This document shows positions 1 to 64,000 of a DNA stretch of 64,000 bases, piece after piece (within the stretch, counting starts at the first letter, position 1; every line of letters starts with the position of its first letter). The notes below the pieces were generated by a model. The model had not been told where the DNA came from. It did no database searches and worked only from the letters and a program-made list of their open reading frames with translations. This stretch comes from Candidatus Zixiibacteriota bacterium. GTDB taxonomy: Bacteria > Zixibacteria > MSB-5A5 > WJJR01. The translations under genes were made by a program, and so were the position numbers. The stretch is from the NCBI GenBank assembly GCA_036397555.1, contig DASWIS010000008.1, positions 434,001 through 498,000 of the forward strand, in the 5' to 3' direction.

Positions 1-1
1 G

Positions 2-484
2 CGCCAGGTCTACCGGTGGGCATACCATCTGGTGCGCACGCACGATCTGGCCGATGAAATTGCGCAGGATGTCTTTGTTCGGACGTATGGCGCTCTGGCG
101 AGGATCGATCCGGAACGGCCCCTGGGTGCCTGGCTGTGTAAGAGCACGACAAATCTCGCGCTCAATCTCATCCGTAAGCGCCAGTACCGCGCTCAACTCA
201 CCGACGAAGTGGCCTCACGCATCGCGGCCGAAAACTCCGGAGCGGATCGGCCCGATTCGGAACTCCACCGTCGGCAATTGATGGCGAAAGTGACGCGGGC
301 CATCAATGAGCTGCCAGCCGTATACCGTACGATTATCGGGCTTCGCGTGAAAGAAGGCATGAGTTACGAGGAGATTGCCGAGACCCTCAACATATCATTG
401 GGTACTGTCATGTCGCGTCTGGCAAGAGCGCGTGGACGGTTGCGCAAGGCACTGGGTGATGTCCTTGCTCAATGGGATGGATAG
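2..484 (+). CDS. ECF-family RNA polymerase sigma factor (5' end cut off by window)
   Basis: Directs RNA polymerase to a stress or envelope regulon. The reading frame is open back to base 2, and the residues before the GTG at 32 (RQVYRWAYHL) already look like sigma region 2. The true start therefore lies outside the window. Region 2 continues with DLADEIAQDVFVRTYGAL. The C-terminal third is a sigma region 4 helix-turn-helix (LPAVYRTIIGLRVKEG, then GMSYEEIAETLNISLGTV and SRLARARGRL). About 160 residues are visible, close to the usual ECF length. The next gene encodes a one-TM protein that could be its anti-sigma factor. The family call is firm; the regulon is unknown. Confidence 0.93.
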   Translation, partial: RQVYRWAYHLVRTHDLADEIAQDVFVRTYGALARIDPERPLGAWLCKSTTNLALNLIRKRQYRAQLTDEVASRIAAENSGADRPDSELHRRQLMAKVTRAINELPAVYRTIIGLRVKEGMSYEEIAETLNISLGTVMSRLARARGRLRKALGDVLAQWDG

Positions 485-595
485 GGACGCGCTAAACTAC
501 TGCGTCGCAATATCTTATGAATTCGAGAATATTATCTAATTGTGGGAATAATTGCCCGTGTCATTGGTATGTCTGATGAGGGAAGGACTGCAACG

Positions 596-1795
596 ATGAA
601 CTCGCGCAAACTCCGTCAGTGGCTTGATCGTCACGGTGCCGATCCGTTACCGGATGATGTGCGCCAACTGGCGTCAGAATCGACGGAAATGCAGCGACAA
701 GTCGATGACGCGCTGAAGCTTGACCGCGTATTGGCCACCGAGCAGACCCCGGATCCTGGCGACGCGTACTGGGCAAACTTTGCTCCACGAGTCGCACGTC
801 GCATCGTGGAGGACCCGTACCCAACGCCAGTCAGGATTCCGGCTCCCGCATTTTTCCCGCGGCCTGTGTGGCGGTGGGTGCCACTGGCCGGGGTGGCTGT
901 CCTTGCGGCGCTGATTGGGCGTGACGTGCTTCTTAAGAGCAACGCTCCAATTAGGATGGAATCGGAAGTTCCGGTCACAGTCGGGGAGAGCAGGGAGCAG
1001 TCACACCCTCTGGCCAATGCACCCGAGGGATTGTCCGAGCCCGAAAGTGAGACGTCCCCGGCGCCTGCTACTGAGAATCGCGGTCCCGCCACGTCGCCGA
1101 TGCTCGAACAAAAACTTGCGGGTACTTCTGCGGCATCGGCATCGCGTTCGGACGGCGTGCGGCAACCTGTAATTCCCTCGCTGTCGCCCGAGGAAAAGGC
1201 ATCACAGACTGCCCTCTGGGGACAATTCCCGACGACCATGCCGCCTGCCTCCGATTCCGATGACGCGGAGGTCTGGCCGGAACGTCAAGTGACGCGGCTC
1301 GGCGAGATCATTCAGGATACCCCCCCGCGCACCGTTTCCGACGACCGCGCGATGCGGCTTCAGGATTCGTACGCGGGGCTGGACAGGGAATTGCTCGACG
1401 ATCGGCGACTGGCCGAAAGCGCCGATGCCGCTGTTCCTGGCCGCCTCTTGGATGCCCCGCGATTGCGGCCGCAAACCGGATTTTCGGATTCCAAGTCCCC
1501 GTCGGATGCCATGCGCCGGCTTGATGAGATCGCGGAGTTACGGCACCTAATCGGTGAGGCCCAATTAATCGGCGAAACCGATCGCTCCGAAGACCAATGG
1601 CAGGAGTTATGTGCTTTGTGGTATCGCATTGGTCAGATCACCGATGACCGTCTGCTGGTCGATTCGGCTCTGGCGCAGTTTAACAACTGCCGCAGCCGCC
1701 TGACTGACGACGACGCGATCGCCGAATGGAACAGAAAACACGCGGAACTGGTGCGACGCATCAACGCAATTCATGAGGGCACCGAGCAGCGTTGA
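596..1795 (+). CDS. Single-pass membrane protein, putative anti-sigma factor
   Basis: Predicted 399-residue protein with a cytoplasmic N-terminus of about 92 residues, one hydrophobic helix (about 94-110, WVPLAGVAVLAALIG) and a roughly 290-residue Ser/Pro/Glu-rich outer part. The last 100 residues look helical and charged. I chose ATG 596 because GGAAGG lies about 10 nt upstream; an in-frame GTG at 542 would add 18 residues with no good ribosome site. Position after an ECF sigma gene and the one-TM layout fit an anti-sigma factor. No zinc-binding HxxxCxxC motif is visible in the N-terminus, so that role is inference from context. Confidence 0.6.
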   Translation: MNSRKLRQWLDRHGADPLPDDVRQLASESTEMQRQVDDALKLDRVLATEQTPDPGDAYWANFAPRVARRIVEDPYPTPVRIPAPAFFPRPVWRWVPLAGVAVLAALIGRDVLLKSNAPIRMESEVPVTVGESREQSHPLANAPEGLSEPESETSPAPATENRGPATSPMLEQKLAGTSAASASRSDGVRQPVIPSLSPEEKASQTALWGQFPTTMPPASDSDDAEVWPERQVTRLGEIIQDTPPRTVSDDRAMRLQDSYAGLDRELLDDRRLAESADAAVPGRLLDAPRLRPQTGFSDSKSPSDAMRRLDEIAELRHLIGEAQLIGETDRSEDQWQELCALWYRIGQITDDRLLVDSALAQFNNCRSRLTDDDAIAEWNRKHAELVRRINAIHEGTEQR

Positions 1796-1819
1796 GCCGA
1801 TTCCCCAATCTCGCCGTGA

Positions 1820-1846
1820 GCCCGCCCTCGTGGCGGGCTTTCTTTT
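1820..1846 (+). terminator. Rho-independent terminator after the sigma/anti-sigma pair
   Basis: A perfect 7-bp GC stem (GCCCGCC 1820-1826 with GGCGGGC 1832-1838), 5-nt loop, then a T-rich run to 1845. It separates the sigma unit from pcm and argues against the in-frame pcm start at 1792, which would lie upstream of the hairpin. Confidence 0.85.
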
Positions 1847-1899
1847 GCTCCGTGCAAACACATCCCCAATCGATGCGTTCCTTGTTCGGACCGGTCGTT

Positions 1900-2670
1900 A
1901 TGCGTAGAATCGCAATGGCAGCCATTATTCTGGCCACGGGAATGAGTCAGCACGCATCAGCAGGTGAGTCGGCCGCCGACTCAGCGGCGTATGCCGAAAA
2001 GCGGAGACGGATGGTCGAAACCCAGATCGTCGCGCGCGGTATTGTCGACCTGACAGTTCTCGATGCGATGCGCACGGTGCCGCGGCACCGCTTCATCCCC
2101 GCCGATCAAGTCTCTCGTGCCTATGGCGACCACCCGCTCCCGATCGGATGTGAACAGACGATCTCACAGCCGTTCATTGTGGCGGCGATGACAGAAGCGT
2201 TGGAGCCCAAACCCGGCCATCGCGTCCTGGAGATCGGAACCGGTTCGGGGTATCAGGCCGCCGTGCTCGCCGAGATTGTCCGGGACGTCTACACGATTGA
2301 AATCGTCGAACCTCTCGGACTACGGGCCGAGTCGACGCTGGCGGTTCTCGCCTACCGCAACGTCCGTGTGCGCATCGGCGATGGGTACCGTGGGTGGCCG
2401 GAGCGTGCCCCCTTCGACGGCATCATCGTGACCGCGGCACCCGATCATATTCCGCAGCCGCTGGTCGATCAACTGGCTGTGGGTGGACGAATGGTCCTGC
2501 CGGTCGGGTCTGATACGCAGAATCTGATGGTCCTCACGAAGACGCCCGATAGTCTGATCACCGAGGAGCGATTCGGAGTTCGGTTTGTGCCGATGACCGG
2601 AGACGCCCAACACGGTCCGGCGTCGTCGGCACAGCCGGGCGATAGTGCCGGGCGGCGCGATGAGCCATGA
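1900..2670 (+). CDS. pcm: Protein-L-isoaspartate O-methyltransferase, probably exported
   Basis: Repairs isoaspartyl residues in damaged proteins by SAM-dependent methylation. The 256-residue product has the family's SAM-binding motif (VLEIGTGSGYQAAVL, about 109-123) and the upstream substrate-side motif TISQPFIVAAM (about 88-98). Residues 1-22 (MRRIAMAAIILATG, then MSQHASA) read as a cleavable signal peptide, which suggests a periplasmic enzyme; this is a known variant in some Gram-negative bacteria. Start at ATG 1900 keeps the signal peptide at the N-terminus; ATG 1873 and 1792 are in frame, but 1792 lies before the terminator at 1820-1846. Confidence 0.92.
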   Translation: MRRIAMAAIILATGMSQHASAGESAADSAAYAEKRRRMVETQIVARGIVDLTVLDAMRTVPRHRFIPADQVSRAYGDHPLPIGCEQTISQPFIVAAMTEALEPKPGHRVLEIGTGSGYQAAVLAEIVRDVYTIEIVEPLGLRAESTLAVLAYRNVRVRIGDGYRGWPERAPFDGIIVTAAPDHIPQPLVDQLAVGGRMVLPVGSDTQNLMVLTKTPDSLITEERFGVRFVPMTGDAQHGPASSAQPGDSAGRRDEP

Positions 2671-2773
2671 CACCGGACGCTGAAAGGCGCAACCTCGACG
2701 ACAGGCTTTCGTAGACTCATCTGGTTTGGGGACGGCATCGCCGTCCGCTTCGAGCCGAGGTGGAGGTGCTGGT

Positions 2774-3271
2774 ATGAGCAAGCGTGTCTTCCGATCGCAT
2801 GAATCCAAAGTCATCGCCGGTGTCTGTGGCGGGCTGGGCGAATACTTTGATATCGACCCGGCATGGGTACGGATCCTGTTCGTTTTGACCATTTTCGCCA
2901 ACGGCCTGGGTCTGTTGGCATACGCCATTTGCTGGATCGTGATCCCGGCGCGGCCCCTGCCGATTCCCGGAGCTGCGGGCACGACTGCCGACGCTGCCCC
3001 GGCGAACAGCGCCGTCGGGGTGGGAGCGCCCCCCAACAATGGGCGGCGCCATGGAGTGGGCTTTTGGCCCGGCCTGATTCTCATCGCGTTGGGAATGGTG
3101 TTTCTGGCACGCCACGTGTTCTTCTGGTTTGACTTCGATCTCATTTGGCCGCTGTTGCTGATCGGGCTGGGTGTGGCCCTGATCGTGCGCGGTCTGGATC
3201 CGAACAAGCGACAAGAATCGGACACCGTGTACGATCATACGAATAAGGAGGTCGCCAATGAGAGTCGGTAG
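2774..3271 (+). CDS. PspC-domain membrane protein
   Basis: 165-residue envelope protein. The N-terminus is a PspC domain: basic start, KVIAGVCGGLGEYFDIDP, WVRILFVLTIF, then a hydrophobic helix ending at IPARPLP. The C-terminal half has two more hydrophobic segments (GFWPGLILIALGMVFLARHV and WPLLLIGLGVALIVRGL) of the type seen in LiaI/LiaF-like membrane regions. Start ATG 2774 has GGAGGT at 2762-2767 with a 6-nt spacer; an in-frame ATG at 2726 is less well placed. It overlaps the next gene by 14 bp, so the two are very likely cotranslated. A role in sensing membrane stress is inferred from the family. Confidence 0.85.
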   Translation: MSKRVFRSHESKVIAGVCGGLGEYFDIDPAWVRILFVLTIFANGLGLLAYAICWIVIPARPLPIPGAAGTTADAAPANSAVGVGAPPNNGRRHGVGFWPGLILIALGMVFLARHVFFWFDFDLIWPLLLIGLGVALIVRGLDPNKRQESDTVYDHTNKEVANESR

Positions 3272-4202
3272 ACTCCGAAGCGGCATCATCCTGATCGTGC
3301 TCGGCGTGCTGCTGCTTCTGTCGACGTTGGACTACATCAATTGGGACTTCTGGTGGAGTCTGAGCCACTTCTGGCCGGTGTTGCTCATCGCCATCGGCAT
3401 TGAGAAAATCTTCACGGCGACCGATCGATACAAGCCGTTGGCGTTTCTGTCGCCGGTGTTAATCCTCGGCACGGTCGCTTATGTCGCCTTTGCCGGCGGC
3501 AACGATTGGGACTGGCGGCGCAACATTGAGTCGGATACTTCCGACATGTTCGACAGCGAGACATATTCATGGACCACGGTCGGCACTCCCGACAACGAGC
3601 GGATTCGGATCGTGCTCGAGAAGGCCGGGGGACGCGTCGTTGTCCGCAACGGCACCGGAGACGAGAATCTTGTGGAAGGGCGACTCCGGTACTGGGGCCG
3701 TCAGCCCGAGGTCGATTGGCGGAACGATGGTGCCGAGGTTCTCGTGCACGTCAAGGATCACGAGCACGACGTCAACAAGCGCGACCTGTGGCTGCTCAAG
3801 ATAGCCGATCGGCTGCCGGCTGATGTCAAAGTTTCCGGCGGCGCCACACGGATGCGTCTGGACTTCACCGGGATACGGTTGGAGAAACTCGATCTGGAAG
3901 CCGGCGCTTCGGAAATCGACATCGTGTTCGGCACGCTCTCCGGGATGGTCGACTGCGCATTGAGTTGCGGAGCGGCCGCGGTCGATTTGACCATCCCTGC
4001 GGTCGCCGGCATTTCCATCCGGAAGGATGAAGTACTGACACGCTTTTCGGCGGTGGGGCTCGAACTGATCGACAAGGGCGGCATTCTGGAATCGCCCGAT
4101 TTCGAATTACAGCCGGTCCGTCTGCGCATCGACCTGGAGTCGGGCGTCTCCACGCTGAATATCCACCGGACCAATTCCGGCGACGCCGAATCCTCGATAT
4201 AG
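3258..4202 (+). CDS. LiaF-like membrane protein with C-terminal beta-rich domain
   Basis: 314 residues. Three hydrophobic segments lie near 9-24, 36-52 and 61-80. After a linker, the C-terminal half (about 110-310) alternates short beta-type strands (for example VKVSGGATRMRLDFTGIRLE, LEAGASEIDIVFG) like the 'toastrack' repeats of LiaF/DUF4097 proteins. ATG 3258 follows AAGGAGG at a good distance. It overlaps the PspC gene and shares its kind of membrane module, suggesting a two-protein envelope-stress unit like those that sense membrane damage in other bacteria. No two-component genes are adjacent, so the output is unknown. Confidence 0.75.
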   Translation: MRVGRLRSGIILIVLGVLLLLSTLDYINWDFWWSLSHFWPVLLIAIGIEKIFTATDRYKPLAFLSPVLILGTVAYVAFAGGNDWDWRRNIESDTSDMFDSETYSWTTVGTPDNERIRIVLEKAGGRVVVRNGTGDENLVEGRLRYWGRQPEVDWRNDGAEVLVHVKDHEHDVNKRDLWLLKIADRLPADVKVSGGATRMRLDFTGIRLEKLDLEAGASEIDIVFGTLSGMVDCALSCGAAAVDLTIPAVAGISIRKDEVLTRFSAVGLELIDKGGILESPDFELQPVRLRIDLESGVSTLNIHRTNSGDAESSI

Positions 4203-4229
4203 CGCCGATCGTACCGCCGCACGGAAACG

Positions 4230-4255
4230 ACGCCGCCCGTCAGCGGCGTTTTTTC
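4230..4255 (+). terminator. Rho-independent terminator after the PspC/LiaF-like pair
   Basis: Stem ACGCCGC (4230-4236) pairs with GCGGCGT (4243-4249), 6-nt loop, followed by TTTTTCTT. A clean closing signal before the ABC transporter operon. Confidence 0.88.
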
Positions 4256-4280
4256 TTGAATCGGGGAGTCGATTCGACGC

Positions 4281-5099
4281 ATGATAGCGCCGATGAATCC
4301 ACACGCACACCATCGACTGTCCAGTTCCCCCGTCGGATTCGGAACGATCGCGCTGTTTGTGATCCTGTCATTTGCCTGCTGTCAATGCGGCGGGTCTAAC
4401 GAGAGTGGCTGGGAGCGCGTGCAACGCACCGGCGTGCTTCGGGTCGGGACGGACGCAACCTATCCGCCGTTTGAGTCCATCGATACCGCGACCGGCCAGG
4501 TCATTGGATTCGATGCCGATTTGGTGGCCGAAGTCTGCCGCGATTTGGGCTGCGCGCCGGAGTTTGTGGTGGTGCCGTTTGATGGAATCATCGCCGGGCT
4601 GGTGAGCGGAAAGTACGACATGATCGCCTCGACATTCACGATCACGCCCGAACGGGCAAGGCAGGTCGCGTTCAGCGATTCCTACTATGACGGCGGTCAG
4701 GCCATCGCCGTGCCGATCTATGACTCCTCCGTGCAGAGCGTCGATGATCTGACGGGATTGCGCATCGGTGTCCAGTTGGGCACAACCGGTGAACGTCGGG
4801 CGCGCGAGATTCCCCGCGCGGAACTCGTCCTGTTCGAGAATATCGGCGCGGCGTTCATCGACATGGAGAACGGGCGTCTCGACGCGGTCATCACCGATCT
4901 TCCGACCGCGGAGCTGATCGTCAGGCAACGGGCATACTCACGCGTCGCCGGCCCCCCCTTGACGTCAGAGCAGTACGGCCTTGCGGTACGACTGGAGGAT
5001 GCCGACTTGCTCTTGCAAATCAACCGCGCCCTCTCCGCGATTGTCAGTGACGGACGCTACGAAAAGATACACGATCGCTGGTTTGGGGCCGGCGGCTGA
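4281..5099 (+). CDS. Amino acid ABC transporter, substrate-binding protein
   Basis: Periplasmic receptor of the SBP_bac_3 family, 272 residues. Visible signatures are VLRVGTDATYPPFESID, GFDADLVAEVCRDLG, and FDGIIAGLVSGKYDMIAS followed by TFTITPERARQVAFSDSYY. The N-terminus has a hydrophobic segment ending FACCQCGG; a cysteine there could be lipidated, but the lipobox is imperfect. Start is ATG 4281 or ATG 4293. It is followed by the permease and ATPase of the same uptake system. Polar amino acids are the usual substrates of the family; the exact one cannot be told. Confidence 0.93.
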   Translation: MIAPMNPHAHHRLSSSPVGFGTIALFVILSFACCQCGGSNESGWERVQRTGVLRVGTDATYPPFESIDTATGQVIGFDADLVAEVCRDLGCAPEFVVVPFDGIIAGLVSGKYDMIASTFTITPERARQVAFSDSYYDGGQAIAVPIYDSSVQSVDDLTGLRIGVQLGTTGERRAREIPRAELVLFENIGAAFIDMENGRLDAVITDLPTAELIVRQRAYSRVAGPPLTSEQYGLAVRLEDADLLLQINRALSAIVSDGRYEKIHDRWFGAGG

Positions 5100-5332
5100 A
5101 CGCTGTCGTCCTGCGCCGTTGTTCCCAGTTTCTCTTGCTCCAGGCGTGGCATCGCGGTCTCTGTGATCGGGCGGCTCAAAACGAGTTGCAACCCGATCGG
5201 TTGCCGCATAACTTGCTGGACCGAAATGGCTTGGGGAACGCCCCGGTTCAAAGCGAGTGACCCATCGACTTTATCATTGAACAAGGCACGCTGGCGCTGA
5301 ACATCCTTAAGTTCCTGCTGCCGGCCCTGCCG

Positions 5333-5950
5333 ATGACGATTGTCGTCACCCTGCTGTCGTTCGTGTTGTCGCTGGTCGTCGGGATCGTTGTCGGGTTGCT
5401 CCCCTTAACCGGGATTCGTCCGATCATTTGGGGGTGCCGCATCTATGTCGATGTTCTGCGCGGCGTGCCGCTGTTGGTGCAGATTTTCTTCATCTATTTC
5501 GGACTGGGTACGGTGCTCAATCTCGACCGCTTCACGGCCGGAGTGTTAGCTATCGGCATCTGTTATTCCGCATACCAGGCGGAGATTATTCGGGGCGGGG
5601 TCATGGCGATTGCCCGCGGTCAGCACGAAGCGGCGGCCGCGCTGGGGATGTCCCCGCTGCAGGCGCTCCGTCATGTCATCCTGCCGCAGACCATTCGCAT
5701 CACCATTCCACCGACGGTCAACGAGTTTATCGCCTGCCTGAAGGATTCGTCGCTTGTTTCGATCATCGGGCTGCGCGAATTGACGCGGGCGGGCCGCGAG
5801 TACTATTCCCAGTTTTTTGTCGACTTTCAGACCTGGCTGATGGTCGGGCTGATCTATCTGGTCATGACACTGCTGCTGACGCGTCTGACCCACTCATTGG
5901 AGCAACGGTTCCAGATCAAAGGCTTCGGTACGGCCGCGACGCCCCGATAG
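5333..5950 (+). CDS. Amino acid ABC transporter, permease (HisM/GlnP type)
   Basis: Inner-membrane channel subunit with several TM helices. It has the ATPase-docking loop (EAAAALGMSPLQALRHVILPQT) and RGVPLLVQIFFIYFGL typical of HisM/GlnP permeases. The first ATG (5333) gives 205 residues but starts right at TM1. The frame stays open upstream to a stop at 5258-5260, and those codons translate to IDFIIEQGTLALNILKFLLP, which fits the short N-terminal segment of the family. The true start may therefore be a non-standard codon (ATC 5264, ATC 5273 or ATT 5276). The ATPase gene begins 11 nt downstream. Confidence 0.9.
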   Translation: MTIVVTLLSFVLSLVVGIVVGLLPLTGIRPIIWGCRIYVDVLRGVPLLVQIFFIYFGLGTVLNLDRFTAGVLAIGICYSAYQAEIIRGGVMAIARGQHEAAAALGMSPLQALRHVILPQTIRITIPPTVNEFIACLKDSSLVSIIGLRELTRAGREYYSQFFVDFQTWLMVGLIYLVMTLLLTRLTHSLEQRFQIKGFGTAATPR

Positions 5951-5961
5951 TCCTTCCTGCC

Positions 5962-6717
5962 ATGAGCACACAGCGGCCCCATCAGTCGGCGATCGTCATC
6001 GCGCGAGGTTTGCGCAAACGCTTCGGTCAACTGATTGCCCTTGACGGTGTCGATCTGACCGTGGGCCATTGCGAAGTCGTTGTCTTAGTCGGCCCCTCAG
6101 GCGGCGGCAAGTCCACGCTGTTGCGGTGCCTCAATGGACTGGAACGCCCCGACTCCGGCACCATTGAAATCTCCGGCAACTCGGTCAATGCACGCAGCGC
6201 CGACATCAACGCCCTGCGCGCCAAGACGGGGATGGTTTTCCAGCAGTTCAACCTGTTTCCGCACTTGACCGCATTGGAGAATGTCGCGTTGGCGCCGCGT
6301 GTCGTTCTGAAGCTATCGAAGACGGATGCGCAGGTGCGGGCACGCGAGAACCTGGATCATGTGGGGTTGGGCGAGAAACTCCATTCGCATCCCGCCGAGT
6401 TGTCCGGAGGCCAGCAACAACGAGTCGCGATTGCGCGCGCATTGGCGATGGGACCGAGCGTCATGCTCTTCGATGAGCCGACATCGGCGCTCGACTCCGA
6501 AATGATCGGCGAAGTGTTAAGCGTCATGCGGCGATTGGCCGAAGATGGCATGACGATGGTCATCGTGTCCCACGAACTGGGTTTTGTCCGTGAAATCGCG
6601 CACCGTGTCGCATTCCTCGAGGGCGGACGGATCATCGCGTCGGGCTCGCCGCAGGAGATGCTGGTTGCGCCGACGCATGAGCGCATCCGCAAGTTCATTG
6701 AAAACGTCGTCCGCTAA
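5962..6717 (+). CDS. glnQ: Amino acid ABC transporter, ATP-binding protein
   Basis: 251-residue ATPase that powers the uptake system. Walker A GPSGGGKST (about 44-52), Q-loop FQQFNLFPHLTALEN, ABC signature LSGGQQQRVAIARAL, Walker B VMLFDEPTSALD and switch-region histidine (VSHELGF) are all intact. Start is ATG 5962, 11 nt after the permease stop; the longer in-frame reading to 5428 only translates the permease gene out of frame. The 3' end overlaps the start of the subtilase gene by about 41 bp. Confidence 0.95.
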   Translation: MSTQRPHQSAIVIARGLRKRFGQLIALDGVDLTVGHCEVVVLVGPSGGGKSTLLRCLNGLERPDSGTIEISGNSVNARSADINALRAKTGMVFQQFNLFPHLTALENVALAPRVVLKLSKTDAQVRARENLDHVGLGEKLHSHPAELSGGQQQRVAIARALAMGPSVMLFDEPTSALDSEMIGEVLSVMRRLAEDGMTMVIVSHELGFVREIAHRVAFLEGGRIIASGSPQEMLVAPTHERIRKFIENVVR

Positions 6718-8410
6718 TCGCGGTCGTGGCCGACGCTGCCTGACGGCCGTGTCACTCCTCATGGCGTGCGCTGGCGCCGCGGTGCTCAGCGCCGGACCGA
6801 CCGAAAGCACGTTGAGATCGGGCGTGATCGCCGCCGCACACGATGCGCGGCCCATCTGGGTGTTTCTCAGAGATAAGGGACACGCTCGCTCCGAAATTCA
6901 TCCGTGGGTCTCGCCGGCGGCGATGGCGCGGATTACGCTCCGTGGCGGAGCGTACAATGCCGCGCTCGACATCCCCGTCAACAGGGTGTACCGAGACGCA
7001 GTTGAAGACATGGGGGCGGATGTGCGCGCCGAAAGCCGCTGGTTCAATGCCCTGGCGTGCCGCATCCCGATTGACCGGCTCGACGATGTCGCCTCGTTGC
7101 CGTTTGTCGACTCGCTGCAGCCGGTCACGATCTATCGACGGCCGCGAGAAGTCGTTGAGGACGGGTCGCCGCGCGACCATGTCGCGCCCTCCCCCGGCGC
7201 AATGGTTGCCTTCGACTATGGTCTCTCGCTCTCCCAGCACACCGCAATCGGTGTCGATTCCCTGCACCGGGCCGGACTCGATGGACAAGGCGTCAAGATC
7301 GGTTTCCTGGACACTGGGTTTTCCCTGGGAATTGAGGTTTTCGACTCACTGCGGCTGATGGCCGCGCGCGACTTCATCGATGGTGACGACGATGTCGAGG
7401 ATGAGGACTTTGCCCAGATGCGGCACGGCACGCAGACGCTCTCATTGTGCGCGGGCTTTGCCCCGGGCGAATTGATCGGAGTTGCGCCGCGCGCCCAGTA
7501 TGCGGTAGCCAAGACCGAGTACGTCGATCTGGAAATCGAAATCGAGGAATCCAACTGGGTCGCCGGGCTTGAGTGGCTCGACTCGATCGGCTGCGACCTG
7601 GTATCCAGTTCGCTGGGATATGCCGAGTGGATTGCCCCGGAAGACTTCGACGGCAACACCGCGCTGTCGACCATCGCAGCCGACATGGCGGCGGCGCGCG
7701 GCATGCTGGTCGTCAATGCCGCCGGAAACGGCGGCTGCGGCGGTGGGCCGCACCTGCTCGTGCCCGCCGATGGTGACTCGGTCCTGGCGGTGGGGGCGGC
7801 GACGCTGTCCGGTGAAAAGGCCTCGTTTTCGTCGTGCGGCCCGACCGCCGACGGGCGGATCAAGCCCGATGTCATCGCTCCGGGTGTCGGCGTGCGCGTT
7901 GCATTCCCCCTGACGGGTTACGGCGCTGCCAACGGGACTTCGATGGCCACGCCCATCGTCACCGGCGTGTGTGCCCTCGTGCTGCAGAATGATCCCGACC
8001 TGACTCCCTTTGAACTGATCGAGCGATTGCGCGCATCCGGCGATGCCATCATTCCCGGAAACGATATCGGCTGGGGCTTTATCCGCGCGGTGATGGCGGC
8101 CGGGATCATCGTCGATCGACCGTGGCTGCGCGACCTGAAAGCCATCCGCGCTTGGCCGAATCCCGCGACCGACAGGATGACCGTATCGATCCCGCGTGAA
8201 GATCTCATGGCTGGCAACGGCACAACACAGCTCCAGGTCTATGCCATCAACGGACGGATCGTATTCGATACGCTCTTTGAAGGGCAAGAGGTCGAATGGA
8301 ATGGCCGCACCGCCGATGGGAATCGTATCGCGACGGGGATATACCTCTGTCGTGTGAAGACTCCGCTCCAGGAGGATCTCATCAAGATCGCCTGGAAGTC
8401 CGCACCATGA
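6677..8410 (+). CDS. Secreted subtilisin-like serine protease with C-terminal sorting-type domain
   Basis: S8-family protease, about 577 residues from ATG 6677. Signal peptide about 1-40 (RGRGRRCLTAVSLLMACAGAA). Catalytic triad: Asp in GFLDTGF (about 212), His in MRHGTQ (about 250), Ser in GTSMATP (about 422), with the oxyanion Asn in NAAGNGG (about 351). A propeptide-like region lies between. The last 95 residues (from IRAWPNPATDRM to YLCRVKTP) form a FlgD-Ig/type IX-style C-terminal domain common in FCB-group secreted proteins. The start is uncertain: TTG 6698 is an alternative, and both overlap the ATPase gene. Outer-surface or extracellular location is inferred. Confidence 0.92.
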   Translation: MSASASSLKTSSANRGRGRRCLTAVSLLMACAGAAVLSAGPTESTLRSGVIAAAHDARPIWVFLRDKGHARSEIHPWVSPAAMARITLRGGAYNAALDIPVNRVYRDAVEDMGADVRAESRWFNALACRIPIDRLDDVASLPFVDSLQPVTIYRRPREVVEDGSPRDHVAPSPGAMVAFDYGLSLSQHTAIGVDSLHRAGLDGQGVKIGFLDTGFSLGIEVFDSLRLMAARDFIDGDDDVEDEDFAQMRHGTQTLSLCAGFAPGELIGVAPRAQYAVAKTEYVDLEIEIEESNWVAGLEWLDSIGCDLVSSSLGYAEWIAPEDFDGNTALSTIAADMAAARGMLVVNAAGNGGCGGGPHLLVPADGDSVLAVGAATLSGEKASFSSCGPTADGRIKPDVIAPGVGVRVAFPLTGYGAANGTSMATPIVTGVCALVLQNDPDLTPFELIERLRASGDAIIPGNDIGWGFIRAVMAAGIIVDRPWLRDLKAIRAWPNPATDRMTVSIPREDLMAGNGTTQLQVYAINGRIVFDTLFEGQEVEWNGRTADGNRIATGIYLCRVKTPLQEDLIKIAWKSAP

Positions 8411-8439
8411 ACGCTCCGCCTCTCCTCGCAAGAAGCCGG

Positions 8440-8469
8440 TTGCAACGTGCGGAATCGCCGGATTATCAT
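8440..8469 (+). promoter_or_regulatory. Predicted sigma-70-type promoter of the tRNA-Gly gene
   Basis: TTGCAA (8440-8445), 18-nt spacer, TATCAT (8464-8469). Transcription would begin about 5 nt before the mature tRNA at 8481. Position and hexamers agree well, but it is read by eye only. Confidence 0.6.
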
Positions 8470-8480
8470 ACACGAACGAT

Positions 8481-8553
8481 GCGGGAGTAACTCAGTTGGC
8501 AGAGTCACAGCCTTCCAAGCTGTTGGTCGCGGGTTCGAATCCCGTCTCCCGCT
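8481..8553 (+). tRNA. tRNA-Gly (anticodon UCC)
   Basis: Complete 73-nt cloverleaf. Acceptor stem GCGGGAG pairs with CTCCCGC (8546-8552), discriminator base T at 8553. D-stem ACTC/GAGT; anticodon stem ACAGC/GCTGT with loop CTTCCAA, placing TCC at 8514-8516; T-arm GCGGG-TTCGAAT-CCCGT. The CCA end is not encoded. It reads Gly GGA/GGG codons. It stands alone, directly before a lipoprotein gene. Confidence 0.97.
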
Positions 8554-8590
8554 TGTGATACTCAGGGCACTTTTTTCCATGGGAGTCGTA

Positions 8591-9253
8591 ATGCTCAGGT
8601 TCTGTCGGCACATGAAGCTCGCTGCTCCGGGTCTTTGTGCGTTGCTGCTGTCGATCGGGTGTGGAGATTCGAATTTCGAGAAGGTCGACAAATCGCAAGT
8701 TTCCGATGCGTCGCACCCCCCCACGACGGAGGAAACAAAGCTGGGTATCCCCCAGCCACCGCCGATGCGGGGCGACCCCGACAAGCAATCGACCGCTGGC
8801 GTCGAGTGGCAGGTACCTGCCGAATGGGGACGTGACCGGGCGCGTCCGATGCGCGCAGCGACCTATCTGCTTGGCGTGGAGGGTCATGCCGCCGAGTGCG
8901 GTGTATTCTTTTTTGGGGAGGGTCAGGGCGGCGAGGTTCAGGACAACATCGATCGTTGGATCGGGCAGTTCAGCCGGCCCGATGGTTCCGATCCAAAGGA
9001 TGCGGCCATTATTCAGACTCGAACGGTCAATGATCTATCGGTGACATCGATCGAACTGACGGGCACATACAACTTGTCCATGGGTGGCCCGGCCAATTCG
9101 CGGCAGGTGCCGATGGCCGGATACAAACTCATTGGGGCGATTGTCGAAGCGCCGCAAGGGCCGCTGTTCTTCAAACTGGTGGGCCCGGCGGATGTCGTCG
9201 ACGAAGGAGCCGCCGCATTCTGGACGATGATCGAGTCGGTCCGCAGGTATTGA
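8591..9253 (+). CDS. Putative lipoprotein of unknown function
   Basis: 220-residue protein with an N-terminal hydrophobic segment ending LLLSIGCGDS, a lipobox-like site with Cys about residue 23. No recognised catalytic motif. The mature part has a Pro-rich stretch (PQPPPMRGDP) and then a compact region containing WQVPAEWGR, MRAATYLLG and a C-terminal FWTMIESVRRY, suggesting a small soluble fold tethered to a membrane. ATG 8591 has GGGAG at 8581-8585; an in-frame ATG 8579 is possible. It ends 6 bp before the converging minus-strand sugar transferase gene. Function unknown. Confidence 0.75.
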   Translation: MLRFCRHMKLAAPGLCALLLSIGCGDSNFEKVDKSQVSDASHPPTTEETKLGIPQPPPMRGDPDKQSTAGVEWQVPAEWGRDRARPMRAATYLLGVEGHAAECGVFFFGEGQGGEVQDNIDRWIGQFSRPDGSDPKDAAIIQTRTVNDLSVTSIELTGTYNLSMGGPANSRQVPMAGYKLIGAIVEAPQGPLFFKLVGPADVVDEGAAAFWTMIESVRRY

Positions 9254-9259
9254 GCACCA

Positions 9260-9889
9260 TTACAGGTGCAGAAGCGTCCTCAGCAGGATGACGACGTCGC
9301 GCCCGAGTCCCATTGTGCGCACGTAACGTTTCGCCAGTTCGATCTTCTGCGGCAGGACATCCCGCACATACAGCGCCTGTGGATCGGTCGCCGCGCCGAG
9401 GATGCGTTCTTCGTGGCGGAATTCGATGCTGGCGTCGTCGGTGATGCCCGGCCGTACGCTTAAGATCTCCTCGTAGTCATTGCGGAACAGTTCCACATAC
9501 CGTCGCACTTCCGGGCGCGGCCCGACCATGCTCATCTCGCCTTTGAGCACGTTCAACAATTGAGGCAGTTCGTCGATTTTGAACCGTCGCAACCGGCGTC
9601 CCAGGGGCGTGATGCGCGGATCGTTGTGTGATGTCACCGATGGCCCGAGATCAGCACCGGCCCTCATCGTGCGGAATTTGTAGATCGAAAAGGGGCGAAA
9701 GCCGCGCCCGATGCGTTCCTGTCGAAAGAAAACCGGTCCCTTTGAGGTCAGCCGTACCAGCAGCGCCGTGACGATCAAGACAGGCGATGTCAGCACCAAT
9801 CCCAACGCCGCCACGATGAGATCGAAGCCGCGTTTGGCGTGTTCAGCGGCGGTGGCGTCGGCAGACATCGGTAACGGCTTCAATGACAT
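9260..9889 (-). CDS. Monotopic sugar-phosphate transferase (PglC/WbaP catalytic type)
   Basis: Starts glycan assembly by moving a sugar-1-phosphate from a UDP-sugar to undecaprenyl phosphate at the inner membrane. 209 residues: one N-terminal hydrophobic/re-entrant helix (about 21-47), then the bacterial sugar transferase domain with GPVFFRQERIGRG, YKFRTMR, the catalytic Asp-Glu pair in KIDELPQLLNVLKG (about 106-107) and MSMVGPRPEVRR. It lacks the four-TM N-terminal half of the long WbaP/WcaJ enzymes, so it is the short PglC-like form. Start ATG 9889 or 9868; it overlaps the upstream aminotransferase by 47 bp on the minus strand. Confidence 0.92.
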   Translation of the reverse strand: MSLKPLPMSADATAAEHAKRGFDLIVAALGLVLTSPVLIVTALLVRLTSKGPVFFRQERIGRGFRPFSIYKFRTMRAGADLGPSVTSHNDPRITPLGRRLRRFKIDELPQLLNVLKGEMSMVGPRPEVRRYVELFRNDYEEILSVRPGITDDASIEFRHEERILGAATDPQALYVRDVLPQKIELAKRYVRTMGLGRDVVILLRTLLHL

Positions 9890-11057
9890 CGCCGATGTCC
9901 CCGTCGCTCATGCCCGGATAGATCGGCAGACTGATGATGCGCTCGGAAACCTCCGTGCTCTGCGGAAAGTCTTCCGGCGTCAGTCCAAATGTGTCGCGGT
10001 AGTACGGCTGCAAATGCAAGGGGATGAAATGCACTGAGGTGCCGATGTTGGCGGCCCGCAATTCTTCGATGAAACGGTCGCGGTCGATCGTCAGCGCCTG
10101 CAGTCGCAGCTTGATCACATACAAGTGCCACGAGTGCTCGTCGTTTGTTTGCGCATTGGGCGGTGTCTCCAGACATTCGGCGGTGTCGCGGAACGCCTGC
10201 GTGTATCGGCCGGCGGTGGCGCGCCGCCGTCGCGCGAGTTCGCCGGCGCGCGACAACTGCACCAGCCCCAACGCCGCGGCCAATTCGGGCATGTTACATT
10301 TGTATCCGGGCGCCGTGATGTCATATCGCCAGGTGCCGCTCTCGGCGTAACGCATCCACGCGTTGCGGCTCATGCCGTGCAGACGTTGCGTGCACATCCG
10401 GTCGGCCAGCGCGGGGTCGTCTGTCGTCGCCATGCCGCCCTCGCCGGTCGTGATGGTCTTCGTAGCATAAAATGAGAAACACGTCACATCACCGATTGAT
10501 CCGATCAACCGGTCTTTGTATGTGGTCGGAAAGCAGTGCGCCGCATCCTCGATCACAGACAACTCGCGCCGTTGGGCGATGCCGGTAATCGCGTCCATCT
10601 CGCAGGCCAGTCCGGCGAAGTGCACGGGCACGATGGCCCGGGCGCGATGGCACCGGCCGAGCGCCCACTCGATCTGCGGCGGATCGATGTTCATCGTCAA
10701 CGGGTCGATGTCGGCAAAGACCGGCTTGGCCCCCAGGTGCACGATGACATTGGCACTGGCAGCAAACGTCATCGGTGTCGTGATGACCTCATCGCCGGGC
10801 CCGACCCCGACGGCGTCAAGCGCCAGATGCAATGCCGCGGTGCAGGAGTTTACCGCGACCGCATGCCGGACGCCGACTGCAGAGGCAAACGCTTCTTCGA
10901 ACTCGCGTACTCTGGGGCCGGATGTCAGCCACCCGCCGCGCAGCGTCTCGACGACCGCGTCGATCTCGGCCTCGCCGATAGACGGAGCCGCAAAGGGGAG
11001 AAACGTGCTCCGTCTGAATGCGGGCTGACTCTGTGCCGTGGCCCCGTTGCGCATCAC
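9843..11057 (-). CDS. DegT/DnrJ/EryC1-family sugar aminotransferase
   Basis: PLP enzyme that aminates a keto-sugar nucleotide, 404 residues. Visible: N-terminal GGWLTSGPRVREFE, NSCTAALHLAL, GDEVITTPMTFAA, VIEDAAHC and the PLP-binding Lys about residue 200 (FSFYATKTITTGEGG). The C-terminus carries the usual SWHLYVIKL and FIPLHLQPYY stretches. Together with the PglC-like transferase downstream it resembles the PglE-PglC pair of UDP-bacillosamine pathways. A dehydratase of the matching type is 23 kb away at 33702. The substrate is inferred. Confidence 0.93.
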   Translation of the reverse strand: MMRNGATAQSQPAFRRSTFLPFAAPSIGEAEIDAVVETLRGGWLTSGPRVREFEEAFASAVGVRHAVAVNSCTAALHLALDAVGVGPGDEVITTPMTFAASANVIVHLGAKPVFADIDPLTMNIDPPQIEWALGRCHRARAIVPVHFAGLACEMDAITGIAQRRELSVIEDAAHCFPTTYKDRLIGSIGDVTCFSFYATKTITTGEGGMATTDDPALADRMCTQRLHGMSRNAWMRYAESGTWRYDITAPGYKCNMPELAAALGLVQLSRAGELARRRRATAGRYTQAFRDTAECLETPPNAQTNDEHSWHLYVIKLRLQALTIDRDRFIEELRAANIGTSVHFIPLHLQPYYRDTFGLTPEDFPQSTEVSERIISLPIYPGMSDGDIGDVIEAVTDVCRRHRR

Positions 11058-11179
11058 ACCGGGGACTTAATCATGGCGTCGCGCGGAAGGCAAGGCAATT
11101 GACCAGGCGGCCCCGGACTCATCAAGGACCCGCCGATGATCGATTCCCCGGAGCGTGCCCACGCGCGCAAGCTCTGACA

Positions 11180-11611
11180 TTAGAACGGAATATCCTCATC
11201 CCCGCCGGATGGGGCGCCGCCCGACATCGCCGCACCGCTCGGTGCTCCACTAAACTCCTCGGATGGTGCGCCGTCGTCGCGCTTGCTGCCGAGCATCAAA
11301 AACTGGAAGGCGACTACTTCGGTGAAATACTTGCGGTTTCCGTCCTTGTCATCGTAGGTACGAGTTTCCAGACGTCCTTCGACATAGATTTGACGTCCCT
11401 TCTTAAGGTATTGCTGCGCGACTTCGGCCGAGCGTCCCCAAACCTTGATGTTGTGCCACTGCGTGTCCTCTTTGTCGGCACCGTCCTTATCCTTCCATCG
11501 TCTGGAGGTCGCCAGTGAAAACGTGGTAACCGCTTGGCCGCCGGGGGTGTACTTCATTTCCGGGTCTTTGCCGAGATTGCCGATGAGCATGACTTTGTTT
11601 AGAGACGCCAT
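11180..11611 (-). CDS. ssb: Single-stranded DNA-binding protein
   Basis: Binds ssDNA during replication, recombination and repair. 143 residues: OB fold starting LNKVMLIGNLGKDPEMKYTP, with HNIKVWGRSAEVAQQYLKKG and YVEGRLETRTY, then a Gly/Ser/Pro-rich linker and the acidic tip DEDIPF that recruits partner proteins. Start ATG 11611 follows GGAGGAATACC. It is read on the minus strand ahead of the aminotransferase gene, with about 120 bp between them. Confidence 0.97.
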   Translation of the reverse strand: MASLNKVMLIGNLGKDPEMKYTPGGQAVTTFSLATSRRWKDKDGADKEDTQWHNIKVWGRSAEVAQQYLKKGRQIYVEGRLETRTYDDKDGNRKYFTEVVAFQFLMLGSKRDDGAPSEEFSGAPSGAAMSGGAPSGGDEDIPF

Positions 11612-11884
11612 GGTATTCCTCCTGGAGAACGGCTGTATCTACCTCCACACGGTCCGACACCACTTGACCCGGCCCTGAGAGTCCGAGCCCGATCCCGTTG
11701 TCCGCCGTCGATCCGCCCCGCCCCTGCCTCGGATGCCGTATCAAAAGACGCGACGGCAATGGGGTCAATCGTTTTGTGTACAAGATGACTGACCGTTTTT
11801 GTCAGTACGAAATCGTCGTGAGGCGCTTGACGGCGAGGCGGTTTTGGGTCAGATTCCCGGCACCCTGACGGCGGAATACACACG
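11612..11884. other. Divergent intergenic region between ssb and the NAD synthetase pair
   Basis: 273 bp with no convincing gene. It should carry the ssb promoter (minus) and the nitrilase/nadE promoter (plus). An inverted repeat ACTGAC (11788-11793) / GTCAGT (11801-11806) with a 7-nt T-rich centre sits midway and could be an operator. A TTGACG at 11827-11832 points toward the plus-strand genes but has no good -10 at 16-18 nt. Confidence 0.4.
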
Positions 11885-12787
11885 ATGAAACGACTTCGCG
11901 TTGCAATCGATCAGATGGCCCCGGTCCTGGGCGACATCGACGCCAATATCAAGTCACACCAGGATGCGGTCCGCTGGGCGAAAAGCAAGAAAGCGGAATT
12001 GCTGATTTTCCCGGAATTGTCACTTTCCGGGTACCACGTGCGCGGCATGGTCCCGCATGTGGCGCTGGCCGCCCAGGGGCGTCACTTAAAGAAGCTGGCG
12101 GAGTCGGCCGGATCGCTCGGGGTCATTGCCGGATTCGTCGAGAAGTCGACGGACGGGCAGTTCTATAATTCTGCCGCTTACATCCGTGACGGACGAGTCC
12201 AGGGCGTGCAGCGCAAGCTGTTCCTGCCCAACTATGGAATGTTCGATGAGAAGCGCTTCTTTGCATCCGGGCATCGTGTGTCGCCGTTTGAGATGCCGTG
12301 GGGACGGGTCGGTGTTCTGATCTGCTTTGACGCGCTGCATCCGGCGGCGGCGTATCTCTTCGAACAGGCAGGCGCCCGTGTGTTGGTGACCATCTCCGCA
12401 TCGCCGATGCGGGGGATTCGTTCCGATGGCTCCATGTCGGCCGAGGAGTCATTCCGATTGGCGCAGAGAGCGCACGCGCGACTGTTGGGGTTGGTCACCA
12501 TCCTCGTCAATCGCGTGGGGACAGAGGAGGGGCTGACATTCTGGGGCGGGTCGCACGTGTACGATCCCTTTGGCGACGAGCTGCTGTCGATGCCGACGTA
12601 CGAGCCGCAGCGCGCCATCTGCGATATCGATTTGGAGACTGTCTCCCGGGCGCGCACACTGTTCCCGCATCTGAAAGAGGGGCGGCCTGGATTCGTGCTG
12701 CAGGAGATGTGGCGGCTGCGCATGGGAAGCGACGGCGACGTGGCCCAGCGTCCGCCCAATCCGATCGTGGCCGGCGGCACCGACTGA
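11885..12787 (+). CDS. Nitrilase-family glutamine amidohydrolase, partner of NAD synthetase
   Basis: 300 residues of the carbon-nitrogen hydrolase fold. The Glu-Lys-Cys triad is in place: Glu44 (FPELSLSGY), Lys111 (RKLFLPNYGMFDE), Cys147 (LICFDALHP). The KLFLPNYGMFDEKRFF stretch resembles the glutaminase domain of glutamine-dependent NAD synthetases. Its stop overlaps the start of nadE by one base (TGATG), so the two are translationally coupled. It most likely supplies ammonia from glutamine to NadE. An independent omega-amidase-type activity cannot be excluded. Confidence 0.88.
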   Translation: MKRLRVAIDQMAPVLGDIDANIKSHQDAVRWAKSKKAELLIFPELSLSGYHVRGMVPHVALAAQGRHLKKLAESAGSLGVIAGFVEKSTDGQFYNSAAYIRDGRVQGVQRKLFLPNYGMFDEKRFFASGHRVSPFEMPWGRVGVLICFDALHPAAAYLFEQAGARVLVTISASPMRGIRSDGSMSAEESFRLAQRAHARLLGLVTILVNRVGTEEGLTFWGGSHVYDPFGDELLSMPTYEPQRAICDIDLETVSRARTLFPHLKEGRPGFVLQEMWRLRMGSDGDVAQRPPNPIVAGGTD

Positions 12788-13626
12788 TGATCCGCACCAT
12801 CGACGATATCGATCTGTCGCTGGATGACGCGCAGGCCGTCGGCGTCATCTGCAATTTCATCGTCGATCAATTCCATAAGAAGGGTTTCTACGCCGCCGTC
12901 ATCGGACTATCGGGAGGGCTGGATTCGGCTCTGGGAGTCGCTGTGGCCGCGGAGGCGCTGGGGCCGCGCCATGTGACCGCGCTGGCGATGCCGAGCGCGG
13001 AATCGAGCAAAGCCAGTCTGGAGGATGCCCGTCTGGTCGCGAAACAGTGCGGCGTTCGCCTGCTGGTCGAGCCGATCGACGCCATGGAGCATGCTCTCTT
13101 CGATGGCACAACAGGTGTCGATCGCGTGCGAATCGGCAATGCCGCGGCGCGATTCCGTATGATTCGCCTGTTTGATCACTCACACCGACACCACGCGTTG
13201 GTCATCGGCACATCGAACAAAACGGAGTTGCTGTTGGGTTACGGCACGTGGTATGGCGATCTCGCCTCTGCGGTCAATCCCATCGGCGATCTGTTCAAAA
13301 CCCAGGTCCGCGAGATGGCATCGTTTCTCGCGCTGCCGCAGCGCATCATCGACAAGCCGCCGTCCGCCGATCTCTGGCCTGGGCAAACCGACGAAGGGGA
13401 GATCGGCTACGACTATGAAACGATCGACAAGCTGCTCTATCTGTTGGTCGACCGGGAATTCTCACTGGAAGCAACGTTGGGAGTCGGATTCAAGGAAACG
13501 ATGGTGCGCGACATCATCCGGCGTGTGACCGCCAGTCAGTTCAAACGCTCACTACCTGCCATTCCCAAGATTTCGCTCAAGACGGTCGGCATCGATTTCC
13601 ATCTCGCCCGCGACTGGGGACATTAA
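12787..13626 (+). CDS. nadE: NAD+ synthetase (synthase subunit)
   Basis: Last step of NAD synthesis: amidates deamido-NAD with ATP and ammonia. 279 residues, with the PP-loop SGGLDS (about 42-47), GTSNKTELLLGYGTWYGD, and NPIGDLFKTQVREMA followed later by KPPSADLWPGQTDEGE. Only the synthetase domain is present; the glutaminase domain normally fused in glutamine-dependent enzymes is the preceding separate gene. ATG 12787 overlaps the previous stop by one base. Confidence 0.95.
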   Translation: MIRTIDDIDLSLDDAQAVGVICNFIVDQFHKKGFYAAVIGLSGGLDSALGVAVAAEALGPRHVTALAMPSAESSKASLEDARLVAKQCGVRLLVEPIDAMEHALFDGTTGVDRVRIGNAAARFRMIRLFDHSHRHHALVIGTSNKTELLLGYGTWYGDLASAVNPIGDLFKTQVREMASFLALPQRIIDKPPSADLWPGQTDEGEIGYDYETIDKLLYLLVDREFSLEATLGVGFKETMVRDIIRRVTASQFKRSLPAIPKISLKTVGIDFHLARDWGH

Positions 13627-13647
13627 ACCCGCGTCGGCCCGCGATCT

Positions 13648-14358
13648 ATGTCCACTCGCACTCCGTCAGCCGATGCCGGCCAATCCGGCATTCTCTACGT
13701 CGTCGCGACACCCATCGGCAACCTCGATGACTTCTCCCTTCGGGCGGCCGAGATTCTGCGTTCGGTCGAGCTGATCCTGTGTGAGGACACGCGACGGGCG
13801 CGGATCCTCCTGTCGCGCCATGACATTCAGTCGCGCTTGCAGTCTCTCCATGAGCACAATGAACGCCGGCAAGTCCCCGCCCTTTTGTTCCGCCTGGCGG
13901 CTGGTGAGACGATCGCGCTGATTTCCGACGCCGGGACGCCGACCATCTCCGATCCCGGTTACAATCTCATCACCGCCGCCGTCGATGCCGGAGCGCGCGT
14001 TGTGCCGATCCCCGGACCGTCAGCGGTGACCGCGATTCTGTCGGTTGCCGGGCTGCCGACCGACCGGTTTGTGTTCGAAGGATTCCTGCCGATGCGCTCT
14101 GGGAAGCGACAGCGTCGGATCGCTGAGTTGGCCATAGAGCCGCGTACGATCGTGTTGTTTGAATCCCCGCACCGCATTGTTCGTCTCTTGGCCGAATTAT
14201 ATGGCGCGTGGGGTGAGCGGCGCGCCTGCCTCGGCCGCGAGCTGACTAAACGATTCGAAGAAATCCGTCACGGCACGCTCGCCGAACTGAGCCAATGGGC
14301 CGAATCGCATACCCTGCGTGGAGAAATTGTTCTCGCGGTAGCGGGGGCATCGGACTGA
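13648..14358 (+). CDS. rsmI: 16S rRNA (cytidine-1402-2'-O)-methyltransferase
   Basis: Methylates the ribose of C1402 in 16S rRNA using SAM. 236 residues of the tetrapyrrole-methylase fold: LYVVATPIGNLDDFSLRA, CEDTRRARILL, LISDAGTPTISDPGY, PIPGPSAVTAIL and the C-terminal FESPHRIVRLL are all textbook. Starts 21 bp after nadE. The usual C-terminal extension is short or absent. Confidence 0.96.
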   Translation: MSTRTPSADAGQSGILYVVATPIGNLDDFSLRAAEILRSVELILCEDTRRARILLSRHDIQSRLQSLHEHNERRQVPALLFRLAAGETIALISDAGTPTISDPGYNLITAAVDAGARVVPIPGPSAVTAILSVAGLPTDRFVFEGFLPMRSGKRQRRIAELAIEPRTIVLFESPHRIVRLLAELYGAWGERRACLGRELTKRFEEIRHGTLAELSQWAESHTLRGEIVLAVAGASD

Positions 14359-14395
14359 TTCTCCCACCGTAACTGTTCGAGCCGACGCTCGCCGG

Positions 14396-14424
14396 TTGAT
14401 ACCCGCGCGCAGTCAGCGTACCTT
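14396..14424 (+). promoter_or_regulatory. Possible promoter before the PAP2-lgt pair
   Basis: TTGATA (14396-14401), 17-nt spacer, TACCTT (14419-14424). The predicted start site would be only 1-3 nt before the ATG at 14433, implying a near-leaderless mRNA or a chance match. Confidence 0.3.
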
Positions 14425-14432
14425 CGCACGCC

Positions 14433-15398
14433 ATGCAACACAGCCGATCGCACAACCTGTGGCGACGCTACATTGAGCGCGCGTCCATTCTGGACCGCTT
14501 GATGGCGGCGTACATATTCGCGTTTACGCTCGGTCTGGCGGTCTTCGATTTCGGGAATGCGTCGTTCTGGCCGAGGGTCCTGATTCATTGTGCGCTCCTC
14601 TTCCTCATATTTCTCACCATCATAAACTGGGGCGGCCGCACTGCGGGCGTCCGCGGATTCATCCGTCAGCTCTATCCCGTCTTGCTGTACCCTTTTCTCT
14701 ATTTGCAAACGCAAGTGGCGGTCCACTGGGTGTTTCCCGGGTTCCTCGATCGGCAGATTGTCGCGCTCGAAAACGCTCTTTTCGGCGTCGATCCGAACAT
14801 CTGGCTGACACAGTTTGAGTCGCCGTGGATCAACGAGTGGATGATGATGGGATACTTCAGCTATTACCCGCTGTTGTTCGTCACCGTGCTGCCGCTGCAC
14901 TTAACCGGACGGATTCGCGAGGTGCGGCGTATCCTTTTGGGCTGTTCGATCGCCTTTGTCATCTCCTATATCGGGTTTGTCCTTTATCCGTTGGAAGGAC
15001 CACGCTACTTTCTGGCCGACCGGCTGTCACCGGGGCTGGAGGGATGGCTGTTCGTGCCGCTGGTGAACATGGTGATCGACACGGGTGCCATCCACGGCGG
15101 CTGCATGCCGTCCTCGCACACAGCGGTGGCGTTGGTCGTGATGTTTTGGATGTGGCGTATCCGTCGGCGCCTGGCATGGGTGCTCTTACCGTTCGTGGCG
15201 ACATTGGTGATTGCGACAATGTGGGGGCGCTTCCATTACCTCAGCGATGTCGTGATCGGGGCATTGATCGGAGTCGCCGCGTATCTTGTGTCGGCCCGTA
15301 TCGATGACCGCTCCGCTCACGAGAGAACAGCAGGCACGAGCAGCGGGGAGCAATCGAGGCAAACGCGCGTGTCAACGGTAACCGCTTCTCCGGGTTAG
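14433..15398 (+). CDS. PAP2-superfamily membrane phosphatase/phosphotransferase
   Basis: 321-residue polytopic membrane protein. It has the PAP2 catalytic motifs GGCMPSSHTA (about 222-231, His229) and GRFHYLSD (about 265-272, His268 and Asp272); the first motif is less clear near YPLEGPRYF (about 185-193). The spacing resembles the PAP2_3 branch that includes inositol-phosphoryl transferases of the AUR1 type and lipid-phosphate phosphatases. It lies 2 kb upstream of an inositol-lipid-like operon, so a role in dephosphorylating or transferring a lipid head group is attractive but unproven. Lgt follows after 9 bp. Confidence 0.85.
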   Translation: MQHSRSHNLWRRYIERASILDRLMAAYIFAFTLGLAVFDFGNASFWPRVLIHCALLFLIFLTIINWGGRTAGVRGFIRQLYPVLLYPFLYLQTQVAVHWVFPGFLDRQIVALENALFGVDPNIWLTQFESPWINEWMMMGYFSYYPLLFVTVLPLHLTGRIREVRRILLGCSIAFVISYIGFVLYPLEGPRYFLADRLSPGLEGWLFVPLVNMVIDTGAIHGGCMPSSHTAVALVVMFWMWRIRRRLAWVLLPFVATLVIATMWGRFHYLSDVVIGALIGVAAYLVSARIDDRSAHERTAGTSSGEQSRQTRVSTVTASPG

Positions 15399-15407
15399 AA
15401 TCAGACA

Positions 15408-16232
15408 ATGTGCCCTGAGTTTTTCCATGTCGGTCCCATGGCGATTCGCGCCTACGGCGTCACACTCGCGCTGTCCTTTCTGATCGGGTTGTGGATTGTC
15501 CGTCGTCAGGCCCGTGTGATCGGACTCGATCCGGAACGCATCGCGAATCTCGCGTTTGTGCTCATCTTGTTCGGAGTGATCGGCGGACGGCTCGGTTACG
15601 TTCTCTATCACCTCGATTACTTCACCGACCACCCGCTGTCGATCATCAACCCATTCGGCAACGATGGCAACTTCGGCATTGCCGGCCTGAACCTGCAGGG
15701 AGGGTTGGTGCTCGGATTGATCGCCGGCGCCCTGTATCTGCGTCGCCGGCGAATCTCGATTGCCGCCGGGCTGGACGCGGTGGTACCGGCAGTGGGTTTC
15801 GGCATTTTTCTGACACGAATCGGCTGTTTCCTCAATGGCTGCTGCTTCGGCGTCCCGACCGATTCGTTCCTGGGTGTTCGTTTCCCGGCCGACTCACCGG
15901 TGCATGCCGTCTTTGGTGCCGAAGCGGTCCACCCGACCCAATTGTATTCCTCGGCGTACGGTCTGGCTTTATTCGTGCTGCTGTCGTTCGTAAACCGAAA
16001 GTGGTACCGCGCAGGACGTACGATTGGACTGTTTTTTGTCCTGGAGTCGATCATGCGCATCGCCATCGAACCATTGCGCTATTACGAAGGGGAGATGCTG
16101 CTGGAATCGGGCGCTTCACGTGTGACTTACAACCAGATTGTCGGACTGGGGCTATTGGTCGTCGGGCTGATGTTCCTGTTCCACCGCCGCACGGCCCAGC
16201 GGGCTCCAAGCGATACGGCGCAAGCCAGTTAG
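15408..16232 (+). CDS. lgt: Prolipoprotein diacylglyceryl transferase
   Basis: Transfers diacylglycerol from phosphatidylglycerol to the lipobox cysteine of prolipoproteins. 274 residues, about seven TM helices. GGRLGYVLYHLDYF (about 59-72) and TRIGCFLNGCCFG match the family, and the C-terminus has HPTQLYSSAYGL. One oddity: where many homologues have HGG or YGG, this protein reads LNLQGGLVLG, with Gln about residue 97. Starts at ATG 15408 just after the PAP2 stop. Confidence 0.93.
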   Translation: MCPEFFHVGPMAIRAYGVTLALSFLIGLWIVRRQARVIGLDPERIANLAFVLILFGVIGGRLGYVLYHLDYFTDHPLSIINPFGNDGNFGIAGLNLQGGLVLGLIAGALYLRRRRISIAAGLDAVVPAVGFGIFLTRIGCFLNGCCFGVPTDSFLGVRFPADSPVHAVFGAEAVHPTQLYSSAYGLALFVLLSFVNRKWYRAGRTIGLFFVLESIMRIAIEPLRYYEGEMLLESGASRVTYNQIVGLGLLVVGLMFLFHRRTAQRAPSDTAQAS

Positions 16233-16251
16233 GAACCAAGGGGGAAACGTC

Positions 16252-16281
16252 TTGACCCCCGGAATCGCCCTCGGATATATT
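16252..16281 (+). promoter_or_regulatory. Predicted promoter of the inositol-lipid operon
   Basis: TTGACC (16252-16257), 18-nt spacer, TATATT (16276-16281). It lies after the lgt stop and 50-85 bp before the first gene of the three-gene unit that ends at the terminator 19171-19195. Confidence 0.6.
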
Positions 16282-16331
16282 CGGAAGTCCCGCGCCGTGT
16301 TCACCCAACACGCTGTCGCCCAACGACAAAG

Positions 16332-16955
16332 ATGAGGGCGGACCCGACGGCGGGGATATTCATCATGCATCACGAGCGACGGCCATCGTATGAGGCGTTC
16401 TCCATCCCATACGGTCGTGTTTGCCTGAAACTGGGGCTGACTCCCAACATCCTGACCGTGCTCGGCCTTCTGACTGGAGCGGTCGCGGCGGTTGCATTCT
16501 GGCACGAGTGGTTTATTCCCGGCGTTGTGCTGATGCTGTTGGCCGCGCTCTGGGATATGCTCGACGGCGCCACGGCCCGAGCCGGCAATCTCGGCACGAC
16601 ATTCGGCGGCGTGCTCGACCACACCGTCGATCGCGCCGGTGAGTTCCTCGTCATTGCCGGAATCGTCATGTCCGGTCACGTCGCGGCCGGCTGGGGGCTG
16701 TTGGCGTTGTTTGCCATGTGGTCGTCATCGTACGTCCGCGCGGTCGCCGAATCCAAAGGCGGGCTCCCGACGTGCGCCGTCGGAATCGCCGGTCGATTGG
16801 AAAAGTTTGCCATTATCATCGCCGGAGCGGTCTGCGAGATTTTTTGGCCATACCAGGCCCTGACGGTGGCGATGATCGTGGTCACGGTAATCTCGCTGGT
16901 GACCACTATTCAGCGCCTCGTGTTTACATACCAGGAACTCCAGAAGAGGGCCTGA
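16332..16955 (+). CDS. CDP-alcohol phosphatidyltransferase, likely phosphatidylinositol-phosphate synthase
   Basis: Membrane enzyme that joins a CDP-diacylglycerol to an alcohol. 207 residues with a perfect signature D75-x2-D-G-x2-A-R-x8-G-x3-D-x3-D100 (starts DMLDGATARAG, ends GGVLDHTVD). N-terminus LKLGLTPNILTVLGLLTG is typical of the family. The downstream inositol-3-phosphate synthase in the same operon makes inositol phosphate the probable acceptor. Glycerol-phosphate (PgsA) is the main alternative. Start ATG 16332; an in-frame ATG at 16365 follows a GGGG run and is also possible. The PfkB gene begins 6 bp downstream. Confidence 0.88.
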   Translation: MRADPTAGIFIMHHERRPSYEAFSIPYGRVCLKLGLTPNILTVLGLLTGAVAAVAFWHEWFIPGVVLMLLAALWDMLDGATARAGNLGTTFGGVLDHTVDRAGEFLVIAGIVMSGHVAAGWGLLALFAMWSSSYVRAVAESKGGLPTCAVGIAGRLEKFAIIIAGAVCEIFWPYQALTVAMIVVTVISLVTTIQRLVFTYQELQKRA

Positions 16956-16961
16956 GCCGAT

Positions 16962-17882
16962 ATGTTGGCCGCCTACGGAAATCCCGTTTACGATGTGATC
17001 CGCACCCCCTGGGTCGAAACGCGCGGCCGCGTGCTCTCCGGGTGCGCGACCAATGCCGCGCTCGTTTACGCACGACTCGGCGGCACCGTGCATGTCACCG
17101 GACGGAGTGGCCGTGATCACCTCGCTGACTACTCCGCTGTCATGGCGCTGGATGGCATTGTGACGCAGACGGAACCGTGTGCGCAGACCGGGGGGTTCCG
17201 ACTGACGTACGACGCACAAGGTCGCCGCGATCTGCAAGTCCTGGGCGTGGCGGAGCCGATCGGCGCGGCCAACGACGCCATCGATGATGCCGATTTCGTC
17301 TTCATCGGCCCGGTCATGCAGGAGACGCCGTTTGATTTAATCCGTGACATCCGCCATCGTACCGATGCCACGATGCTCTTGGATCCGCAGGGTCTTCTGC
17401 GCCGGATCGGCAAGGACGGATTCATCGAGCATTTCAAACCTGAAGGGATTGAAGCGATTTGCGCTTTGTTCGATATTGTCAAACCGAACGAACTGGAAAC
17501 CGAGACTCTGACCGGAATCGATCCGCGCCGTGATCTCGACGGCGCCGCGTCGATGCTAAAGAGTTGGGGCATACCGACGGTGGTGATCACGCTGGCCGAA
17601 TTGGGCTCATACATCGTCAACGACGAGGGCAGTTGGCGCATCCAGGCAATCCCAACGTGTGCCATCGACTCGACCGGCGCCGGCGATTCGTATGCCGGCG
17701 GGCTGATGTATGCGCGTTCGGTCGGAATCAACTGGGCCGACGCCGGTCGATTGGCCACCGCGGTGTCCTCGACGATGATTCGGTCTTGCGGCCCGGAGTT
17801 CTCGATGACGCGCTCGGCCATGGACACGCTGTCGCGGTCGGTCGTACTGGAAGCATCAGCACCCGCTCTCTCGGGTGTTTGA
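16962..17882 (+). CDS. PfkB-family carbohydrate kinase
   Basis: 306-residue ribokinase-fold kinase. The C-terminal signature AIDSTGAGDSYAGGLMY (about 234-250) includes the catalytic Asp242, and KPNELETETLTG is the usual mid-protein motif. The N-terminus is short: it begins directly with YGNPVYDVI and then SGCATNAALVYARLGG. Sitting between a CDP-alcohol phosphatidyltransferase and inositol-3-phosphate synthase, it may phosphorylate inositol or a related polyol; inositol kinases of this family are known in archaea. That substrate is an inference from position only. Confidence 0.85.
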   Translation: MLAAYGNPVYDVIRTPWVETRGRVLSGCATNAALVYARLGGTVHVTGRSGRDHLADYSAVMALDGIVTQTEPCAQTGGFRLTYDAQGRRDLQVLGVAEPIGAANDAIDDADFVFIGPVMQETPFDLIRDIRHRTDATMLLDPQGLLRRIGKDGFIEHFKPEGIEAICALFDIVKPNELETETLTGIDPRRDLDGAASMLKSWGIPTVVITLAELGSYIVNDEGSWRIQAIPTCAIDSTGAGDSYAGGLMYARSVGINWADAGRLATAVSSTMIRSCGPEFSMTRSAMDTLSRSVVLEASAPALSGV

Positions 17883-17903
17883 CCACGGAATCTGATTGAT
17901 CTC

Positions 17904-17932
17904 GCACAGGCCGGCCGGTGTGCCGCCTGTGC
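17904..17932 (+). promoter_or_regulatory. Hairpin in the intergenic leader of ino1
   Basis: A perfect 8-bp stem GCACAGGC (17904-17911) / GCCTGTGC (17925-17932) with a 13-nt GC-rich loop, just before the ribosome site (AGAGGAG) of ino1. No U-tract follows. It may protect the 3' part of the message or adjust expression of ino1. Confidence 0.4.
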
Positions 17933-17949
17933 CGTTGAGAGGAGTAACG

Positions 17950-19116
17950 ATGTCATCGTCATCGAAAGTGCGTGTCGCAATTATCGGTGTGGGAAACTGC
18001 GCTTCGTCATTCGTGCAGGGGGTCCACTTTTACCGGAATGCCAAAAGCGACGAGTTCGTGCCGGGACTGATGCATGTCAACCTTGGCGGCTACCACATCT
18101 CCGACATCGAGTTTGTGGCCGCCATCGATATCGACCGCAACAAAGTCGGCAAGGACTTAAGCGAGGCCATCTACACCAAGCCCAACAACACATTCCGGTT
18201 CTGCGAAGTCCCGAAGGCCGGTCTCACCGTTCAACGCGGCATGACACACGATGGCCTTGGCCTGTACCTGTCCCGCATCATCGAGAAGGCGCCCGGCGAC
18301 ACGGTCGACATCGTCAAGCTCCTGCGCGAGACCGGCACCGATGTTGTTGTCAACTACCTGCCCGTCGGTTCCGAGGAAGCGACGAAATGGTATGTCGAGC
18401 AGGTATTGGAGGCCGGCTGCGGCTTCGTCAACTGCATCCCGGTTTTTATTGCGCGGGAAAAGTACTGGCAGAGCCGCTTTGAAAAGAAGGGTTTGCCGGT
18501 CATTGGCGATGACATCAAGTCACAGGTCGGCGCCACCATCGCCCATCGCGTCATGACCCGCCTGTTTCGTGAACGAGGCGTCAAATTGCTGCGCACGTCC
18601 CAGCTCAATGTCGGCGGCAACACCGACTTCTACAACATGCTGGAACGCTCGCGCCTCGAATCGAAGAAAATCTCCAAAACCAACGCGGTGACCTCGCAGC
18701 TCGACTACGATCTTGGCGAGGATAACATCCACATCGGCCCGTCTGACTATGTGGCCTGGCTGACCGACCGCAAGTGGGCGTACATCCGCATGGAAGGGGA
18801 GACCTTCGGCGGGGTCCCGCTCAATATCGAAATGAAAATGGAAGTCTGGGATTCGCCGAATTCGGCCGGCGTCGTCATCGACGCGGTTCGTTGCTGCAAG
18901 CTGGCACTCGATCACAAGATCAAAGGAGCGCTGACCGGACCATCGGCCTACTTTAAGAAATCGCCCCCGATCCAGTACACCGACGAGGAGGCGCGGCGCA
19001 TGACCGAAGAGTTCATCGAAACGTATAGGCGCACGGATATTCCGAAGCCGCAACGCGCCAAACAGCCGGAATTGGAACCGGTCGGGCCGCGCGCCGCGGT
19101 CGGCGTCAAGTCGTAA
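17950..19116 (+). CDS. ino1: Inositol-3-phosphate synthase
   Basis: Converts glucose-6-phosphate to L-myo-inositol-1(3)-phosphate with NAD. 388 residues from ATG 17950, which has GAGGAG about 6 nt upstream. Shows the NAD-binding start [65 protein letters not shown], and the KxxSKTNAV-type active-site stretch ([10 protein letters not shown]) followed by [12 protein letters not shown]. Length and motifs match the bacterial/actinobacterial-type enzyme. Last gene of the unit; closed by the terminator at 19171. Confidence 0.96.
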
Positions 19117-19170
19117 TCATCCGCATCGTGGACACTGTGCCGGTGAGCCCATCACAGTTCATCTTAAGGG

Positions 19171-19195
19171 AAAGGGCCGATCACGGCCCTTTTTC
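19171..19195 (+). terminator. Rho-independent terminator after ino1
   Basis: AAAGGGCCG (19171-19179), 4-nt loop, CGGCCCTTT (19184-19192), continuing into a T run. Strong and unambiguous. Confidence 0.9.
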
Positions 19196-19210
19196 GTTTA
19201 TGCACGACCA

Positions 19211-19864
19211 ATGACGATACCGTCGCATTCTCGCCGACGCGGACTCTTCATCGTCGTCGAAGGTCCCGATGCATCCGGGAAGACGACGCTGGCGCGGCGG
19301 CTGATGGCCCACTACCGACACATCGGCTGCGCTGTCTGCGCCGTGCGCGAACCCGGCGGGACGCGTGTCTCCGAACGCATTCGCCGGATTCTTCTCGACC
19401 CCAAAGCCGCGATCAATGCCCGTTCTGAGCTCTTTTTGTATCTCGCCGCACGAGCGCAATTAGTCGACGAAGTGATCCGTCCGGCGAAGAATCTGGGCGC
19501 CATCGTGATCGCCGACCGTTTTTCCCTTTCGACGTTGGCGTATCAATCAGGCGGACGTCGCCTCCCGCTTAAGACCGTCCGTGCGGCTGATGATCTGGCG
19601 CGTGACGGGTTGCGACCCGATCTGACGATCGTCCTGGGTGTCACCGCCGCGCAGCAACGTGCGCGACGTCATCCATCGCGCCGGCGCGACCGAATCGAAC
19701 GAGAAACGGCGCCGTTTTTTGCCCGTGTTCGCCGCGCATACGCACGATTCGGAAAAGGCGGGACACGACAGCTCGTCATCGATTCGGGCATCGGCGCCAA
19801 TGCCGTGTACAACGAGGCGCTGGCCGCAATTGATCGGCTCAACAAGCGAGCCCGCAGACGGTGA
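19211..19864 (+). CDS. tmk: Thymidylate kinase
   Basis: Phosphorylates dTMP to dTDP. 217 residues: P-loop EGPDASGKTT (about 17-26), VREPGGTRVSERIRRILL, the DRF motif with SLSTLAYQSGGR, and a basic LID-like segment (HPSRRRDRIERE). Starts directly after the ino1 terminator. The C-terminus is unusually Arg-rich. Followed 9 bp later by an S41 protease gene. Confidence 0.94.
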   Translation: MTIPSHSRRRGLFIVVEGPDASGKTTLARRLMAHYRHIGCAVCAVREPGGTRVSERIRRILLDPKAAINARSELFLYLAARAQLVDEVIRPAKNLGAIVIADRFSLSTLAYQSGGRRLPLKTVRAADDLARDGLRPDLTIVLGVTAAQQRARRHPSRRRDRIERETAPFFARVRRAYARFGKGGTRQLVIDSGIGANAVYNEALAAIDRLNKRARRR

Positions 19865-19873
19865 GTTGTCGGC

Positions 19874-21550
19874 ATGGAGAGCATTGAACCTCAATCCTCG
19901 CAGATTTCGCCATTTCGTCCGCCGACGGTCGCCGGTCTTGTCATTGCCGTCCTCACAGTTGCCCTGATCGTCGCCGGCGCCTTCTGGATTCGCGGTGACC
20001 GGCGTTATCAGTCCAGCGTGATCCTGACCGCGGCGGCGAATCTGATATTATCTCGAGCCGCGGTCTTGCCCGAACCACACGCGCTCTTCGAGGCCGCCGC
20101 CGAGGGGATGATCTCGACGCTCGATCCCTTCTCGGCTTTCATGCCGCCGGATGAATACGAGTATTTCGCTGAGGAAACCGGCGGCAGTTATGTCGGCATC
20201 GGTGTCGAGTTTCGCGTGGCTCGTCCCAATGTGGTCATCGTCCACGTCTATCCGCAGAGCCCTGCGTCGGATGCGATGATCCGTGCCGGAGATCGAATCC
20301 TGCGGATCGACAGCATTCCCATGAGTGGTAAGACCGTCTCCGAAGTCGTGGAGGCGATGCGCGGAGATGTCGACGAACCGGTCACCCTGTTTCTCGAATC
20401 GACCACGGACCAGACACGACACGTCACGCTGTACCGACGACGCATTACGGTCACGCCATTCCCGGTCGCGGGAGTCAATTTGTCGGGGATCGCCTATATC
20501 CGTTGGGCGCAGTTTTCTGAAGGCTCAGGCGATCGACTGGCGGCGCTCATGGCCGATCTGGCCATGGCCGAACCGATCGGCTTGGTGCTCGATTTGCGGG
20601 GCAACCCCGGCGGGTTGCTGGAAGAAGCAGTCGCCGGGGCGGAGAGTTTCCTGCCGCCCGCATCGGTTGTTTGCCGACTGCGGGCGAGGAGCTCCCGGGC
20701 CGTTTTGGAGTTTGTCACCGATTCGACGCCAGGGCAATACACAGGGCCCCTGATCTGCCTGATCGACGAAGCATCGGCATCGGCGGCCGAAGTCCTCGTC
20801 TCCGCATTGCATGATCACGGCCGAGCCATCAGCATCGGACGCGCCAGCTTCGGCAAGAGTTGGGCGCAATCGATGTTTCCCATCGCCGACGCCGGCATGC
20901 TGCGCCTCTCCACCGCGATACTCGAATCACCATCGGGCGCGCCGGTCGCGCGGGAGATGTGGGCTGCCGCGTTGACTGACGAATCGGATCCCGAAGGCCG
21001 TTGGGCGCCCGGGCGGGGGATCAATCCCGATACGGCGGTCCTCGTCGCCGAACCGGGGCCCTGGGAGCTGGCGCTGGCGGAGAGCGGCGGGTTTTCAGAA
21101 TTCGAGACGATGGTATTGTCCGATCAATTCGGGGACGTGATTTATGACTCGGAGGACGTCCTGGAGTCGCTTTGGGACTGGTGTCTTCAGACGGGCCGTA
21201 TTCCAGTCGCGACCGGTGGGGACCTGATTGCGGAGATCAAGCGCGTTTCCGAGTCCGGCACGATTCATGACGACTCTGGATTCGCGACGCTGCGTGACGC
21301 CCTTGGGGATGCCTGGGACTCAGACAGTCGCCTGCTGTTCGCGCGGGAGTCGGATCGACTGCTGCAACGCATCTGGGAGCAGCATCTGCTCAACAACGAA
21401 CGCCCCGACCCGGCGGAGTTGTCATCCTACTTCGATCTGGATCCCGATTGCATGATTGCGCGCGACCTTCTGGAAGTCATCGACGCGTACGAACGACTGC
21501 TGGGTCGTTCGAAGAGTGCCGCCGCTGTTTCTGCGCGCGCGGCCGAATAG
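19874..21550 (+). CDS. S41-family C-terminal processing protease
   Basis: 558 residues, anchored by one N-terminal helix (about 17-38), active outside the inner membrane. PDZ domain about 100-190 (SYVGIGVEF, VYPQSPASDAMIRAGDRIL). Catalytic Ser lies in EASASAAE (about 299-306) and catalytic Lys about 328 (SFGKSW); LDLRGNPGGLLEEAV is the family core. About 190 residues follow the protease domain (from GINPDTAVL), helical and acidic, with no motif I recognise. Family members trim or degrade periplasmic proteins; the substrate is unknown. Confidence 0.93.
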   Translation: MESIEPQSSQISPFRPPTVAGLVIAVLTVALIVAGAFWIRGDRRYQSSVILTAAANLILSRAAVLPEPHALFEAAAEGMISTLDPFSAFMPPDEYEYFAEETGGSYVGIGVEFRVARPNVVIVHVYPQSPASDAMIRAGDRILRIDSIPMSGKTVSEVVEAMRGDVDEPVTLFLESTTDQTRHVTLYRRRITVTPFPVAGVNLSGIAYIRWAQFSEGSGDRLAALMADLAMAEPIGLVLDLRGNPGGLLEEAVAGAESFLPPASVVCRLRARSSRAVLEFVTDSTPGQYTGPLICLIDEASASAAEVLVSALHDHGRAISIGRASFGKSWAQSMFPIADAGMLRLSTAILESPSGAPVAREMWAAALTDESDPEGRWAPGRGINPDTAVLVAEPGPWELALAESGGFSEFETMVLSDQFGDVIYDSEDVLESLWDWCLQTGRIPVATGGDLIAEIKRVSESGTIHDDSGFATLRDALGDAWDSDSRLLFARESDRLLQRIWEQHLLNNERPDPAELSSYFDLDPDCMIARDLLEVIDAYERLLGRSKSAAAVSARAAE

Positions 21551-21565
21551 CCGGCCGAATCGACC

Positions 21566-22342
21566 ATGCCTGACTTCATCTTATTGCTCGCACTGGGCAT
21601 CGTCGTGGGGATCTCCGGGGCGACATTGGGAGTGGGGGGCGGCTTCATCACAGTCCCTGTCTTGTTCGGAGTTCTCGGTTGGCCCATGACGGCGGCGGTC
21701 GCGGCCAGCCATTTTTGCACGGTGGCCGTTTCCATTCCGGCAACGGCGCGATATGAATCGGAGGGACTGGTCGACTGGGACACCGGCGTCATGATGGGTG
21801 GCGCGACCCTGGTGGGAAGCGGAATCGGGGCCTATTCCATGCGCAGTACGCCGACCATTCTGGTTGCCATTCTCTTTGGCGTCGTCTGCGTCATTGCCGG
21901 GATTCGCATGTGGCGTCCAGAGCGGGACAGCGCGGATTCTCTTTCTGACCGGTTACTGTCTCGCAGGCGTCGGATGTGGCAGTCCATTCCGGCCTTCGTA
22001 TTGGTCGGGGCCGTGTCTGGTATTGCCGGCCTGGGAGGCGGCGTGATGATAGTCCCGCTGTTGTCGAGTGTCCTGTTGCTGCCGACCCGTCGGGCGTTGG
22101 CGACGTCTGCATTCATGATCGGTATAACCAGTTGCATGGCGGGATCGATCTACTTTGCTCAGGGTCAGCTTGTCCCCGAGGCGACAACGCTCTTGGTGGC
22201 CGGTGTGTTGCCGGGCGCAATCATCGGCGCGGCGATGCAGCGTCGCTGGTCGGCTTTGGCGCTGCGGCGTGTCTTTGCCCTGCTGTTGCTCGCCTTTGCA
22301 TTGCGGGTCATCTGGCGTGCCCTCAACGGCAACGGTGCATGA
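21566..22342 (+). CDS. TauE/SafE-family membrane permease
   Basis: 258 residues, about eight hydrophobic helices in two related halves. Each half has the family hallmark (GATLGVGGGFITVPVL about 18-33; GIAGLGGGVMIVPLL in the second half). Family members export sulfite, sulfonates or related anions. The next small gene is the type of partner often found with this family, which supports cotranscription. Substrate not predictable here. Confidence 0.9.
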   Translation: MPDFILLLALGIVVGISGATLGVGGGFITVPVLFGVLGWPMTAAVAASHFCTVAVSIPATARYESEGLVDWDTGVMMGGATLVGSGIGAYSMRSTPTILVAILFGVVCVIAGIRMWRPERDSADSLSDRLLSRRRRMWQSIPAFVLVGAVSGIAGLGGGVMIVPLLSSVLLLPTRRALATSAFMIGITSCMAGSIYFAQGQLVPEATTLLVAGVLPGAIIGAAMQRRWSALALRRVFALLLLAFALRVIWRALNGNGA

Positions 22343-22399
22343 TCGATCAATCGGAGGCCGGTCATCAACCCACGTGCGCCATCGAATCACGTCTACCGG

Positions 22400-22666
22400 T
22401 TGGGGACCGCGCTGGTCGCGGTCCTCCTGGCGATCGCGATCATACAGCCGATCATCCGCTCTACGCCGATTGAAACGGCAAATCCGCAATCCGTGTCGTT
22501 CACATTGTCGAACATCGCGCTGCTCGGTCTGTGGGCCGTCCCGGTCATCGGGCTCTTGGTAACCGGCATCTTCCGAGTTGGTACTCGATCGCGGGTCGGC
22601 GGCGGGTGGCTGGCCATCGGGATTGCCATCGTCCTGTCGGTAATCTGGTTCCTGGTGCGCCCTTGA
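22400..22666 (+). CDS. Small three-TM protein, DUF1634-like partner of TauE
   Basis: About 88 residues from TTG 22400, nearly all membrane: helices near ALVAVLLAIAIIQPII, LGLWAVPVIGLLVTGIF and LAIGIAIVLSVIWFL. The pattern and its place after a TauE gene match DUF1634 proteins. The TTG start cuts off the short cytoplasmic segment expected before helix 1. The frame is open upstream, and ATC 22364 lies 6 nt after GGAGG (22353-22357), adding INPRAPSNHVYR. The true start is therefore uncertain. Function unknown. Confidence 0.65.
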   Translation: MGTALVAVLLAIAIIQPIIRSTPIETANPQSVSFTLSNIALLGLWAVPVIGLLVTGIFRVGTRSRVGGGWLAIGIAIVLSVIWFLVRP

Positions 22667-22755
22667 GGCCGGATGCCGCCACGCATCCCCTCTCGCCGTA
22701 TCCGATGAAAGCGGTACTTGATCCCGCACGCTCTTATTCAGTAAATGGGACGGCA

Positions 22756-24399
22756 ATGAGACACCACAAATCCCGATGCAAGTTAGGCAGGCAGAGGACC
22801 CGCGTCGTTGCAGTTATCATGCTCTCGCTCTTTTGCACGACCACCCTCTCTCCGCCGGCCCTGGCGCAGATTCCAATGCCATCCGATGCCACGAAGCCCG
22901 ATTCTGAAAACGAGACGGTACCACGTCGTGAAACCGCGCCCGAAATGCGCGCCTACCTCGATCAAGTCGTCGATCCGGTCGAATACCGTGTCGGCCCCGG
23001 AGATGTGCTTGCCATCAATATCTGGACCGAGCGCCCGCAGCAATACTCGGTGATGATCACGCCGGAGGCGACCGTGATCGTCCCGACGATCGGCGAGATT
23101 TCCGTATCCGAGATGACCTTGGCGCAACTGAAGAGCGCGGTCATCGAACGGTTGCGCTCGTACTATTCAAAGGCAAATGCGACTGTGACCCTGACCGAAA
23201 TCCGTCGCTTTCGTGTTGCGGTATCCGGCGCCGTCAACATCCCCGGACTCTATGTTGTCTCTGCGAACACGCGCGCGTCCGAAGCGCTGACCACGGCGGG
23301 GTTGTCCGCCACGGCGCGCCGACGCGGCATTGAACTGCGGCGGCGGGGCGGCCAACGCCTCGTGGACCTCGACGCATTCGAACGTCGCGGATTCTTGCAG
23401 GCCAATCCGTACCTGACCGAGGGGGATGTCCTGTTCGTGCCCTCGCGCGATATTCAGTTCAGCACGATCAGCGTCTCCGGGGCCGTCTTTGAACAGGCCA
23501 CATTCGATTTCCTGCCCGGGGATTCCGTAGGCGACCTGTTGGATCTTGCCTACGGACTGACGTCGGATGCCGACACCAACAACGTGGAATTGTGGCGGTT
23601 TCTCCCCGACGTAGACAGCGCGCGTCACTATACCTGGCCCCCAGGGTCATCGTATTCCGACTGGCGAAAGACGCCCCTGAGAGCCGACGACCGGCTGATC
23701 GTGCGCGCGCGTGTGGACTACCGTCCCAAGGAGGCGGTCGAGGTCATCGGTGAAGTGTATCGTCCGGGACAATACGTTTTCACCGGCGATAGCGTCATGC
23801 TGAAAGCCGTGATCGACTCGGCGGGGGGCATCACACAGTATGCGGACCTCGAGCATGCGTTCGTGACGCGCACGCAAATCCCGAACTGGTCGCAGGACAC
23901 GCGTGGCCGCCTGTCGGTCATTCCCGCCGACCTGCGCTCGCGCACCGAGAATGATTGGATGCTGGCGGACGCATTGGCGATTCCGGGGCGCGTGGTGACG
24001 GACTTCAAGCGGCTGATCGTAGACCGCGACGAGGCGTTCAACATTGCCCTCTTCGACGGTGATCGCATCTGGATCCCCAGGAGATCGCCGACGGTTAATG
24101 TTCTCGGACGCGTCGCTCAACCCGGATTGGTCCCACATGAAGACGGTGCCGATCTGCAATACTATCTCAATCGCGCAGGCGGGTTTTCGTGGCAGGCGGA
24201 TCGCGGACGCACCTTTCTCCTGAAGGGCGCCACCGGAGCTGCTATCAGGCGCAGCAAGATCGCCTCCATCGAACCCGGCGACACCATTGTGATACCGACC
24301 AGGCGCCCGCGAAATCTGTGGGCATCGGTTCGTGAGACGTTGGTCGTGTTCTCCAGTCTCGCGACCATTTATCTCGTCATCGATCAGGCGACCAACTGA
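22756..24399 (+). CDS. Polysaccharide export outer-membrane protein (Wza-like, SLBB repeats)
   Basis: 547 residues from ATG 22756. Signal peptide about 1-37 (RVVAVIMLSLFCTTTL, cleavage after PALAQ). Polysaccharide-export domain VEYRVGPGDVLAINIW, VIVPTIGEISVSEMTL, ATVTLTEIRRFRVAVSGAV, then several SLBB-type repeats (VSGAVFEQATF, VIGEVYRPGQYVF, VLGRVAQPGLV). It ends with a hydrophobic helix near residues 525-543. Starts the surface-polysaccharide locus; its stop overlaps the Wzz-like gene by one base (TGATG). In-frame ATG 22705 is an alternative but would bury the signal peptide. Confidence 0.9.
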   Translation: MRHHKSRCKLGRQRTRVVAVIMLSLFCTTTLSPPALAQIPMPSDATKPDSENETVPRRETAPEMRAYLDQVVDPVEYRVGPGDVLAINIWTERPQQYSVMITPEATVIVPTIGEISVSEMTLAQLKSAVIERLRSYYSKANATVTLTEIRRFRVAVSGAVNIPGLYVVSANTRASEALTTAGLSATARRRGIELRRRGGQRLVDLDAFERRGFLQANPYLTEGDVLFVPSRDIQFSTISVSGAVFEQATFDFLPGDSVGDLLDLAYGLTSDADTNNVELWRFLPDVDSARHYTWPPGSSYSDWRKTPLRADDRLIVRARVDYRPKEAVEVIGEVYRPGQYVFTGDSVMLKAVIDSAGGITQYADLEHAFVTRTQIPNWSQDTRGRLSVIPADLRSRTENDWMLADALAIPGRVVTDFKRLIVDRDEAFNIALFDGDRIWIPRRSPTVNVLGRVAQPGLVPHEDGADLQYYLNRAGGFSWQADRGRTFLLKGATGAAIRRSKIASIEPGDTIVIPTRRPRNLWASVRETLVVFSSLATIYLVIDQATN

Positions 24400-25646
24400 T
24401 GAGTGTTCCGCAGGAATCACCGGCGACCCGGATGTCCGGCGACATGCGAACCGGCAACGGGGAGAGCGGACCCTGGTCGTTCGTCGGATTACTGGTCGCC
24501 CATCGCAAGCGGTTGATACAGTATCCGTTGCTGATGTCTCTCGCCGTCGTTCTCCTCTCATTTCTCTTCCCGAATACGTATCGTTCGCAGGTCACAATCC
24601 TCCCGCCGGAACGGAACTTTCAAAGCATGACGGAAGTGATGTCCGGGCTGCCGCCAGGGATGTTCGGCAGTGAGATGGCGCTGCCCTTTATGGCCACTCC
24701 GTCCGACATCCTGGCCGCCGTTCTGACCTCACAAACGGTTCGAGATGCGGTGACTTCGCGCGAGCGCCTCGCGGCCCGCTGGAATGTACCCGCCGGACTG
24801 GCCTCCTCACAGCTGCTGACGCGGACGATCGTCCGGGTGCGACCGACCGGCATCATCGACGTCATGTACGACGACCACGATCGCCACTTCGCCGATACAC
24901 TGGTCAACAGTCTGGTTGCCTCCGCTGATCTCATCAATCAGGAAATCGCCAACACCAAGGCGCGCCGCACGCGCGAATTCGTCGAGGGCCGCCTTGCGGA
25001 AACAACGGTCCAGCTCGATTCGGCCGCCGCTGCACTCGAGCGCTTCCAAAATACCCACCGCACGATCGCGCTGGATGCGGAAGTCACCGCGTTAGTCGAG
25101 AACGCCGCCCGGCTGCGGGCGCAGATCACGTCGGATCAAATCGAACTGTCGGTGCTGGAGGAGACGCTCGCGCCCGAACATCCGCGCGTGCGCGCGCTGC
25201 GCACGCGCATCAACGAAACGACGCGCAGTCTGCGCGACTGGGAGGCGTCACAATCGCACGATTCCACGCGATCGTTTCTCGGCATGGGGCTTTCGGAGGT
25301 GCCGCAGTTGGCACAGGAACTGGCCACACTGATCCGCGATGTCCGTGTCGCGGAAACGCTGTATGAACTGCTCGCACAGCAGTATGAACACGCGCGCATC
25401 CAGGAGCGACGTGACACGCCGACGTTCTCTGTACTCGATTGGGCCGTGCACGGCGGACGCAAAGTCGCGCCGCGACGGTCGTTGGTCGGTCTGATGACCT
25501 TCGCCGCGATGTTTGCGTTGGTACTGGCATTCTTCCTGGGGCAAATGTACGTTCATCGTCTGGCGGCAAACCGGCCCGAGCGATATCGGATCGTGGTCGG
25601 GTTGTGGGAGGAGATTCGTCCACGCCGCAAGCGGGACACATCGTGA
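24399..25646 (+). CDS. Wzz/GNVR-type polysaccharide chain-length protein
   Basis: 415-residue inner-membrane protein with a TM helix about 42-58 and another about 367-385. The large periplasmic part between is rich in coiled-coil segments (for example around RTREFVEGRLAETTVQLDSA and LRAQITSDQIELSVLE). The GNVR-like segment before the second helix reads DTPTFSVLDWAV. No C-terminal tyrosine kinase domain. Works with the Wza-like protein to control chain length and export. Confidence 0.9.
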   Translation: MSVPQESPATRMSGDMRTGNGESGPWSFVGLLVAHRKRLIQYPLLMSLAVVLLSFLFPNTYRSQVTILPPERNFQSMTEVMSGLPPGMFGSEMALPFMATPSDILAAVLTSQTVRDAVTSRERLAARWNVPAGLASSQLLTRTIVRVRPTGIIDVMYDDHDRHFADTLVNSLVASADLINQEIANTKARRTREFVEGRLAETTVQLDSAAAALERFQNTHRTIALDAEVTALVENAARLRAQITSDQIELSVLEETLAPEHPRVRALRTRINETTRSLRDWEASQSHDSTRSFLGMGLSEVPQLAQELATLIRDVRVAETLYELLAQQYEHARIQERRDTPTFSVLDWAVHGGRKVAPRRSLVGLMTFAAMFALVLAFFLGQMYVHRLAANRPERYRIVVGLWEEIRPRRKRDTS

Positions 25647-25647
25647 C

Positions 25648-26703
25648 ATGAAGCCGCCGTCCGAATCATCGCCGCCCGTGCGGATCGGAGTCGTGGGCCT
25701 GGGCAACTGGGGCAAGAATCTGCTGCGGGAGTTTGCGCGGGGTGCGGGTTCGGTCGTTCCCATCGCGTGCGATGCGCATGCCCCCGCCCGCGACCGCGCC
25801 GCGGCGCAATACCCCGGCATGGTGATGACCGCCGATGTCGATGATATTCTCTCCAGTGATGTGGAAGCGGTCGTCGTGGCGACATTGCCGGAATCACATT
25901 ACGATATCGCTGCTGCGGCAATAGCCCATGGGAAAGATGTCTTCGTCGAAAAACCGCTCGTGCTGGATGTGGCCGACGGCGAACGGCTGGTGGCGCAGGC
26001 CGAGAACGCCGGGCGCATCCTGATGGTCGGGCATATCATGGAGTATCACCCGGCGATACTGTGGCTGAAAAACTGCATCAACGAGGGCGGGCTCGGCGAC
26101 ATCTATTACCTGTATGCCCGCCGCGTCAATCTGGGACAGTTGCGAGACAACGAGAATGCGATGTGGTCGCTGGCGCCGCACGACATCTCCATGATTGCGT
26201 ACCTGCTCGATGACGAGCCCCGCAGCGCTACGGCGGTCGGGCATAGTTATCTGCGGCCCGGCATCGAGGATGTCGTCTTCATGACATTCGAATTCGGCAA
26301 AAACCGACTCGCCCATGTCCATGCCAGTTGGCTGGATCCGCACAAGCGCCGTTCGCTCACCATCGTCGGACAGCGCCGAATGGCGGTCTTTTCCGACACC
26401 GAACCGTATGAGAAAGTTCGGATCTACGACAAGGGCGTCGATCTCAACTCCAACTTCGAGAGCTACGCCGAGTACCTGACATTGCGTCAGGGCAACATCC
26501 AGATTCCCGCCATCGACAACACACAGCCGCTGACGCTCGAATGCCGGCACTTCATCGAATGTGTCCGCAGCCGGACGACCCCGCGTTCCGACGGGCGCGA
26601 TGGACTGCGCGTGCTGCGTGCGCTGGCGGCGGCGCAACAGTCGCTGGAAAACGGAGGCGCGCCGGTCACGATCCATAGCGTCACGGCCGGAGCGGTGCGA
26701 TGA
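25648..26703 (+). CDS. wbpB: Gfo/Idh/MocA-family sugar-nucleotide dehydrogenase, WbpB-like
   Basis: 351 residues: Rossmann motif GVVGLGNWGKN (about 14-24), FVEKPLVLDV with the catalytic Lys about 102, and GHIMEYHPAIL. ATG 25648 follows the previous stop by 1 nt. It precedes an acetyltransferase, a DegT aminotransferase and a UDP-GlcNAc 2-epimerase-like gene. That set matches the pathway in which WbpB oxidises C3 of UDP-GlcNAc-uronic acid before amination. The family fit is certain; the exact substrate is inferred from neighbours. Confidence 0.85.
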   Translation: MKPPSESSPPVRIGVVGLGNWGKNLLREFARGAGSVVPIACDAHAPARDRAAAQYPGMVMTADVDDILSSDVEAVVVATLPESHYDIAAAAIAHGKDVFVEKPLVLDVADGERLVAQAENAGRILMVGHIMEYHPAILWLKNCINEGGLGDIYYLYARRVNLGQLRDNENAMWSLAPHDISMIAYLLDDEPRSATAVGHSYLRPGIEDVVFMTFEFGKNRLAHVHASWLDPHKRRSLTIVGQRRMAVFSDTEPYEKVRIYDKGVDLNSNFESYAEYLTLRQGNIQIPAIDNTQPLTLECRHFIECVRSRTTPRSDGRDGLRVLRALAAAQQSLENGGAPVTIHSVTAGAVR

Positions 26704-27470
26704 GCATCATTATCGATCCCACCGCTCGCGTCGGCGAAGGAACACGCTGGGGCGAGTTCTGCGTTGTCGGCGCCAACGTCCGGATCGGCCAGGGATGTGA
26801 AATCGGGCATCACGTTGTGCTCGCCGCCGACACGATCATCGGCAGCGGTGTTCGCATTGACGACGGCGCGGTGATTGGCAAGACACCGATGCGCGCCGCG
26901 AACACGGCGGTGACGAAGGACCGTGAGTTGGCCCCGGCACAGATCGGCGACGGGTGCATCATCGGCACTCATGCCATCGTTTATCGCGGGGCGACCATCG
27001 GGACACGGGTCTTGATCGCCGATCTCGCCACGGTCCGTGAAGATGTGACCATCGGCGATTTCACCATCGTCGGCCGCGGTGCGGCGGTCGAAAACCGCTG
27101 CACGATCGGCCGGTATTGTAAACTGGAGACCAACGTCTACATTACGGCATACTCGACGTTGGCCGACCGAGTCTTCGTCGCGCCCGGCGCATTGACCTCC
27201 AACGACAATTTTGTCGGACGGACCGAGGAACGGTTCAAGCACTTCAAGGGTGTCACCATAGCGCGCGGCGGCCGCCTCGGCGTCGGCGCGGTCGTATTGC
27301 CCGGTAAGAGCGTCGGGGCGGATGCATTGGTCGCGGCGGGAGCGCTGGTGACATCCGATGCACCGGCCGGGCAAATCGTCGCAGGCATACCCGCCAAGCC
27401 GATGCGCCCTGTTCCGCCGGAGCAACTGCTCGACGCACAAATCTGGCCCGATGTGAAAGAAGCGAAGTAA
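26700..27470 (+). CDS. wbpD: Hexapeptide-repeat N-acetyltransferase, WbpD-like
   Basis: 256 residues built almost entirely of left-handed beta-helix hexapeptide repeats (ARVGEGTRWGEFCVVGANV, IGQGCEIGHHVVLAA and so on), with EDVTIGDFTIVGRG and a C-terminal loop QIVAGIPAKPMRPV. The length is greater than typical WbpD; the second half holds repeats resembling LpxA-type enzymes. It overlaps the WbpB-like gene by 4 bp (ATGA). Acetylation of the C3 amine of the sugar nucleotide is the likely step. Confidence 0.82.
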   Translation: MSIIIDPTARVGEGTRWGEFCVVGANVRIGQGCEIGHHVVLAADTIIGSGVRIDDGAVIGKTPMRAANTAVTKDRELAPAQIGDGCIIGTHAIVYRGATIGTRVLIADLATVREDVTIGDFTIVGRGAAVENRCTIGRYCKLETNVYITAYSTLADRVFVAPGALTSNDNFVGRTEERFKHFKGVTIARGGRLGVGAVVLPGKSVGADALVAAGALVTSDAPAGQIVAGIPAKPMRPVPPEQLLDAQIWPDVKEAK

Positions 27471-27521
27471 CCATTTCGTTGAATGATCGCAGCATAGAAT
27501 CTGTCGACGACGAGGAATCTT

Positions 27522-28625
27522 GTGCGGATCCCCATTATCGATTTGAGCCGCCAGCACGCCGCCATCGCCGATGAACTCCGCGGTGCCATCGACCGCGTGT
27601 TCGGACACAGTCATTTTATCCTGGGTCAAGAGGTGGTGGAATTCGAAAGGGCGGTCGCCGCCAAGTCCGGGGTCGAATACGCCGTCGGTGTCGCATCGGG
27701 CTCCGATGCCATATTGCTGGCATTGCACGCTTTGGGAATCGGCCGCGGCGACGAAGTCATACTGCCGACATTCACATTCTTTTCGACGGCCAGCTCGGTG
27801 ACACGCTTGGGGGCAATGCCGACATTCTGCGACATCAATTCCGGCGACTACAACATTGATGTTGCCGATGCCGCATCGAAGATCACCGCCCGCACGCGCG
27901 CGATCATCGCCGTACATCTGTACGGTCAGATGGCGGACATGGCGGCGCTGCGCGAACTGACGCTGGAGCACGGACTGTGGCTCGTGGAAGACGCCGCGCA
28001 GGCGATCGGCGCTCACTATGATGGCGTTGGCGCTTGTGCATGTGGCGATGTCGGCTGCCTCTCTTTCTTTCCGACTAAGAATCTCGGCGGCGTCGGCGAC
28101 GGCGGGATGGTCGTCACGGACAACGATGAGATCGCCGAAAGCGTGGCGTTGCTGCGCGCGCACGGAGCCAATCCCAAATACTTCCATCGAATCGTCGGGT
28201 ACAATTCCCGTCTGGACGCGTTGCAGGCGGCCGTCCTCAACGTCAAGCTGGCTCACTTGGAAGACTGGTCACGCCAACGCCAAGCTCACGCCCGCGAATA
28301 CGATCGGCGTCTCGACGGAGTGGGAGACATCAGGGTTCCGACGCGTGCGCTGGCGGCCGATCACATCTTCCATCAGTACACGATTGCCACGGCCAAACGC
28401 GATGCTTTACGTGGGCATCTGTCCGCGGCCGGAATTGGTTCGGAAATCTATTACCCTCGTGCCCTCCACCTGCAGGAGTGTTTCCACGAGTTTGGCGGCC
28501 GTGTCGGCGATTGTCCCAGGGCTGAACGCGCCTGCGAGCAGGTACTGTCGCTGCCGATCTTTCCGGAAATGACGGCCGACGAGCAATCCCGGATCATCGA
28601 CACGATCATTCAATTCTACCGTTAG
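27522..28625 (+). CDS. wbpE: DegT/DnrJ-family aminotransferase, WbpE-like
   Basis: 367-residue PLP enzyme: ASGSDAILLALHALGIGRGD, VEDAAQAIGAHYDG, and PLP Lys about 186 (FFPTKNLGGVGDGG). GTG start at 27522 has GAGGA about 6 nt upstream. In the WbpB-D-E order this would transfer an amine to C3 of the keto-sugar made by WbpB. It is distinct from the minus-strand aminotransferase at 9843, so the locus has two sugar transaminases with presumably different substrates. Confidence 0.88.
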   Translation: MRIPIIDLSRQHAAIADELRGAIDRVFGHSHFILGQEVVEFERAVAAKSGVEYAVGVASGSDAILLALHALGIGRGDEVILPTFTFFSTASSVTRLGAMPTFCDINSGDYNIDVADAASKITARTRAIIAVHLYGQMADMAALRELTLEHGLWLVEDAAQAIGAHYDGVGACACGDVGCLSFFPTKNLGGVGDGGMVVTDNDEIAESVALLRAHGANPKYFHRIVGYNSRLDALQAAVLNVKLAHLEDWSRQRQAHAREYDRRLDGVGDIRVPTRALAADHIFHQYTIATAKRDALRGHLSAAGIGSEIYYPRALHLQECFHEFGGRVGDCPRAERACEQVLSLPIFPEMTADEQSRIIDTIIQFYR

Positions 28626-28645
28626 ACCGACCGCTTTCGCACCCG

Positions 28646-29776
28646 ATGGCGCGTTCCTCATCCGCACGCAATCGCAGACGATCACGGCTGCGCCGGCCGA
28701 CGCTGATGACCGTATTTGGCACGCGGCCGCAGTTCATCAAACTCGCCGTGCTGTGGCGGGCGTTTGAAGATTCGTTTCGCTCCGTGCTGGTCGATTCCGG
28801 CCAACATTACGATTTTCGAATGGCGGGCGCATTTCTGAGTGAAACCGGGCTGCGACGTCCGGACCATCATCTCGGCATCGGCTCGGCGCCGGCGGCCTCG
28901 CAGGTCGGACGCATCGCCGACGCGCTCGACCCGCTGCTGGCGCGGACCAAGCCGGACGCGGTCGTCGTCTTCGGCGACACGAGCACCACGGCCGGCGGCG
29001 CGATCGCGGCGGCGTACCGCAACATCCCGTTGGCACACATCGAAGCCGGCATGCGTTCCGGCGAAATGTTCGCGGCCGAGGAGAAAAACCGGATCATCGC
29101 GGACCACTTGTCCCAGTGGCGGTTCGCGCCGACATCGACCGCTGTCGCAAATCTTCAGAGCGAAGGGATCGGGCGCGGCGTCTATGGGGTCGGTGATGTG
29201 ATGTACGAACAATGGCGCGCATCGGTCGGGCACGTAGCTGTCGCATCCACATTAGAAGACCTCGGATTGGTGGCGGGTCATTTCTATTATCTGACCTGCC
29301 ATCGTGCCGAGACCGTCGATGACGCCGAACGGTTGCGGCGTGTCATCGACATCGTCGCGGAGCTTGACCGTCCGGTGCTCTGGCCGCTGCATCCGCGCGC
29401 GGTAAAGTCGCTCCGGCGCCTGGGATTGCGCGCCCCACTGCGTCGTCTTCGCCACCTGATACTGGCCGAACCAATGGAGCACCGGGAGTCGCTCGCGCTC
29501 GTTTCTTCGGCACGTGCCGTGCTCACCGATTCGGGCGGAATCCAGCGTGAGGCGTACTGGTCGGGCACTCCATGCCTGTTACTGCGCGAACAGACCGAGT
29601 GGCGCGAGCTGTCGGATTGTCGCGCGGTCGTGCCGGTTGGGCTGCACACGGCCCGTGTACAGCGCGTATTGTCCCGGCCGTTGCGGTCGCCCCGCAGCGA
29701 CGATCGGCTCTTCCGCCGCCGCCGCCCTGGCGCGGCCATTATCAGGCGACTGCATCAGGATTTGATGCGCGATTGA
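28646..29776 (+). CDS. wbpI: UDP-N-acetylglucosamine 2-epimerase family enzyme (WecB/WbpI-like)
   Basis: 376 residues: VFGTRPQFIKLAVL, DSGQHYDFRMAGAF, FGDTSTTAGGAIAA, HIEAGMRSGEMFAAEEKNR, and the signature DSGGIQREAYWSGTPCLLLR. After WbpB, D and E homologues, the likely job is 2-epimerisation of the diacetamido-glucuronic acid nucleotide to the manno form; plain UDP-GlcNAc to UDP-ManNAc is the alternative. Arg-rich N-terminal and C-terminal tails are unusual. ATG 28646 chosen; ATG 28706 would remove the basic tail. Confidence 0.88.
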   Translation: MARSSSARNRRRSRLRRPTLMTVFGTRPQFIKLAVLWRAFEDSFRSVLVDSGQHYDFRMAGAFLSETGLRRPDHHLGIGSAPAASQVGRIADALDPLLARTKPDAVVVFGDTSTTAGGAIAAAYRNIPLAHIEAGMRSGEMFAAEEKNRIIADHLSQWRFAPTSTAVANLQSEGIGRGVYGVGDVMYEQWRASVGHVAVASTLEDLGLVAGHFYYLTCHRAETVDDAERLRRVIDIVAELDRPVLWPLHPRAVKSLRRLGLRAPLRRLRHLILAEPMEHRESLALVSSARAVLTDSGGIQREAYWSGTPCLLLREQTEWRELSDCRAVVPVGLHTARVQRVLSRPLRSPRSDDRLFRRRRPGAAIIRRLHQDLMRD

Positions 29777-29816
29777 TCGGCGCCCGAGGCATGAAAATGT
29801 CATCGAGAGTGCTCAG

Positions 29817-31343
29817 ATGAGCGCTCAATCCCTGCGTTCCGCAGGCATGACCGTCGTCACCTTGTCGGTGGCAGGCAAGGGTATCGGTCTGGTGCGGGAA
29901 GTCGTCACGGCGGCGATCTTCGGCGCTTCGCTCGCGGTCGACTTGTTTCTGGCGGCCGTCACGATCCCGGTCGCCGTCGGCACAATTCTCTATCACTCGC
30001 TGCCCAACGCATTCGTTCCTCTGTTTTCGGACAGCGATTCACACAGCGGTCGCAATGCGGCGTGGATCGTCGCACTGTGCGCGGCCCCGGTGTCACTGTT
30101 GCTGTGGGCCGTCGCGCCCATTCTGGCACAAGTCACGACCGAGGGGTTTTCCCCCGAAGCGCGCACCGAGGCGATCTGGCTGTTCCGTATTGGATCCGCT
30201 TCAATCGTTTTTGCGGCCGCTGAGGCGCTGCTGCGCAGCCGATTGCTGGCGGCGCGCCGATTTGTGGCGGCCGGCGTTTCCGATGTCTGGCTCAGCACCA
30301 TCACGATCGCCGCATTATTGATTCATCCCGAGGGCGGCGCGCGTACGCTCGCATGGGGATACACGCTCGGCACCGTGGCCGCAGCGTTCTGGTCCTTGTC
30401 CGCCGTGATTTTTGAAAAACGTGCGGCGCATCCGCCGTCCGCGTCGCACGCCCCGGAACACGCGCCGAAGCTGGGTTGGATCGCCGGCGTGCTGGTCACC
30501 GGCGTGGCGGGGTTCCTGTATGCGTTGATCGACCGACGCTTCGGGTCATTCCTGTCGGAAGGTTCGATTGCCTCCTTGCAGTATGCGTCGCTGTTGGCAT
30601 CCCCGCTGCTGACAGTCTGCGGGATGGCTCTCAGCACCGCCGCATTCCCGTTCCTGGCCCGGGCCGTGCAATTGTCCGATCAAGCCGAGGTGCGCCGCAT
30701 TCTCGACCGCAGCATGCGCTGGTCGTTACTGGTCGGCTCAGCGGCGACCGCGGTCCTGGTCATCCTGGGACCTGAGACCGCCAGCATCATATTCGAGCGA
30801 GGTGCGTTCGATGCCGGGGCGCGGACGGTGACCGGCAATGTCGCGCGTGTCTACGGAATCTGGCTCATTCCCGCCGTCATCAGCACGCTCGTTGCGCGGG
30901 TCTTTTATTCGATGGGTCGATGGCGACCGTTGTTCCTGGCGACGGCGTCTGGCGTCTGTATCAAGATCGGATTGAGTTTGTGGCTTGTCGGCCGCTACGA
31001 TGTGATGGGCCTGGCCACGGCCTCCGCGTTCGCCTATTGCGTCATCGGGAGCATCATGCTTGCGTTGTTGCCGCGATGGTGTCTTCGGGGAGTGCTGGGT
31101 GGGTGGCTGAAGTTGATGATGACGGTCGTCCTGATAGTCGGCGGGATTGCGTTCCTTTTTCAATCCATTGTCCTCGACACTTCCATTGCATCTTGGCATC
31201 TGCTGGCGATCATCCGTGTGGGCATCACCGTCGTGCTCGGCGGTGCGATATTGCTCTTCGCGGGTCCCGACCTGGGGATCACTGAGCTGACTGCCTGGCG
31301 CAGCAAGGTCGTGAAGTTGGTTTTTCGCCAATCGGACAAGTGA
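29817..31343 (+). CDS. MurJ/MviN-like lipid-linked saccharide flippase
   Basis: 508 residues, about 13-14 TM helices. N-terminus GLVREVVTAAIFGASLAVDLFLAA and the later IIFERGAFDAGA are hallmarks of the MurJ/MviN branch of the MOP superfamily. Given its place between sugar-nucleotide and glycosyltransferase genes, it probably flips the polysaccharide repeat unit (a Wzx role) rather than lipid II. A housekeeping MurJ would be expected elsewhere in the genome. Confidence 0.88.
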   Translation: MSAQSLRSAGMTVVTLSVAGKGIGLVREVVTAAIFGASLAVDLFLAAVTIPVAVGTILYHSLPNAFVPLFSDSDSHSGRNAAWIVALCAAPVSLLLWAVAPILAQVTTEGFSPEARTEAIWLFRIGSASIVFAAAEALLRSRLLAARRFVAAGVSDVWLSTITIAALLIHPEGGARTLAWGYTLGTVAAAFWSLSAVIFEKRAAHPPSASHAPEHAPKLGWIAGVLVTGVAGFLYALIDRRFGSFLSEGSIASLQYASLLASPLLTVCGMALSTAAFPFLARAVQLSDQAEVRRILDRSMRWSLLVGSAATAVLVILGPETASIIFERGAFDAGARTVTGNVARVYGIWLIPAVISTLVARVFYSMGRWRPLFLATASGVCIKIGLSLWLVGRYDVMGLATASAFAYCVIGSIMLALLPRWCLRGVLGGWLKLMMTVVLIVGGIAFLFQSIVLDTSIASWHLLAIIRVGITVVLGGAILLFAGPDLGITELTAWRSKVVKLVFRQSDK

Positions 31344-32554
31344 GTTCAGTTTTGGACTCCCGTCTCGTCCGCGTCAGTCCGCCGATGCCAACCATCGATA
31401 CCATCATCGTGATTCACCTGTCGTCGGATTGGCCCGACACGAACTATCGCTATGCCTTCACATCGCTGGCCGAGGAGCTTCCCGATCATGTCGCGACGAT
31501 CTGCGTCAATCGTCCGATCGATGTGATCGTCGCGCCGATCAGGCACACGGCATCCTTTCTCTCCGGTTTCTGGCGTACCCGGGTTGAACGCGTGATGGAG
31601 AGATTGCTGGTGCTGACGCCGCGCGTGTTCGTCCACGAGTTGCTGGCCGCGCACAGTTCACTCATCACGGCTCAGAATGTCCGCGCCATGCGGCGTGCGC
31701 TCCGCCGGATTCTCGATGAACACTTCCCCGACACGAAGCGGATCATCCAATGGGTGCATCACCCGCATCAGCAATGGGTGTGCGATGCGTTTCCCGATGG
31801 CGGCAGCGTGTATTTGTGCTACGACGAGTACGCGTGCACGCCGGATGGCGTCTTTCAGGATGACCGCTGGTCGGCGGAAGCGCTGCTGCTGCGTTCCGCC
31901 GATGTGACATTCGTTGTGAATGAGTCAGTGGGGCGCCGCCGCGCCGCCGACGCACGGCGTCTGGAGTTGATGGACAATGGCATTCCGGACTTCTTCCTGG
32001 CGGATCGGCAACCGGCGTCCGACCCCATCGATGCGATCCCCGAACCGCGCATCGTCTACCTGGGGCAACTCTATTCGTTTCTCGACAGCCAGTTGCTGGC
32101 ATCGGTCTTCGCCGCACACCCGGAGTGGCAGTTGGTCATGATCGGAGCATCGAACAACAGGCCCGCGAGTCTACGTCGTTTGCCGAATGTCCATTTCGTT
32201 GGGCGTCGGCCGCACGAGACGCTGCCATCGATTCTGCCGAAGTGCCGCGCCGGACTCCTTCCGTTTAAGATCAACGACTATTCGGCCGCATCGAACTTCC
32301 TGAAGCTCTATGCCTACTGGGCCGCGGGACTTCCGGTCGTCTCAACCAAGCTGCCGCAGTTCAAGCCGCATGAGCACCACCTGAGGTTCTCAAGCGCCGA
32401 CCCGGTTTCATTTGCTGAGGCCATCCTTGAGGTACTGTCACAAGACCGCGAGTCGGTCGCTCGGATCCAAAGGAACAAGGCGCGCGAATTCACCTGGACA
32501 AAAATCAATCGTGAACATGTTGTCCCCGTGCTTCGCGAGGTGTTCGGTTTCTGA
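31340..32554 (+). CDS. Glycosyltransferase, GT-B fold
   Basis: 404 residues. The N-terminal half carries a Rossmann-like domain (VIHLSSDWPDTNYRYAF, VHHPHQQWVCDAFPDGG, YLCYDEYACTPDGV). The C-terminal half has the donor-binding pattern YLGQLYSFLDSQLL, FVGRRPHETLPSILPKC, KINDYSAASNFLKLYAYWAAGLPVV. GTG start overlaps the flippase stop by 4 bp. Presumably adds one sugar of the repeat unit; donor unknown. Confidence 0.82.
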   Translation: MSSVLDSRLVRVSPPMPTIDTIIVIHLSSDWPDTNYRYAFTSLAEELPDHVATICVNRPIDVIVAPIRHTASFLSGFWRTRVERVMERLLVLTPRVFVHELLAAHSSLITAQNVRAMRRALRRILDEHFPDTKRIIQWVHHPHQQWVCDAFPDGGSVYLCYDEYACTPDGVFQDDRWSAEALLLRSADVTFVVNESVGRRRAADARRLELMDNGIPDFFLADRQPASDPIDAIPEPRIVYLGQLYSFLDSQLLASVFAAHPEWQLVMIGASNNRPASLRRLPNVHFVGRRPHETLPSILPKCRAGLLPFKINDYSAASNFLKLYAYWAAGLPVVSTKLPQFKPHEHHLRFSSADPVSFAEAILEVLSQDRESVARIQRNKAREFTWTKINREHVVPVLREVFGF

Positions 32555-33582
32555 TGGACGGCAAGCCACGACTGGCATTCATCGCACCCCGCGTCATGGG
32601 GAGTTTCGTTCGGCAGGATGCCGAAATGCTCCGCGCAGCGTTTCATGTCACCGTTTGGCAGCCGCACGGCGTTGCATCGTATCTGAGACTGCCACGGATC
32701 ATCCAGTCCTGCGACCTGGTGTTAAACTGGTTTGCCGGCCGCCATGCCGTCATACCGTCGATGCTGGCCACATCGCGGGGGTTGCCCGTGGCGACGGTCA
32801 TCGGCGGATACGAGGTCGAGTGGATCGCATCCCTCAGCTACGGAATCCGTCCGGGATCACGCAGCGAGTCCTTCGTCCATCAGATACTGCGGCGCTCGCA
32901 CGCGATCCTCACCGTGTCGCAGGTGACACATCAGCATGCTCTTGATCGATACTCAGACTGCGCCGGACGGATGACGATGATTCCTAATGGAGTCGATACA
33001 CGTCGCTTCGACTACTTTGCCGGACTGCCCCGGACATCGGTGCTGACGGTCGGGCAGATCACCGGGCAGACGATAGAGTTAAAGGGATTGAATGTGTTCT
33101 GGGATGCCGCAAGACGCACGCCGCATCGTGAGTTCGTGGCGGTCGGTCCCGCCGTCGATCGCGCCGCGCGACGGTTCGTGTCACTGTGCCCGCCCAACCT
33201 TCGTTGGAGGGGTTATCTGGACGGCGATGCGCTGGTCGACGAATACCGGCGCGCCTCCGTCTACGTGCAGCCGTCACGCCACGAGAGTTTTTCGCTGTCG
33301 ACGGTCGAGGCGATGTCCTGCGGGTGTATCCCGATCGTTTCCGATTGCGGTGCGCTTCCGCAAGTCGTCGGAGATGCGGGTGTTGTGTTGACGCAACGGA
33401 CTCCCGAGGCGGTTTCCGATGCCATCGAGCAGACATTCACTGCCGGTGAGGATGCCCGTCGGGCGGCACGTGCCTGGGCGGTCAATACATTCGACACTTC
33501 CAGACGGAAGTCGGCCCTCATCGGCGCCTTAGTCCGTCTACTGACTGAAAGCCCGTCTCCGGACAAACCAGGGATCGACTAA
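32554..33582 (+). CDS. Glycosyltransferase family 4
   Basis: 342 residues: PNGVDTRRFDYFAGL, VLTVGQITGQTIELKG, and the EX7E motif in SRHESFSLSTVEAMSCGCIPIVSDCGA, typical of retaining GT4 enzymes. The N-terminal acceptor domain is short. It overlaps the previous glycosyltransferase by one base (TGATG). Works in assembling the polysaccharide repeat unit; donor and acceptor unknown. Confidence 0.9.
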   Translation: MDGKPRLAFIAPRVMGSFVRQDAEMLRAAFHVTVWQPHGVASYLRLPRIIQSCDLVLNWFAGRHAVIPSMLATSRGLPVATVIGGYEVEWIASLSYGIRPGSRSESFVHQILRRSHAILTVSQVTHQHALDRYSDCAGRMTMIPNGVDTRRFDYFAGLPRTSVLTVGQITGQTIELKGLNVFWDAARRTPHREFVAVGPAVDRAARRFVSLCPPNLRWRGYLDGDALVDEYRRASVYVQPSRHESFSLSTVEAMSCGCIPIVSDCGALPQVVGDAGVVLTQRTPEAVSDAIEQTFTAGEDARRAARAWAVNTFDTSRRKSALIGALVRLLTESPSPDKPGID

Positions 33583-33652
33583 GTGACAATGGCAGTACTG
33601 GTTACCGGGTTGCAGACGAGGCGGATGGGGCAGAGCGGCGCAAGCTTTGCGG

Positions 33653-33681
33653 TGGTTAAAAGCCGTCCGATCATCTATAAT
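33653..33681 (+). promoter_or_regulatory. Possible promoter of the CapD/WbpM-like gene
   Basis: A perfect -10 TATAAT at 33676-33681, with a weak -35 (TGGTTA 33653-33658) 17 nt upstream. It falls in the only sizeable gap (119 bp) inside the polysaccharide locus and precedes a TTG-started gene whose G-rich ribosome site is near 33690-33695. Confidence 0.5.
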
Positions 33682-33701
33682 CGTGTCGTGGGGGGACTCC
33701 C

Positions 33702-36050
33702 TTGACCAGGGCTTTTATCAGTGCCGTCGCTCAGTACCTGGGGCGCTGGCGGTGGATGTTGTGGGATCTGCTGTCACTTTATGCCGCCTCGGCGCTGATT
33801 TTCTGGCTGCGCATGCGGCTCGGTGACGCTCCCGAAGACATCCTGATCGCGCCGTCGACGTACCTGGGAGCGCTGCCATGGATGGCGCTCGGGTGGCTGC
33901 TGTTGTTCTCCGTCTTCGGCCTGTACCGCCGTGCTGCATCCGGCACGCCGACCGACAGTCTGAGCCGTGTCTTTCATGCGGTGACGTTCGGCATGTTTAT
34001 CCTGCCGTTCATCCCCTTCGATTCGACTTGGCCCCTGGTGGAGTCGCGCGCCGCGCTCGTCGGCTACTGGGCGAGCGTGCTCTTGCTGATGGCGGGCGGG
34101 AGATTGATGCCCACGTTGCAGAGCGCTCCCCGAACCAACGGCGACAACGGTCGTATCAACAAGCGTCGTCTGGCCATACTCGCCACCGATGCGGTCGGCG
34201 TCGCGCTCGCCTACTATCTCGCTTTCTGGCTCCGATTCGACGGCGATATCGCTCATGATGCCTACAAGGCATTCTGGGACACACTGCCCCTGGTCTTTCT
34301 TGTTCGCGTCGCGTCGTTTACGTACTTCCGACTGTACTCCGGTGTCTGGCGTTACGCGTCCGTCAACGATCTCGTCTCCATACTCAAAGCGGTTAGTGTC
34401 GGTACAATCCTGCTGGTGCTTCCGGTTTTCTTCTTCGGCGTCGACGGCTACCCCCGCTCGGTCTTCATCATCGACTGGTTTCTGATGGTCGGATGGCTGG
34501 GCGGATCGCGTTTTGCCCTGCGGACTCTGCGCGAATTGACGCCGCGTTTCCTGCGGCGCGGCCGTCGCATCTTGATTATCGGTGCCGGCGATGCCGGTGA
34601 GATGGTTGTGCGCGAGTTGTGCAAGAATCCCAGCGGTCCCATGCTGCCGGTGGCGTTCATCGACGCCGACTCGCAAAAACACGGTGCGCGTCTGCATGGC
34701 ATTCCGGTGGTCGGTGATCTCGACGAATTGGAAGCCGCCGTCGACCGTTTCCACATTACGGAAGTCCTCATCGCGATCCCGTCGGCGACCGGTTCACAAA
34801 TGCGGCGAATCGTCGAGGAATGCGGACGCATTGGCGTGCGTTTCAAGACCGTGCCGTCGTTGCGGGAAATCATCGACGGCGGGTCGAGCGTGCGCGAGGC
34901 GCGCAATGTGCAGGTCGAAGACATCCTGCGGCGCTCGCCGGTCGATGTCGATCCCAGCCGAGTGGTCGGGTGGCTGGCCGGCAAGCGCGTGATGATCACC
35001 GGCGGCGCCGGCTCGATCGGGTCGGAACTGGCGCGACGCATGCTGCGCTTCGCACCGGCGGAAATCGCACTGGTTGACCGCGCCGAAAACGCGCTCCACG
35101 ATCTGCTCGAAGAACTGGCCCGTCTCAAGTCCGGCGTGCGCATCGGCGGCTATCTGGCCGACATCACCGATCGGGCCCGATTCCATGCGTTGTTCGCCGA
35201 TCATCCTCCGGATGTCCTGTTCCATGCCGCCGCTTACAAACAAGTCCCCCTGTCGGAAGAGTTTCCGGATGCCGCCGTGCTCAACAACGTCGGCGGATCG
35301 CGATTCCTGATGGATTGGGCGCTGGAACGCGGCGTCGACACCTTTGTCAACATCTCCACCGATAAGGCGGTTAATCCCTATAGCGTCATGGGGGCGACCA
35401 AACGGATCGCCGAATTGCTCGCGTTGCGCCGTGCGGCCGAAGAGAAGACCCGGTTCGTGAGCGTGCGCTTTGGCAACGTGTTGGCCTCCGACGGTTCGGT
35501 CGTACCGTTGTTCGAACGTCAGATTCGCGCCGGCGGGCCGGTCACGGTCACGACACCCGACGTCACCCGTTACTTCATGACCGCCGGCGAAGCGGCATTG
35601 TTGCTGTTGAATGCTGCGGTGATCGGACTCAACGGACAGATGCTGGTTTTGGATATGGGCGAGCCGGTGCGCATCTTCGATCTGGCGCGCGATCTGATCA
35701 TTCTCAACGGGCTCCGCCCCGAAGACGACATCCCGATCGTGTTCACCGGACTGCGACCGGGCGAAAAAACGACGGAGGATCTCTTCGGCGAAGGTGTTCA
35801 GCCGCGCCCCTCGGGACACGACAAAATCTGGATCGTCGATGCGATCGACGATGCGCCGGACGACTTTGAGTCGCGCGTCACCGAATTGCTGACCTCCGCC
35901 CGCAGCGGACATGTCCGTCGCACCATGGCGATTCTGGCCAACCTCGTGCCCGGCTACCAACAACCGGCAACCTTGCCCACCACGCCCGGACCGATGGACA
36001 CGGTGCAACTGTCCGGCGACGAGGAAGCCGCCGATCGCGTTGCGATGTGA
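33702..36050 (+). CDS. WbpM/CapD-type UDP-sugar 4,6-dehydratase with duplicated membrane domain
   Basis: Nucleotide-sugar dehydratase that starts synthesis of 4-amino-6-deoxy sugars such as bacillosamine precursors. 782 residues, 130-150 longer than usual. Residues 20-136 and 160-275 are two copies of a four-TM module: both have D-x-n-FWLR-x2-GD, then a LY-containing segment, AV-x-VG/FG, and GGR/GSR at similar spacing. Then comes a Rossmann domain (ILIIGAGDAGEMVV, about 290-303) and the catalytic SDR domain with TGGAGSIG (433-440), TDK (554-556) and MGATK (564-568). TTG start with GGGGGGA upstream. TM copy 1 resembles the membrane half of long WbaP/WcaJ transferases. Confidence 0.9.
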   Translation: MTRAFISAVAQYLGRWRWMLWDLLSLYAASALIFWLRMRLGDAPEDILIAPSTYLGALPWMALGWLLLFSVFGLYRRAASGTPTDSLSRVFHAVTFGMFILPFIPFDSTWPLVESRAALVGYWASVLLLMAGGRLMPTLQSAPRTNGDNGRINKRRLAILATDAVGVALAYYLAFWLRFDGDIAHDAYKAFWDTLPLVFLVRVASFTYFRLYSGVWRYASVNDLVSILKAVSVGTILLVLPVFFFGVDGYPRSVFIIDWFLMVGWLGGSRFALRTLRELTPRFLRRGRRILIIGAGDAGEMVVRELCKNPSGPMLPVAFIDADSQKHGARLHGIPVVGDLDELEAAVDRFHITEVLIAIPSATGSQMRRIVEECGRIGVRFKTVPSLREIIDGGSSVREARNVQVEDILRRSPVDVDPSRVVGWLAGKRVMITGGAGSIGSELARRMLRFAPAEIALVDRAENALHDLLEELARLKSGVRIGGYLADITDRARFHALFADHPPDVLFHAAAYKQVPLSEEFPDAAVLNNVGGSRFLMDWALERGVDTFVNISTDKAVNPYSVMGATKRIAELLALRRAAEEKTRFVSVRFGNVLASDGSVVPLFERQIRAGGPVTVTTPDVTRYFMTAGEAALLLLNAAVIGLNGQMLVLDMGEPVRIFDLARDLIILNGLRPEDDIPIVFTGLRPGEKTTEDLFGEGVQPRPSGHDKIWIVDAIDDAPDDFESRVTELLTSARSGHVRRTMAILANLVPGYQQPATLPTTPGPMDTVQLSGDEEAADRVAM

Positions 36051-36107
36051 TCGGCGGGGTGTCGGTCTGTGCACGACCATCGTCCAGGTGTCATCTGACC
36101 CCCGCCC

Positions 36108-37373
36108 ATGCTTGACTTGAAGTTTATCCGCGAGAATCCCGAACGGGTCAGCAGCGGGTCGCGCAACAAGAACGAACCGGACCGTGTTCACGAAGTCCTG
36201 GTGCTCGATGAGCAGCGACGCGCGATCATCGGCACGGTCGAGACACTCAAGCACGAGAAAAACACCGCGTCACAACAGATCGCGCAGTCCAGGAAGTCGG
36301 GGCAGGATGCGACCGACGCCATCACCGCGATGCGTCAGGTATCCGACCGCATCCAGGAGATGGACAACCAACTGCGCGAAGTTGAATTGCAGTTGCACGA
36401 ATCGCTGCTCCGTATTCCCAATCCGCCCGATGTCGACCTTCCCGTCGGCGACGAGTCCCATAATCGTGAGATTCGCTGCTGGGGTGAGCCGCCGTCGTTC
36501 GCATTCAAGCCGCTCCCGCACTGGGAGCTGGGCGAGGCACTGGGCATCTTCGATGCGACGGCGTCCGCCAATGTCGCGGGCTCGGGGTTCACGGTTCTCA
36601 AACGTGACGGCGCCCGGCTTCAGCGCGCGCTGATTAATTTCATGCTCGATACGCACCGCGCGCGCGGATACGAGGAGTACCGCCTCCCGTATCTGGTAAC
36701 GCCCCGTACGATGACCGGCACGGGTCAGTTGCCGAAGCTGGCCGAGGACATGTACAGGATCGAATCCGACGATGTATACCTCATTCCCACGGCCGAAGTG
36801 CCGCTCACCAATTTGTCCGCCGATTCGATCATCCCCCAGTCTCATCTGCCGCAACGAATGGCGGCGTACACGCCCTGCTTTCGCCGGGAGGCGGGCGCAC
36901 ACGGCAAAGACACGCGCGGGATGATGCGCGTGCACCAATTCGACAAAGTGGAACTGGTCAAAATCGTCGAACCCGAATCGTCACCCGACGAACACGAATC
37001 CTTGACCGCCGATGCCGAAGCGATTCTCCGCGCGCTGAAGCTGCCATATCGCGTACGGCTTCTGGCGACCGGTGATCTCTCGTTCGCCGCAGCCCGTTGC
37101 TACGACCTTGAAGTCCACGCGGCCGGGGTCGATGCGTGGCTGGAAGTCTCCTCGTGCTCGAACTTTCGTGACTTTCAGGCCCGACGGATGGGGCTGCGTA
37201 TCCGTCCGGCCGATGGCGGCAAACCATACTTCCCCCACACCCTGAATGGCTCGGCGCTGGCATTGCCGCGTACGATGATCGCCATTTGGGAAAACTATCA
37301 AACGGCCAGGGGAACGATCCGAATCCCCGACGCGCTGATCCCCTTCATGGGTGGGCAGACCGAAATTGCGTGA
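36108..37373 (+). CDS. serS: Serine-tRNA ligase
   Basis: Charges tRNA-Ser with serine. 421 residues. N-terminal coiled-coil arm (DLKFIRENPERVSSG, then long charged helices). Class II motif 2: TPCFRREAGAHGKDTRGMMR. Motif 3: NGSALALPRTMIAIWENYQT. LEVSSCSNFRDFQARR is also typical. Starts with MLDLKF, the usual SerRS opening. Single gene, not obviously part of the polysaccharide locus. Confidence 0.97.
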   Translation: MLDLKFIRENPERVSSGSRNKNEPDRVHEVLVLDEQRRAIIGTVETLKHEKNTASQQIAQSRKSGQDATDAITAMRQVSDRIQEMDNQLREVELQLHESLLRIPNPPDVDLPVGDESHNREIRCWGEPPSFAFKPLPHWELGEALGIFDATASANVAGSGFTVLKRDGARLQRALINFMLDTHRARGYEEYRLPYLVTPRTMTGTGQLPKLAEDMYRIESDDVYLIPTAEVPLTNLSADSIIPQSHLPQRMAAYTPCFRREAGAHGKDTRGMMRVHQFDKVELVKIVEPESSPDEHESLTADAEAILRALKLPYRVRLLATGDLSFAAARCYDLEVHAAGVDAWLEVSSCSNFRDFQARRMGLRIRPADGGKPYFPHTLNGSALALPRTMIAIWENYQTARGTIRIPDALIPFMGGQTEIA

Positions 37374-37375
37374 GC

Positions 37376-37404
37376 TTGTGTCGCACTTTCGCCCGTCGTA
37401 TATC
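37376..37404 (+). promoter_or_regulatory. Possible promoter of the histidine kinase-porX pair
   Basis: TTGTGT (37376-37381), 17-nt spacer, TATATC (37399-37404), leaving about 50 nt of leader before GTG 37464. Moderate match by eye. Confidence 0.4.
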
Positions 37405-37463
37405 TCCACTGTATTGTAACAACTGATTGCCCCCGAGGGGGCGGCATCGGATCGGACTCTGAC

Positions 37464-38687
37464 GTGCGACGACGACTCTGGCGTATCATCCATGATCCCG
37501 CCGGCTACACCGGCCTGCCCCTGGCGTTTAAGGGTCTGCTCATTCTGGGATTGGCTGTCATCGCCGCGCTGCTGATTTATTCCACCACCAAACTGGTCAC
37601 CAAGCTGAAGGAGTCCGAACGGCGGCTCGCGCAGGCGTACGCCGCGCAGTGGAAGCGTGCCGCCGAAACGACCGATCCGCAGGAGATCGGCTATCTCTTC
37701 GAGCAGATCATCATCAAAAGCGACTTCCCGATCATCGTCGCCGAGCCCGCCGGCGACCCCCTGTACTGGCGGGGACTGCCGGGAATTGCCGATCACGACA
37801 CCATCGGTGCGACACGCGAGCGCATCCGCGCGATGATGGTTGACATGTCACGCGAGTATCCTCCCGTGCCCATCACCTACGGTGACCATCTGCTGTACAA
37901 CCTTCACTATGGCGACTTTCGCCTGCTCTCAAATGTGCAGCGTCTGCCGTATATCGGCATTGCCGTGATGGCGCTGTTCATACTGATCGCGTATGTCAGC
38001 TTCCGCAACATCAAGCGAGCCGAGCAGCGCTATATTTGGGTCGGCATGGCCAGGGAAACGGCGCATCAACTGGGCACGCCGCTGTCGTCCTTGATGGGAT
38101 GGCTGGAACACATATCCGAGCAGCGTGATGCCGCTCCTCAGAATGTCGAGATTATCAATCACATGCGGGCCGACGTCGCGCGTCTGCGTCTCGTGGCGAA
38201 TCGTTTCGGCATGATCGGGTCGGTGCAAGACAAGAGCGTACTGCCGGTCGCGCCGATCGTGCGCGAGACGACCGCTTACTTCCGTGCGCGCCTGCCCCAT
38301 TCCGGCACCGGCGTGGCGCTACTCGAAGACTACCAGCCGGCGCCGTCGGTGCCGATCAATGCCGATCTGATCGCCTGGGTGCTGGAGAATCTCATCAAAA
38401 ACTCTTTGGATGTCGTAGATTCCAGGACCGGACGCATCATGGTCGCGGTCCGTCCGCACGCGAAAGACGGCGTGATCATCAGCGTCGAAGACAACGGCCC
38501 CGGCATTCCGGCGCGCGACCAATCGAAGATTTTTCATGCGGGCTTCACGACCAAGAAGCGCGGCTGGGGGCTGGGATTGACCCTGGCACGACGCATCGTC
38601 ATGGAATACCACGACGGCGATTTGTACCTGGAGACATCGGTGCCGCAGAAGGCCACGCGCTTCGCCCTGCATTTGCCGGCATCATGA
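37464..38687 (+). CDS. Membrane sensor histidine kinase (PorY-like)
   Basis: 407 residues. Two TM helices (about 22-40 and 162-180) enclose a 120-residue outer sensor region. H-box ARETAHQLGTPLSSL with His201; N-box ENLIKNSLD (about 308-316); G1 DNGPGIPARD (343-352); G2 WGLGLTLARR (368-377). Starts at GTG 37464; GTG starts occur elsewhere in the window. Followed 41 bp later by a PorX-like regulator, so the pair is read as a two-component system. The kinase is PorY-like in layout and length; identity with PorY is inferred from this neighbour. Confidence 0.9.
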   Translation: MRRRLWRIIHDPAGYTGLPLAFKGLLILGLAVIAALLIYSTTKLVTKLKESERRLAQAYAAQWKRAAETTDPQEIGYLFEQIIIKSDFPIIVAEPAGDPLYWRGLPGIADHDTIGATRERIRAMMVDMSREYPPVPITYGDHLLYNLHYGDFRLLSNVQRLPYIGIAVMALFILIAYVSFRNIKRAEQRYIWVGMARETAHQLGTPLSSLMGWLEHISEQRDAAPQNVEIINHMRADVARLRLVANRFGMIGSVQDKSVLPVAPIVRETTAYFRARLPHSGTGVALLEDYQPAPSVPINADLIAWVLENLIKNSLDVVDSRTGRIMVAVRPHAKDGVIISVEDNGPGIPARDQSKIFHAGFTTKKRGWGLGLTLARRIVMEYHDGDLYLETSVPQKATRFALHLPAS

Positions 38688-38728
38688 CGTATCGTCACGT
38701 GGGGCCAGTCGTTCACGAGAGGAGTCAC

Positions 38729-40300
38729 ATGTCACAAGCTCCCAAGCAGGTGCTCTGGGTCGACGACGAAATCGAGATGCTCAAGCCGCACATCATCGTG
38801 CTGCAGGAGCGCGGATATGAAGTCACCGGCGCCCATTCCGGCGATGACGCGCTGGAGTATGTCCAGAAGCAGCGCTTCGACCTGGTCCTGCTCGATGAGC
38901 ACATGCCGGGGCGCGACGGCCTCTCCACGCTGGAAGAGCTCAAACGGCTTGCCCCCAACCTCCCGGTCGTGATGGTGACCAAAAGCGAAGAAGAGCACCT
39001 GATGGATCAGGCGATCGGTAAGAAAATCGACGACTACCTCACCAAACCGATCAATCCATCCCAGGTCGTCTCGGTCGTCAAGAGGCATCTCGAACGCCGC
39101 CGCATCGAATCAGAGCATCTGGCGCGGCAGTACGTCGAGGACTTCCGCCGGCTGCAGGAAAACCTCCCGCGTAACGCCGACTGGAGGAAATGGATCGATG
39201 CGCACTCGGTCTTGTCGCGCTGGGATCTCGAACTGGACCGCTTTACCAATCTGGGACTCGATCAGACACACCGTGAACACAAGCGCGAGACCAATACCGA
39301 GTTCGGCCGCTGGGTCGAGACCTACTATCCGCAGTGGCTGGCCCAACTGGATTCACCTGACCGTCCGCCGCTGTCGATTGATGTCATCGACCGCTGGGTG
39401 GCGCCGCACCTGCGCGAGGGACGCAAGGTCTACTTCTTCGTGATCGACTGCATGCGGCTGGACCATTGGCTGGCCATCGAGCCGGAGTTGGCGGAGTCCT
39501 TCGAGATCAAACGGGACCACTATTTCTCCCTCTTACCGACGGCGACCCCGTTTTCGCGCAACGCCATCTTTTCCGGTATGTTCGCCGATGAAATTCAACG
39601 GCTGTATCCGGAGCTATGGCAGATCGGCGACAAAGATGAGTTTTCACGCAATCGGCTGGAACGACAACTGCTCGACCAACAATTGGCGCGGCTGGGCGTG
39701 CGGCTGAAGGGCGAGGCGCGTTATGTCAAGGTTCTCGACTTTAGCGAGGGCGACAACCTGGCGCGCAAATTCGGCTCTTATCTCAATCAGCCGCTGTTGT
39801 CGGTCGTGTACAACTTCATCGACCATCTATCCCACGGGCGTTCCGAGGATGAAATCCTCCATGAACTGGCCCCCGACGAGGATGCATTTCGTAAACTGGC
39901 CAAAACGTGGTTTCTGAATTCCTCGTGGGTGAAGGTCATGCGCCAGATCGCCTCCGACCCGGATGCGGTTGCGATCGTTACGACCGATCACGGCAGCATC
40001 ATGGGGACACGCGGCACGGTTGTGCACGGCCGGCGCGACACCTCGTCGAATCTGCGTTACAAGTATGGCGACAATCTCAAGGCCGAGCCGAAAGACGCGG
40101 TGTTCGTCCGCGACACGAAGTCATACCGGCTGCCGAGTTTCACGATTAACACGACGTATCTGATCGCCAAGGAAGACTGTTTCTTCGTCTATCCGACCAA
40201 TTTCAACGAGTACCAGCGCAAGTTCGCCAACACCTTTCAGCATGGCGGCATTTCGTTGCCGGAAATGGTGCTGCCGATTGCCACACTGACGCCGAAGTAG
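38729..40300 (+). CDS. porX: PorX-like response regulator with PglZ/alkaline-phosphatase domain
   Basis: 523 residues. The N-terminal receiver has Asp12-Asp13, phospho-acceptor Asp56 (LLDEHMP), Thr84 and Lys106. A helical linker (about 120-230) leads to a PglZ/alkaline phosphatase-superfamily domain: Asp240 (VIDCMRLDHW), Thr273 (TATPFSRNAIF), HLSHGRSEDE, and Asp420-His421 (TTDHGS), the expected metal/catalytic residues. No DNA-binding output domain. This architecture and length match PorX, which controls type IX secretion genes in Bacteroidota. ATG 38729 has GAGAGGAG 4 nt upstream; the in-frame ATG 38684 does not. Confidence 0.93.
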   Translation: MSQAPKQVLWVDDEIEMLKPHIIVLQERGYEVTGAHSGDDALEYVQKQRFDLVLLDEHMPGRDGLSTLEELKRLAPNLPVVMVTKSEEEHLMDQAIGKKIDDYLTKPINPSQVVSVVKRHLERRRIESEHLARQYVEDFRRLQENLPRNADWRKWIDAHSVLSRWDLELDRFTNLGLDQTHREHKRETNTEFGRWVETYYPQWLAQLDSPDRPPLSIDVIDRWVAPHLREGRKVYFFVIDCMRLDHWLAIEPELAESFEIKRDHYFSLLPTATPFSRNAIFSGMFADEIQRLYPELWQIGDKDEFSRNRLERQLLDQQLARLGVRLKGEARYVKVLDFSEGDNLARKFGSYLNQPLLSVVYNFIDHLSHGRSEDEILHELAPDEDAFRKLAKTWFLNSSWVKVMRQIASDPDAVAIVTTDHGSIMGTRGTVVHGRRDTSSNLRYKYGDNLKAEPKDAVFVRDTKSYRLPSFTINTTYLIAKEDCFFVYPTNFNEYQRKFANTFQHGGISLPEMVLPIATLTPK

Positions 40301-40350
40301 GCCATGCGTCGGTTGGATTGTCCCCGAATGTGAATCGAGGAACGCGTTTG

Positions 40351-40800
40351 ATGGCGGCCCCGCCGCAAACCGTGCGTCGTGAATGCGGCAGTGTGGCCGA
40401 GACCGAGGCAGCCGCTGCGGAATTTGCACAAGATCTGGCGCCGGGCGACTGGGTCGGACTGATCGGTACCCTGGGAGCCGGTAAGTCGGTCTTTGCGCGT
40501 GCCGTGGCAAGGGCGCTGGGGGTCACATCGGCCATCCCGTCACCGACTTTCACGATCCTCAACTGCCTGAGCGGTCGACTCCCCGTGTATCACATCGATT
40601 GTTATCGTGTTTCGACGGCTTCGGAACTGGAGTTCGCTGGCGTCTGGTCATGCTTCGACAGTGACGGTGTTTGTCTCGTCGAGTGGGCGGACCGGATCCC
40701 CGAAGCCTGGCCCGATAATGCCTGGATCGTGTCGATCGAGGCCATTGACGCAGTGCGCCGACGCATAGCAATCACACGGCATCAACTCGGGCACGCATGA
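40351..40800 (+). CDS. tsaE: tRNA threonylcarbamoyladenosine biosynthesis ATPase
   Basis: ATPase of the t6A37 tRNA-modification complex. 149 residues: Walker A GTLGAGKS (about 39-46), PSPTFTILN, HIDCYR (81-86), and EWADRIPE (111-118). ATG 40351 follows GAGGAA (40336-40341). Overlaps tsaB by 4 bp (ATGA), so the two t6A genes are coupled. Confidence 0.94.
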   Translation: MAAPPQTVRRECGSVAETEAAAAEFAQDLAPGDWVGLIGTLGAGKSVFARAVARALGVTSAIPSPTFTILNCLSGRLPVYHIDCYRVSTASELEFAGVWSCFDSDGVCLVEWADRIPEAWPDNAWIVSIEAIDAVRRRIAITRHQLGHA

Positions 40801-41498
40801 TCGTTCTCGGATTCGATGCCACCGGCCCGTTGGTGACCGTCGGTCTGGCCGATGATGACCGGGTCATCGGTCGTTGGGATCACCCCGCGACCCGCACGCG
40901 CGGCAACATTCTCGAGAACGTAATGGATCGGGCGCTGGCCGAATCGAAGATGGTGCGTACCGATGTCGAAGCGCTCGCCCTGGCGACCGGACCGGGTTCG
41001 CTGACCGCCGGTCGCATTGCGTGGGCGACTGCATCGGGATGGGCGCAAGCGGCCGGCATCCCCGTGACCGGGTGGTCAGTCCCGGAACTGCAGCGTCGAT
41101 TCTGGTTTGAGACCATGGGAGGGGCCAGTGGCGACGTCCCAATCGAAGTCCTGACGTGTCTCATTCACCACCGGAAAGAAGAGACCTACGCTTATCGCAT
41201 TGACCCGACACAAGTCCACTCCCCACCGACTGTGATCACGCCCGACACGAATCACAGGGGGAGCAACGAGGGAGGGCTGGTTTGCGGACCGGCACTGTAT
41301 GGCAACCAGCAGCGATGGTTCGGAGTGTTCGGCCCTGGGGCGAAATTCGCGCCGGAGGAACAATGTGTGATCGGCGGTGATTGCATCGCGTTGTGGGCTT
41401 GTCATGATATCAAGGCGGGGCACCGGCTTAATCTGGACCAATCGCCGATCGACTATGGCCGGCCGCCCTCGTTTCGTAAACATCAGCACAATGCGTAA
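40797..41498 (+). CDS. tsaB: t6A biosynthesis subunit TsaB
   Basis: 233 residues. The N-terminus MIVLGFDATGPLVTVGLAD and ALATGPGSLTAGRIAWATASGWA are the TsaB (YeaZ) core; the partner TsaD is not in the window. The C-terminal 120 residues are more divergent than usual. Sits between tsaE and rimI with overlaps of 4 and 8 bp, a common bacterial arrangement. Confidence 0.9.
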   Translation: MIVLGFDATGPLVTVGLADDDRVIGRWDHPATRTRGNILENVMDRALAESKMVRTDVEALALATGPGSLTAGRIAWATASGWAQAAGIPVTGWSVPELQRRFWFETMGGASGDVPIEVLTCLIHHRKEETYAYRIDPTQVHSPPTVITPDTNHRGSNEGGLVCGPALYGNQQRWFGVFGPGAKFAPEEQCVIGGDCIALWACHDIKAGHRLNLDQSPIDYGRPPSFRKHQHNA

Positions 41499-41979
41499 CG
41501 CGCTTCCAACCCTCCGACCCATGCGCTCCGGCGATCTCAAACAGGTCGCCGCCGTCGAACGATCCTGTTTCGATGATCCCTGGCCGATGTCCGCGTTTCG
41601 TGAGATGCTCTCATCGCCGCGGTCGTATCTCCTGGCGGCAGTTGATCCGTCAGACACAGTCATCGGGTATCTCTGCTCGATCTGTCTCGCCGATGAATTG
41701 CAGATTCAAAACATCGCGGTCATGGCCGGGTATCGTCGGCAGGGCTTCGGACGGCTGCTGATGGCCGCCGCCGAAGAAGAAGGGATCCGGCGGGGCGCCG
41801 TCAGTGCCGTCCTGGAGGTCCGCGACCGGAACAAAGCGGCATTGGCGTTGTACACGGCGATTGGTTATCGTCAGATCGGGCATCGGCGCGGGTATTACGA
41901 TGACCCGCCAGCGGATGCGCTGGTCTTGGCCAAGGCGCTGGCCCCCGTCACGGACGGCCCCGATGGAATGGTTTCGTAA
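41491..41979 (+). CDS. rimI: Ribosomal-protein-alanine N-acetyltransferase (RimI-type GNAT)
   Basis: 162-residue GNAT enzyme. LQIQNIAVMAGYRRQGFGRLLM carries the acetyl-CoA motif RRQGFG (82-87). RNKAALALYTAIGYRQIGHRRGYY is the C-terminal signature. The neighbouring tsa genes support RimI, which acetylates S18, over other GNATs. ATG 41491 overlaps tsaB by 8 bp, and the 3' end overlaps accD by 17 bp. Confidence 0.93.
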   Translation: MRNALPTLRPMRSGDLKQVAAVERSCFDDPWPMSAFREMLSSPRSYLLAAVDPSDTVIGYLCSICLADELQIQNIAVMAGYRRQGFGRLLMAAAEEEGIRRGAVSAVLEVRDRNKAALALYTAIGYRQIGHRRGYYDDPPADALVLAKALAPVTDGPDGMVS

Positions 41980-42877
41980 AGCCAAAGCGACGCTCAGCGG
42001 TGATAACCGTCGGGACATCCCCGACGGTCTCTGGACCAAGTGCAATTCGTGCGGTGAGATCATCTATTCACGCGAGCTGGAACGGAATTTCTGGGTCTGT
42101 CCCTCGTGTGATCACCACTTTCGCATCAGTCACTCCGACTACATCCGGCTTCTGCTGGATCAGGGCGCATTAGAAGAGTTCGACCGGGGTTTGGTCGCCC
42201 GCGATCCTCTGGAGTTCAAAGACAAGAAGAAGTATCCCGACCGCATCGCCGACTCACAGCGGAAGACAGGACTGGCCGATGCCATCGTCTGCGGGATCGG
42301 CAGGATCGGCGGGCGCGAGGTCTCTTTTGGCGTCATGGAATTCGCCTTCATCGGCGGCAGCATGGGATCGGTCGTCGGCGAGAAAGTGGCCCGGGCGATC
42401 GAGCGCGCGCTGACACGTCACATCCCGCTGGTGATCGTCTCCTGTTCCGGCGGAGCGCGTATGCAGGAGGGGATACTCTCGCTGCTGCAAATGGCCAAGA
42501 CCAGTGTCCTGCTGGCGGAATTGTCCGAAGCGAAGATTCCGTACCTGTCGATTCTCACCAATCCCACGACCGCGGGCGTCATGGCGTCGTATGCTTCGCT
42601 CGGAGATGTGATTATTGCCGAACCGGGGGCGCAGCTTGGGTTTGCCGGGCCACGTGTCATCCGCGACACGATCCGTCAGGAACTCCCCGAGGGATTTCAG
42701 AGTTCCGAGTTTTTCCTGCAGCATGGATTCTTAGACCGCATCGTTGCCCGTAAGGAACTTAAGGCGACCGTGGTCACGCTGCTGACTTTCCTGTGCGGAC
42801 CCGGCTCGGGTGTCCTCGACAAGACCGGACATACGGTTTCTGTCGGCGATAACGGCGACAAAGCGCCGCTGAACTGA
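41963..42877 (+). CDS. accD: Acetyl-CoA carboxylase carboxyltransferase, beta subunit
   Basis: Half of the carboxyltransferase that makes malonyl-CoA for fatty acid synthesis. 304 residues: zinc finger Cys27-Cys30...Cys46-Cys49 (CNSC and CPSC), MEFAFIGGSMGSVVGEK, SCSGGARMQEGILSLLQMAK, LTNPTTAGVMASYA and the QLGFAGPRVI loop. Its partner accA is not in the window. Overlaps rimI by 17 bp; folC follows. Confidence 0.96.
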   Translation: MEWFRKAKATLSGDNRRDIPDGLWTKCNSCGEIIYSRELERNFWVCPSCDHHFRISHSDYIRLLLDQGALEEFDRGLVARDPLEFKDKKKYPDRIADSQRKTGLADAIVCGIGRIGGREVSFGVMEFAFIGGSMGSVVGEKVARAIERALTRHIPLVIVSCSGGARMQEGILSLLQMAKTSVLLAELSEAKIPYLSILTNPTTAGVMASYASLGDVIIAEPGAQLGFAGPRVIRDTIRQELPEGFQSSEFFLQHGFLDRIVARKELKATVVTLLTFLCGPGSGVLDKTGHTVSVGDNGDKAPLN

Positions 42878-42903
42878 TCCGCCACCCCCCCGGATTCATT
42901 CCC

Positions 42904-44304
42904 ATGTCAACAAAATCCCCGACAGGGGACAGGCCTCGGTCGGCCTCCGACTATGCCTCCGCAATCCATCGGCTCTACTCGCTGGAGTTCGCGAGTATTC
43001 GGCTGGGTCTGGATAACATCAGCAAACTTTGCCGGGCGCTCGGCGATCCGCAGGATCGGTTCGTATGCATCCACATCGCCGGCACCAACGGCAAGGGCTC
43101 AGTCTGCGCGATGCTGGATGCAATCCTGCGCGCCGCCGGGCATCGGACCGGGCGTTTCACATCTCCGCATCTGCGCGATTTGCGGGAGCGTGTCCTGATT
43201 GACGGCCGTCCCGTTCCCCGTGGCTGGGTGCAGGAGTTTCTCGACCGCCATTGGACCATGATATGCCGTGAACGATTCTCGTTCTTCGAGACGATGACCG
43301 CATTCGCCTTCGACAGTTTTGCCCGCGCTAACATCGACATCGCCGTCATTGAAGTCGGTCTCGGTGGACGGCTCGATGCCACCAACATCATCACGCCGGC
43401 GCTCTCGGTCATCACACGGATCGCCGCTGATCATCAACACCTGCTGGGCGATACACCGGCGAAGATCGCCGTCGAGAAAGCGGGGATTGTAAAGGAGGGA
43501 GTGGGGATCCTGACCGGTCCGTTGGCGCCGGAAGCATCCGCCGCGATTGCCAAAATCGCCGAATCACGTCATGCGCCGATCTGGGATGCGCACGAACTCA
43601 TGTCAGATCGAGGATCACGCCGCATGCTCCCCGGCGATGGCGAGGCGTGGCGCACGCCGCTGGTGGGGCCGCATCAAACAGGCAATGCAGCGATTGCAAT
43701 CGCGGCCGCCGTGGCCGCGGAGGCCGCGGGGATTCCAATTTCGCCCGGCGCGGTGCGATTTGGCCTGCGCCTGGCACATTGCGCGGCTCGGTTTCAGGTT
43801 CTGGCCGGACGGCCAACGACCGTGTTCGATGCCGCCCACAATCCCGATGGCATGCGGGCATTGGTTTCGACGTGGCGGAGCGTCTTCGGAAGCCGTAGGG
43901 CCGTCCTGCTCGTCGCGATCAAAGAGGACAAGGATTATCGCTCAATGTTGCGCACGCTCCGTCCGGTTGCCGACGCGCTCGTCTCGTGTCCGTTGCCGGT
44001 CATGCCGGGAGTCGGACAAGCAGCGATTGCGGCAATCGCGGAAAGACGCGGTTTGCCGTTTGTGTGGGAAGAAACCCCGCGTCAGGCATTCTCCCGCGCC
44101 CGACAGCTCGCCGGCCCCGATGGAATCGTACTCGTCACCGGTTCTCACTTCCTGATCGGGGAGATCATTCCCGCGGCGGCCATATTTCCTCCGCCGGGTC
44201 CGAATGGTGTTTTCAATCGCCTGACGCGAAGAGGGCTCCTCCAGGCGGCGGCTGATCCGGGAGAGCCGTTTGGCGAGCTGGCTGACGGGAACGATTCGGG
44301 CTGA
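42904..44304 (+). CDS. folC: Bifunctional dihydrofolate/folylpolyglutamate synthase
   Basis: Adds glutamate to dihydropteroate and folates. 466 residues, slightly longer than usual: P-loop HIAGTNGKGSVCAML (P-loop about 60-66), TSPHLRDLRERVLIDG, EVGLGGRLDATNII, ADHQHLLGDTPAKIAVEKAGI, and the C-terminal VFDAAHNPDGMRALV. The C-terminus has about 30 extra residues. A common partner of accD in bacteria. Confidence 0.95.
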   Translation: MSTKSPTGDRPRSASDYASAIHRLYSLEFASIRLGLDNISKLCRALGDPQDRFVCIHIAGTNGKGSVCAMLDAILRAAGHRTGRFTSPHLRDLRERVLIDGRPVPRGWVQEFLDRHWTMICRERFSFFETMTAFAFDSFARANIDIAVIEVGLGGRLDATNIITPALSVITRIAADHQHLLGDTPAKIAVEKAGIVKEGVGILTGPLAPEASAAIAKIAESRHAPIWDAHELMSDRGSRRMLPGDGEAWRTPLVGPHQTGNAAIAIAAAVAAEAAGIPISPGAVRFGLRLAHCAARFQVLAGRPTTVFDAAHNPDGMRALVSTWRSVFGSRRAVLLVAIKEDKDYRSMLRTLRPVADALVSCPLPVMPGVGQAAIAAIAERRGLPFVWEETPRQAFSRARQLAGPDGIVLVTGSHFLIGEIIPAAAIFPPPGPNGVFNRLTRRGLLQAAADPGEPFGELADGNDSG

Positions 44305-44387
44305 CTGTTGTTATTGCACAGATTGCCACGCGGCGGATGCGGCACGTCACTTTAGGCGATGCGACGGATTCGCGACGTGATCAAGGG

Positions 44388-44416
44388 TTGACTTGTCCAT
44401 GCCGATCCGATACCGT
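44388..44416 (+). promoter_or_regulatory. Predicted trxA promoter
   Basis: TTGACT (44388-44393), 17-nt spacer, TACCGT (44411-44416), about 27 nt before the trxA start codon, with the ribosome site (CGGAGGA) in between. Good agreement in spacing; -10 is only TAnnnT. Confidence 0.5.
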
Positions 44417-44442
44417 CAGTGGCTCTGACCCCGGAGGATACA

Positions 44443-44769
44443 ATGAGCAAACCCATTGAAGTGACCGATGCCAACTTTCAGCAGGAAGTCCTGCAGTCCG
44501 ACGTCCCCGTATTGGTCGATTTCTGGGCCGAATGGTGCGGCCCCTGCAAGCTGATCGGCCCGGTTGTAGCGGAATTGGCGAGCCAATACGACGGCAAGCT
44601 TAAAGTCGTCAAAGTCGACGTCGACAAAAACAACGCCACCGCCGGACAGTACCGCATCATGAGCATCCCATCGCTGTTGATCTTCAAGGGCGGCGAAAAG
44701 GTCGATCAGATCGTCGGGGCAGTCCCGAAAGAGAATCTTGTCGAACGTCTCGACGCCGTGCTTAACTGA
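44443..44769 (+). CDS. trxA: Thioredoxin
   Basis: 108-residue thiol-disulfide reductant. Active site WCGPC about 31-35 ([14 protein letters not shown]), cis-Pro loop [11 protein letters not shown], and the conserved VDVDKN. ATG 44443 is 8 nt after CGGAGGA. Probably its own transcription unit. Confidence 0.97.
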
Positions 44770-44800
44770 GCTGACTGCCGTACGTGTTGCGCACGCTGCG

Positions 44801-44835
44801 GGGCCATCGAATCCCAACCGGGGATCCGATGGCCC
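44801..44835 (+). terminator. Possible terminator/hairpin after trxA
   Basis: GGGCCATCG (44801-44809) pairs perfectly with CGATGGCCC (44827-44835). An inner ATCCC/GGGAT pair extends it after one mismatch. No clear T-run follows, so it may be a stability hairpin rather than a terminator. Confidence 0.45.
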
Positions 44836-44971
44836 ATTGCATTTCCGGCGCCATCAGTCGGAGCATCTGCTATCGTGTAGAATAATTGTATCGTGGGCAT
44901 CAAGAGACGTATCGACATGTGTGGAAGAGCGTCGATAAACGTACAGGGGCAGATCTGAGTTCGGAGTTCAG

Positions 44972-45814
44972 ATGACGTTCGTCGTACGGCAGTGGTCATG
45001 GGGCGGCAGCCCGGTCGGCGGCAGTCTGATGCCGCGCGGGGTGAAGATGCTGCTGTACGCGAATATCGGCGTCTTCCTGCTTCAGTTATTCGCCCACGAC
45101 GACATCGTCCGTTACTTCGGACTGAGCCCGGTTCTGGTGGCCGGGGGTGCCGTCTGGCAGCCGGTGACTTACATGTTCCTGCACGGCGGCTTCATGCACC
45201 TTCTCTTCAACATGTTTGCCTTGTGGATGTTTGGGCGCGATCTGGAGTTGGATTGGGGCGCCGGCGCGTTTGTGCGGTATTACTTTGTTACCGGCATCGG
45301 CGCCGGGCTCGTGACGGTGGCAATGCTCTGGGGATCGCCGATTCCTACGATTGGCGCTTCCGGGGCGGTCTTCGCCATACTGCTCGCCTTCGGCATGACG
45401 TATCCGAATCGGCTGATCTACATCTGGTTTCTGTTTCCAATCAAAGCGAAGTACTTCGTGATGATGTTCGGAGCGCTGGAGTTCCTTGCGTCCATGAAGG
45501 GCAGTGCTGATGGAATCGGTCACTTTACGCATTTGGGCGGACTGGCCGTCGGGTTTCTCTATCTGCGTCTGGAGCGGCGCGGCGTCCGGCTTCGCTTCCC
45601 GCGACCGTTTGCGTGGCTGGGGCGATGGCGTGCCAAACGCAAAGCACATGAACTGCGACGCCGCTGGGACGAACAGCGCGAACTGATGGAGTCGGTCGAT
45701 CGTGTTCTGGACCGCATCAACGAGGTCGGTTACGACCATCTGACTGACGAGGAGCGCCGCACCCTCGAACGCGCCTCCAGCCGCCTCTCCAGCCACTCCG
45801 AAGACCGCTCATAG
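44972..45814 (+). CDS. Rhomboid-family intramembrane serine protease
   Basis: 280 residues. Catalytic Ser130 (IPTIGASGAVFAI) and His187 (GHFTHLGGLAVG), with the TM2 HxxxN motif in HGGFMHLLFNM. Six hydrophobic segments. The C-terminal 80 residues after the membrane part are very basic, then acidic and probably helical in the cytoplasm (from LGRWRAKRKAHELRRRWDE). Substrates unknown. Confidence 0.94.
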   Translation: MTFVVRQWSWGGSPVGGSLMPRGVKMLLYANIGVFLLQLFAHDDIVRYFGLSPVLVAGGAVWQPVTYMFLHGGFMHLLFNMFALWMFGRDLELDWGAGAFVRYYFVTGIGAGLVTVAMLWGSPIPTIGASGAVFAILLAFGMTYPNRLIYIWFLFPIKAKYFVMMFGALEFLASMKGSADGIGHFTHLGGLAVGFLYLRLERRGVRLRFPRPFAWLGRWRAKRKAHELRRRWDEQRELMESVDRVLDRINEVGYDHLTDEERRTLERASSRLSSHSEDRS

Positions 45815-45834
45815 TTGTGCTCCACCCAAAAGTC

Positions 45835-45862
45835 TTGCATCCGGTAAAGTCCGCATCATATT
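45835..45862 (+). promoter_or_regulatory. Possible dsbD promoter
   Basis: TTGCAT (45835-45840), 16-nt spacer, CATATT (45857-45862), about 37 bp before the chosen start codon. Moderate match. Confidence 0.35.
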
Positions 45863-45898
45863 GGGAACCGGTTGGCCCCGACTGTGTTGGAAGACTGG

Positions 45899-47827
45899 AT
45901 GACCATCGAAAACCTTCGATCCCCCATGCGCCCTTTGAGGCGCTCGGCATTGAATTCCGCATGGATCGCGCTGTTGTTGTGTGCGATGAGCTCTGTCTCG
46001 ACATGGGCTCAATTCGGTGAGCTCAGTGACGGAGACGAACCGATTCTGACCGTTCGCACTTACGCCTCATATGATACCGTCCGCGCGGCCGATACCGTAT
46101 GGCTGGCAGTGCGCCTCGACCTGCCGCCGCGATACCACATCAACTCGGCTCAGCCGCTGCAGGACTTCCTGATTCCCTCCAAACTGGAGTTGGTTTTCCC
46201 GGAAGGTCTTTCTCTCGGCGATATCCGCTACCCCGAGGGTGAGACAATCCCGCTGCTCGGTGAGAGGATGTCGGTGTACAGCGCTGGCGACCTGGTATTG
46301 GCGTCAGTGATCGTCTCGTCGCAGACAGCGAGCGGTCCGATCGGCGTGACCGGCGTATTTCACTATCAGGCGTGCGACGACAACTCATGTCTTCCCCCCG
46401 ATCGCGTCACAGTCGAGTGGAGACTGATCGTTGCCGATGAGCGTGGATCGGCGCGCTATCCTGACATCTTTGCGCCCGTGACGAATTCCGCTGAGCCCGT
46501 TGCACCGATCAGGAGCGGGGTGACGATACCCCCACAACAGGAATCCGATTTGGAACGGCTCGTGCGCGAGCATGGCACATGGGGTTATGTCCTCGCGCTG
46601 CTGTTGGCATTCAGCACCGGATTGCTGCTGTCGTTTTCGCCCTGTACCTATCCGATGATCCCCATCACGGTCTCGATCTTTGCCGGGCAGGCGCGCGGAC
46701 CGGGACGGGGCTTCGTGTTGTCGCTCTTCTATGTGCTGACCATGGCGGTCCTCTATGGAATTATGGGCATCGTCGTGGCATCGGTCGGCGGCGTCTTCGG
46801 CGCCTGGCTGGCACACCCGGTCGTGGTCGGCGCGATCGCGGTCATCTTCGTCGTCTTTGCACTCTCAATGTTCGGTCTGTATGAGCTACAGGTGCCCTTG
46901 GCGCTGCGCAACAGGATGGCGGGCCAGGGGGGGGAAGGCGTCGGCGGCGCCATCGTACTGGGTGCTGTGGCTGCCCTTGTGGTCTCGCCGTGCGTGGGGC
47001 CATTCGTAGCCGGGATTCTGCTCTATGTTGCCACCGCCGGATCGGCGGTGTTGGGGTTTCTGGTGTTGTTTACCTTTGCGCTGGGATTGGGCACACTCTT
47101 CCTGCTCATCGGGACTTTTTCATCGGCGATCACCGCGCTCCCCCACGCCGGAATGTGGATGGAATCGGTCAAGAAGTTCTTTGGTTTTGTCCTCCTGCTC
47201 ATGGCACTGTATTTCCTGCGTGCGCTTATTTCGACTCCATTGCTCGCCCTTCTGACCGGACTGCTGCTGCTGTCGGCGGGCGTCTTCGGCGGTGGTTTCG
47301 ACCGCCTCACGGCCGAAGCCGGATTCTTCCCGCGTCTGAAGAAACTCTTCGGCATCCTTTGCTTCATTCTGGGGCTGTATTTCTTTGGCGGGTATCTGGT
47401 CAGTTCGGGTCTTTTGTGGTCGCCGCTGAATCTCTCGCAACTGGACGGCACCGCCGCGTCGGGTTCGATGCATGATGGGGAAATCCCTTGGGGAGACGAT
47501 CTTCATGCTGGTATCGCCCGCGCCAAAACCGAGGGACGTCCGATACTGATCGACACGTGGGCGACATGGTGCATCAACTGCAAGCTGCTGGACACCAGGA
47601 CATGGCCCGATGCGCGCGTGGTCGCCGAGGCGAAGCGTTTCGTGCCGATCAAGCTGCAGCTGGAGACAAGCAGCGCCCCTGAAACGCGCGAGTTCCTCGA
47701 CTACTTTGGATTGAAGCAATACTCGTTGCCGACCACCATCCTGATCGACACGCGCGGCGGAGTGCAGAGTTTCCAGGGGTTCCTGGATGCCGATGAAATG
47801 CTCGGCCGCCTGAAGTCCGTAACGTAG
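45899..47827 (+). CDS. dsbD: Thiol:disulfide interchange protein DsbD
   Basis: Carries electrons from cytoplasmic thioredoxin across the inner membrane to periplasmic thiols. 642 residues: signal peptide about 1-37, N-terminal DsbD-alpha domain with Cys159 and Cys164 (YQACDDNSC), an 8-TM core with the paired SPCTYPM and SPCVGPF cysteines, and a C-terminal thioredoxin-like domain with WATWCINCK (near residue 560) and cis-Pro YSLPTTIL. ATG 45899 follows GGAAG by 6 nt; a TTG at 45872 is also in frame. TrxA is encoded 1.1 kb upstream. Confidence 0.95.
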   Translation: MTIENLRSPMRPLRRSALNSAWIALLLCAMSSVSTWAQFGELSDGDEPILTVRTYASYDTVRAADTVWLAVRLDLPPRYHINSAQPLQDFLIPSKLELVFPEGLSLGDIRYPEGETIPLLGERMSVYSAGDLVLASVIVSSQTASGPIGVTGVFHYQACDDNSCLPPDRVTVEWRLIVADERGSARYPDIFAPVTNSAEPVAPIRSGVTIPPQQESDLERLVREHGTWGYVLALLLAFSTGLLLSFSPCTYPMIPITVSIFAGQARGPGRGFVLSLFYVLTMAVLYGIMGIVVASVGGVFGAWLAHPVVVGAIAVIFVVFALSMFGLYELQVPLALRNRMAGQGGEGVGGAIVLGAVAALVVSPCVGPFVAGILLYVATAGSAVLGFLVLFTFALGLGTLFLLIGTFSSAITALPHAGMWMESVKKFFGFVLLLMALYFLRALISTPLLALLTGLLLLSAGVFGGGFDRLTAEAGFFPRLKKLFGILCFILGLYFFGGYLVSSGLLWSPLNLSQLDGTAASGSMHDGEIPWGDDLHAGIARAKTEGRPILIDTWATWCINCKLLDTRTWPDARVVAEAKRFVPIKLQLETSSAPETREFLDYFGLKQYSLPTTILIDTRGGVQSFQGFLDADEMLGRLKSVT

Positions 47828-47922
47828 TTCACGCCGGTATTCAGGGCCGGCCCTTCACAATTGGTCCCATCGGTGGAAAATCGGTTGCCGCCGCGGTGCG
47901 GTGGGTCATTTCTTCGCCTGTG

Positions 47923-50652
47923 ATGACTGCTGCCAAATCCCGACGTCTGTTTCTGATCGATGGCACCGCGCTGGCCTACAAAGCGTACTTTGCCTTCATC
48001 CGCAACCCGCTGCGCAATTCCAAAGGTGAGAATACGTCGGCGGTTTTTGGCGTCGCCAATTCGCTCCTAAAGCTTCGTCGCGATGAACACCCCGACTTCT
48101 GGGTGTTCACATTCGACCGCCCGGAGCCGACATTCCGTCACGAACTCGACCAGCAATACAAAGCCACCCGTGAAGCGACACCCGATGAACTGATCGACCA
48201 ACTCCCCCGCGTGAAGGAAGTGGCCGCGGCGCTCGGCTGCCCGTTGATGGAGATGGCCGGCTACGAAGCCGACGATCTGATCGCCACACTCGCACGCAAA
48301 GGAGTCGAAGAGGGACTCGAAATTGTCATTGTCTCCGGCGACAAGGACCTGATGCAGTTGGTGAGCGACCGGGTGTCGATCTACAACCCGCGCAAAGCGG
48401 GTGCGGAGATCGAGCGCCTCGATCCTGGGGGGGTCGAGGAGAAGTTCGGCGTGCCGCCCGATAAGGTGCGTGATGTCCTCGCGTTGATGGGTGACACCTC
48501 CGACAATGTCCCCGGTGTTCCCGGCATCGGGCCCAAGACCGCTGTGCAGTTGATCCGCGAGTACGGTGATCTTGAAGCGACCCTGGCGGCCGCCGACAAA
48601 ATCAAGCGTCCCGCTTTGCGCGACAAGCTCAAGGAATTTGCCGATCAGGCACGCCACTCCATGCGCATGGTGACGCTCGAAGATCAGTGCCCGATTGCCT
48701 GGACTCCCGACGCATGGGAGGTCGCCCGCGCCGACCGTGCGCGCGCCTTGAAGGTCTTCAGCGAACTGGAATTCAAGTCGCTGTCAAAGTGGCTCGAGGG
48801 CGGCGATACGACGAGTGAGGAGTTTCCGGCAGCCACGAAAGACAAGCCCGGGACTTACGAAGGTGTCAAGTCGCTGTCACAGTTGGACAAGATCGTAACC
48901 GACATGATGAAGGCCGAATGGCTGGCGGTCGATACCGAGACGACATCGCTGTCCACTCTCGACGCGCGACTCGTCGGGATTTCGCTGTCTTATTCTGCGG
49001 GCCACGCATACTACATCCCGGTCGGACACGACGATTCCGCTTCGAATCTGGCCCTCGAGGATGTCCTCGAGCGTCTCATTCCCATTCTGACCGGCAACGG
49101 ACCGAAGCTGATCGCGCAGAATGTCAAGTACGATGCCGGCATCTTCGCGCAATACAACATAGAACTGTCCAATATCGGTTTTGATCCGATGCTGGCGTCG
49201 TACTGTCTCGACCCCTCGGCACGCGCCCATGGTCTGGATCATCTTGCCGAATTCCACTGCGGGCATACCATGCAGCCGATCACCGATCTGATCGGCACCG
49301 GCAAAGATCAGAAAAACTTTGCCAGCGTCGATGTCAACGCCGCGACCTACTACGCCGCCGAGGACGCCGACTACACCTACCGCCTCCATGGGATTCTATC
49401 GCCCGAGCTGGACAAGGCCGGTGTCCGCCGATTGTTCGACGACATTGAACTGCCCTTGGCGACGGTCCTCGGGCGCATGGAACGCGCCGGAGTCCGAGTC
49501 GACGAGAAATATCTGAAGCGACTCTCCGGCGAAATGGAAACGCAGATCGCCGAGCTGACATCCGCCATCTATGAAGCGGCCGGGGAGGAGTTCAATCTCA
49601 ACTCCCCCACCCAGTTGGGGCGCATCCTCTTCGACCGGCTCCAGCTTAGGTCTGCACGACGAACATCGAAGACGTCTCAGCGTGCGACCGATGTCGGCGT
49701 GCTCGAGAGTCTCGCTGCTGAACATGCAGTACCGCGTCTGATGCTGGACTATCGTCAGGTGACCAAGTTGAAGTCGACCTATGTCGACGCGCTCCTGGGA
49801 CTGATTCATCCCAAGACCGGCCGTGTCCATACGTCGTTTCAGCAAACGGTCGCGGCCACCGGGCGGCTCTCGTCGTCCGATCCCAATTTGCAAAACATTC
49901 CGGTGCGCACCGAGGAGGGACGCAAAATCCGCGCGGCATTCGTGCCGCGCGACGGCCGGCATACGCTCCTAGTGGCGGATTACTCCCAAATCGAACTGCG
50001 GTTGATGGCGCACTTTTCCGAAGATCCGGCTCTGGTCAGCGCCTTCCGTGATGCCGCCGATGTCCACGCGCGCACGGCCGCCGAGATTTTTGGCATTCCC
50101 GAATCGGATGTCTCGCCGAAACAGCGCCGCCTCGCCAAGACGGCGAATTTCGGCATCATCTACGGGGTCTCGGCCTACGGTCTGTCTCAGCAATCCGACC
50201 TCTCGGTCGGCGAAGCCAGAGAGTTCATCGACGCCTACTTCCGGCGCTATCCCGGCGTCCGTCAGTTCATCGACCAGACTGTCGAGAAGGCGCGCGCAGA
50301 GGGGATCGTACGGACAATGTCCGGGCGACGCCGCTTCTTGCCTGACATTAAATCATCCGATCGCCGCAGCCGCGAGTTCGCCGAACGCACGGCGGTCAAC
50401 ACGCCGATGCAGGGGACGGCCGCCGACATCATTAAAATGGCGATGATCGAAATCGACCGGCGGTTGCGTGATGAAGGCAAAGCGTCTGTCATGACCCTGC
50501 AGGTGCATGACGAGCTGGTATTTGATGCACCCAAGTCGGAAATCGACTGGCTCCGACCCGTGGTCAGGGACGCGATGGAGAATGTCGTCAAGCTCAGTGT
50601 ACCGCTCTCCGTCGACATCGGCGCCGGCGCCAACTGGCTGGATGCAAAGTAG
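47923..50652 (+). CDS. polA: DNA polymerase I
   Basis: 909 residues, full length. 5' nuclease domain: LFLIDGTALAYKAYFAF, YEADDLIATLA, VSGDKDLMQLV, GVPGIGPKTAVQLI. The 3'-5' exonuclease appears active, with Asp and Glu in AVDTETTSLS, Asp in NVKYDAGIF, and YYAAEDADYTY. Polymerase motifs: TGRLSSSDPNLQNIPVRT, VADYSQIELRLMAHFS, RRLAKTANFGIIYGVSAYGL (O-helix), and QVHDELVFDAP. Start ATG 47923 taken; GTG 47896 is in frame without a better ribosome site. Confidence 0.97.
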   Translation: MTAAKSRRLFLIDGTALAYKAYFAFIRNPLRNSKGENTSAVFGVANSLLKLRRDEHPDFWVFTFDRPEPTFRHELDQQYKATREATPDELIDQLPRVKEVAAALGCPLMEMAGYEADDLIATLARKGVEEGLEIVIVSGDKDLMQLVSDRVSIYNPRKAGAEIERLDPGGVEEKFGVPPDKVRDVLALMGDTSDNVPGVPGIGPKTAVQLIREYGDLEATLAAADKIKRPALRDKLKEFADQARHSMRMVTLEDQCPIAWTPDAWEVARADRARALKVFSELEFKSLSKWLEGGDTTSEEFPAATKDKPGTYEGVKSLSQLDKIVTDMMKAEWLAVDTETTSLSTLDARLVGISLSYSAGHAYYIPVGHDDSASNLALEDVLERLIPILTGNGPKLIAQNVKYDAGIFAQYNIELSNIGFDPMLASYCLDPSARAHGLDHLAEFHCGHTMQPITDLIGTGKDQKNFASVDVNAATYYAAEDADYTYRLHGILSPELDKAGVRRLFDDIELPLATVLGRMERAGVRVDEKYLKRLSGEMETQIAELTSAIYEAAGEEFNLNSPTQLGRILFDRLQLRSARRTSKTSQRATDVGVLESLAAEHAVPRLMLDYRQVTKLKSTYVDALLGLIHPKTGRVHTSFQQTVAATGRLSSSDPNLQNIPVRTEEGRKIRAAFVPRDGRHTLLVADYSQIELRLMAHFSEDPALVSAFRDAADVHARTAAEIFGIPESDVSPKQRRLAKTANFGIIYGVSAYGLSQQSDLSVGEAREFIDAYFRRYPGVRQFIDQTVEKARAEGIVRTMSGRRRFLPDIKSSDRRSREFAERTAVNTPMQGTAADIIKMAMIEIDRRLRDEGKASVMTLQVHDELVFDAPKSEIDWLRPVVRDAMENVVKLSVPLSVDIGAGANWLDAK

Positions 50653-50704
50653 ACTCAACCGACAAAGCCGTCTGTGTGTAAGACGCAAAGTGAATAGTCA
50701 TCGA

Positions 50705-52378
50705 ATGAACAGACCGCACACGATGCGCCCCGCTACCAGCGTTCTGACTCTTGCCGTTCTGTTCGTCGCTGGTCTTTTGCCGACGCACTTGCGGGGCGAC
50801 GAGATTTCATGGCCCGCGTGGGATGACGTGCTCGGCAGGGCGGCGTCCGATCCCGCCGCAAAGTATGGGCTGTACGTCTACCGTACCCTGGCCGTGCCGC
50901 ATCCCGATGTCTATCTCAGGGCCGATCTTCTGACCTCGGAGATCATTGAAAGCCTGCCCGGCGGCCGTGGCGCCTATCGCGCCTCTGATCTTCGTGACTA
51001 TCAATTCTTTGATGACCTGCGCTCGGGCGCGATCAGCGGACGCCCCTTCAGTTGGCGCGACTGGGTGGTCATCCCCGACAGCGTCTACGACGATCCAATC
51101 ACTCCGTCATCGGCAAAGCGGTGGATCGACCGACGCTCCACGCCGGTCGCCGTTCTCCTGCAGGCGGTGTCTCCACGATTGAACACGGTGGAAGGTGCCG
51201 TCATGCGCTTTGTTCAGTCGCGACGGTCCGGACGATCGCCCGACAGCGTGTATGTCATTATCGACGGGGAGGGCACCGGATATTTGCTCGATGGTCATCG
51301 CCTGCTGCGCGGCGGCATTCACGAGACCTCTCCGGAGACCTCGTGGTTGAAACCCGCCATCGTCTTCAACGACCGTGCGACATACTATCCGCTTTTGGGT
51401 CGCGATGACCGCAGCCGCGATACTGCGCTCGCGCGCGCGGTCCAGCGACTTGGGCCGGTCGGTATGCTGAATCTACCGGTACAAGCGTTGCAGCGCATCA
51501 ACACCCTCCGGAGCATCGCACGACTTGACAGTGACCGAGAGAAATTTCTGGCTGCAGTGCTCTGCTCTGGTCTCCGTGACCTCTCGATGACACCGGTCCG
51601 GGACGCCTGGTCACGCGCATGGGATTCGTCGGGATCAATTATGCCGGCGTGTCGCTCGGCCATGATGGCTGCGGCTCTATTCGCCGCAAACCGGCTGAGC
51701 CCCGCCACGCGGCGACTATGCCGTATGATCGATCGCAATGCGTTCGCAGAGGGCACGGCGGAACTGCAATCGTCTTATCTCAGTTTGACCGGCCGGATGG
51801 CGAATCGTGCCGACACAGCCGACACCATGCAGGAAAGCTGGGGCATTCTCTGGGGACGTGATTTCATCGACATCGGCATCGATGACATCGTGCGAACCCG
51901 CGCAGGGGAAAGCTTCTCACAGATGCAAGCCATGTCGGCGGTTCTCAGCGCCGCCGGTGTCGATTATTTCTGCCTGAGTCTGTGGGCGCCGAACTTGATG
52001 GCACCCGAGCAATACTGGATCATCGCTGCCGGTGGCACGCATCAATTCAATCTCGGTCGCTGGACCCCGGTCCCCAAGGCGAAAGGCACATTTGACCGGT
52101 CCGTACTTCTGTCAACCGGGTACGGGCTGCCGGGACGGTGGGTCGAACTCACGAAAGGGCCCTTATGCACCGACGCCGAGCCGTTGCAGATTGCCGGCGA
52201 ACTCAATCGCATCAGCCGAGAGGTTCCCGGAGCCGACATTCAGATACGTTTCCCTAACGGGCAGCTGGCTCGACTTCTTGATGTATCCACTCAGATTGCC
52301 GACGAACAATGGCGCATCGTCAAGATGTGCTGGGACTGTGTCACGTCGGATTCGACCGAAACCGCTCTCTCGCCATGA
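50705..52378 (+). CDS. Exported protein of unknown function
   Basis: 557 residues. N-terminal signal peptide (TSVLTLAVLFVAGLLPT). No confident domain. The region from GESFSQMQAMSAVLSAAGVDYF to GGTHQFNLGRW loosely recalls the Cys-to-His spacing of transglutaminase-like folds, but the Cys position is Ser and no Asp could be assigned. ATG 50705 (or 50723) chosen because upstream in-frame starts read into the polA 3' end. Sits between polA and coaE on the same strand; the signal peptide points to the periplasm. Confidence 0.7.
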   Translation: MNRPHTMRPATSVLTLAVLFVAGLLPTHLRGDEISWPAWDDVLGRAASDPAAKYGLYVYRTLAVPHPDVYLRADLLTSEIIESLPGGRGAYRASDLRDYQFFDDLRSGAISGRPFSWRDWVVIPDSVYDDPITPSSAKRWIDRRSTPVAVLLQAVSPRLNTVEGAVMRFVQSRRSGRSPDSVYVIIDGEGTGYLLDGHRLLRGGIHETSPETSWLKPAIVFNDRATYYPLLGRDDRSRDTALARAVQRLGPVGMLNLPVQALQRINTLRSIARLDSDREKFLAAVLCSGLRDLSMTPVRDAWSRAWDSSGSIMPACRSAMMAAALFAANRLSPATRRLCRMIDRNAFAEGTAELQSSYLSLTGRMANRADTADTMQESWGILWGRDFIDIGIDDIVRTRAGESFSQMQAMSAVLSAAGVDYFCLSLWAPNLMAPEQYWIIAAGGTHQFNLGRWTPVPKAKGTFDRSVLLSTGYGLPGRWVELTKGPLCTDAEPLQIAGELNRISREVPGADIQIRFPNGQLARLLDVSTQIADEQWRIVKMCWDCVTSDSTETALSP

Positions 52379-52424
52379 GTTTTCTTCTACGCCACACTGC
52401 GTGCCCGGCGCATATTCATACCCG

Positions 52425-53099
52425 ATGGCAAAGTCCACCCGATCTGTACAACGCATTCCCCCACCCATCGTCGGGATCATCGGTCCCATCGGGTCCGGCA
52501 AGTCCAGCGTCGCCCAACTGCTTCAGCGGCGAGGAGCGGTCCTGATTAATGCTGACGCAATCGGGCATGAACTCCTCGAACACTCTGTCCTCGTCCGCCG
52601 TCGAATCCGAAGGGCCTTCGGGAATTCCGTCACTGTCCGTGGCCTCATCGACCGCACCGTGTTGGCGCGTCTGGCGTTTGCCACACCTGCGAACACATCA
52701 GCGCTGAACGCCATTATGCGCCCGCCGCTTGTCCGCGAGGTGGCGCGTCGTATCAGGGCCGGACAGAAACGCCGCGACACGGTCGCGATAGTGCTCGATG
52801 CCGCCCTGCTTCTGGAGTGGCGCGGCGCGGGCTTGCAATGGGATTATCTGATCGGTGTGTGGGCTCCCGAATCGGTTCGAACATCACGCCTCCGCAGCCG
52901 GGGGCTTGACGCGCCGGAAGTGCGTCGCCGGGCGCGTCGTCAATTGCCTTGGAGCCGGAAGCGCCGACAATGTGATTGTCTCATAAAAAATGACAGGACT
53001 TTGTCAATCCTTCGGCAACGGACGTATCGCTGCTGGGAAAAGATGTTATCTTCGTGTTCGCGGCGAGGCAGCCGCATCAGCAACAGGAGAGTCCGATGA
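52425..53099 (+). CDS. coaE: Dephospho-CoA kinase
   Basis: Last step of coenzyme A synthesis. 224 residues: P-loop GIIGPIGSGKSSVAQLL (about 17-33), NADAIGHELL, RTVLARLAFATPANTSALNAI, VLDAALLLEWRG, and ESVRTSRLRSRGL. The C-terminal ~15 residues (after CWEKML) are a basic tail that overlaps the next gene by 4 bp (ATGA). Confidence 0.9.
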   Translation: MAKSTRSVQRIPPPIVGIIGPIGSGKSSVAQLLQRRGAVLINADAIGHELLEHSVLVRRRIRRAFGNSVTVRGLIDRTVLARLAFATPANTSALNAIMRPPLVREVARRIRAGQKRRDTVAIVLDAALLLEWRGAGLQWDYLIGVWAPESVRTSRLRSRGLDAPEVRRRARRQLPWSRKRRQCDCLIKNDRTLSILRQRTYRCWEKMLSSCSRRGSRISNRRVR

Positions 53100-53980
53100 A
53101 CGCGACGGCCGACCGGCGGAACCCCTATCGTTTTGGGATCGACCAGTTAAAGTCCAAGGCGCGGGACATCCGACGAGACATTATCACAATGCTGGTCGAG
53201 GCAAAATCGGGACACACCGGTGGGCCGATGGGCTTTGCTGATGTCGCAACGGCACTCTTCTTCAATGAACTGGTCTACGATCCCAAAAACCCAAAGTGGC
53301 CGTGGAGGGACATGTGGTTTTACTCGTTTGGGCATGTGACCCCGATCCACTATTCGGCACTTGGCGAAGCGGGATTCTTCCCGCTACGGGACCTGATGAA
53401 GTTCCGCAAGTTCAACGGCCACCTGCAGGGACATCCGTCTTCGCTGGATACGCCCGGTGTGGAGGTTTCCTCCGGCTCGCTGGGGCAGGGCCTGTCGATT
53501 GCCTTTGGCGCCGCTTACGGCTCCCGGATGGATGGTCACCCGCGACGTGTCTACGGGTTGCTCTCCGACGGCGAACATCAGGAAGGGTCGATCTGGGAAG
53601 CGATCTTGTCGGCAGGTCACTACAAGCTCGACAACCTCTGCGCGATCGTCGACTACAACAACATCCAAATCGACGGATACATCGAAGACATCATGGGGCT
53701 GGCTCCGCTGGCCGACAAATATCGAGCGTTCCGCTGGCATGTCATCGAGATTGACGGCCATGACCTGGCTGCCATCTTGTCGGCACTGGAAGAGGCGCGA
53801 CGGACCAAGGGCAAGCCGACTGTCATCCTGGCGCGAACGGTGATGGGACAGCCCATCTCATTCATGTTGAACAATTACGAGTGGCATGGGAAACCGCCGA
53901 CTCCGGACGAAGGGGAGAAAGCGCTGGCTGAATTGGGGACGACCTATGCGCAATGGTCCGAGCGGCTCCTATCCAACTGA
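53096..53980 (+). CDS. Transketolase, N-terminal subunit
   Basis: Thiamine-diphosphate half of a split transketolase. 294 residues: AKSGHTGGPMGFADVATALFF, GHVTPIHYSALGEAGFF, GHPSSLDTPGVEVSSGSLGQGL, and the ThDP motif GDGEHQEG-type LSDGEHQEGSIWEA followed by DYNNIQIDG. ATG 53096 follows GGAGA. The C-terminal subunit is the next gene. Acts in the non-oxidative pentose phosphate pathway. Confidence 0.96.
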   Translation: MNATADRRNPYRFGIDQLKSKARDIRRDIITMLVEAKSGHTGGPMGFADVATALFFNELVYDPKNPKWPWRDMWFYSFGHVTPIHYSALGEAGFFPLRDLMKFRKFNGHLQGHPSSLDTPGVEVSSGSLGQGLSIAFGAAYGSRMDGHPRRVYGLLSDGEHQEGSIWEAILSAGHYKLDNLCAIVDYNNIQIDGYIEDIMGLAPLADKYRAFRWHVIEIDGHDLAAILSALEEARRTKGKPTVILARTVMGQPISFMLNNYEWHGKPPTPDEGEKALAELGTTYAQWSERLLSN

Positions 53981-53992
53981 GCGGAGAAATCA

Positions 53993-54973
53993 ATGCCGGA
54001 AATGAAGAAAACGCGCGAAGGATTTGGCCGCGGGCTGGTCGAGTTGGGGCATTCCCATCCGGACGTCGTCGTGCTGGTGGGAGATCTGACCGATTCGACA
54101 ATGGTCGGTTTCTTCGCCAAGGAATTTCCCGACCGCTTCATCGAGATGGGCGTCGCCGAACAAAACATGATGAACACGGCGGCCGGCCTCTCGCTGGTCG
54201 GCAAAATCCCGTTTCTCTCGACCTACGGTGCCTTCGCCACCTGCCGCTGCCTGGACCAGATTCGCGTGACCGTTTGCTATTCCGACCTGAATGTCAAGAT
54301 CGGCGGCGCGCACGGGGGTATTTCTGTAGGCCCCGATGGAGCCACCCATCAGGCGATGGAGGAGATTTCGATCCTGCGTTCGCTGCCGAATATGAAAGTG
54401 ATCGTGCCGTGCGATTTCCACGAAACGAAGAAGGCCACACTCGCCGCGGCCGACATCTGGGGGCCCGTGTACATCCGCTTCGGTCGCGAAAACGTGCCGG
54501 TCGTGACCGATGCCGACACACCCTTTGAATTCGGGCAAGGTTTGCAGATGCGCGATGGCGCCGATGTCGCAATCATTGCCTGCGGCGTCATGCTCTACGA
54601 AGCTCTGGAGGCCGCCGAAAATCTGTCGGGCCATGGTATCGAAGCCCGCGTCATCAATCTGCATACCGTCAAGCCGATCGACCGTGAAATCATCATCGCA
54701 GCGGCCGAGGAATGCGGTGCAATTGTGACCGCTGAAGAGCACCAAATCAACGGGGGGCTTGGAGGGGCGGTCGCAGAAGTCGTTGTGCGTTATCGCCCGG
54801 TCCCGATGGAGTTTGTTGCCGTCGACGACCGTTTCGGCCAGTCCGGCAAGCCCGATGAACTCATGGCTGCCTTCGGATTGAAATCTCCCAACATCGTCGC
54901 CGCCGTCGAGAAAGTACTCAAACGCAAACGCGCCGGGGCGATGGTATCGATGATCGGTTCCTCAACCGAGTGA
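53993..54973 (+). CDS. Transketolase, C-terminal subunit
   Basis: 326 residues: pyrimidine-binding domain EMGVAEQNMMNTAAGLSLVG, AFATCRCLDQIRVTVCYSDLN, GGAHGGISVGPDGATHQAMEEIS, and C-terminal domain ARVINLHTVKPIDREII. ATG 53993 is 12 bp after the N-subunit gene. Paired with it to form one heteromeric transketolase. Overlaps the next aminotransferase gene by 4 bp. Confidence 0.96.
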   Translation: MPEMKKTREGFGRGLVELGHSHPDVVVLVGDLTDSTMVGFFAKEFPDRFIEMGVAEQNMMNTAAGLSLVGKIPFLSTYGAFATCRCLDQIRVTVCYSDLNVKIGGAHGGISVGPDGATHQAMEEISILRSLPNMKVIVPCDFHETKKATLAAADIWGPVYIRFGRENVPVVTDADTPFEFGQGLQMRDGADVAIIACGVMLYEALEAAENLSGHGIEARVINLHTVKPIDREIIIAAAEECGAIVTAEEHQINGGLGGAVAEVVVRYRPVPMEFVAVDDRFGQSGKPDELMAAFGLKSPNIVAAVEKVLKRKRAGAMVSMIGSSTE

Positions 54974-56196
54974 AGGTCCTGCACCACAACCGAGTCAACG
55001 AGTTGCTGACCATCGAGAAACCAAACGTGATTCCGTTTGCCCGACGCATGGTCGATTTGGGGACCGAGACGGCATTCGAGGTCTTGGCCAAGGCACGACA
55101 ACTGGAAGCGCAGGGGCGAACGATTGTCCATCTGGAGATCGGCGAACCCGATTTTAATACGCCGGCGCACATTGTCGAGGCGGCCGTTTCCTCTTTGCGT
55201 TCCGGTGCAACGCATTACGGCCCGTCTGCCGGGTTGCCGGAGACGCGGGCTGCGATTGCGCGATATGTCGTCGAGACGCGTGGTGTCGATGTGAACGCCG
55301 ACTGGGTCGTAGTCACTCCCGGGGCCAAGCCGATCATGTTTTTCACGATCCTCGCGCTGATCGACCCCGGCGACGAAGTCATCTATCCGAATCCCGGTTT
55401 TCCGATTTACGAGTCGGTCGTTCGCTTCGTCGGCGGACGGCCGGTCCCCATTCGCCTCCGCGAAAGCAGAGACTTCGGGCTTGATGTTGACGAACTCTCA
55501 TCGCTGGTAACAGAGCGAACCAAACTCATCATCATTAACTCTCCCCAGAACCCGACCGGCGGGGTCCTGGCGTCCGAAACACTGAGGGCCATCGCCCGGC
55601 TGGCGATGGAACGCGACTGCTACATCCTCGCCGACGAAATCTATTCGCAGATCGTCTACGATGGAGCGTTCGAAAGCATCCTGCATGCCAATCCGGAAGT
55701 CCGCGACCGCGTCATTTTGCTTGATGGAATGTCCAAGACCTTTGCCATGACCGGATGGCGACTCGGATGGGGTGTGATGCCACCCGAATTGGCACGGGCG
55801 GTCGCGCGGTTGCAAACCAACAGCAACTCGTGCACCGCGACCTTCTCACAGCAGGTCATTGAGCCGGCGTTGTTCGGTCCGCGCGATGACATTAAAGGCA
55901 TGCTCAGTGAGTTCCATCGCCGCCGTGACACGATCATCGGTGCCCTCAACGCCATTCCGGGTATACGCTGCCGATGTCCCGCTGGCGCTTTCTATGTCTT
56001 TCCGAACATCAGCGAACTGGGCCTCACGTCTCAGCAAGCGGCCACTCGCCTTTTGGATGAGGCGGGAGTGGCAACGCTCTCCGGGACTTCGTTTGGATCG
56101 TTCGGCGAAGGCTTCCTGCGGCTCTCGTATGCCAACTCCATGGAGAACATCATGGAGGGTGTCAACAGAATTGGGCGTTGGGCAAAGGGACTATAG
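54970..56196 (+). CDS. Class I/II pyridoxal-phosphate aminotransferase (aspartate aminotransferase type)
   Basis: 408 residues: HLEIGEPDFNTP, SAGLPETRAAIARYV, PGAKPIMFFTILAL, PQNPTGGVL, and the PLP motif DGMSKTFAMTGWRLGWGV (PLP Lys in MSKTFA). GTG 54970 overlaps the previous stop by 4 bp; the first ~25 residues are atypical, so ATG 55048 (at MVDLGTETAFEV) is another possible start. Substrate not predicted beyond the family. Confidence 0.93.
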   Translation: MKVLHHNRVNELLTIEKPNVIPFARRMVDLGTETAFEVLAKARQLEAQGRTIVHLEIGEPDFNTPAHIVEAAVSSLRSGATHYGPSAGLPETRAAIARYVVETRGVDVNADWVVVTPGAKPIMFFTILALIDPGDEVIYPNPGFPIYESVVRFVGGRPVPIRLRESRDFGLDVDELSSLVTERTKLIIINSPQNPTGGVLASETLRAIARLAMERDCYILADEIYSQIVYDGAFESILHANPEVRDRVILLDGMSKTFAMTGWRLGWGVMPPELARAVARLQTNSNSCTATFSQQVIEPALFGPRDDIKGMLSEFHRRRDTIIGALNAIPGIRCRCPAGAFYVFPNISELGLTSQQAATRLLDEAGVATLSGTSFGSFGEGFLRLSYANSMENIMEGVNRIGRWAKGL

Positions 56197-56725
56197 CATA
56201 AGCTATTGGCGCCCCTACGCTTAATGAAGCACCAGCTCCAGCCCGGTGCATTCCGACTCCTTCCGGCTCTTGTGTCCGCCTAAGCCGCATTCTCCCAGCA
56301 CCTTCCGGCGATGGTCCAATCGGACAAGCCGAACGGCTCGAAATAGCAAGTTTACCCTTGACACACATATAGATCGACGGAAATTGGGCTTAGGGAGGTG
56401 ATCGTCGCCTTGTGGCGGCCGATCACCTGTGTTGGGGGGACCAGTCGGGGGCAAACCGCAACGGATTATACCCCGAGCGCGATGGATCGCGGCAAACCCA
56501 CCTGAGTCCCACAATCTGAAGGTACCAAGGGTCGGCTGTAGGCACTGCCGACCGGAGGCAGTATTGCGATGCGAGCGCTCGCGCAAACGGAGCAGTGGCT
56601 GGCGCGCATAACGCTGGCACTCTCCCCCGATGTCGTGTGCGGGGGTCATACACGGGCTGGTCGGCTATTGAACATTGCAAACCTGACGATATGACAAACA
56701 GGATCAAGTCATAAGGAGGGGGACA
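56197..56725. other. 529-bp gene-free region, structured leader candidate
   Basis: The largest non-coding gap. No convincing protein is coded on either strand. It contains a perfect -35 TTGACA at 56358-56363 (no good -10), and a strong hairpin AGGTGATCG (56396-56404)/CGATCACCT (56420-56428) with an inner CGCC/GGCG. Further on are a TCGGGG/CCCCGA stem (56445-56450/56471-56476), a CGCGAT/ATCGCG hairpin (56478-56491), two copies of GGCAAACC (56450-56457, 56491-56498), the overlapping hairpins listed separately, and a 12-bp palindrome GCGAGCGCTCGC (56571-56582). A second weak promoter TTGAAC (56668)-TATGAC (56690) lies close to the gene. Confidence 0.55.
56530..56561 (+). promoter_or_regulatory. 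Two mutually exclusive hairpins in the TonB-receptor leader
   Basis: Stem A: GGTCGGC (56530-56536) with GCCGACC (56547-56553). Stem B: CTGCC (56545-56549) with GGCAG (56557-56561). Both use the bases around 56547-56549, so only one can form, as in attenuators or riboswitches. No ligand is known. Confidence 0.4.
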
Positions 56726-59700
56726 TTGGCTAAACTGCACAAATCCATCTGGCTAGCGGCCGCGCTGGTCGTCTTCTGCGCCGAGTCCGCGTGGGCCGTC
56801 AATGTCGGCAAAATCTCCGGCACAGTCACCGATGAGACCAGCGGCGAGCCGATCATCGGCGCGGCGGTCGCGATCGTCGGCACGCCGATCGGTTCGCTGA
56901 CCGACGTCGACGGACGCTTCATCATCCTGAATGTACCGGTCGGCACGTACACGCTGAGGGCGTCGCTGGTCGGCTACACATCGGTCGAGTACGCGAACGT
57001 GAGCGTCTCAGTCGACCTGACGACCTACCAGAATTTCTCTCTGAAAGAGCAGGCGGTCGAACTCGGGGCCGTTACGGTGACGGTCGAGCGCCCGCTGGTG
57101 CACCGTGACCGCACATCGTCGATCCGATTAATTGACGAGGAGATGATCCAAAACCTACCGACACGCGGATATCAGGACGTTGTCGGGCTGCAGGCCGGGT
57201 CTGTGCGGTTCGCCGACAACGTGAGTGTCAATGCCGGGCGCGGTGCCAGCGAGAATACGACCACCGGCAGCGTTTACGTCCGCGGCGGGCGCGCCTCGGA
57301 AGTCGCCTATTATGTGGACGGTTTCTCCCAGCAAGACCCGCTGACCGGGCTATCGACCACCCAGATCAACAACAATTCGATCAAAGAAATCTCAGTCGTG
57401 ACCGGCGGATTTAACGCCGAGTACGGCCTGATCATGTCCGGCGCCGTCAATGTCACCACCAAGGAAGGCGGCGACGCCTACCACGGCACGGTGGAGGCGG
57501 TGACCGACAACTTCCACGGCGACAACTTCGACTACAACGTGTACTCCGGCGTTCTCAGCGGTCCGATCATCCGCGAGAATAACCAGCTCACGTTCTATGT
57601 CGCCGGTGAACGCCGCTGGGCGCGCGACCGCGATCCACGGGCACGTACCCACGAGGTCTTGCCGACCAATCAGCTTCTCAACAACTACTCGGGACTGTGG
57701 AACTGGCAGGCGAAGACCGCCTGGCGGCCGAATTCCGATGTTGTCGTCCGCCTCGGGTCCAACGGGTCCGTGGAAAAGTGGCGGGCATACTACCACGAGT
57801 ACCTGTTCAATGTCGAGCACATGCCCCGGTATGACGATCGCAATTTCTCGTTCTTCGGGGAGATCACGCACACGTTGAATCCGAAGACGTTCTACACCGC
57901 GAAAGCGAACTGGTTTTCGACTGAGCGCACGAACGGCGACGGCGTTTATTTTGACGATTTGTGGGCCTATGGACGTCCCAGCGGCAACCCGCGCAATGAC
58001 GACGAGGACCTCTACCGCGCCTGGGACGACATGAATCTCAACGCCGACAGTCTCGAAAACCACGTCATCTACCGCGAAGTGACCGAGACGGTCACCGAGA
58101 TGCGCGAAGTTGAGCTGCCCGATGGCACGATGGATTCCATCTCGTTCGTTGTCTCCGGCGACGAATCGCATGTGTGGGACGGTTTCATCCACCGCCAGTC
58201 TTCCTATATCGGCGGAGATATTGATCTGGTCAGCCAGATCCATCCCAACCACGAACTCAAGCTGGGCGCGGAAGTCCAGCGGCACACGCTGCGCCGCTAT
58301 GAGCATTATTTCCCGACTCAGATTTACCTCGGCGTCAACGGCGGTTTTGACGATGCCAATTTCTATGGCTACAACGAGCTCGGCGAGGAAGGCGATCCGG
58401 GCGGGCTCAATGATGCCAAGCGCCCGATCAACCTGGCGGGATACTTTCAGGACAAGTTTGAATGGGAAGGGATGGTTCTCAACGCCGGGCTCCGTCTCGA
58501 CTACTTCGATTATCGCACGGAGCGCCTGCGTGATCCGGAAAGGCCGCTCGATCCCGACGGTTTCCTCGATCCGGAGATCACGCCCGACCCCACTGAAGAC
58601 CAATTGTTGGAGGCCCAGCGCCTGACCGAAAGCGACTTGACGACATCCGAATCGGTCGCGCGGGTATCGCCCCGGCTCGGGGTTGCGTTCCCGATCTCCG
58701 ATGGTTCGGTCCTGCACTTCTCATATGGGAAGTTCTTCCAGCGCCCGGACCTTGAAAATCTGTACGTGAACTACGACTACCTCGAGTACAAGATTCGCAC
58801 CGGCGGCTATTTCGTGGCGTTCGGCAACCCGAACCTCGAGCCCGAAGAAACGACCGCCTACGAGTTCGGCTGGCGCCGGCAGATGAACGATTACACGGCG
58901 GTCGATGTCACCGCATTCTACAAAGACATCAAAAACCTCACCGAGGTCATCAACCAGCCGACCGAGCCCAACAGCTTCGCCACCTACCGCAACCGCGACT
59001 TCGGGACGGTCAAAGGACTGGAATTGCAGTTGGATATGCGCCGGATCCACGGTGTTTCCGGCCAGGTGAACTACACGCTGTCATTTGCCGAGGGAACCGG
59101 CTCATTCGCCAACACGAAGCGGAATATCGCCTGGACCGCCGACGAGGCGCCCACACAAGTCAGTCTGCTGGACTTCGACCAGCGGCATAATGTATCGGGC
59201 GTGATCGACATTCGCGCCGGCGCTCAGGAAGGCCCGAAGATCGGCGACATGTTTCCGCTGGAACGCGCCGGTGTCAACTTCGTGTTCACGGCCGGCTCGG
59301 GATTCCCGTACACACCGACGACCGTATACAACGAGGTCACACTCGGCGCCGTGTCTCCCGATGCCGACGGTCAGATCAACTCCGGTCGCACACCCTGGCT
59401 GGTTCGCTTCGACATGAAGGCCAATAAAGAGTTCGTCGTCGGACGCGGATTCAACCTCGACATCTACTTCTGGGTGATCAACATCTTCGACCGCGACAAT
59501 GTTGTCGATGTCTACGAGTCGACCGGTGAGGCCGATCGCACCGGCTGGCTGGACACGCCGTCGGGACGGGAATTCGCCGATGCCCACGCCGAGGGCGACG
59601 ACGCATCGTTCATCGGCAGCAGCACGACGCCATTGAGCGGTGAGCAGAAGTATGAGGTCCGGCAGCTTGATCCGCGCAACTATGATACCCCGCGACAGAT

Positions 59701-59728
59701 TCGATTCGGGGCGCGTTGGACATTCTAA
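56726..59728 (+). CDS. TonB-dependent outer-membrane receptor with carboxypeptidase-regulatory-like N-terminus
   Basis: 1000 residues. TTG start with AAGGAGGGGG (56713-56720) 5-6 nt upstream. Signal peptide about 1-24. A CarboxypepD-reg-like beta domain follows (GKISGTVTDETSGEPIIGAAV to NFSLKEQ, about 28-113). Then the plug domain (RGYQDVVGLQAG, VRGGRASEVAYYVDGFSQQDPL, VVTGGFNAEYGLIMSGAVNVTT) and a 22-strand-type barrel ending ...IRFGARWTF with terminal Phe. Imports a large solute via TonB; ligand unknown. First gene of an operon with a surface protein and a PorV-like barrel. Confidence 0.93.
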   Translation: MAKLHKSIWLAAALVVFCAESAWAVNVGKISGTVTDETSGEPIIGAAVAIVGTPIGSLTDVDGRFIILNVPVGTYTLRASLVGYTSVEYANVSVSVDLTTYQNFSLKEQAVELGAVTVTVERPLVHRDRTSSIRLIDEEMIQNLPTRGYQDVVGLQAGSVRFADNVSVNAGRGASENTTTGSVYVRGGRASEVAYYVDGFSQQDPLTGLSTTQINNNSIKEISVVTGGFNAEYGLIMSGAVNVTTKEGGDAYHGTVEAVTDNFHGDNFDYNVYSGVLSGPIIRENNQLTFYVAGERRWARDRDPRARTHEVLPTNQLLNNYSGLWNWQAKTAWRPNSDVVVRLGSNGSVEKWRAYYHEYLFNVEHMPRYDDRNFSFFGEITHTLNPKTFYTAKANWFSTERTNGDGVYFDDLWAYGRPSGNPRNDDEDLYRAWDDMNLNADSLENHVIYREVTETVTEMREVELPDGTMDSISFVVSGDESHVWDGFIHRQSSYIGGDIDLVSQIHPNHELKLGAEVQRHTLRRYEHYFPTQIYLGVNGGFDDANFYGYNELGEEGDPGGLNDAKRPINLAGYFQDKFEWEGMVLNAGLRLDYFDYRTERLRDPERPLDPDGFLDPEITPDPTEDQLLEAQRLTESDLTTSESVARVSPRLGVAFPISDGSVLHFSYGKFFQRPDLENLYVNYDYLEYKIRTGGYFVAFGNPNLEPEETTAYEFGWRRQMNDYTAVDVTAFYKDIKNLTEVINQPTEPNSFATYRNRDFGTVKGLELQLDMRRIHGVSGQVNYTLSFAEGTGSFANTKRNIAWTADEAPTQVSLLDFDQRHNVSGVIDIRAGAQEGPKIGDMFPLERAGVNFVFTAGSGFPYTPTTVYNEVTLGAVSPDADGQINSGRTPWLVRFDMKANKEFVVGRGFNLDIYFWVINIFDRDNVVDVYESTGEADRTGWLDTPSGREFADAHAEGDDASFIGSSTTPLSGEQKYEVRQLDPRNYDTPRQIRFGARWTF

Positions 59729-59791
59729 CGAGCAGATTGCCCCGTCCGTCGGGGCCCGTGACTTATGGATGATCGATCAAGGAGGACAGGG

Positions 59792-62700
59792 ATGAAACGC
59801 TGGATACAGGCGGGCACGGCGTTCCTCGTGGCGCTACTCGCCGTCGATGCGGTCATGGCGGCGGTCCCCATGCGCCATCAGCCCTCGCGCGCGGAAATTG
59901 CCATCATCGACGGCACCACGACGTTTGACGCAAACAACCTCGAGATGTTCGTGACCAATGTCGGCAACTTCGCCTACGACCGCTCGGCCTCGCGCGGACG
60001 GAATGACGGTCTGTACTTCCCGAAGGGAACCTCGCAGACCGCCATTTTCGCCGGCGGCATCTGGCTGGGAGGGAAGATCAACAACGTGATCCAACTGTCG
60101 GCAGCCGAATTCTCAGACGACTTTACTCCGGGCCCGATGCTCGACGGCACCTATCAGCCCGATCGCGGCAGTTTCCGCGTCTACAAAATCAAAAAGGGAG
60201 ATACCCGCGAGAGCAATCCGCACTATCGGGACTGGCCCTTTGCCGATGGCGCGCCGTTTGTGAAAGATGCAAACGGTGACCCGGTGTACGATGACGAGGA
60301 ATACATGATCCCGCTGTTGCTGGGCGATCAGGCGCTGTGGTGCGTCTTCAACGATGCCGATTTCGCCGATCACGCCTCCGATGTCGGCCTGGGGTCCACG
60401 CGGCCGCTGGGCTTGGAAGTACAGCTTTACGTGTTCGGCTACGCACGCTCCGGCGCGTTGGGCAATACGATCTTTATGCGCTACAACATCATCAACAAGG
60501 GCGATGCGACCATCGACAGCATGTTCGTTTCGCTGTGGGCCGATCCCGACTTAGGCGGCGCCAGCGATGACTTTGTCGGATGCGACACCCTGCGCTCGCT
60601 GGGCTTCTGCTGGAACGCCACAAACGCCGACCAGGTCTACGGATCAATGTGTCCCGCGGTCGGCTACGACTTCTTCCAGGGACCGATCGTTCCGCTTGAA
60701 GAGGGTGAAATCGACTCGGCGTGGGTGTCGAGCAAGGGCATGTACATCCAGGGGTACAAGAATCTGCCGATGACGTCGTTTAACAAGTACATCAACGGGA
60801 CCGACCCGAACAATAACATCGAGGCCTTCAACTACATGCGCGGTCTCAGCCGTGAAGGAGACATTCAGATCGATCCGTTCACCGGCCAGCCGACGAAATT
60901 CGTTTTGACCGGTGACCCCAACGCGGGCACCGGCTGGCTCGATGAAAACGAGAGCGACCGCCGTTATATGATGAGTTCGGGGCCGTTCACGATGGCTCCC
61001 AACGACTCGCAGGAAGTGGTCGCCGCCGTCCTGGTCGGACAGGGAACCAACAATCGTGAGTCAGTCGATGTCCTCAAGCGTCTCGACGATATCGCTCAGT
61101 CGGTTTTCGACGCCAATTTTGACATCCCCGGTCCGCCGCCGCCGCCGCAGGTGTGGGCGGTGCCCTATGACGGCGCCATCCAGCTTCTCTGGGGAACGCA
61201 GTCCGATGGAGACGTGCAGGAAGCGCTCGGACCGCCCGATGACGAAGGCAATCAGGAAGTCATTCAGCGATTCGTCTTCGAGGGATACAACGTTTACCAG
61301 GGTCAGTCCGGTTCCGGCCCCTGGACCCTGATCAGCACATTTGATGAAGAGAATGGCGTCGAACGCATCTACTTCGATGTCGACAATCCCGCTGGGAAGG
61401 AACGCATTGTTACGCAGCGGGGCTCCGACGCCGGTGTTGCTCATGATTTGTGGATTACACAAGACCGTGTCAACAGCCGCGCGATCATCAACAATCGTCC
61501 CTACTGGTTCGCCGTCACCGCGTACAACTTCGACGCACTCAATCAATCCGACTTTGTGGTCGGCGGAAATACATTCGGCATCATTGCTGAATCATTCGAA
61601 AACCTGATCAGCTCCCAGTCGGTCGAGGTGACGCCGGCTTCGTATACGGGCATACTGGCGGACACCGCCGAACACATTGAGGGTATCAGCGGCGGCACGG
61701 TCTTAGTCGACGTCGCCAGCCCGGGAATGGTCACCGGACATACCTACCATGTGACGTTTAACGAAGACGCTTCATGGAATCTTGTCAATACGACGACGCA
61801 AATGACGGAGTTGGAGGATCAGCAGGGCGCGATCGCGTCGCAAATCGTCGATGGATTCGTCGTCCGGGTGCTGGGACCTGCTGCAGGCGTCAGCGCCATC
61901 GTTGAAGTCGCCAACGGCGGCGGTCCGGTCGATCCGCCGGACAACGTCATGTATAGCCTTAACTCCACCGGAGACTGGTACGTATCGTCGGATCAAGCGA
62001 ACAATTTTGGCAGACTAAACTGGCAAGGGCTGATTGGGATCAGCGATTGGGAGTTTCGTTTTACGGAAGAGGGGTCCGAGTACTACGACTTCAATACCGA
62101 CACCAAGTGGGGGAATCGTACCCCATTTGAGGTCTGGAATATCGGCGTCGGAACACCCGACGACCCTTCCGACGATCGCCAACTGCAGTTTGCGGTCATC
62201 GACGACGATGAGTCGGGCGGCTGGTCGATGGGTGACCGTATCTACGTGATTGAACTGGACTATTTCGAGCCGCTCCCGGATGACTTCGATTTCGGCGGGA
62301 ACTTCCCCGACCAGTTCCACATCGGACGCATCGTGTTCAATGACAATTCGGGCAACGGTCCGCCGCCGACCGGAACGATTGCGCGCTTCTCGACGCACAA
62401 GCCCAATGCCATGGGTGACATCTTCGAGTTTACGACAGTGCTGACCGATATGAACGACGGCACCGTGATCGCCAACACGGTCGAAAACGTGCATCCGGTC
62501 CCGAATCCGTACTACAACACGCACGCGCTCGAGGTCGACCAGTTCAATCGTTTCATCAAGTTCATCAATCTGCCGCCGACCGAGGTGACGATCCGCATTT
62601 TCAATCTCGCCGGCGATTTGGTCAAAACCATCCAGCGCACCGATCCGACGCAGGCCGAAGCGCGCTGGGACAATATCACCAACGAGGCGGGCGTCCCGAT

Positions 62701-62803
62701 CGCCTCGGGACTGTACATCTATCACATCACGGCCGAGGGACTGGGCAGCAAAGTCGGCAAGATGGCGATTTTCACCGAAGTGGAGCAGCTCGACAACTTC
62801 TGA
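59792..62803 (+). CDS. Large secreted/surface protein with C-terminal FlgD-type domain
   Basis: 1003 residues. Signal peptide about 1-24. No enzyme motif seen. A Pro-rich break (PGPPPPPQVWAVPYDG) precedes fibronectin-like sequence (VFEGYNVYQGQSG). The last ~95 residues (HPVPNPYYNTHALEVD to AIFTEVEQLDNF) form a FlgD-Ig/type IX-style C-terminal module with the usual PNPYY start and SGLYIYHI core. ATG 59792 has GGAGG with a 6-nt spacer. Cotranscribed with the TonB receptor before it and the PorV-like gene after it. Probably exported and attached at the cell surface; role unknown. Confidence 0.85.
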   Translation: MKRWIQAGTAFLVALLAVDAVMAAVPMRHQPSRAEIAIIDGTTTFDANNLEMFVTNVGNFAYDRSASRGRNDGLYFPKGTSQTAIFAGGIWLGGKINNVIQLSAAEFSDDFTPGPMLDGTYQPDRGSFRVYKIKKGDTRESNPHYRDWPFADGAPFVKDANGDPVYDDEEYMIPLLLGDQALWCVFNDADFADHASDVGLGSTRPLGLEVQLYVFGYARSGALGNTIFMRYNIINKGDATIDSMFVSLWADPDLGGASDDFVGCDTLRSLGFCWNATNADQVYGSMCPAVGYDFFQGPIVPLEEGEIDSAWVSSKGMYIQGYKNLPMTSFNKYINGTDPNNNIEAFNYMRGLSREGDIQIDPFTGQPTKFVLTGDPNAGTGWLDENESDRRYMMSSGPFTMAPNDSQEVVAAVLVGQGTNNRESVDVLKRLDDIAQSVFDANFDIPGPPPPPQVWAVPYDGAIQLLWGTQSDGDVQEALGPPDDEGNQEVIQRFVFEGYNVYQGQSGSGPWTLISTFDEENGVERIYFDVDNPAGKERIVTQRGSDAGVAHDLWITQDRVNSRAIINNRPYWFAVTAYNFDALNQSDFVVGGNTFGIIAESFENLISSQSVEVTPASYTGILADTAEHIEGISGGTVLVDVASPGMVTGHTYHVTFNEDASWNLVNTTTQMTELEDQQGAIASQIVDGFVVRVLGPAAGVSAIVEVANGGGPVDPPDNVMYSLNSTGDWYVSSDQANNFGRLNWQGLIGISDWEFRFTEEGSEYYDFNTDTKWGNRTPFEVWNIGVGTPDDPSDDRQLQFAVIDDDESGGWSMGDRIYVIELDYFEPLPDDFDFGGNFPDQFHIGRIVFNDNSGNGPPPTGTIARFSTHKPNAMGDIFEFTTVLTDMNDGTVIANTVENVHPVPNPYYNTHALEVDQFNRFIKFINLPPTEVTIRIFNLAGDLVKTIQRTDPTQAEARWDNITNEAGVPIASGLYIYHITAEGLGSKVGKMAIFTEVEQLDNF

Positions 62804-62816
62804 TCGGAATCGAGTG

Positions 62817-62835
62817 GTTCCGCCGCGGGCGGAAC
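62817..62835 (+). repeat. Perfect hairpin between the surface-protein and PorV-like genes
   Basis: GTTCCGCC (62817-62824) and GGCGGAAC (62828-62835) with a 3-nt loop, no T-run. Probably an intercistronic stability or processing element. A weaker GCCCC/GGGGC hairpin lies in the preceding gap (59739-59755). Confidence 0.5.
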
Positions 62836-62853
62836 GTCACAATGGAGGCAGGG

Positions 62854-63867
62854 ATGAGATTCACTCGAATGTTGACAATCGGAGCGGTCGTGCTGCTGTT
62901 GCCGGCGGTCGTCCGCGCGGGTGATGATTTGAAGATCGGTACCGCCGGCGCGCAGGAACTCCGCATCCCGGTCGGCGCGCGCGGGGCCGCCATGGGCGGC
63001 TCGGGCGTGGCCTTTGCCACCGGCATCGATGCACTCTTCTGGAATCCGGCGGGCGCGGCGACCATTCAGGGCGTCGATGTCATGTTCTCGCGGCGCGAGT
63101 ACATCGCCGATATCGATGTCGATTACATCGTCGCCGCCTCGACGATCGGCGACATGGGGGTGTTCGGCATCACGGCGAAGATTCTCTCGATGGGCGATGA
63201 GTTGATCACGACCTTCGAGGCGCCCAACGGCGATGGAACGACCTTCGGCTCATCGTTCTCGATCATCGGTTTATCGTGGTCACGGACGATGACAGACCGC
63301 GTGGCGGTCGGGCTCAGCGGTAATGTCGTCTACGAGAAGATCGCCGAGCAGGCGGCCACCGGTGTGGCGTTTGACGCCGGTGTCCAATACAATCCCGGCT
63401 GGAACAACCTGACATTCGGCGCGGTCATCAAAAATCTCGGCCCCAAAATGCGATTCGACGGCAAGGGTTTCGACGAGGACGCGGGAACGTCCGATGATCC
63501 CAGCGGACGCGATCATGTCGCGCGCACACGGTCCTCGAGCTTCGAGCTGCCCTCGTATGTCCAGCTCGGTATGGCATACAAGGCGATGGAACAGAACAAC
63601 TCGGTCGTCAATCTCACCGGCGCATTCCAATCGAACAACTTCTCCGAAGACGAATTCCGGGCCGGTGGCGAGTACGCCTACAACGATGCATTCTTTGTGC
63701 GCGCCGGGTATACCGAGTCCAACCAGAGTCAGTATTTGTATGGATTCTCGGCCGGTGCGGGTGTCCAGTTTGAATTGGGAGACACGCAGCTTCAGGTCGA
63801 CTATGCCTGGGGCGAAAGTGAGTTCTTCGACAACAATCAGACGTTCTCACTGACAGTCAATTTCTAA
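62854..63867 (+). CDS. PorV/PorQ-family outer-membrane beta-barrel protein
   Basis: 337 residues. Signal peptide about 1-22. GARGAAMGGSGVAFATGIDALFWNPAG is the PorV/PorQ (UPF0164, FadL-like) opening. Alternating beta strands run through to the end, closing QTFSLTVNF with C-terminal Phe. ATG 62854 follows GGAGG (62844-62848) with a 5-nt spacer. PorV proteins carry type IX cargo or act as surface shuttles in Bacteroidota; here it follows a cargo-like protein gene. Last gene of the operon before a strong terminator. Confidence 0.93.
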   Translation: MRFTRMLTIGAVVLLLPAVVRAGDDLKIGTAGAQELRIPVGARGAAMGGSGVAFATGIDALFWNPAGAATIQGVDVMFSRREYIADIDVDYIVAASTIGDMGVFGITAKILSMGDELITTFEAPNGDGTTFGSSFSIIGLSWSRTMTDRVAVGLSGNVVYEKIAEQAATGVAFDAGVQYNPGWNNLTFGAVIKNLGPKMRFDGKGFDEDAGTSDDPSGRDHVARTRSSSFELPSYVQLGMAYKAMEQNNSVVNLTGAFQSNNFSEDEFRAGGEYAYNDAFFVRAGYTESNQSQYLYGFSAGAGVQFELGDTQLQVDYAWGESEFFDNNQTFSLTVNF

Positions 63868-63893
63868 GACATTCTGTCAGTCTGAGTCTTCTG

Positions 63894-63926
63894 ACCGGCC
63901 CCGGAAACATTCGGGGCCGGTTTCTT
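63894..63926 (+). terminator. Rho-independent terminator after the PorV-like gene
   Basis: A perfect 10-bp stem ACCGGCCCCG (63894-63903)/CGGGGCCGGT (63912-63921), 8-nt loop, then TTTCTT. Closes the outer-membrane operon; the remaining 74 bp of the window show no gene. Confidence 0.92.
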
Positions 63927-64000
63927 GTGGATTGTCGAAGCGATTCGTACGATTCATGTTGTAGCGGCGTATAACCAGCGCACCGGTCAAGCCCTGTGAT

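Follow-up and report, generated by a model that had tools for sequence, protein, structure and literature searches.

The serS–porY–porX–tsaE locus

The locus lies within a 64,000-nucleotide stretch of DNA (the window) from a member of the Zixibacteria, outside the Bacteroidota, and its nearest relatives, judged by PorX, are loci of Candidatus Zixiibacteriota genomes (73-80% identical). The host genome comprises 2.63 Mb in 35 contigs, with a listed completeness of 100% and a contamination of 0.06%. Two genes of the + strand fill the locus: one coding for a histidine kinase (37464-38687) and then one for a response regulator, whose open reading frame opens at 38684. On the same strand, serS ends 90 bp upstream of the kinase gene and tsaE starts 17 bp downstream of porX. 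No convincing promoter or terminator was found between these four genes by a promoter scan and a search for terminator-like sites, which were no commoner than in shuffled sequences. The features are as follows.

36108-37373, + strand: serS-like gene, directly upstream of porY, in the conserved order serS-kinase-porX-tsaE of relatives
37464-38687, + strand: porY, sensor histidine kinase of 407 aa with a GTG start, HATPase_c, two predicted transmembrane segments and the H-box ETAHQLGTP
37584-37952, + strand: sensor region of PorY outside the cytoplasm, predicted to form a small PAS/Cache-like fold (AlphaFold pLDDT 75)
38064-38066, + strand: codon of the predicted phospho-donor His201, at the H-box position (ETAHQLGTP)
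38717-38724, + strand: Shine-Dalgarno-like GAGAGGAG, read from the sequence before the likely porX start
38729-40300, + strand: porX, 523 aa, with receiver, helical linker and PglZ/alkaline-phosphatase-superfamily domain (NCBIfam NF052313 629.8 bits; PDB PorX; fold)
40318-40800, + strand: tsaE-like gene, directly downstream of porX; the porX-tsaE order is kept across FCB, including most Bacteroidota loci

Although the open reading frame of the regulator opens at 38684, the ATG at 38729 is the likely start of porX, because GAGAGGAG precedes it and relatives begin there; the alignment with one of them (L009) starts at residue 16 of the longer reading frame. The NCBI equivalog model for PorX, NF052313, already recognises the regulator, at 629.8 bits against a cut-off of 300 and over model positions 2-513 of 513, and the sequences of PorX crystal structures in the PDB match it at 422-425 bits, the next PDB sequence scoring 65 bits. 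Fold comparison of the predicted structure (pLDDT 86) gives PorX chains as the only full-length matches (best E 2.4e-63, TM 0.82); other kinds of match begin at E ~2e-10. The initial annotation had described a PorX-like regulator with an intact receiver (Asp56), intact PglZ residues (Asp240, Thr273 and Asp420-His421) and no DNA-binding domain, all of which holds, the numbering being exact with the 523-aa start: Pfam yields only Response_reg (92.6 bits) and PglZ (43.1 bits), and neither Pfam nor the full-length fold match reveals a DNA-binding output domain. In an alignment of 21 FCB PorX proteins, the receiver residues Asp12, Asp13, Asp56, Thr84 and Lys106 are invariant, and so are seven zinc/catalytic residues, Asp240, Thr273, Asp365, His369, Asp420, His421 and His505, the equivalents of Asp237, Thr271, Asp360, His364, Asp414, His415 and His499 in Flavobacterium johnsoniae (PMC11320123). 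Thus domain order, length, receiver residues, the seven zinc/catalytic residues and overall fold are common to this protein and to PorX of Porphyromonas gingivalis (PDB 7pv7, 7pva, 7pvk) and F. johnsoniae (8ted, 8p6f). On the other hand, identity in the structural match is 36-40%, the host lies outside the Bacteroidota, the gene adjoins that of its kinase, and there is no recognised PorL for the protein to bind. Judged by sequence and predicted fold, the identification of the regulator as PorX can be regarded as settled.

The kinase matches HATPase_c (72.6 bits) and, weakly, HisKA in Pfam, with no HAMP. Its membrane segments are predicted by inspection at about residues 23-41 and 163-181, enclosing a periplasmic loop of ~120 aa. 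The best PDB match of the sensor region is the sensor domain of WalK, a weak match (probability 0.93 but E 0.045); because the fold matches are weak, no ligand is proposed. PorY of P. gingivalis has been described as a protein of 395 aa with transmembrane segments at 14-36 and 149-173, a loop of ~115 aa and His193 (PMC5005315). Compared by this published description, the P. gingivalis kinase (PGN_2001 / PG0052) and that of the window agree in length, two transmembrane segments, a loop of ~115-120 aa and H-box position, as expected from the PorY-like layout noted initially (407 aa and His201 in the window). The gene positions differ, since porY lies ~1000 genes from porX in P. gingivalis and adjoins it here.

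Type IX secretion parts and motor proteins in the host

Three further genes of the window bear on type IX secretion.

6584-8410, + strand: subtilisin-like protease with a type IX-like C-terminal domain (CTD) (TIGR04183 23.0 bits at 8153-8365; PorZ CTD region 30.2 bits; subtilase matches)
59765-62803, + strand: large protein with a type IX-like CTD at the detection limit (TIGR04183 23.1 bits at 62546-62740; PorU-type CTD region 18.8 bits)
62842-63867, + strand: PorV/PorQ-family outer-membrane protein (NF033709 PorV_fam 176 bits, cut-off 90)

The presence in the window of type IX CTDs and of a PorV/PorQ protein, both claimed initially, is borne out, and both CTD matches barely reach the TIGR04183 cut-off of 23 bits. 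The outer-membrane protein remains below the PorV and PorQ equivalog cut-offs (72.1 bits against 250 for the PorV equivalog), and the subtilisin-like protease is a candidate secreted substrate. A search of the genome for sov/sprA, suggested by the initial annotation, found Sov/SprA on another contig (G000:C31:223100-228784) with 611.7 bits against a cut-off of 200, and 623.9 bits when scored as a protein, together with 27 TIGR04183 matches over the cut-off; the PorU model gave only CTD-like matches. The host is thus not a genome entirely devoid of Sov/SprA and PorK-N, the case that the initial annotation had named as fatal to its interpretation. Two of the CTD matches (G000:C9:3757-3993 and G000:C12:14896-15132) have the same score (46.3 bits) and the same open-frame length on different contigs, and possibly represent a duplicated segment. 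In the region of sprA (L140:10774-18343), murB-like and ftsZ-like genes precede sprA, and the genes that directly follow it are one of peptidase-like and one of helix-hairpin-helix (RuvA/ComEA-like) type.

The picture is different for the motor proteins. The same initial list included porL and porM, and here nothing was found: the curated models TIGR03517 and TIGR03513, applied to this genome and 23 others, exceeded their cut-offs only in Bacteroidota, whose controls were strongly positive, and two widened profiles gave no convincing PorL or PorM in the Zixibacteria (this genome and a handful more of the phylum), Ignavibacteria, Calditrichota, Eisenbacteria, Latescibacteria, Cloacimonadota, KSB1 and Fibrobacteres genomes tested. 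Both widened profiles include a divergent cluster from a genome titled Bacteroidetes (G144), clearly of FGE-sulfatase/GldL/GldM type, to which the curated GldL and GldM models give merely 14.6 and 59.9 bits. Because an evident pair scores so low, PorL and PorM are best described, from these sequence searches, as not recognised in the host; divergent versions could be missed, and absence is not proven. For PorN, one model (TIGR03523), searched without a positive control, gave no match in the genome. Compared with the type IX secretion system of Bacteroidota, the host therefore has in common the Sov/SprA translocon, a PorV-family protein, CTD-bearing proteins, PorX and PorY, and differs in its phylum, in the unrecognised PorL and PorM and in the lack of a PorN match with that model. 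A comparable set, with Sov, PorX and PorY and without PorK, PorL, PorM and PorN, has been reported in a survey for a Bacteroidetes incertae sedis group (PMC7323717).

Several minor observations were made on motor-like genes. In the G144 cluster (L149:16-3123 and L105; G144:C59, ~6.5-10.5 kb), GldK-like FGE-sulfatase, GldL-like and GldM-like genes stand in a row, the GldL-like protein having 360 aa and a transmembrane hairpin and the GldM-like protein 342 aa, apparently without the first domain of GldM; a PDB search with this divergent GldL returned coiled-coil noise. The weak GldL matches that were inspected did not read as PorL-like; among them were a protein of flagellar hook type, a sensor containing a PAS domain and a peptidase-like protein whose C-terminus carries a sorting-like domain. 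Just beyond the window (L143:8139-12051; G000:C8 ~505.6-509.6 kb) lies what reads as a Tol-Pal-like cluster, with a TolQ/TolR-like pair and followers, so that an ordinary membrane-potential-driven motor pair is present in the genome.

Proposed signalling and competing explanations

In Bacteroidota, the interaction and phosphotransfer between PorY and PorX, the action of PorX on SigP and a zinc-dependent phosphodiesterase activity have been published (PMC5005315, PMC8050853, PMC11320123), and PorL is a reported binding partner of PorX. The locus is best read, with a probability of roughly 0.8, as the porY–porX two-component operon of a Zixibacterium with a type IX-like secretion system, in which PorY would pass phosphate to PorX and the output of PorX would support SprA/PorV export. 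PorY, an inner-membrane kinase, would sense an envelope signal, perhaps through its small periplasmic PAS/Cache-like domain, a weak structural match. It would then autophosphorylate on His201 and transfer the phosphate to Asp56 of PorX, as adjacency, orthology and the published P. gingivalis biochemistry suggest; for the window pair itself, it is adjacency that points to this transfer. Phosphorylation or zinc may alter the dimer state and activity of the alkaline-phosphatase-type domain of PorX, whose catalytic residues are all conserved, and the resulting output may support the SprA/PorV machinery and its CTD-bearing cargo, with which PorX co-occurs, at the level of either expression or activity. 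Because PorL is not recognisable, a CheY-like action on a PorL motor is the least supported output here; PorX more likely acts on gene expression, by way of a sigma factor or DNA, or by hydrolysing nucleotides. The initial annotation had linked PorX/PorY to an ECF sigma gene, rightly seen as partial at the window start (the complete gene codes for 206 aa, L142:9865-10485). This gene, at a distance of ~37 kb, has matches to general ECF models only, mostly below equivalog cut-offs; nothing ties it to PorX, and its identification as SigP is not supported.

The most serious competing explanation accepts both proteins as true PorX and PorY orthologs and assigns them mainly to general envelope-stress or nucleotide signalling through the phosphodiesterase domain, the type IX link being secondary or acquired in Bacteroidota. 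It would fit the failure to recognise PorM and PorL, the reported PorX partner, in the host, and the position of porXY among housekeeping genes (serS, tsaE) and not beside secretion genes; moreover, PorXY of P. gingivalis also responds to hemin and oxidative stress (PMC8050853), and zinc can activate PorX (PMC11320123). However, the host has SprA and CTD proteins, and both PorX and SprA are near-universal in its phylum, exceeding their cut-offs in 118 and 123 of 132 Zixibacteria genomes, respectively. Most of the 14 genomes without a full PorX hold SprA, and their listed completeness is 64-87%, except for one (G055) that is 93% complete and carries a PorX fragment at a contig edge. Conversely, neither protein passes its cut-off in any of 14 control genomes, a Bacteroides among them. 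The near-universal presence of PorX and SprA is consistent with dependence, which such a pattern cannot prove, and against this background a mainly envelope-stress or nucleotide-signalling role appears unlikely.

Much less probable is that the kinase is an orphan unrelated to PorY, a mere neighbour, so that homology with the Bacteroidota system would be confined to the regulator. The family matches of the kinase are indeed generic, the libraries used have no PorY model, and PorY of P. gingivalis was compared by its published layout. Nevertheless, when a profile built from porX-adjacent kinases was searched in 22 genomes (this one and 21 other FCB genomes), 20 of the 21 others each yielded exactly one full-length ortholog, with 288-469 bits, and no further kinase exceeded 124 bits; in that search the ortholog was not found in one Prolixibacteraceae genome of unstated completeness. 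Eight of the ortholog-bearing genomes are strict Bacteroidota (Flavobacteriaceae, Flavobacterium, Cryomorphaceae, Prevotellaceae and other Bacteroidales), and in all eight the single ortholog stands far above other kinases. One Bacteroidaceae ortholog has 392 aa and His194, against 395 aa and His193 in the published PorY. A tree places the 36 kinases compared in a single clade, apart from nine other kinases (support 100/100), and its main groups are shared with the PorX tree. Because of this single ortholog per genome, the single clade, the published layout and the parallel tree groups, it is concluded from sequence comparison that the kinase is PorY, by orthology to the single-copy Bacteroidota kinase.

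Finally, it is scarcely credible that the regulator belongs to the PglZ response regulators outside PorX, such as those related to BREX PglZ: the shared PglZ domain brings it to 78.8 bits against a cut-off of 250 for BREX-3 PglZ, whereas the 629.8-bit end-to-end match to PorX, the PDB sequence and full-length fold matches, which are to PorX only, and a place inside the FCB PorX tree (81% identity to a Zixibacteria PorX) led to the rejection of this candidate.

Gene order and history of the pair

The papers on this system have asked whether PorX and PorY are partners, and disagree on the target of PorX, which may be DNA, SigP, PorL or a phosphodiesterase reaction (PMC5005315, PMC8050853, PMC11320123). 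They stress that porX and porY lie ~1000 genes apart in P. gingivalis and call both of them orphans (PMC5005315, PMC11320123). Adjacency is informative about the pairing because the literature treats the two as distant orphans, and the finding of porY and porX as direct neighbours in several deep FCB phyla constitutes independent evidence for a cognate pair. Zixibacteria, Eisenbacteria and one Fibrobacteres locus share the order serS-kinase-porX-tsaE, of which one Latescibacterota genome has the part kinase-porX-tsaE. Most loci of Ignavibacteria, Calditrichota and Bacteroidota have retained porX-tsaE, with the kinase elsewhere; in all 20 ortholog-bearing genomes, the kinase ortholog is absent from the DNA around porX, up to 6 kb on each side. 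When the kinase tree is rooted on other kinases, these "elsewhere" kinases of Calditrichota, KSB1, Ignavibacteria and Bacteroidota form one clade (95/98), and the remaining lineages have the kinase adjacent to porX, two Cloacimonadota excepted. Because the rooted tree groups the "elsewhere" kinases in one supported clade, the porY–porX operon was probably ancestral and split later, the deepest forks being not firmly resolved.

The initial annotation had left open whether the host lay outside the Bacteroidota; it belongs to the Zixibacteria, and the control system is thus extended. A type IX secretion system has been suggested for Chlorobiota, Ignavibacteriota, Rhodothermota, Gemmatimonadetes, Cloacimonadota and Fibrobacterota, a list in which Zixibacteria does not appear (PMC11285876), and the literature search found no paper combining the two subjects of Zixibacteria and type IX secretion. 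The two-component system itself is thus a known one, in a gene arrangement and a phylum undescribed in the literature found. The control circuit is not confined to Bacteroidetes, and is a near-universal trait of Zixibacteria. The identification is solid and the operon layout bears on the old question of pairing; a surprise could yet come from the unrecognised motor, and the apparent lack of PorL and PorM makes these lineages natural cases for asking which output of PorX is conserved. A bolder proposal, conceivable but on balance doubtful, would make the PorY–PorX circuit older than the rotary type IX motor of Bacteroidota. The operon would have existed in an early FCB ancestor beside SprA-based export without PorL and PorM, its original output would have been something other than motor switching through PorL, and the split would have occurred in the ancestor of Calditrichota, Ignavibacteria and Bacteroidota.

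Two Zixibacteria loci depart from the common arrangement. In one of them (L100; G108:C311), porX-tsaE is accompanied by a phosphoglycerate-mutase-like gene in the place of the kinase. This departure counts against the preferred explanation, and is taken here as a local loss or move of porY. In the other, from a metagenome-assembled genome (L010:4640-5963), a frameshift interrupts porY at the H-box and probably reflects an assembly error.
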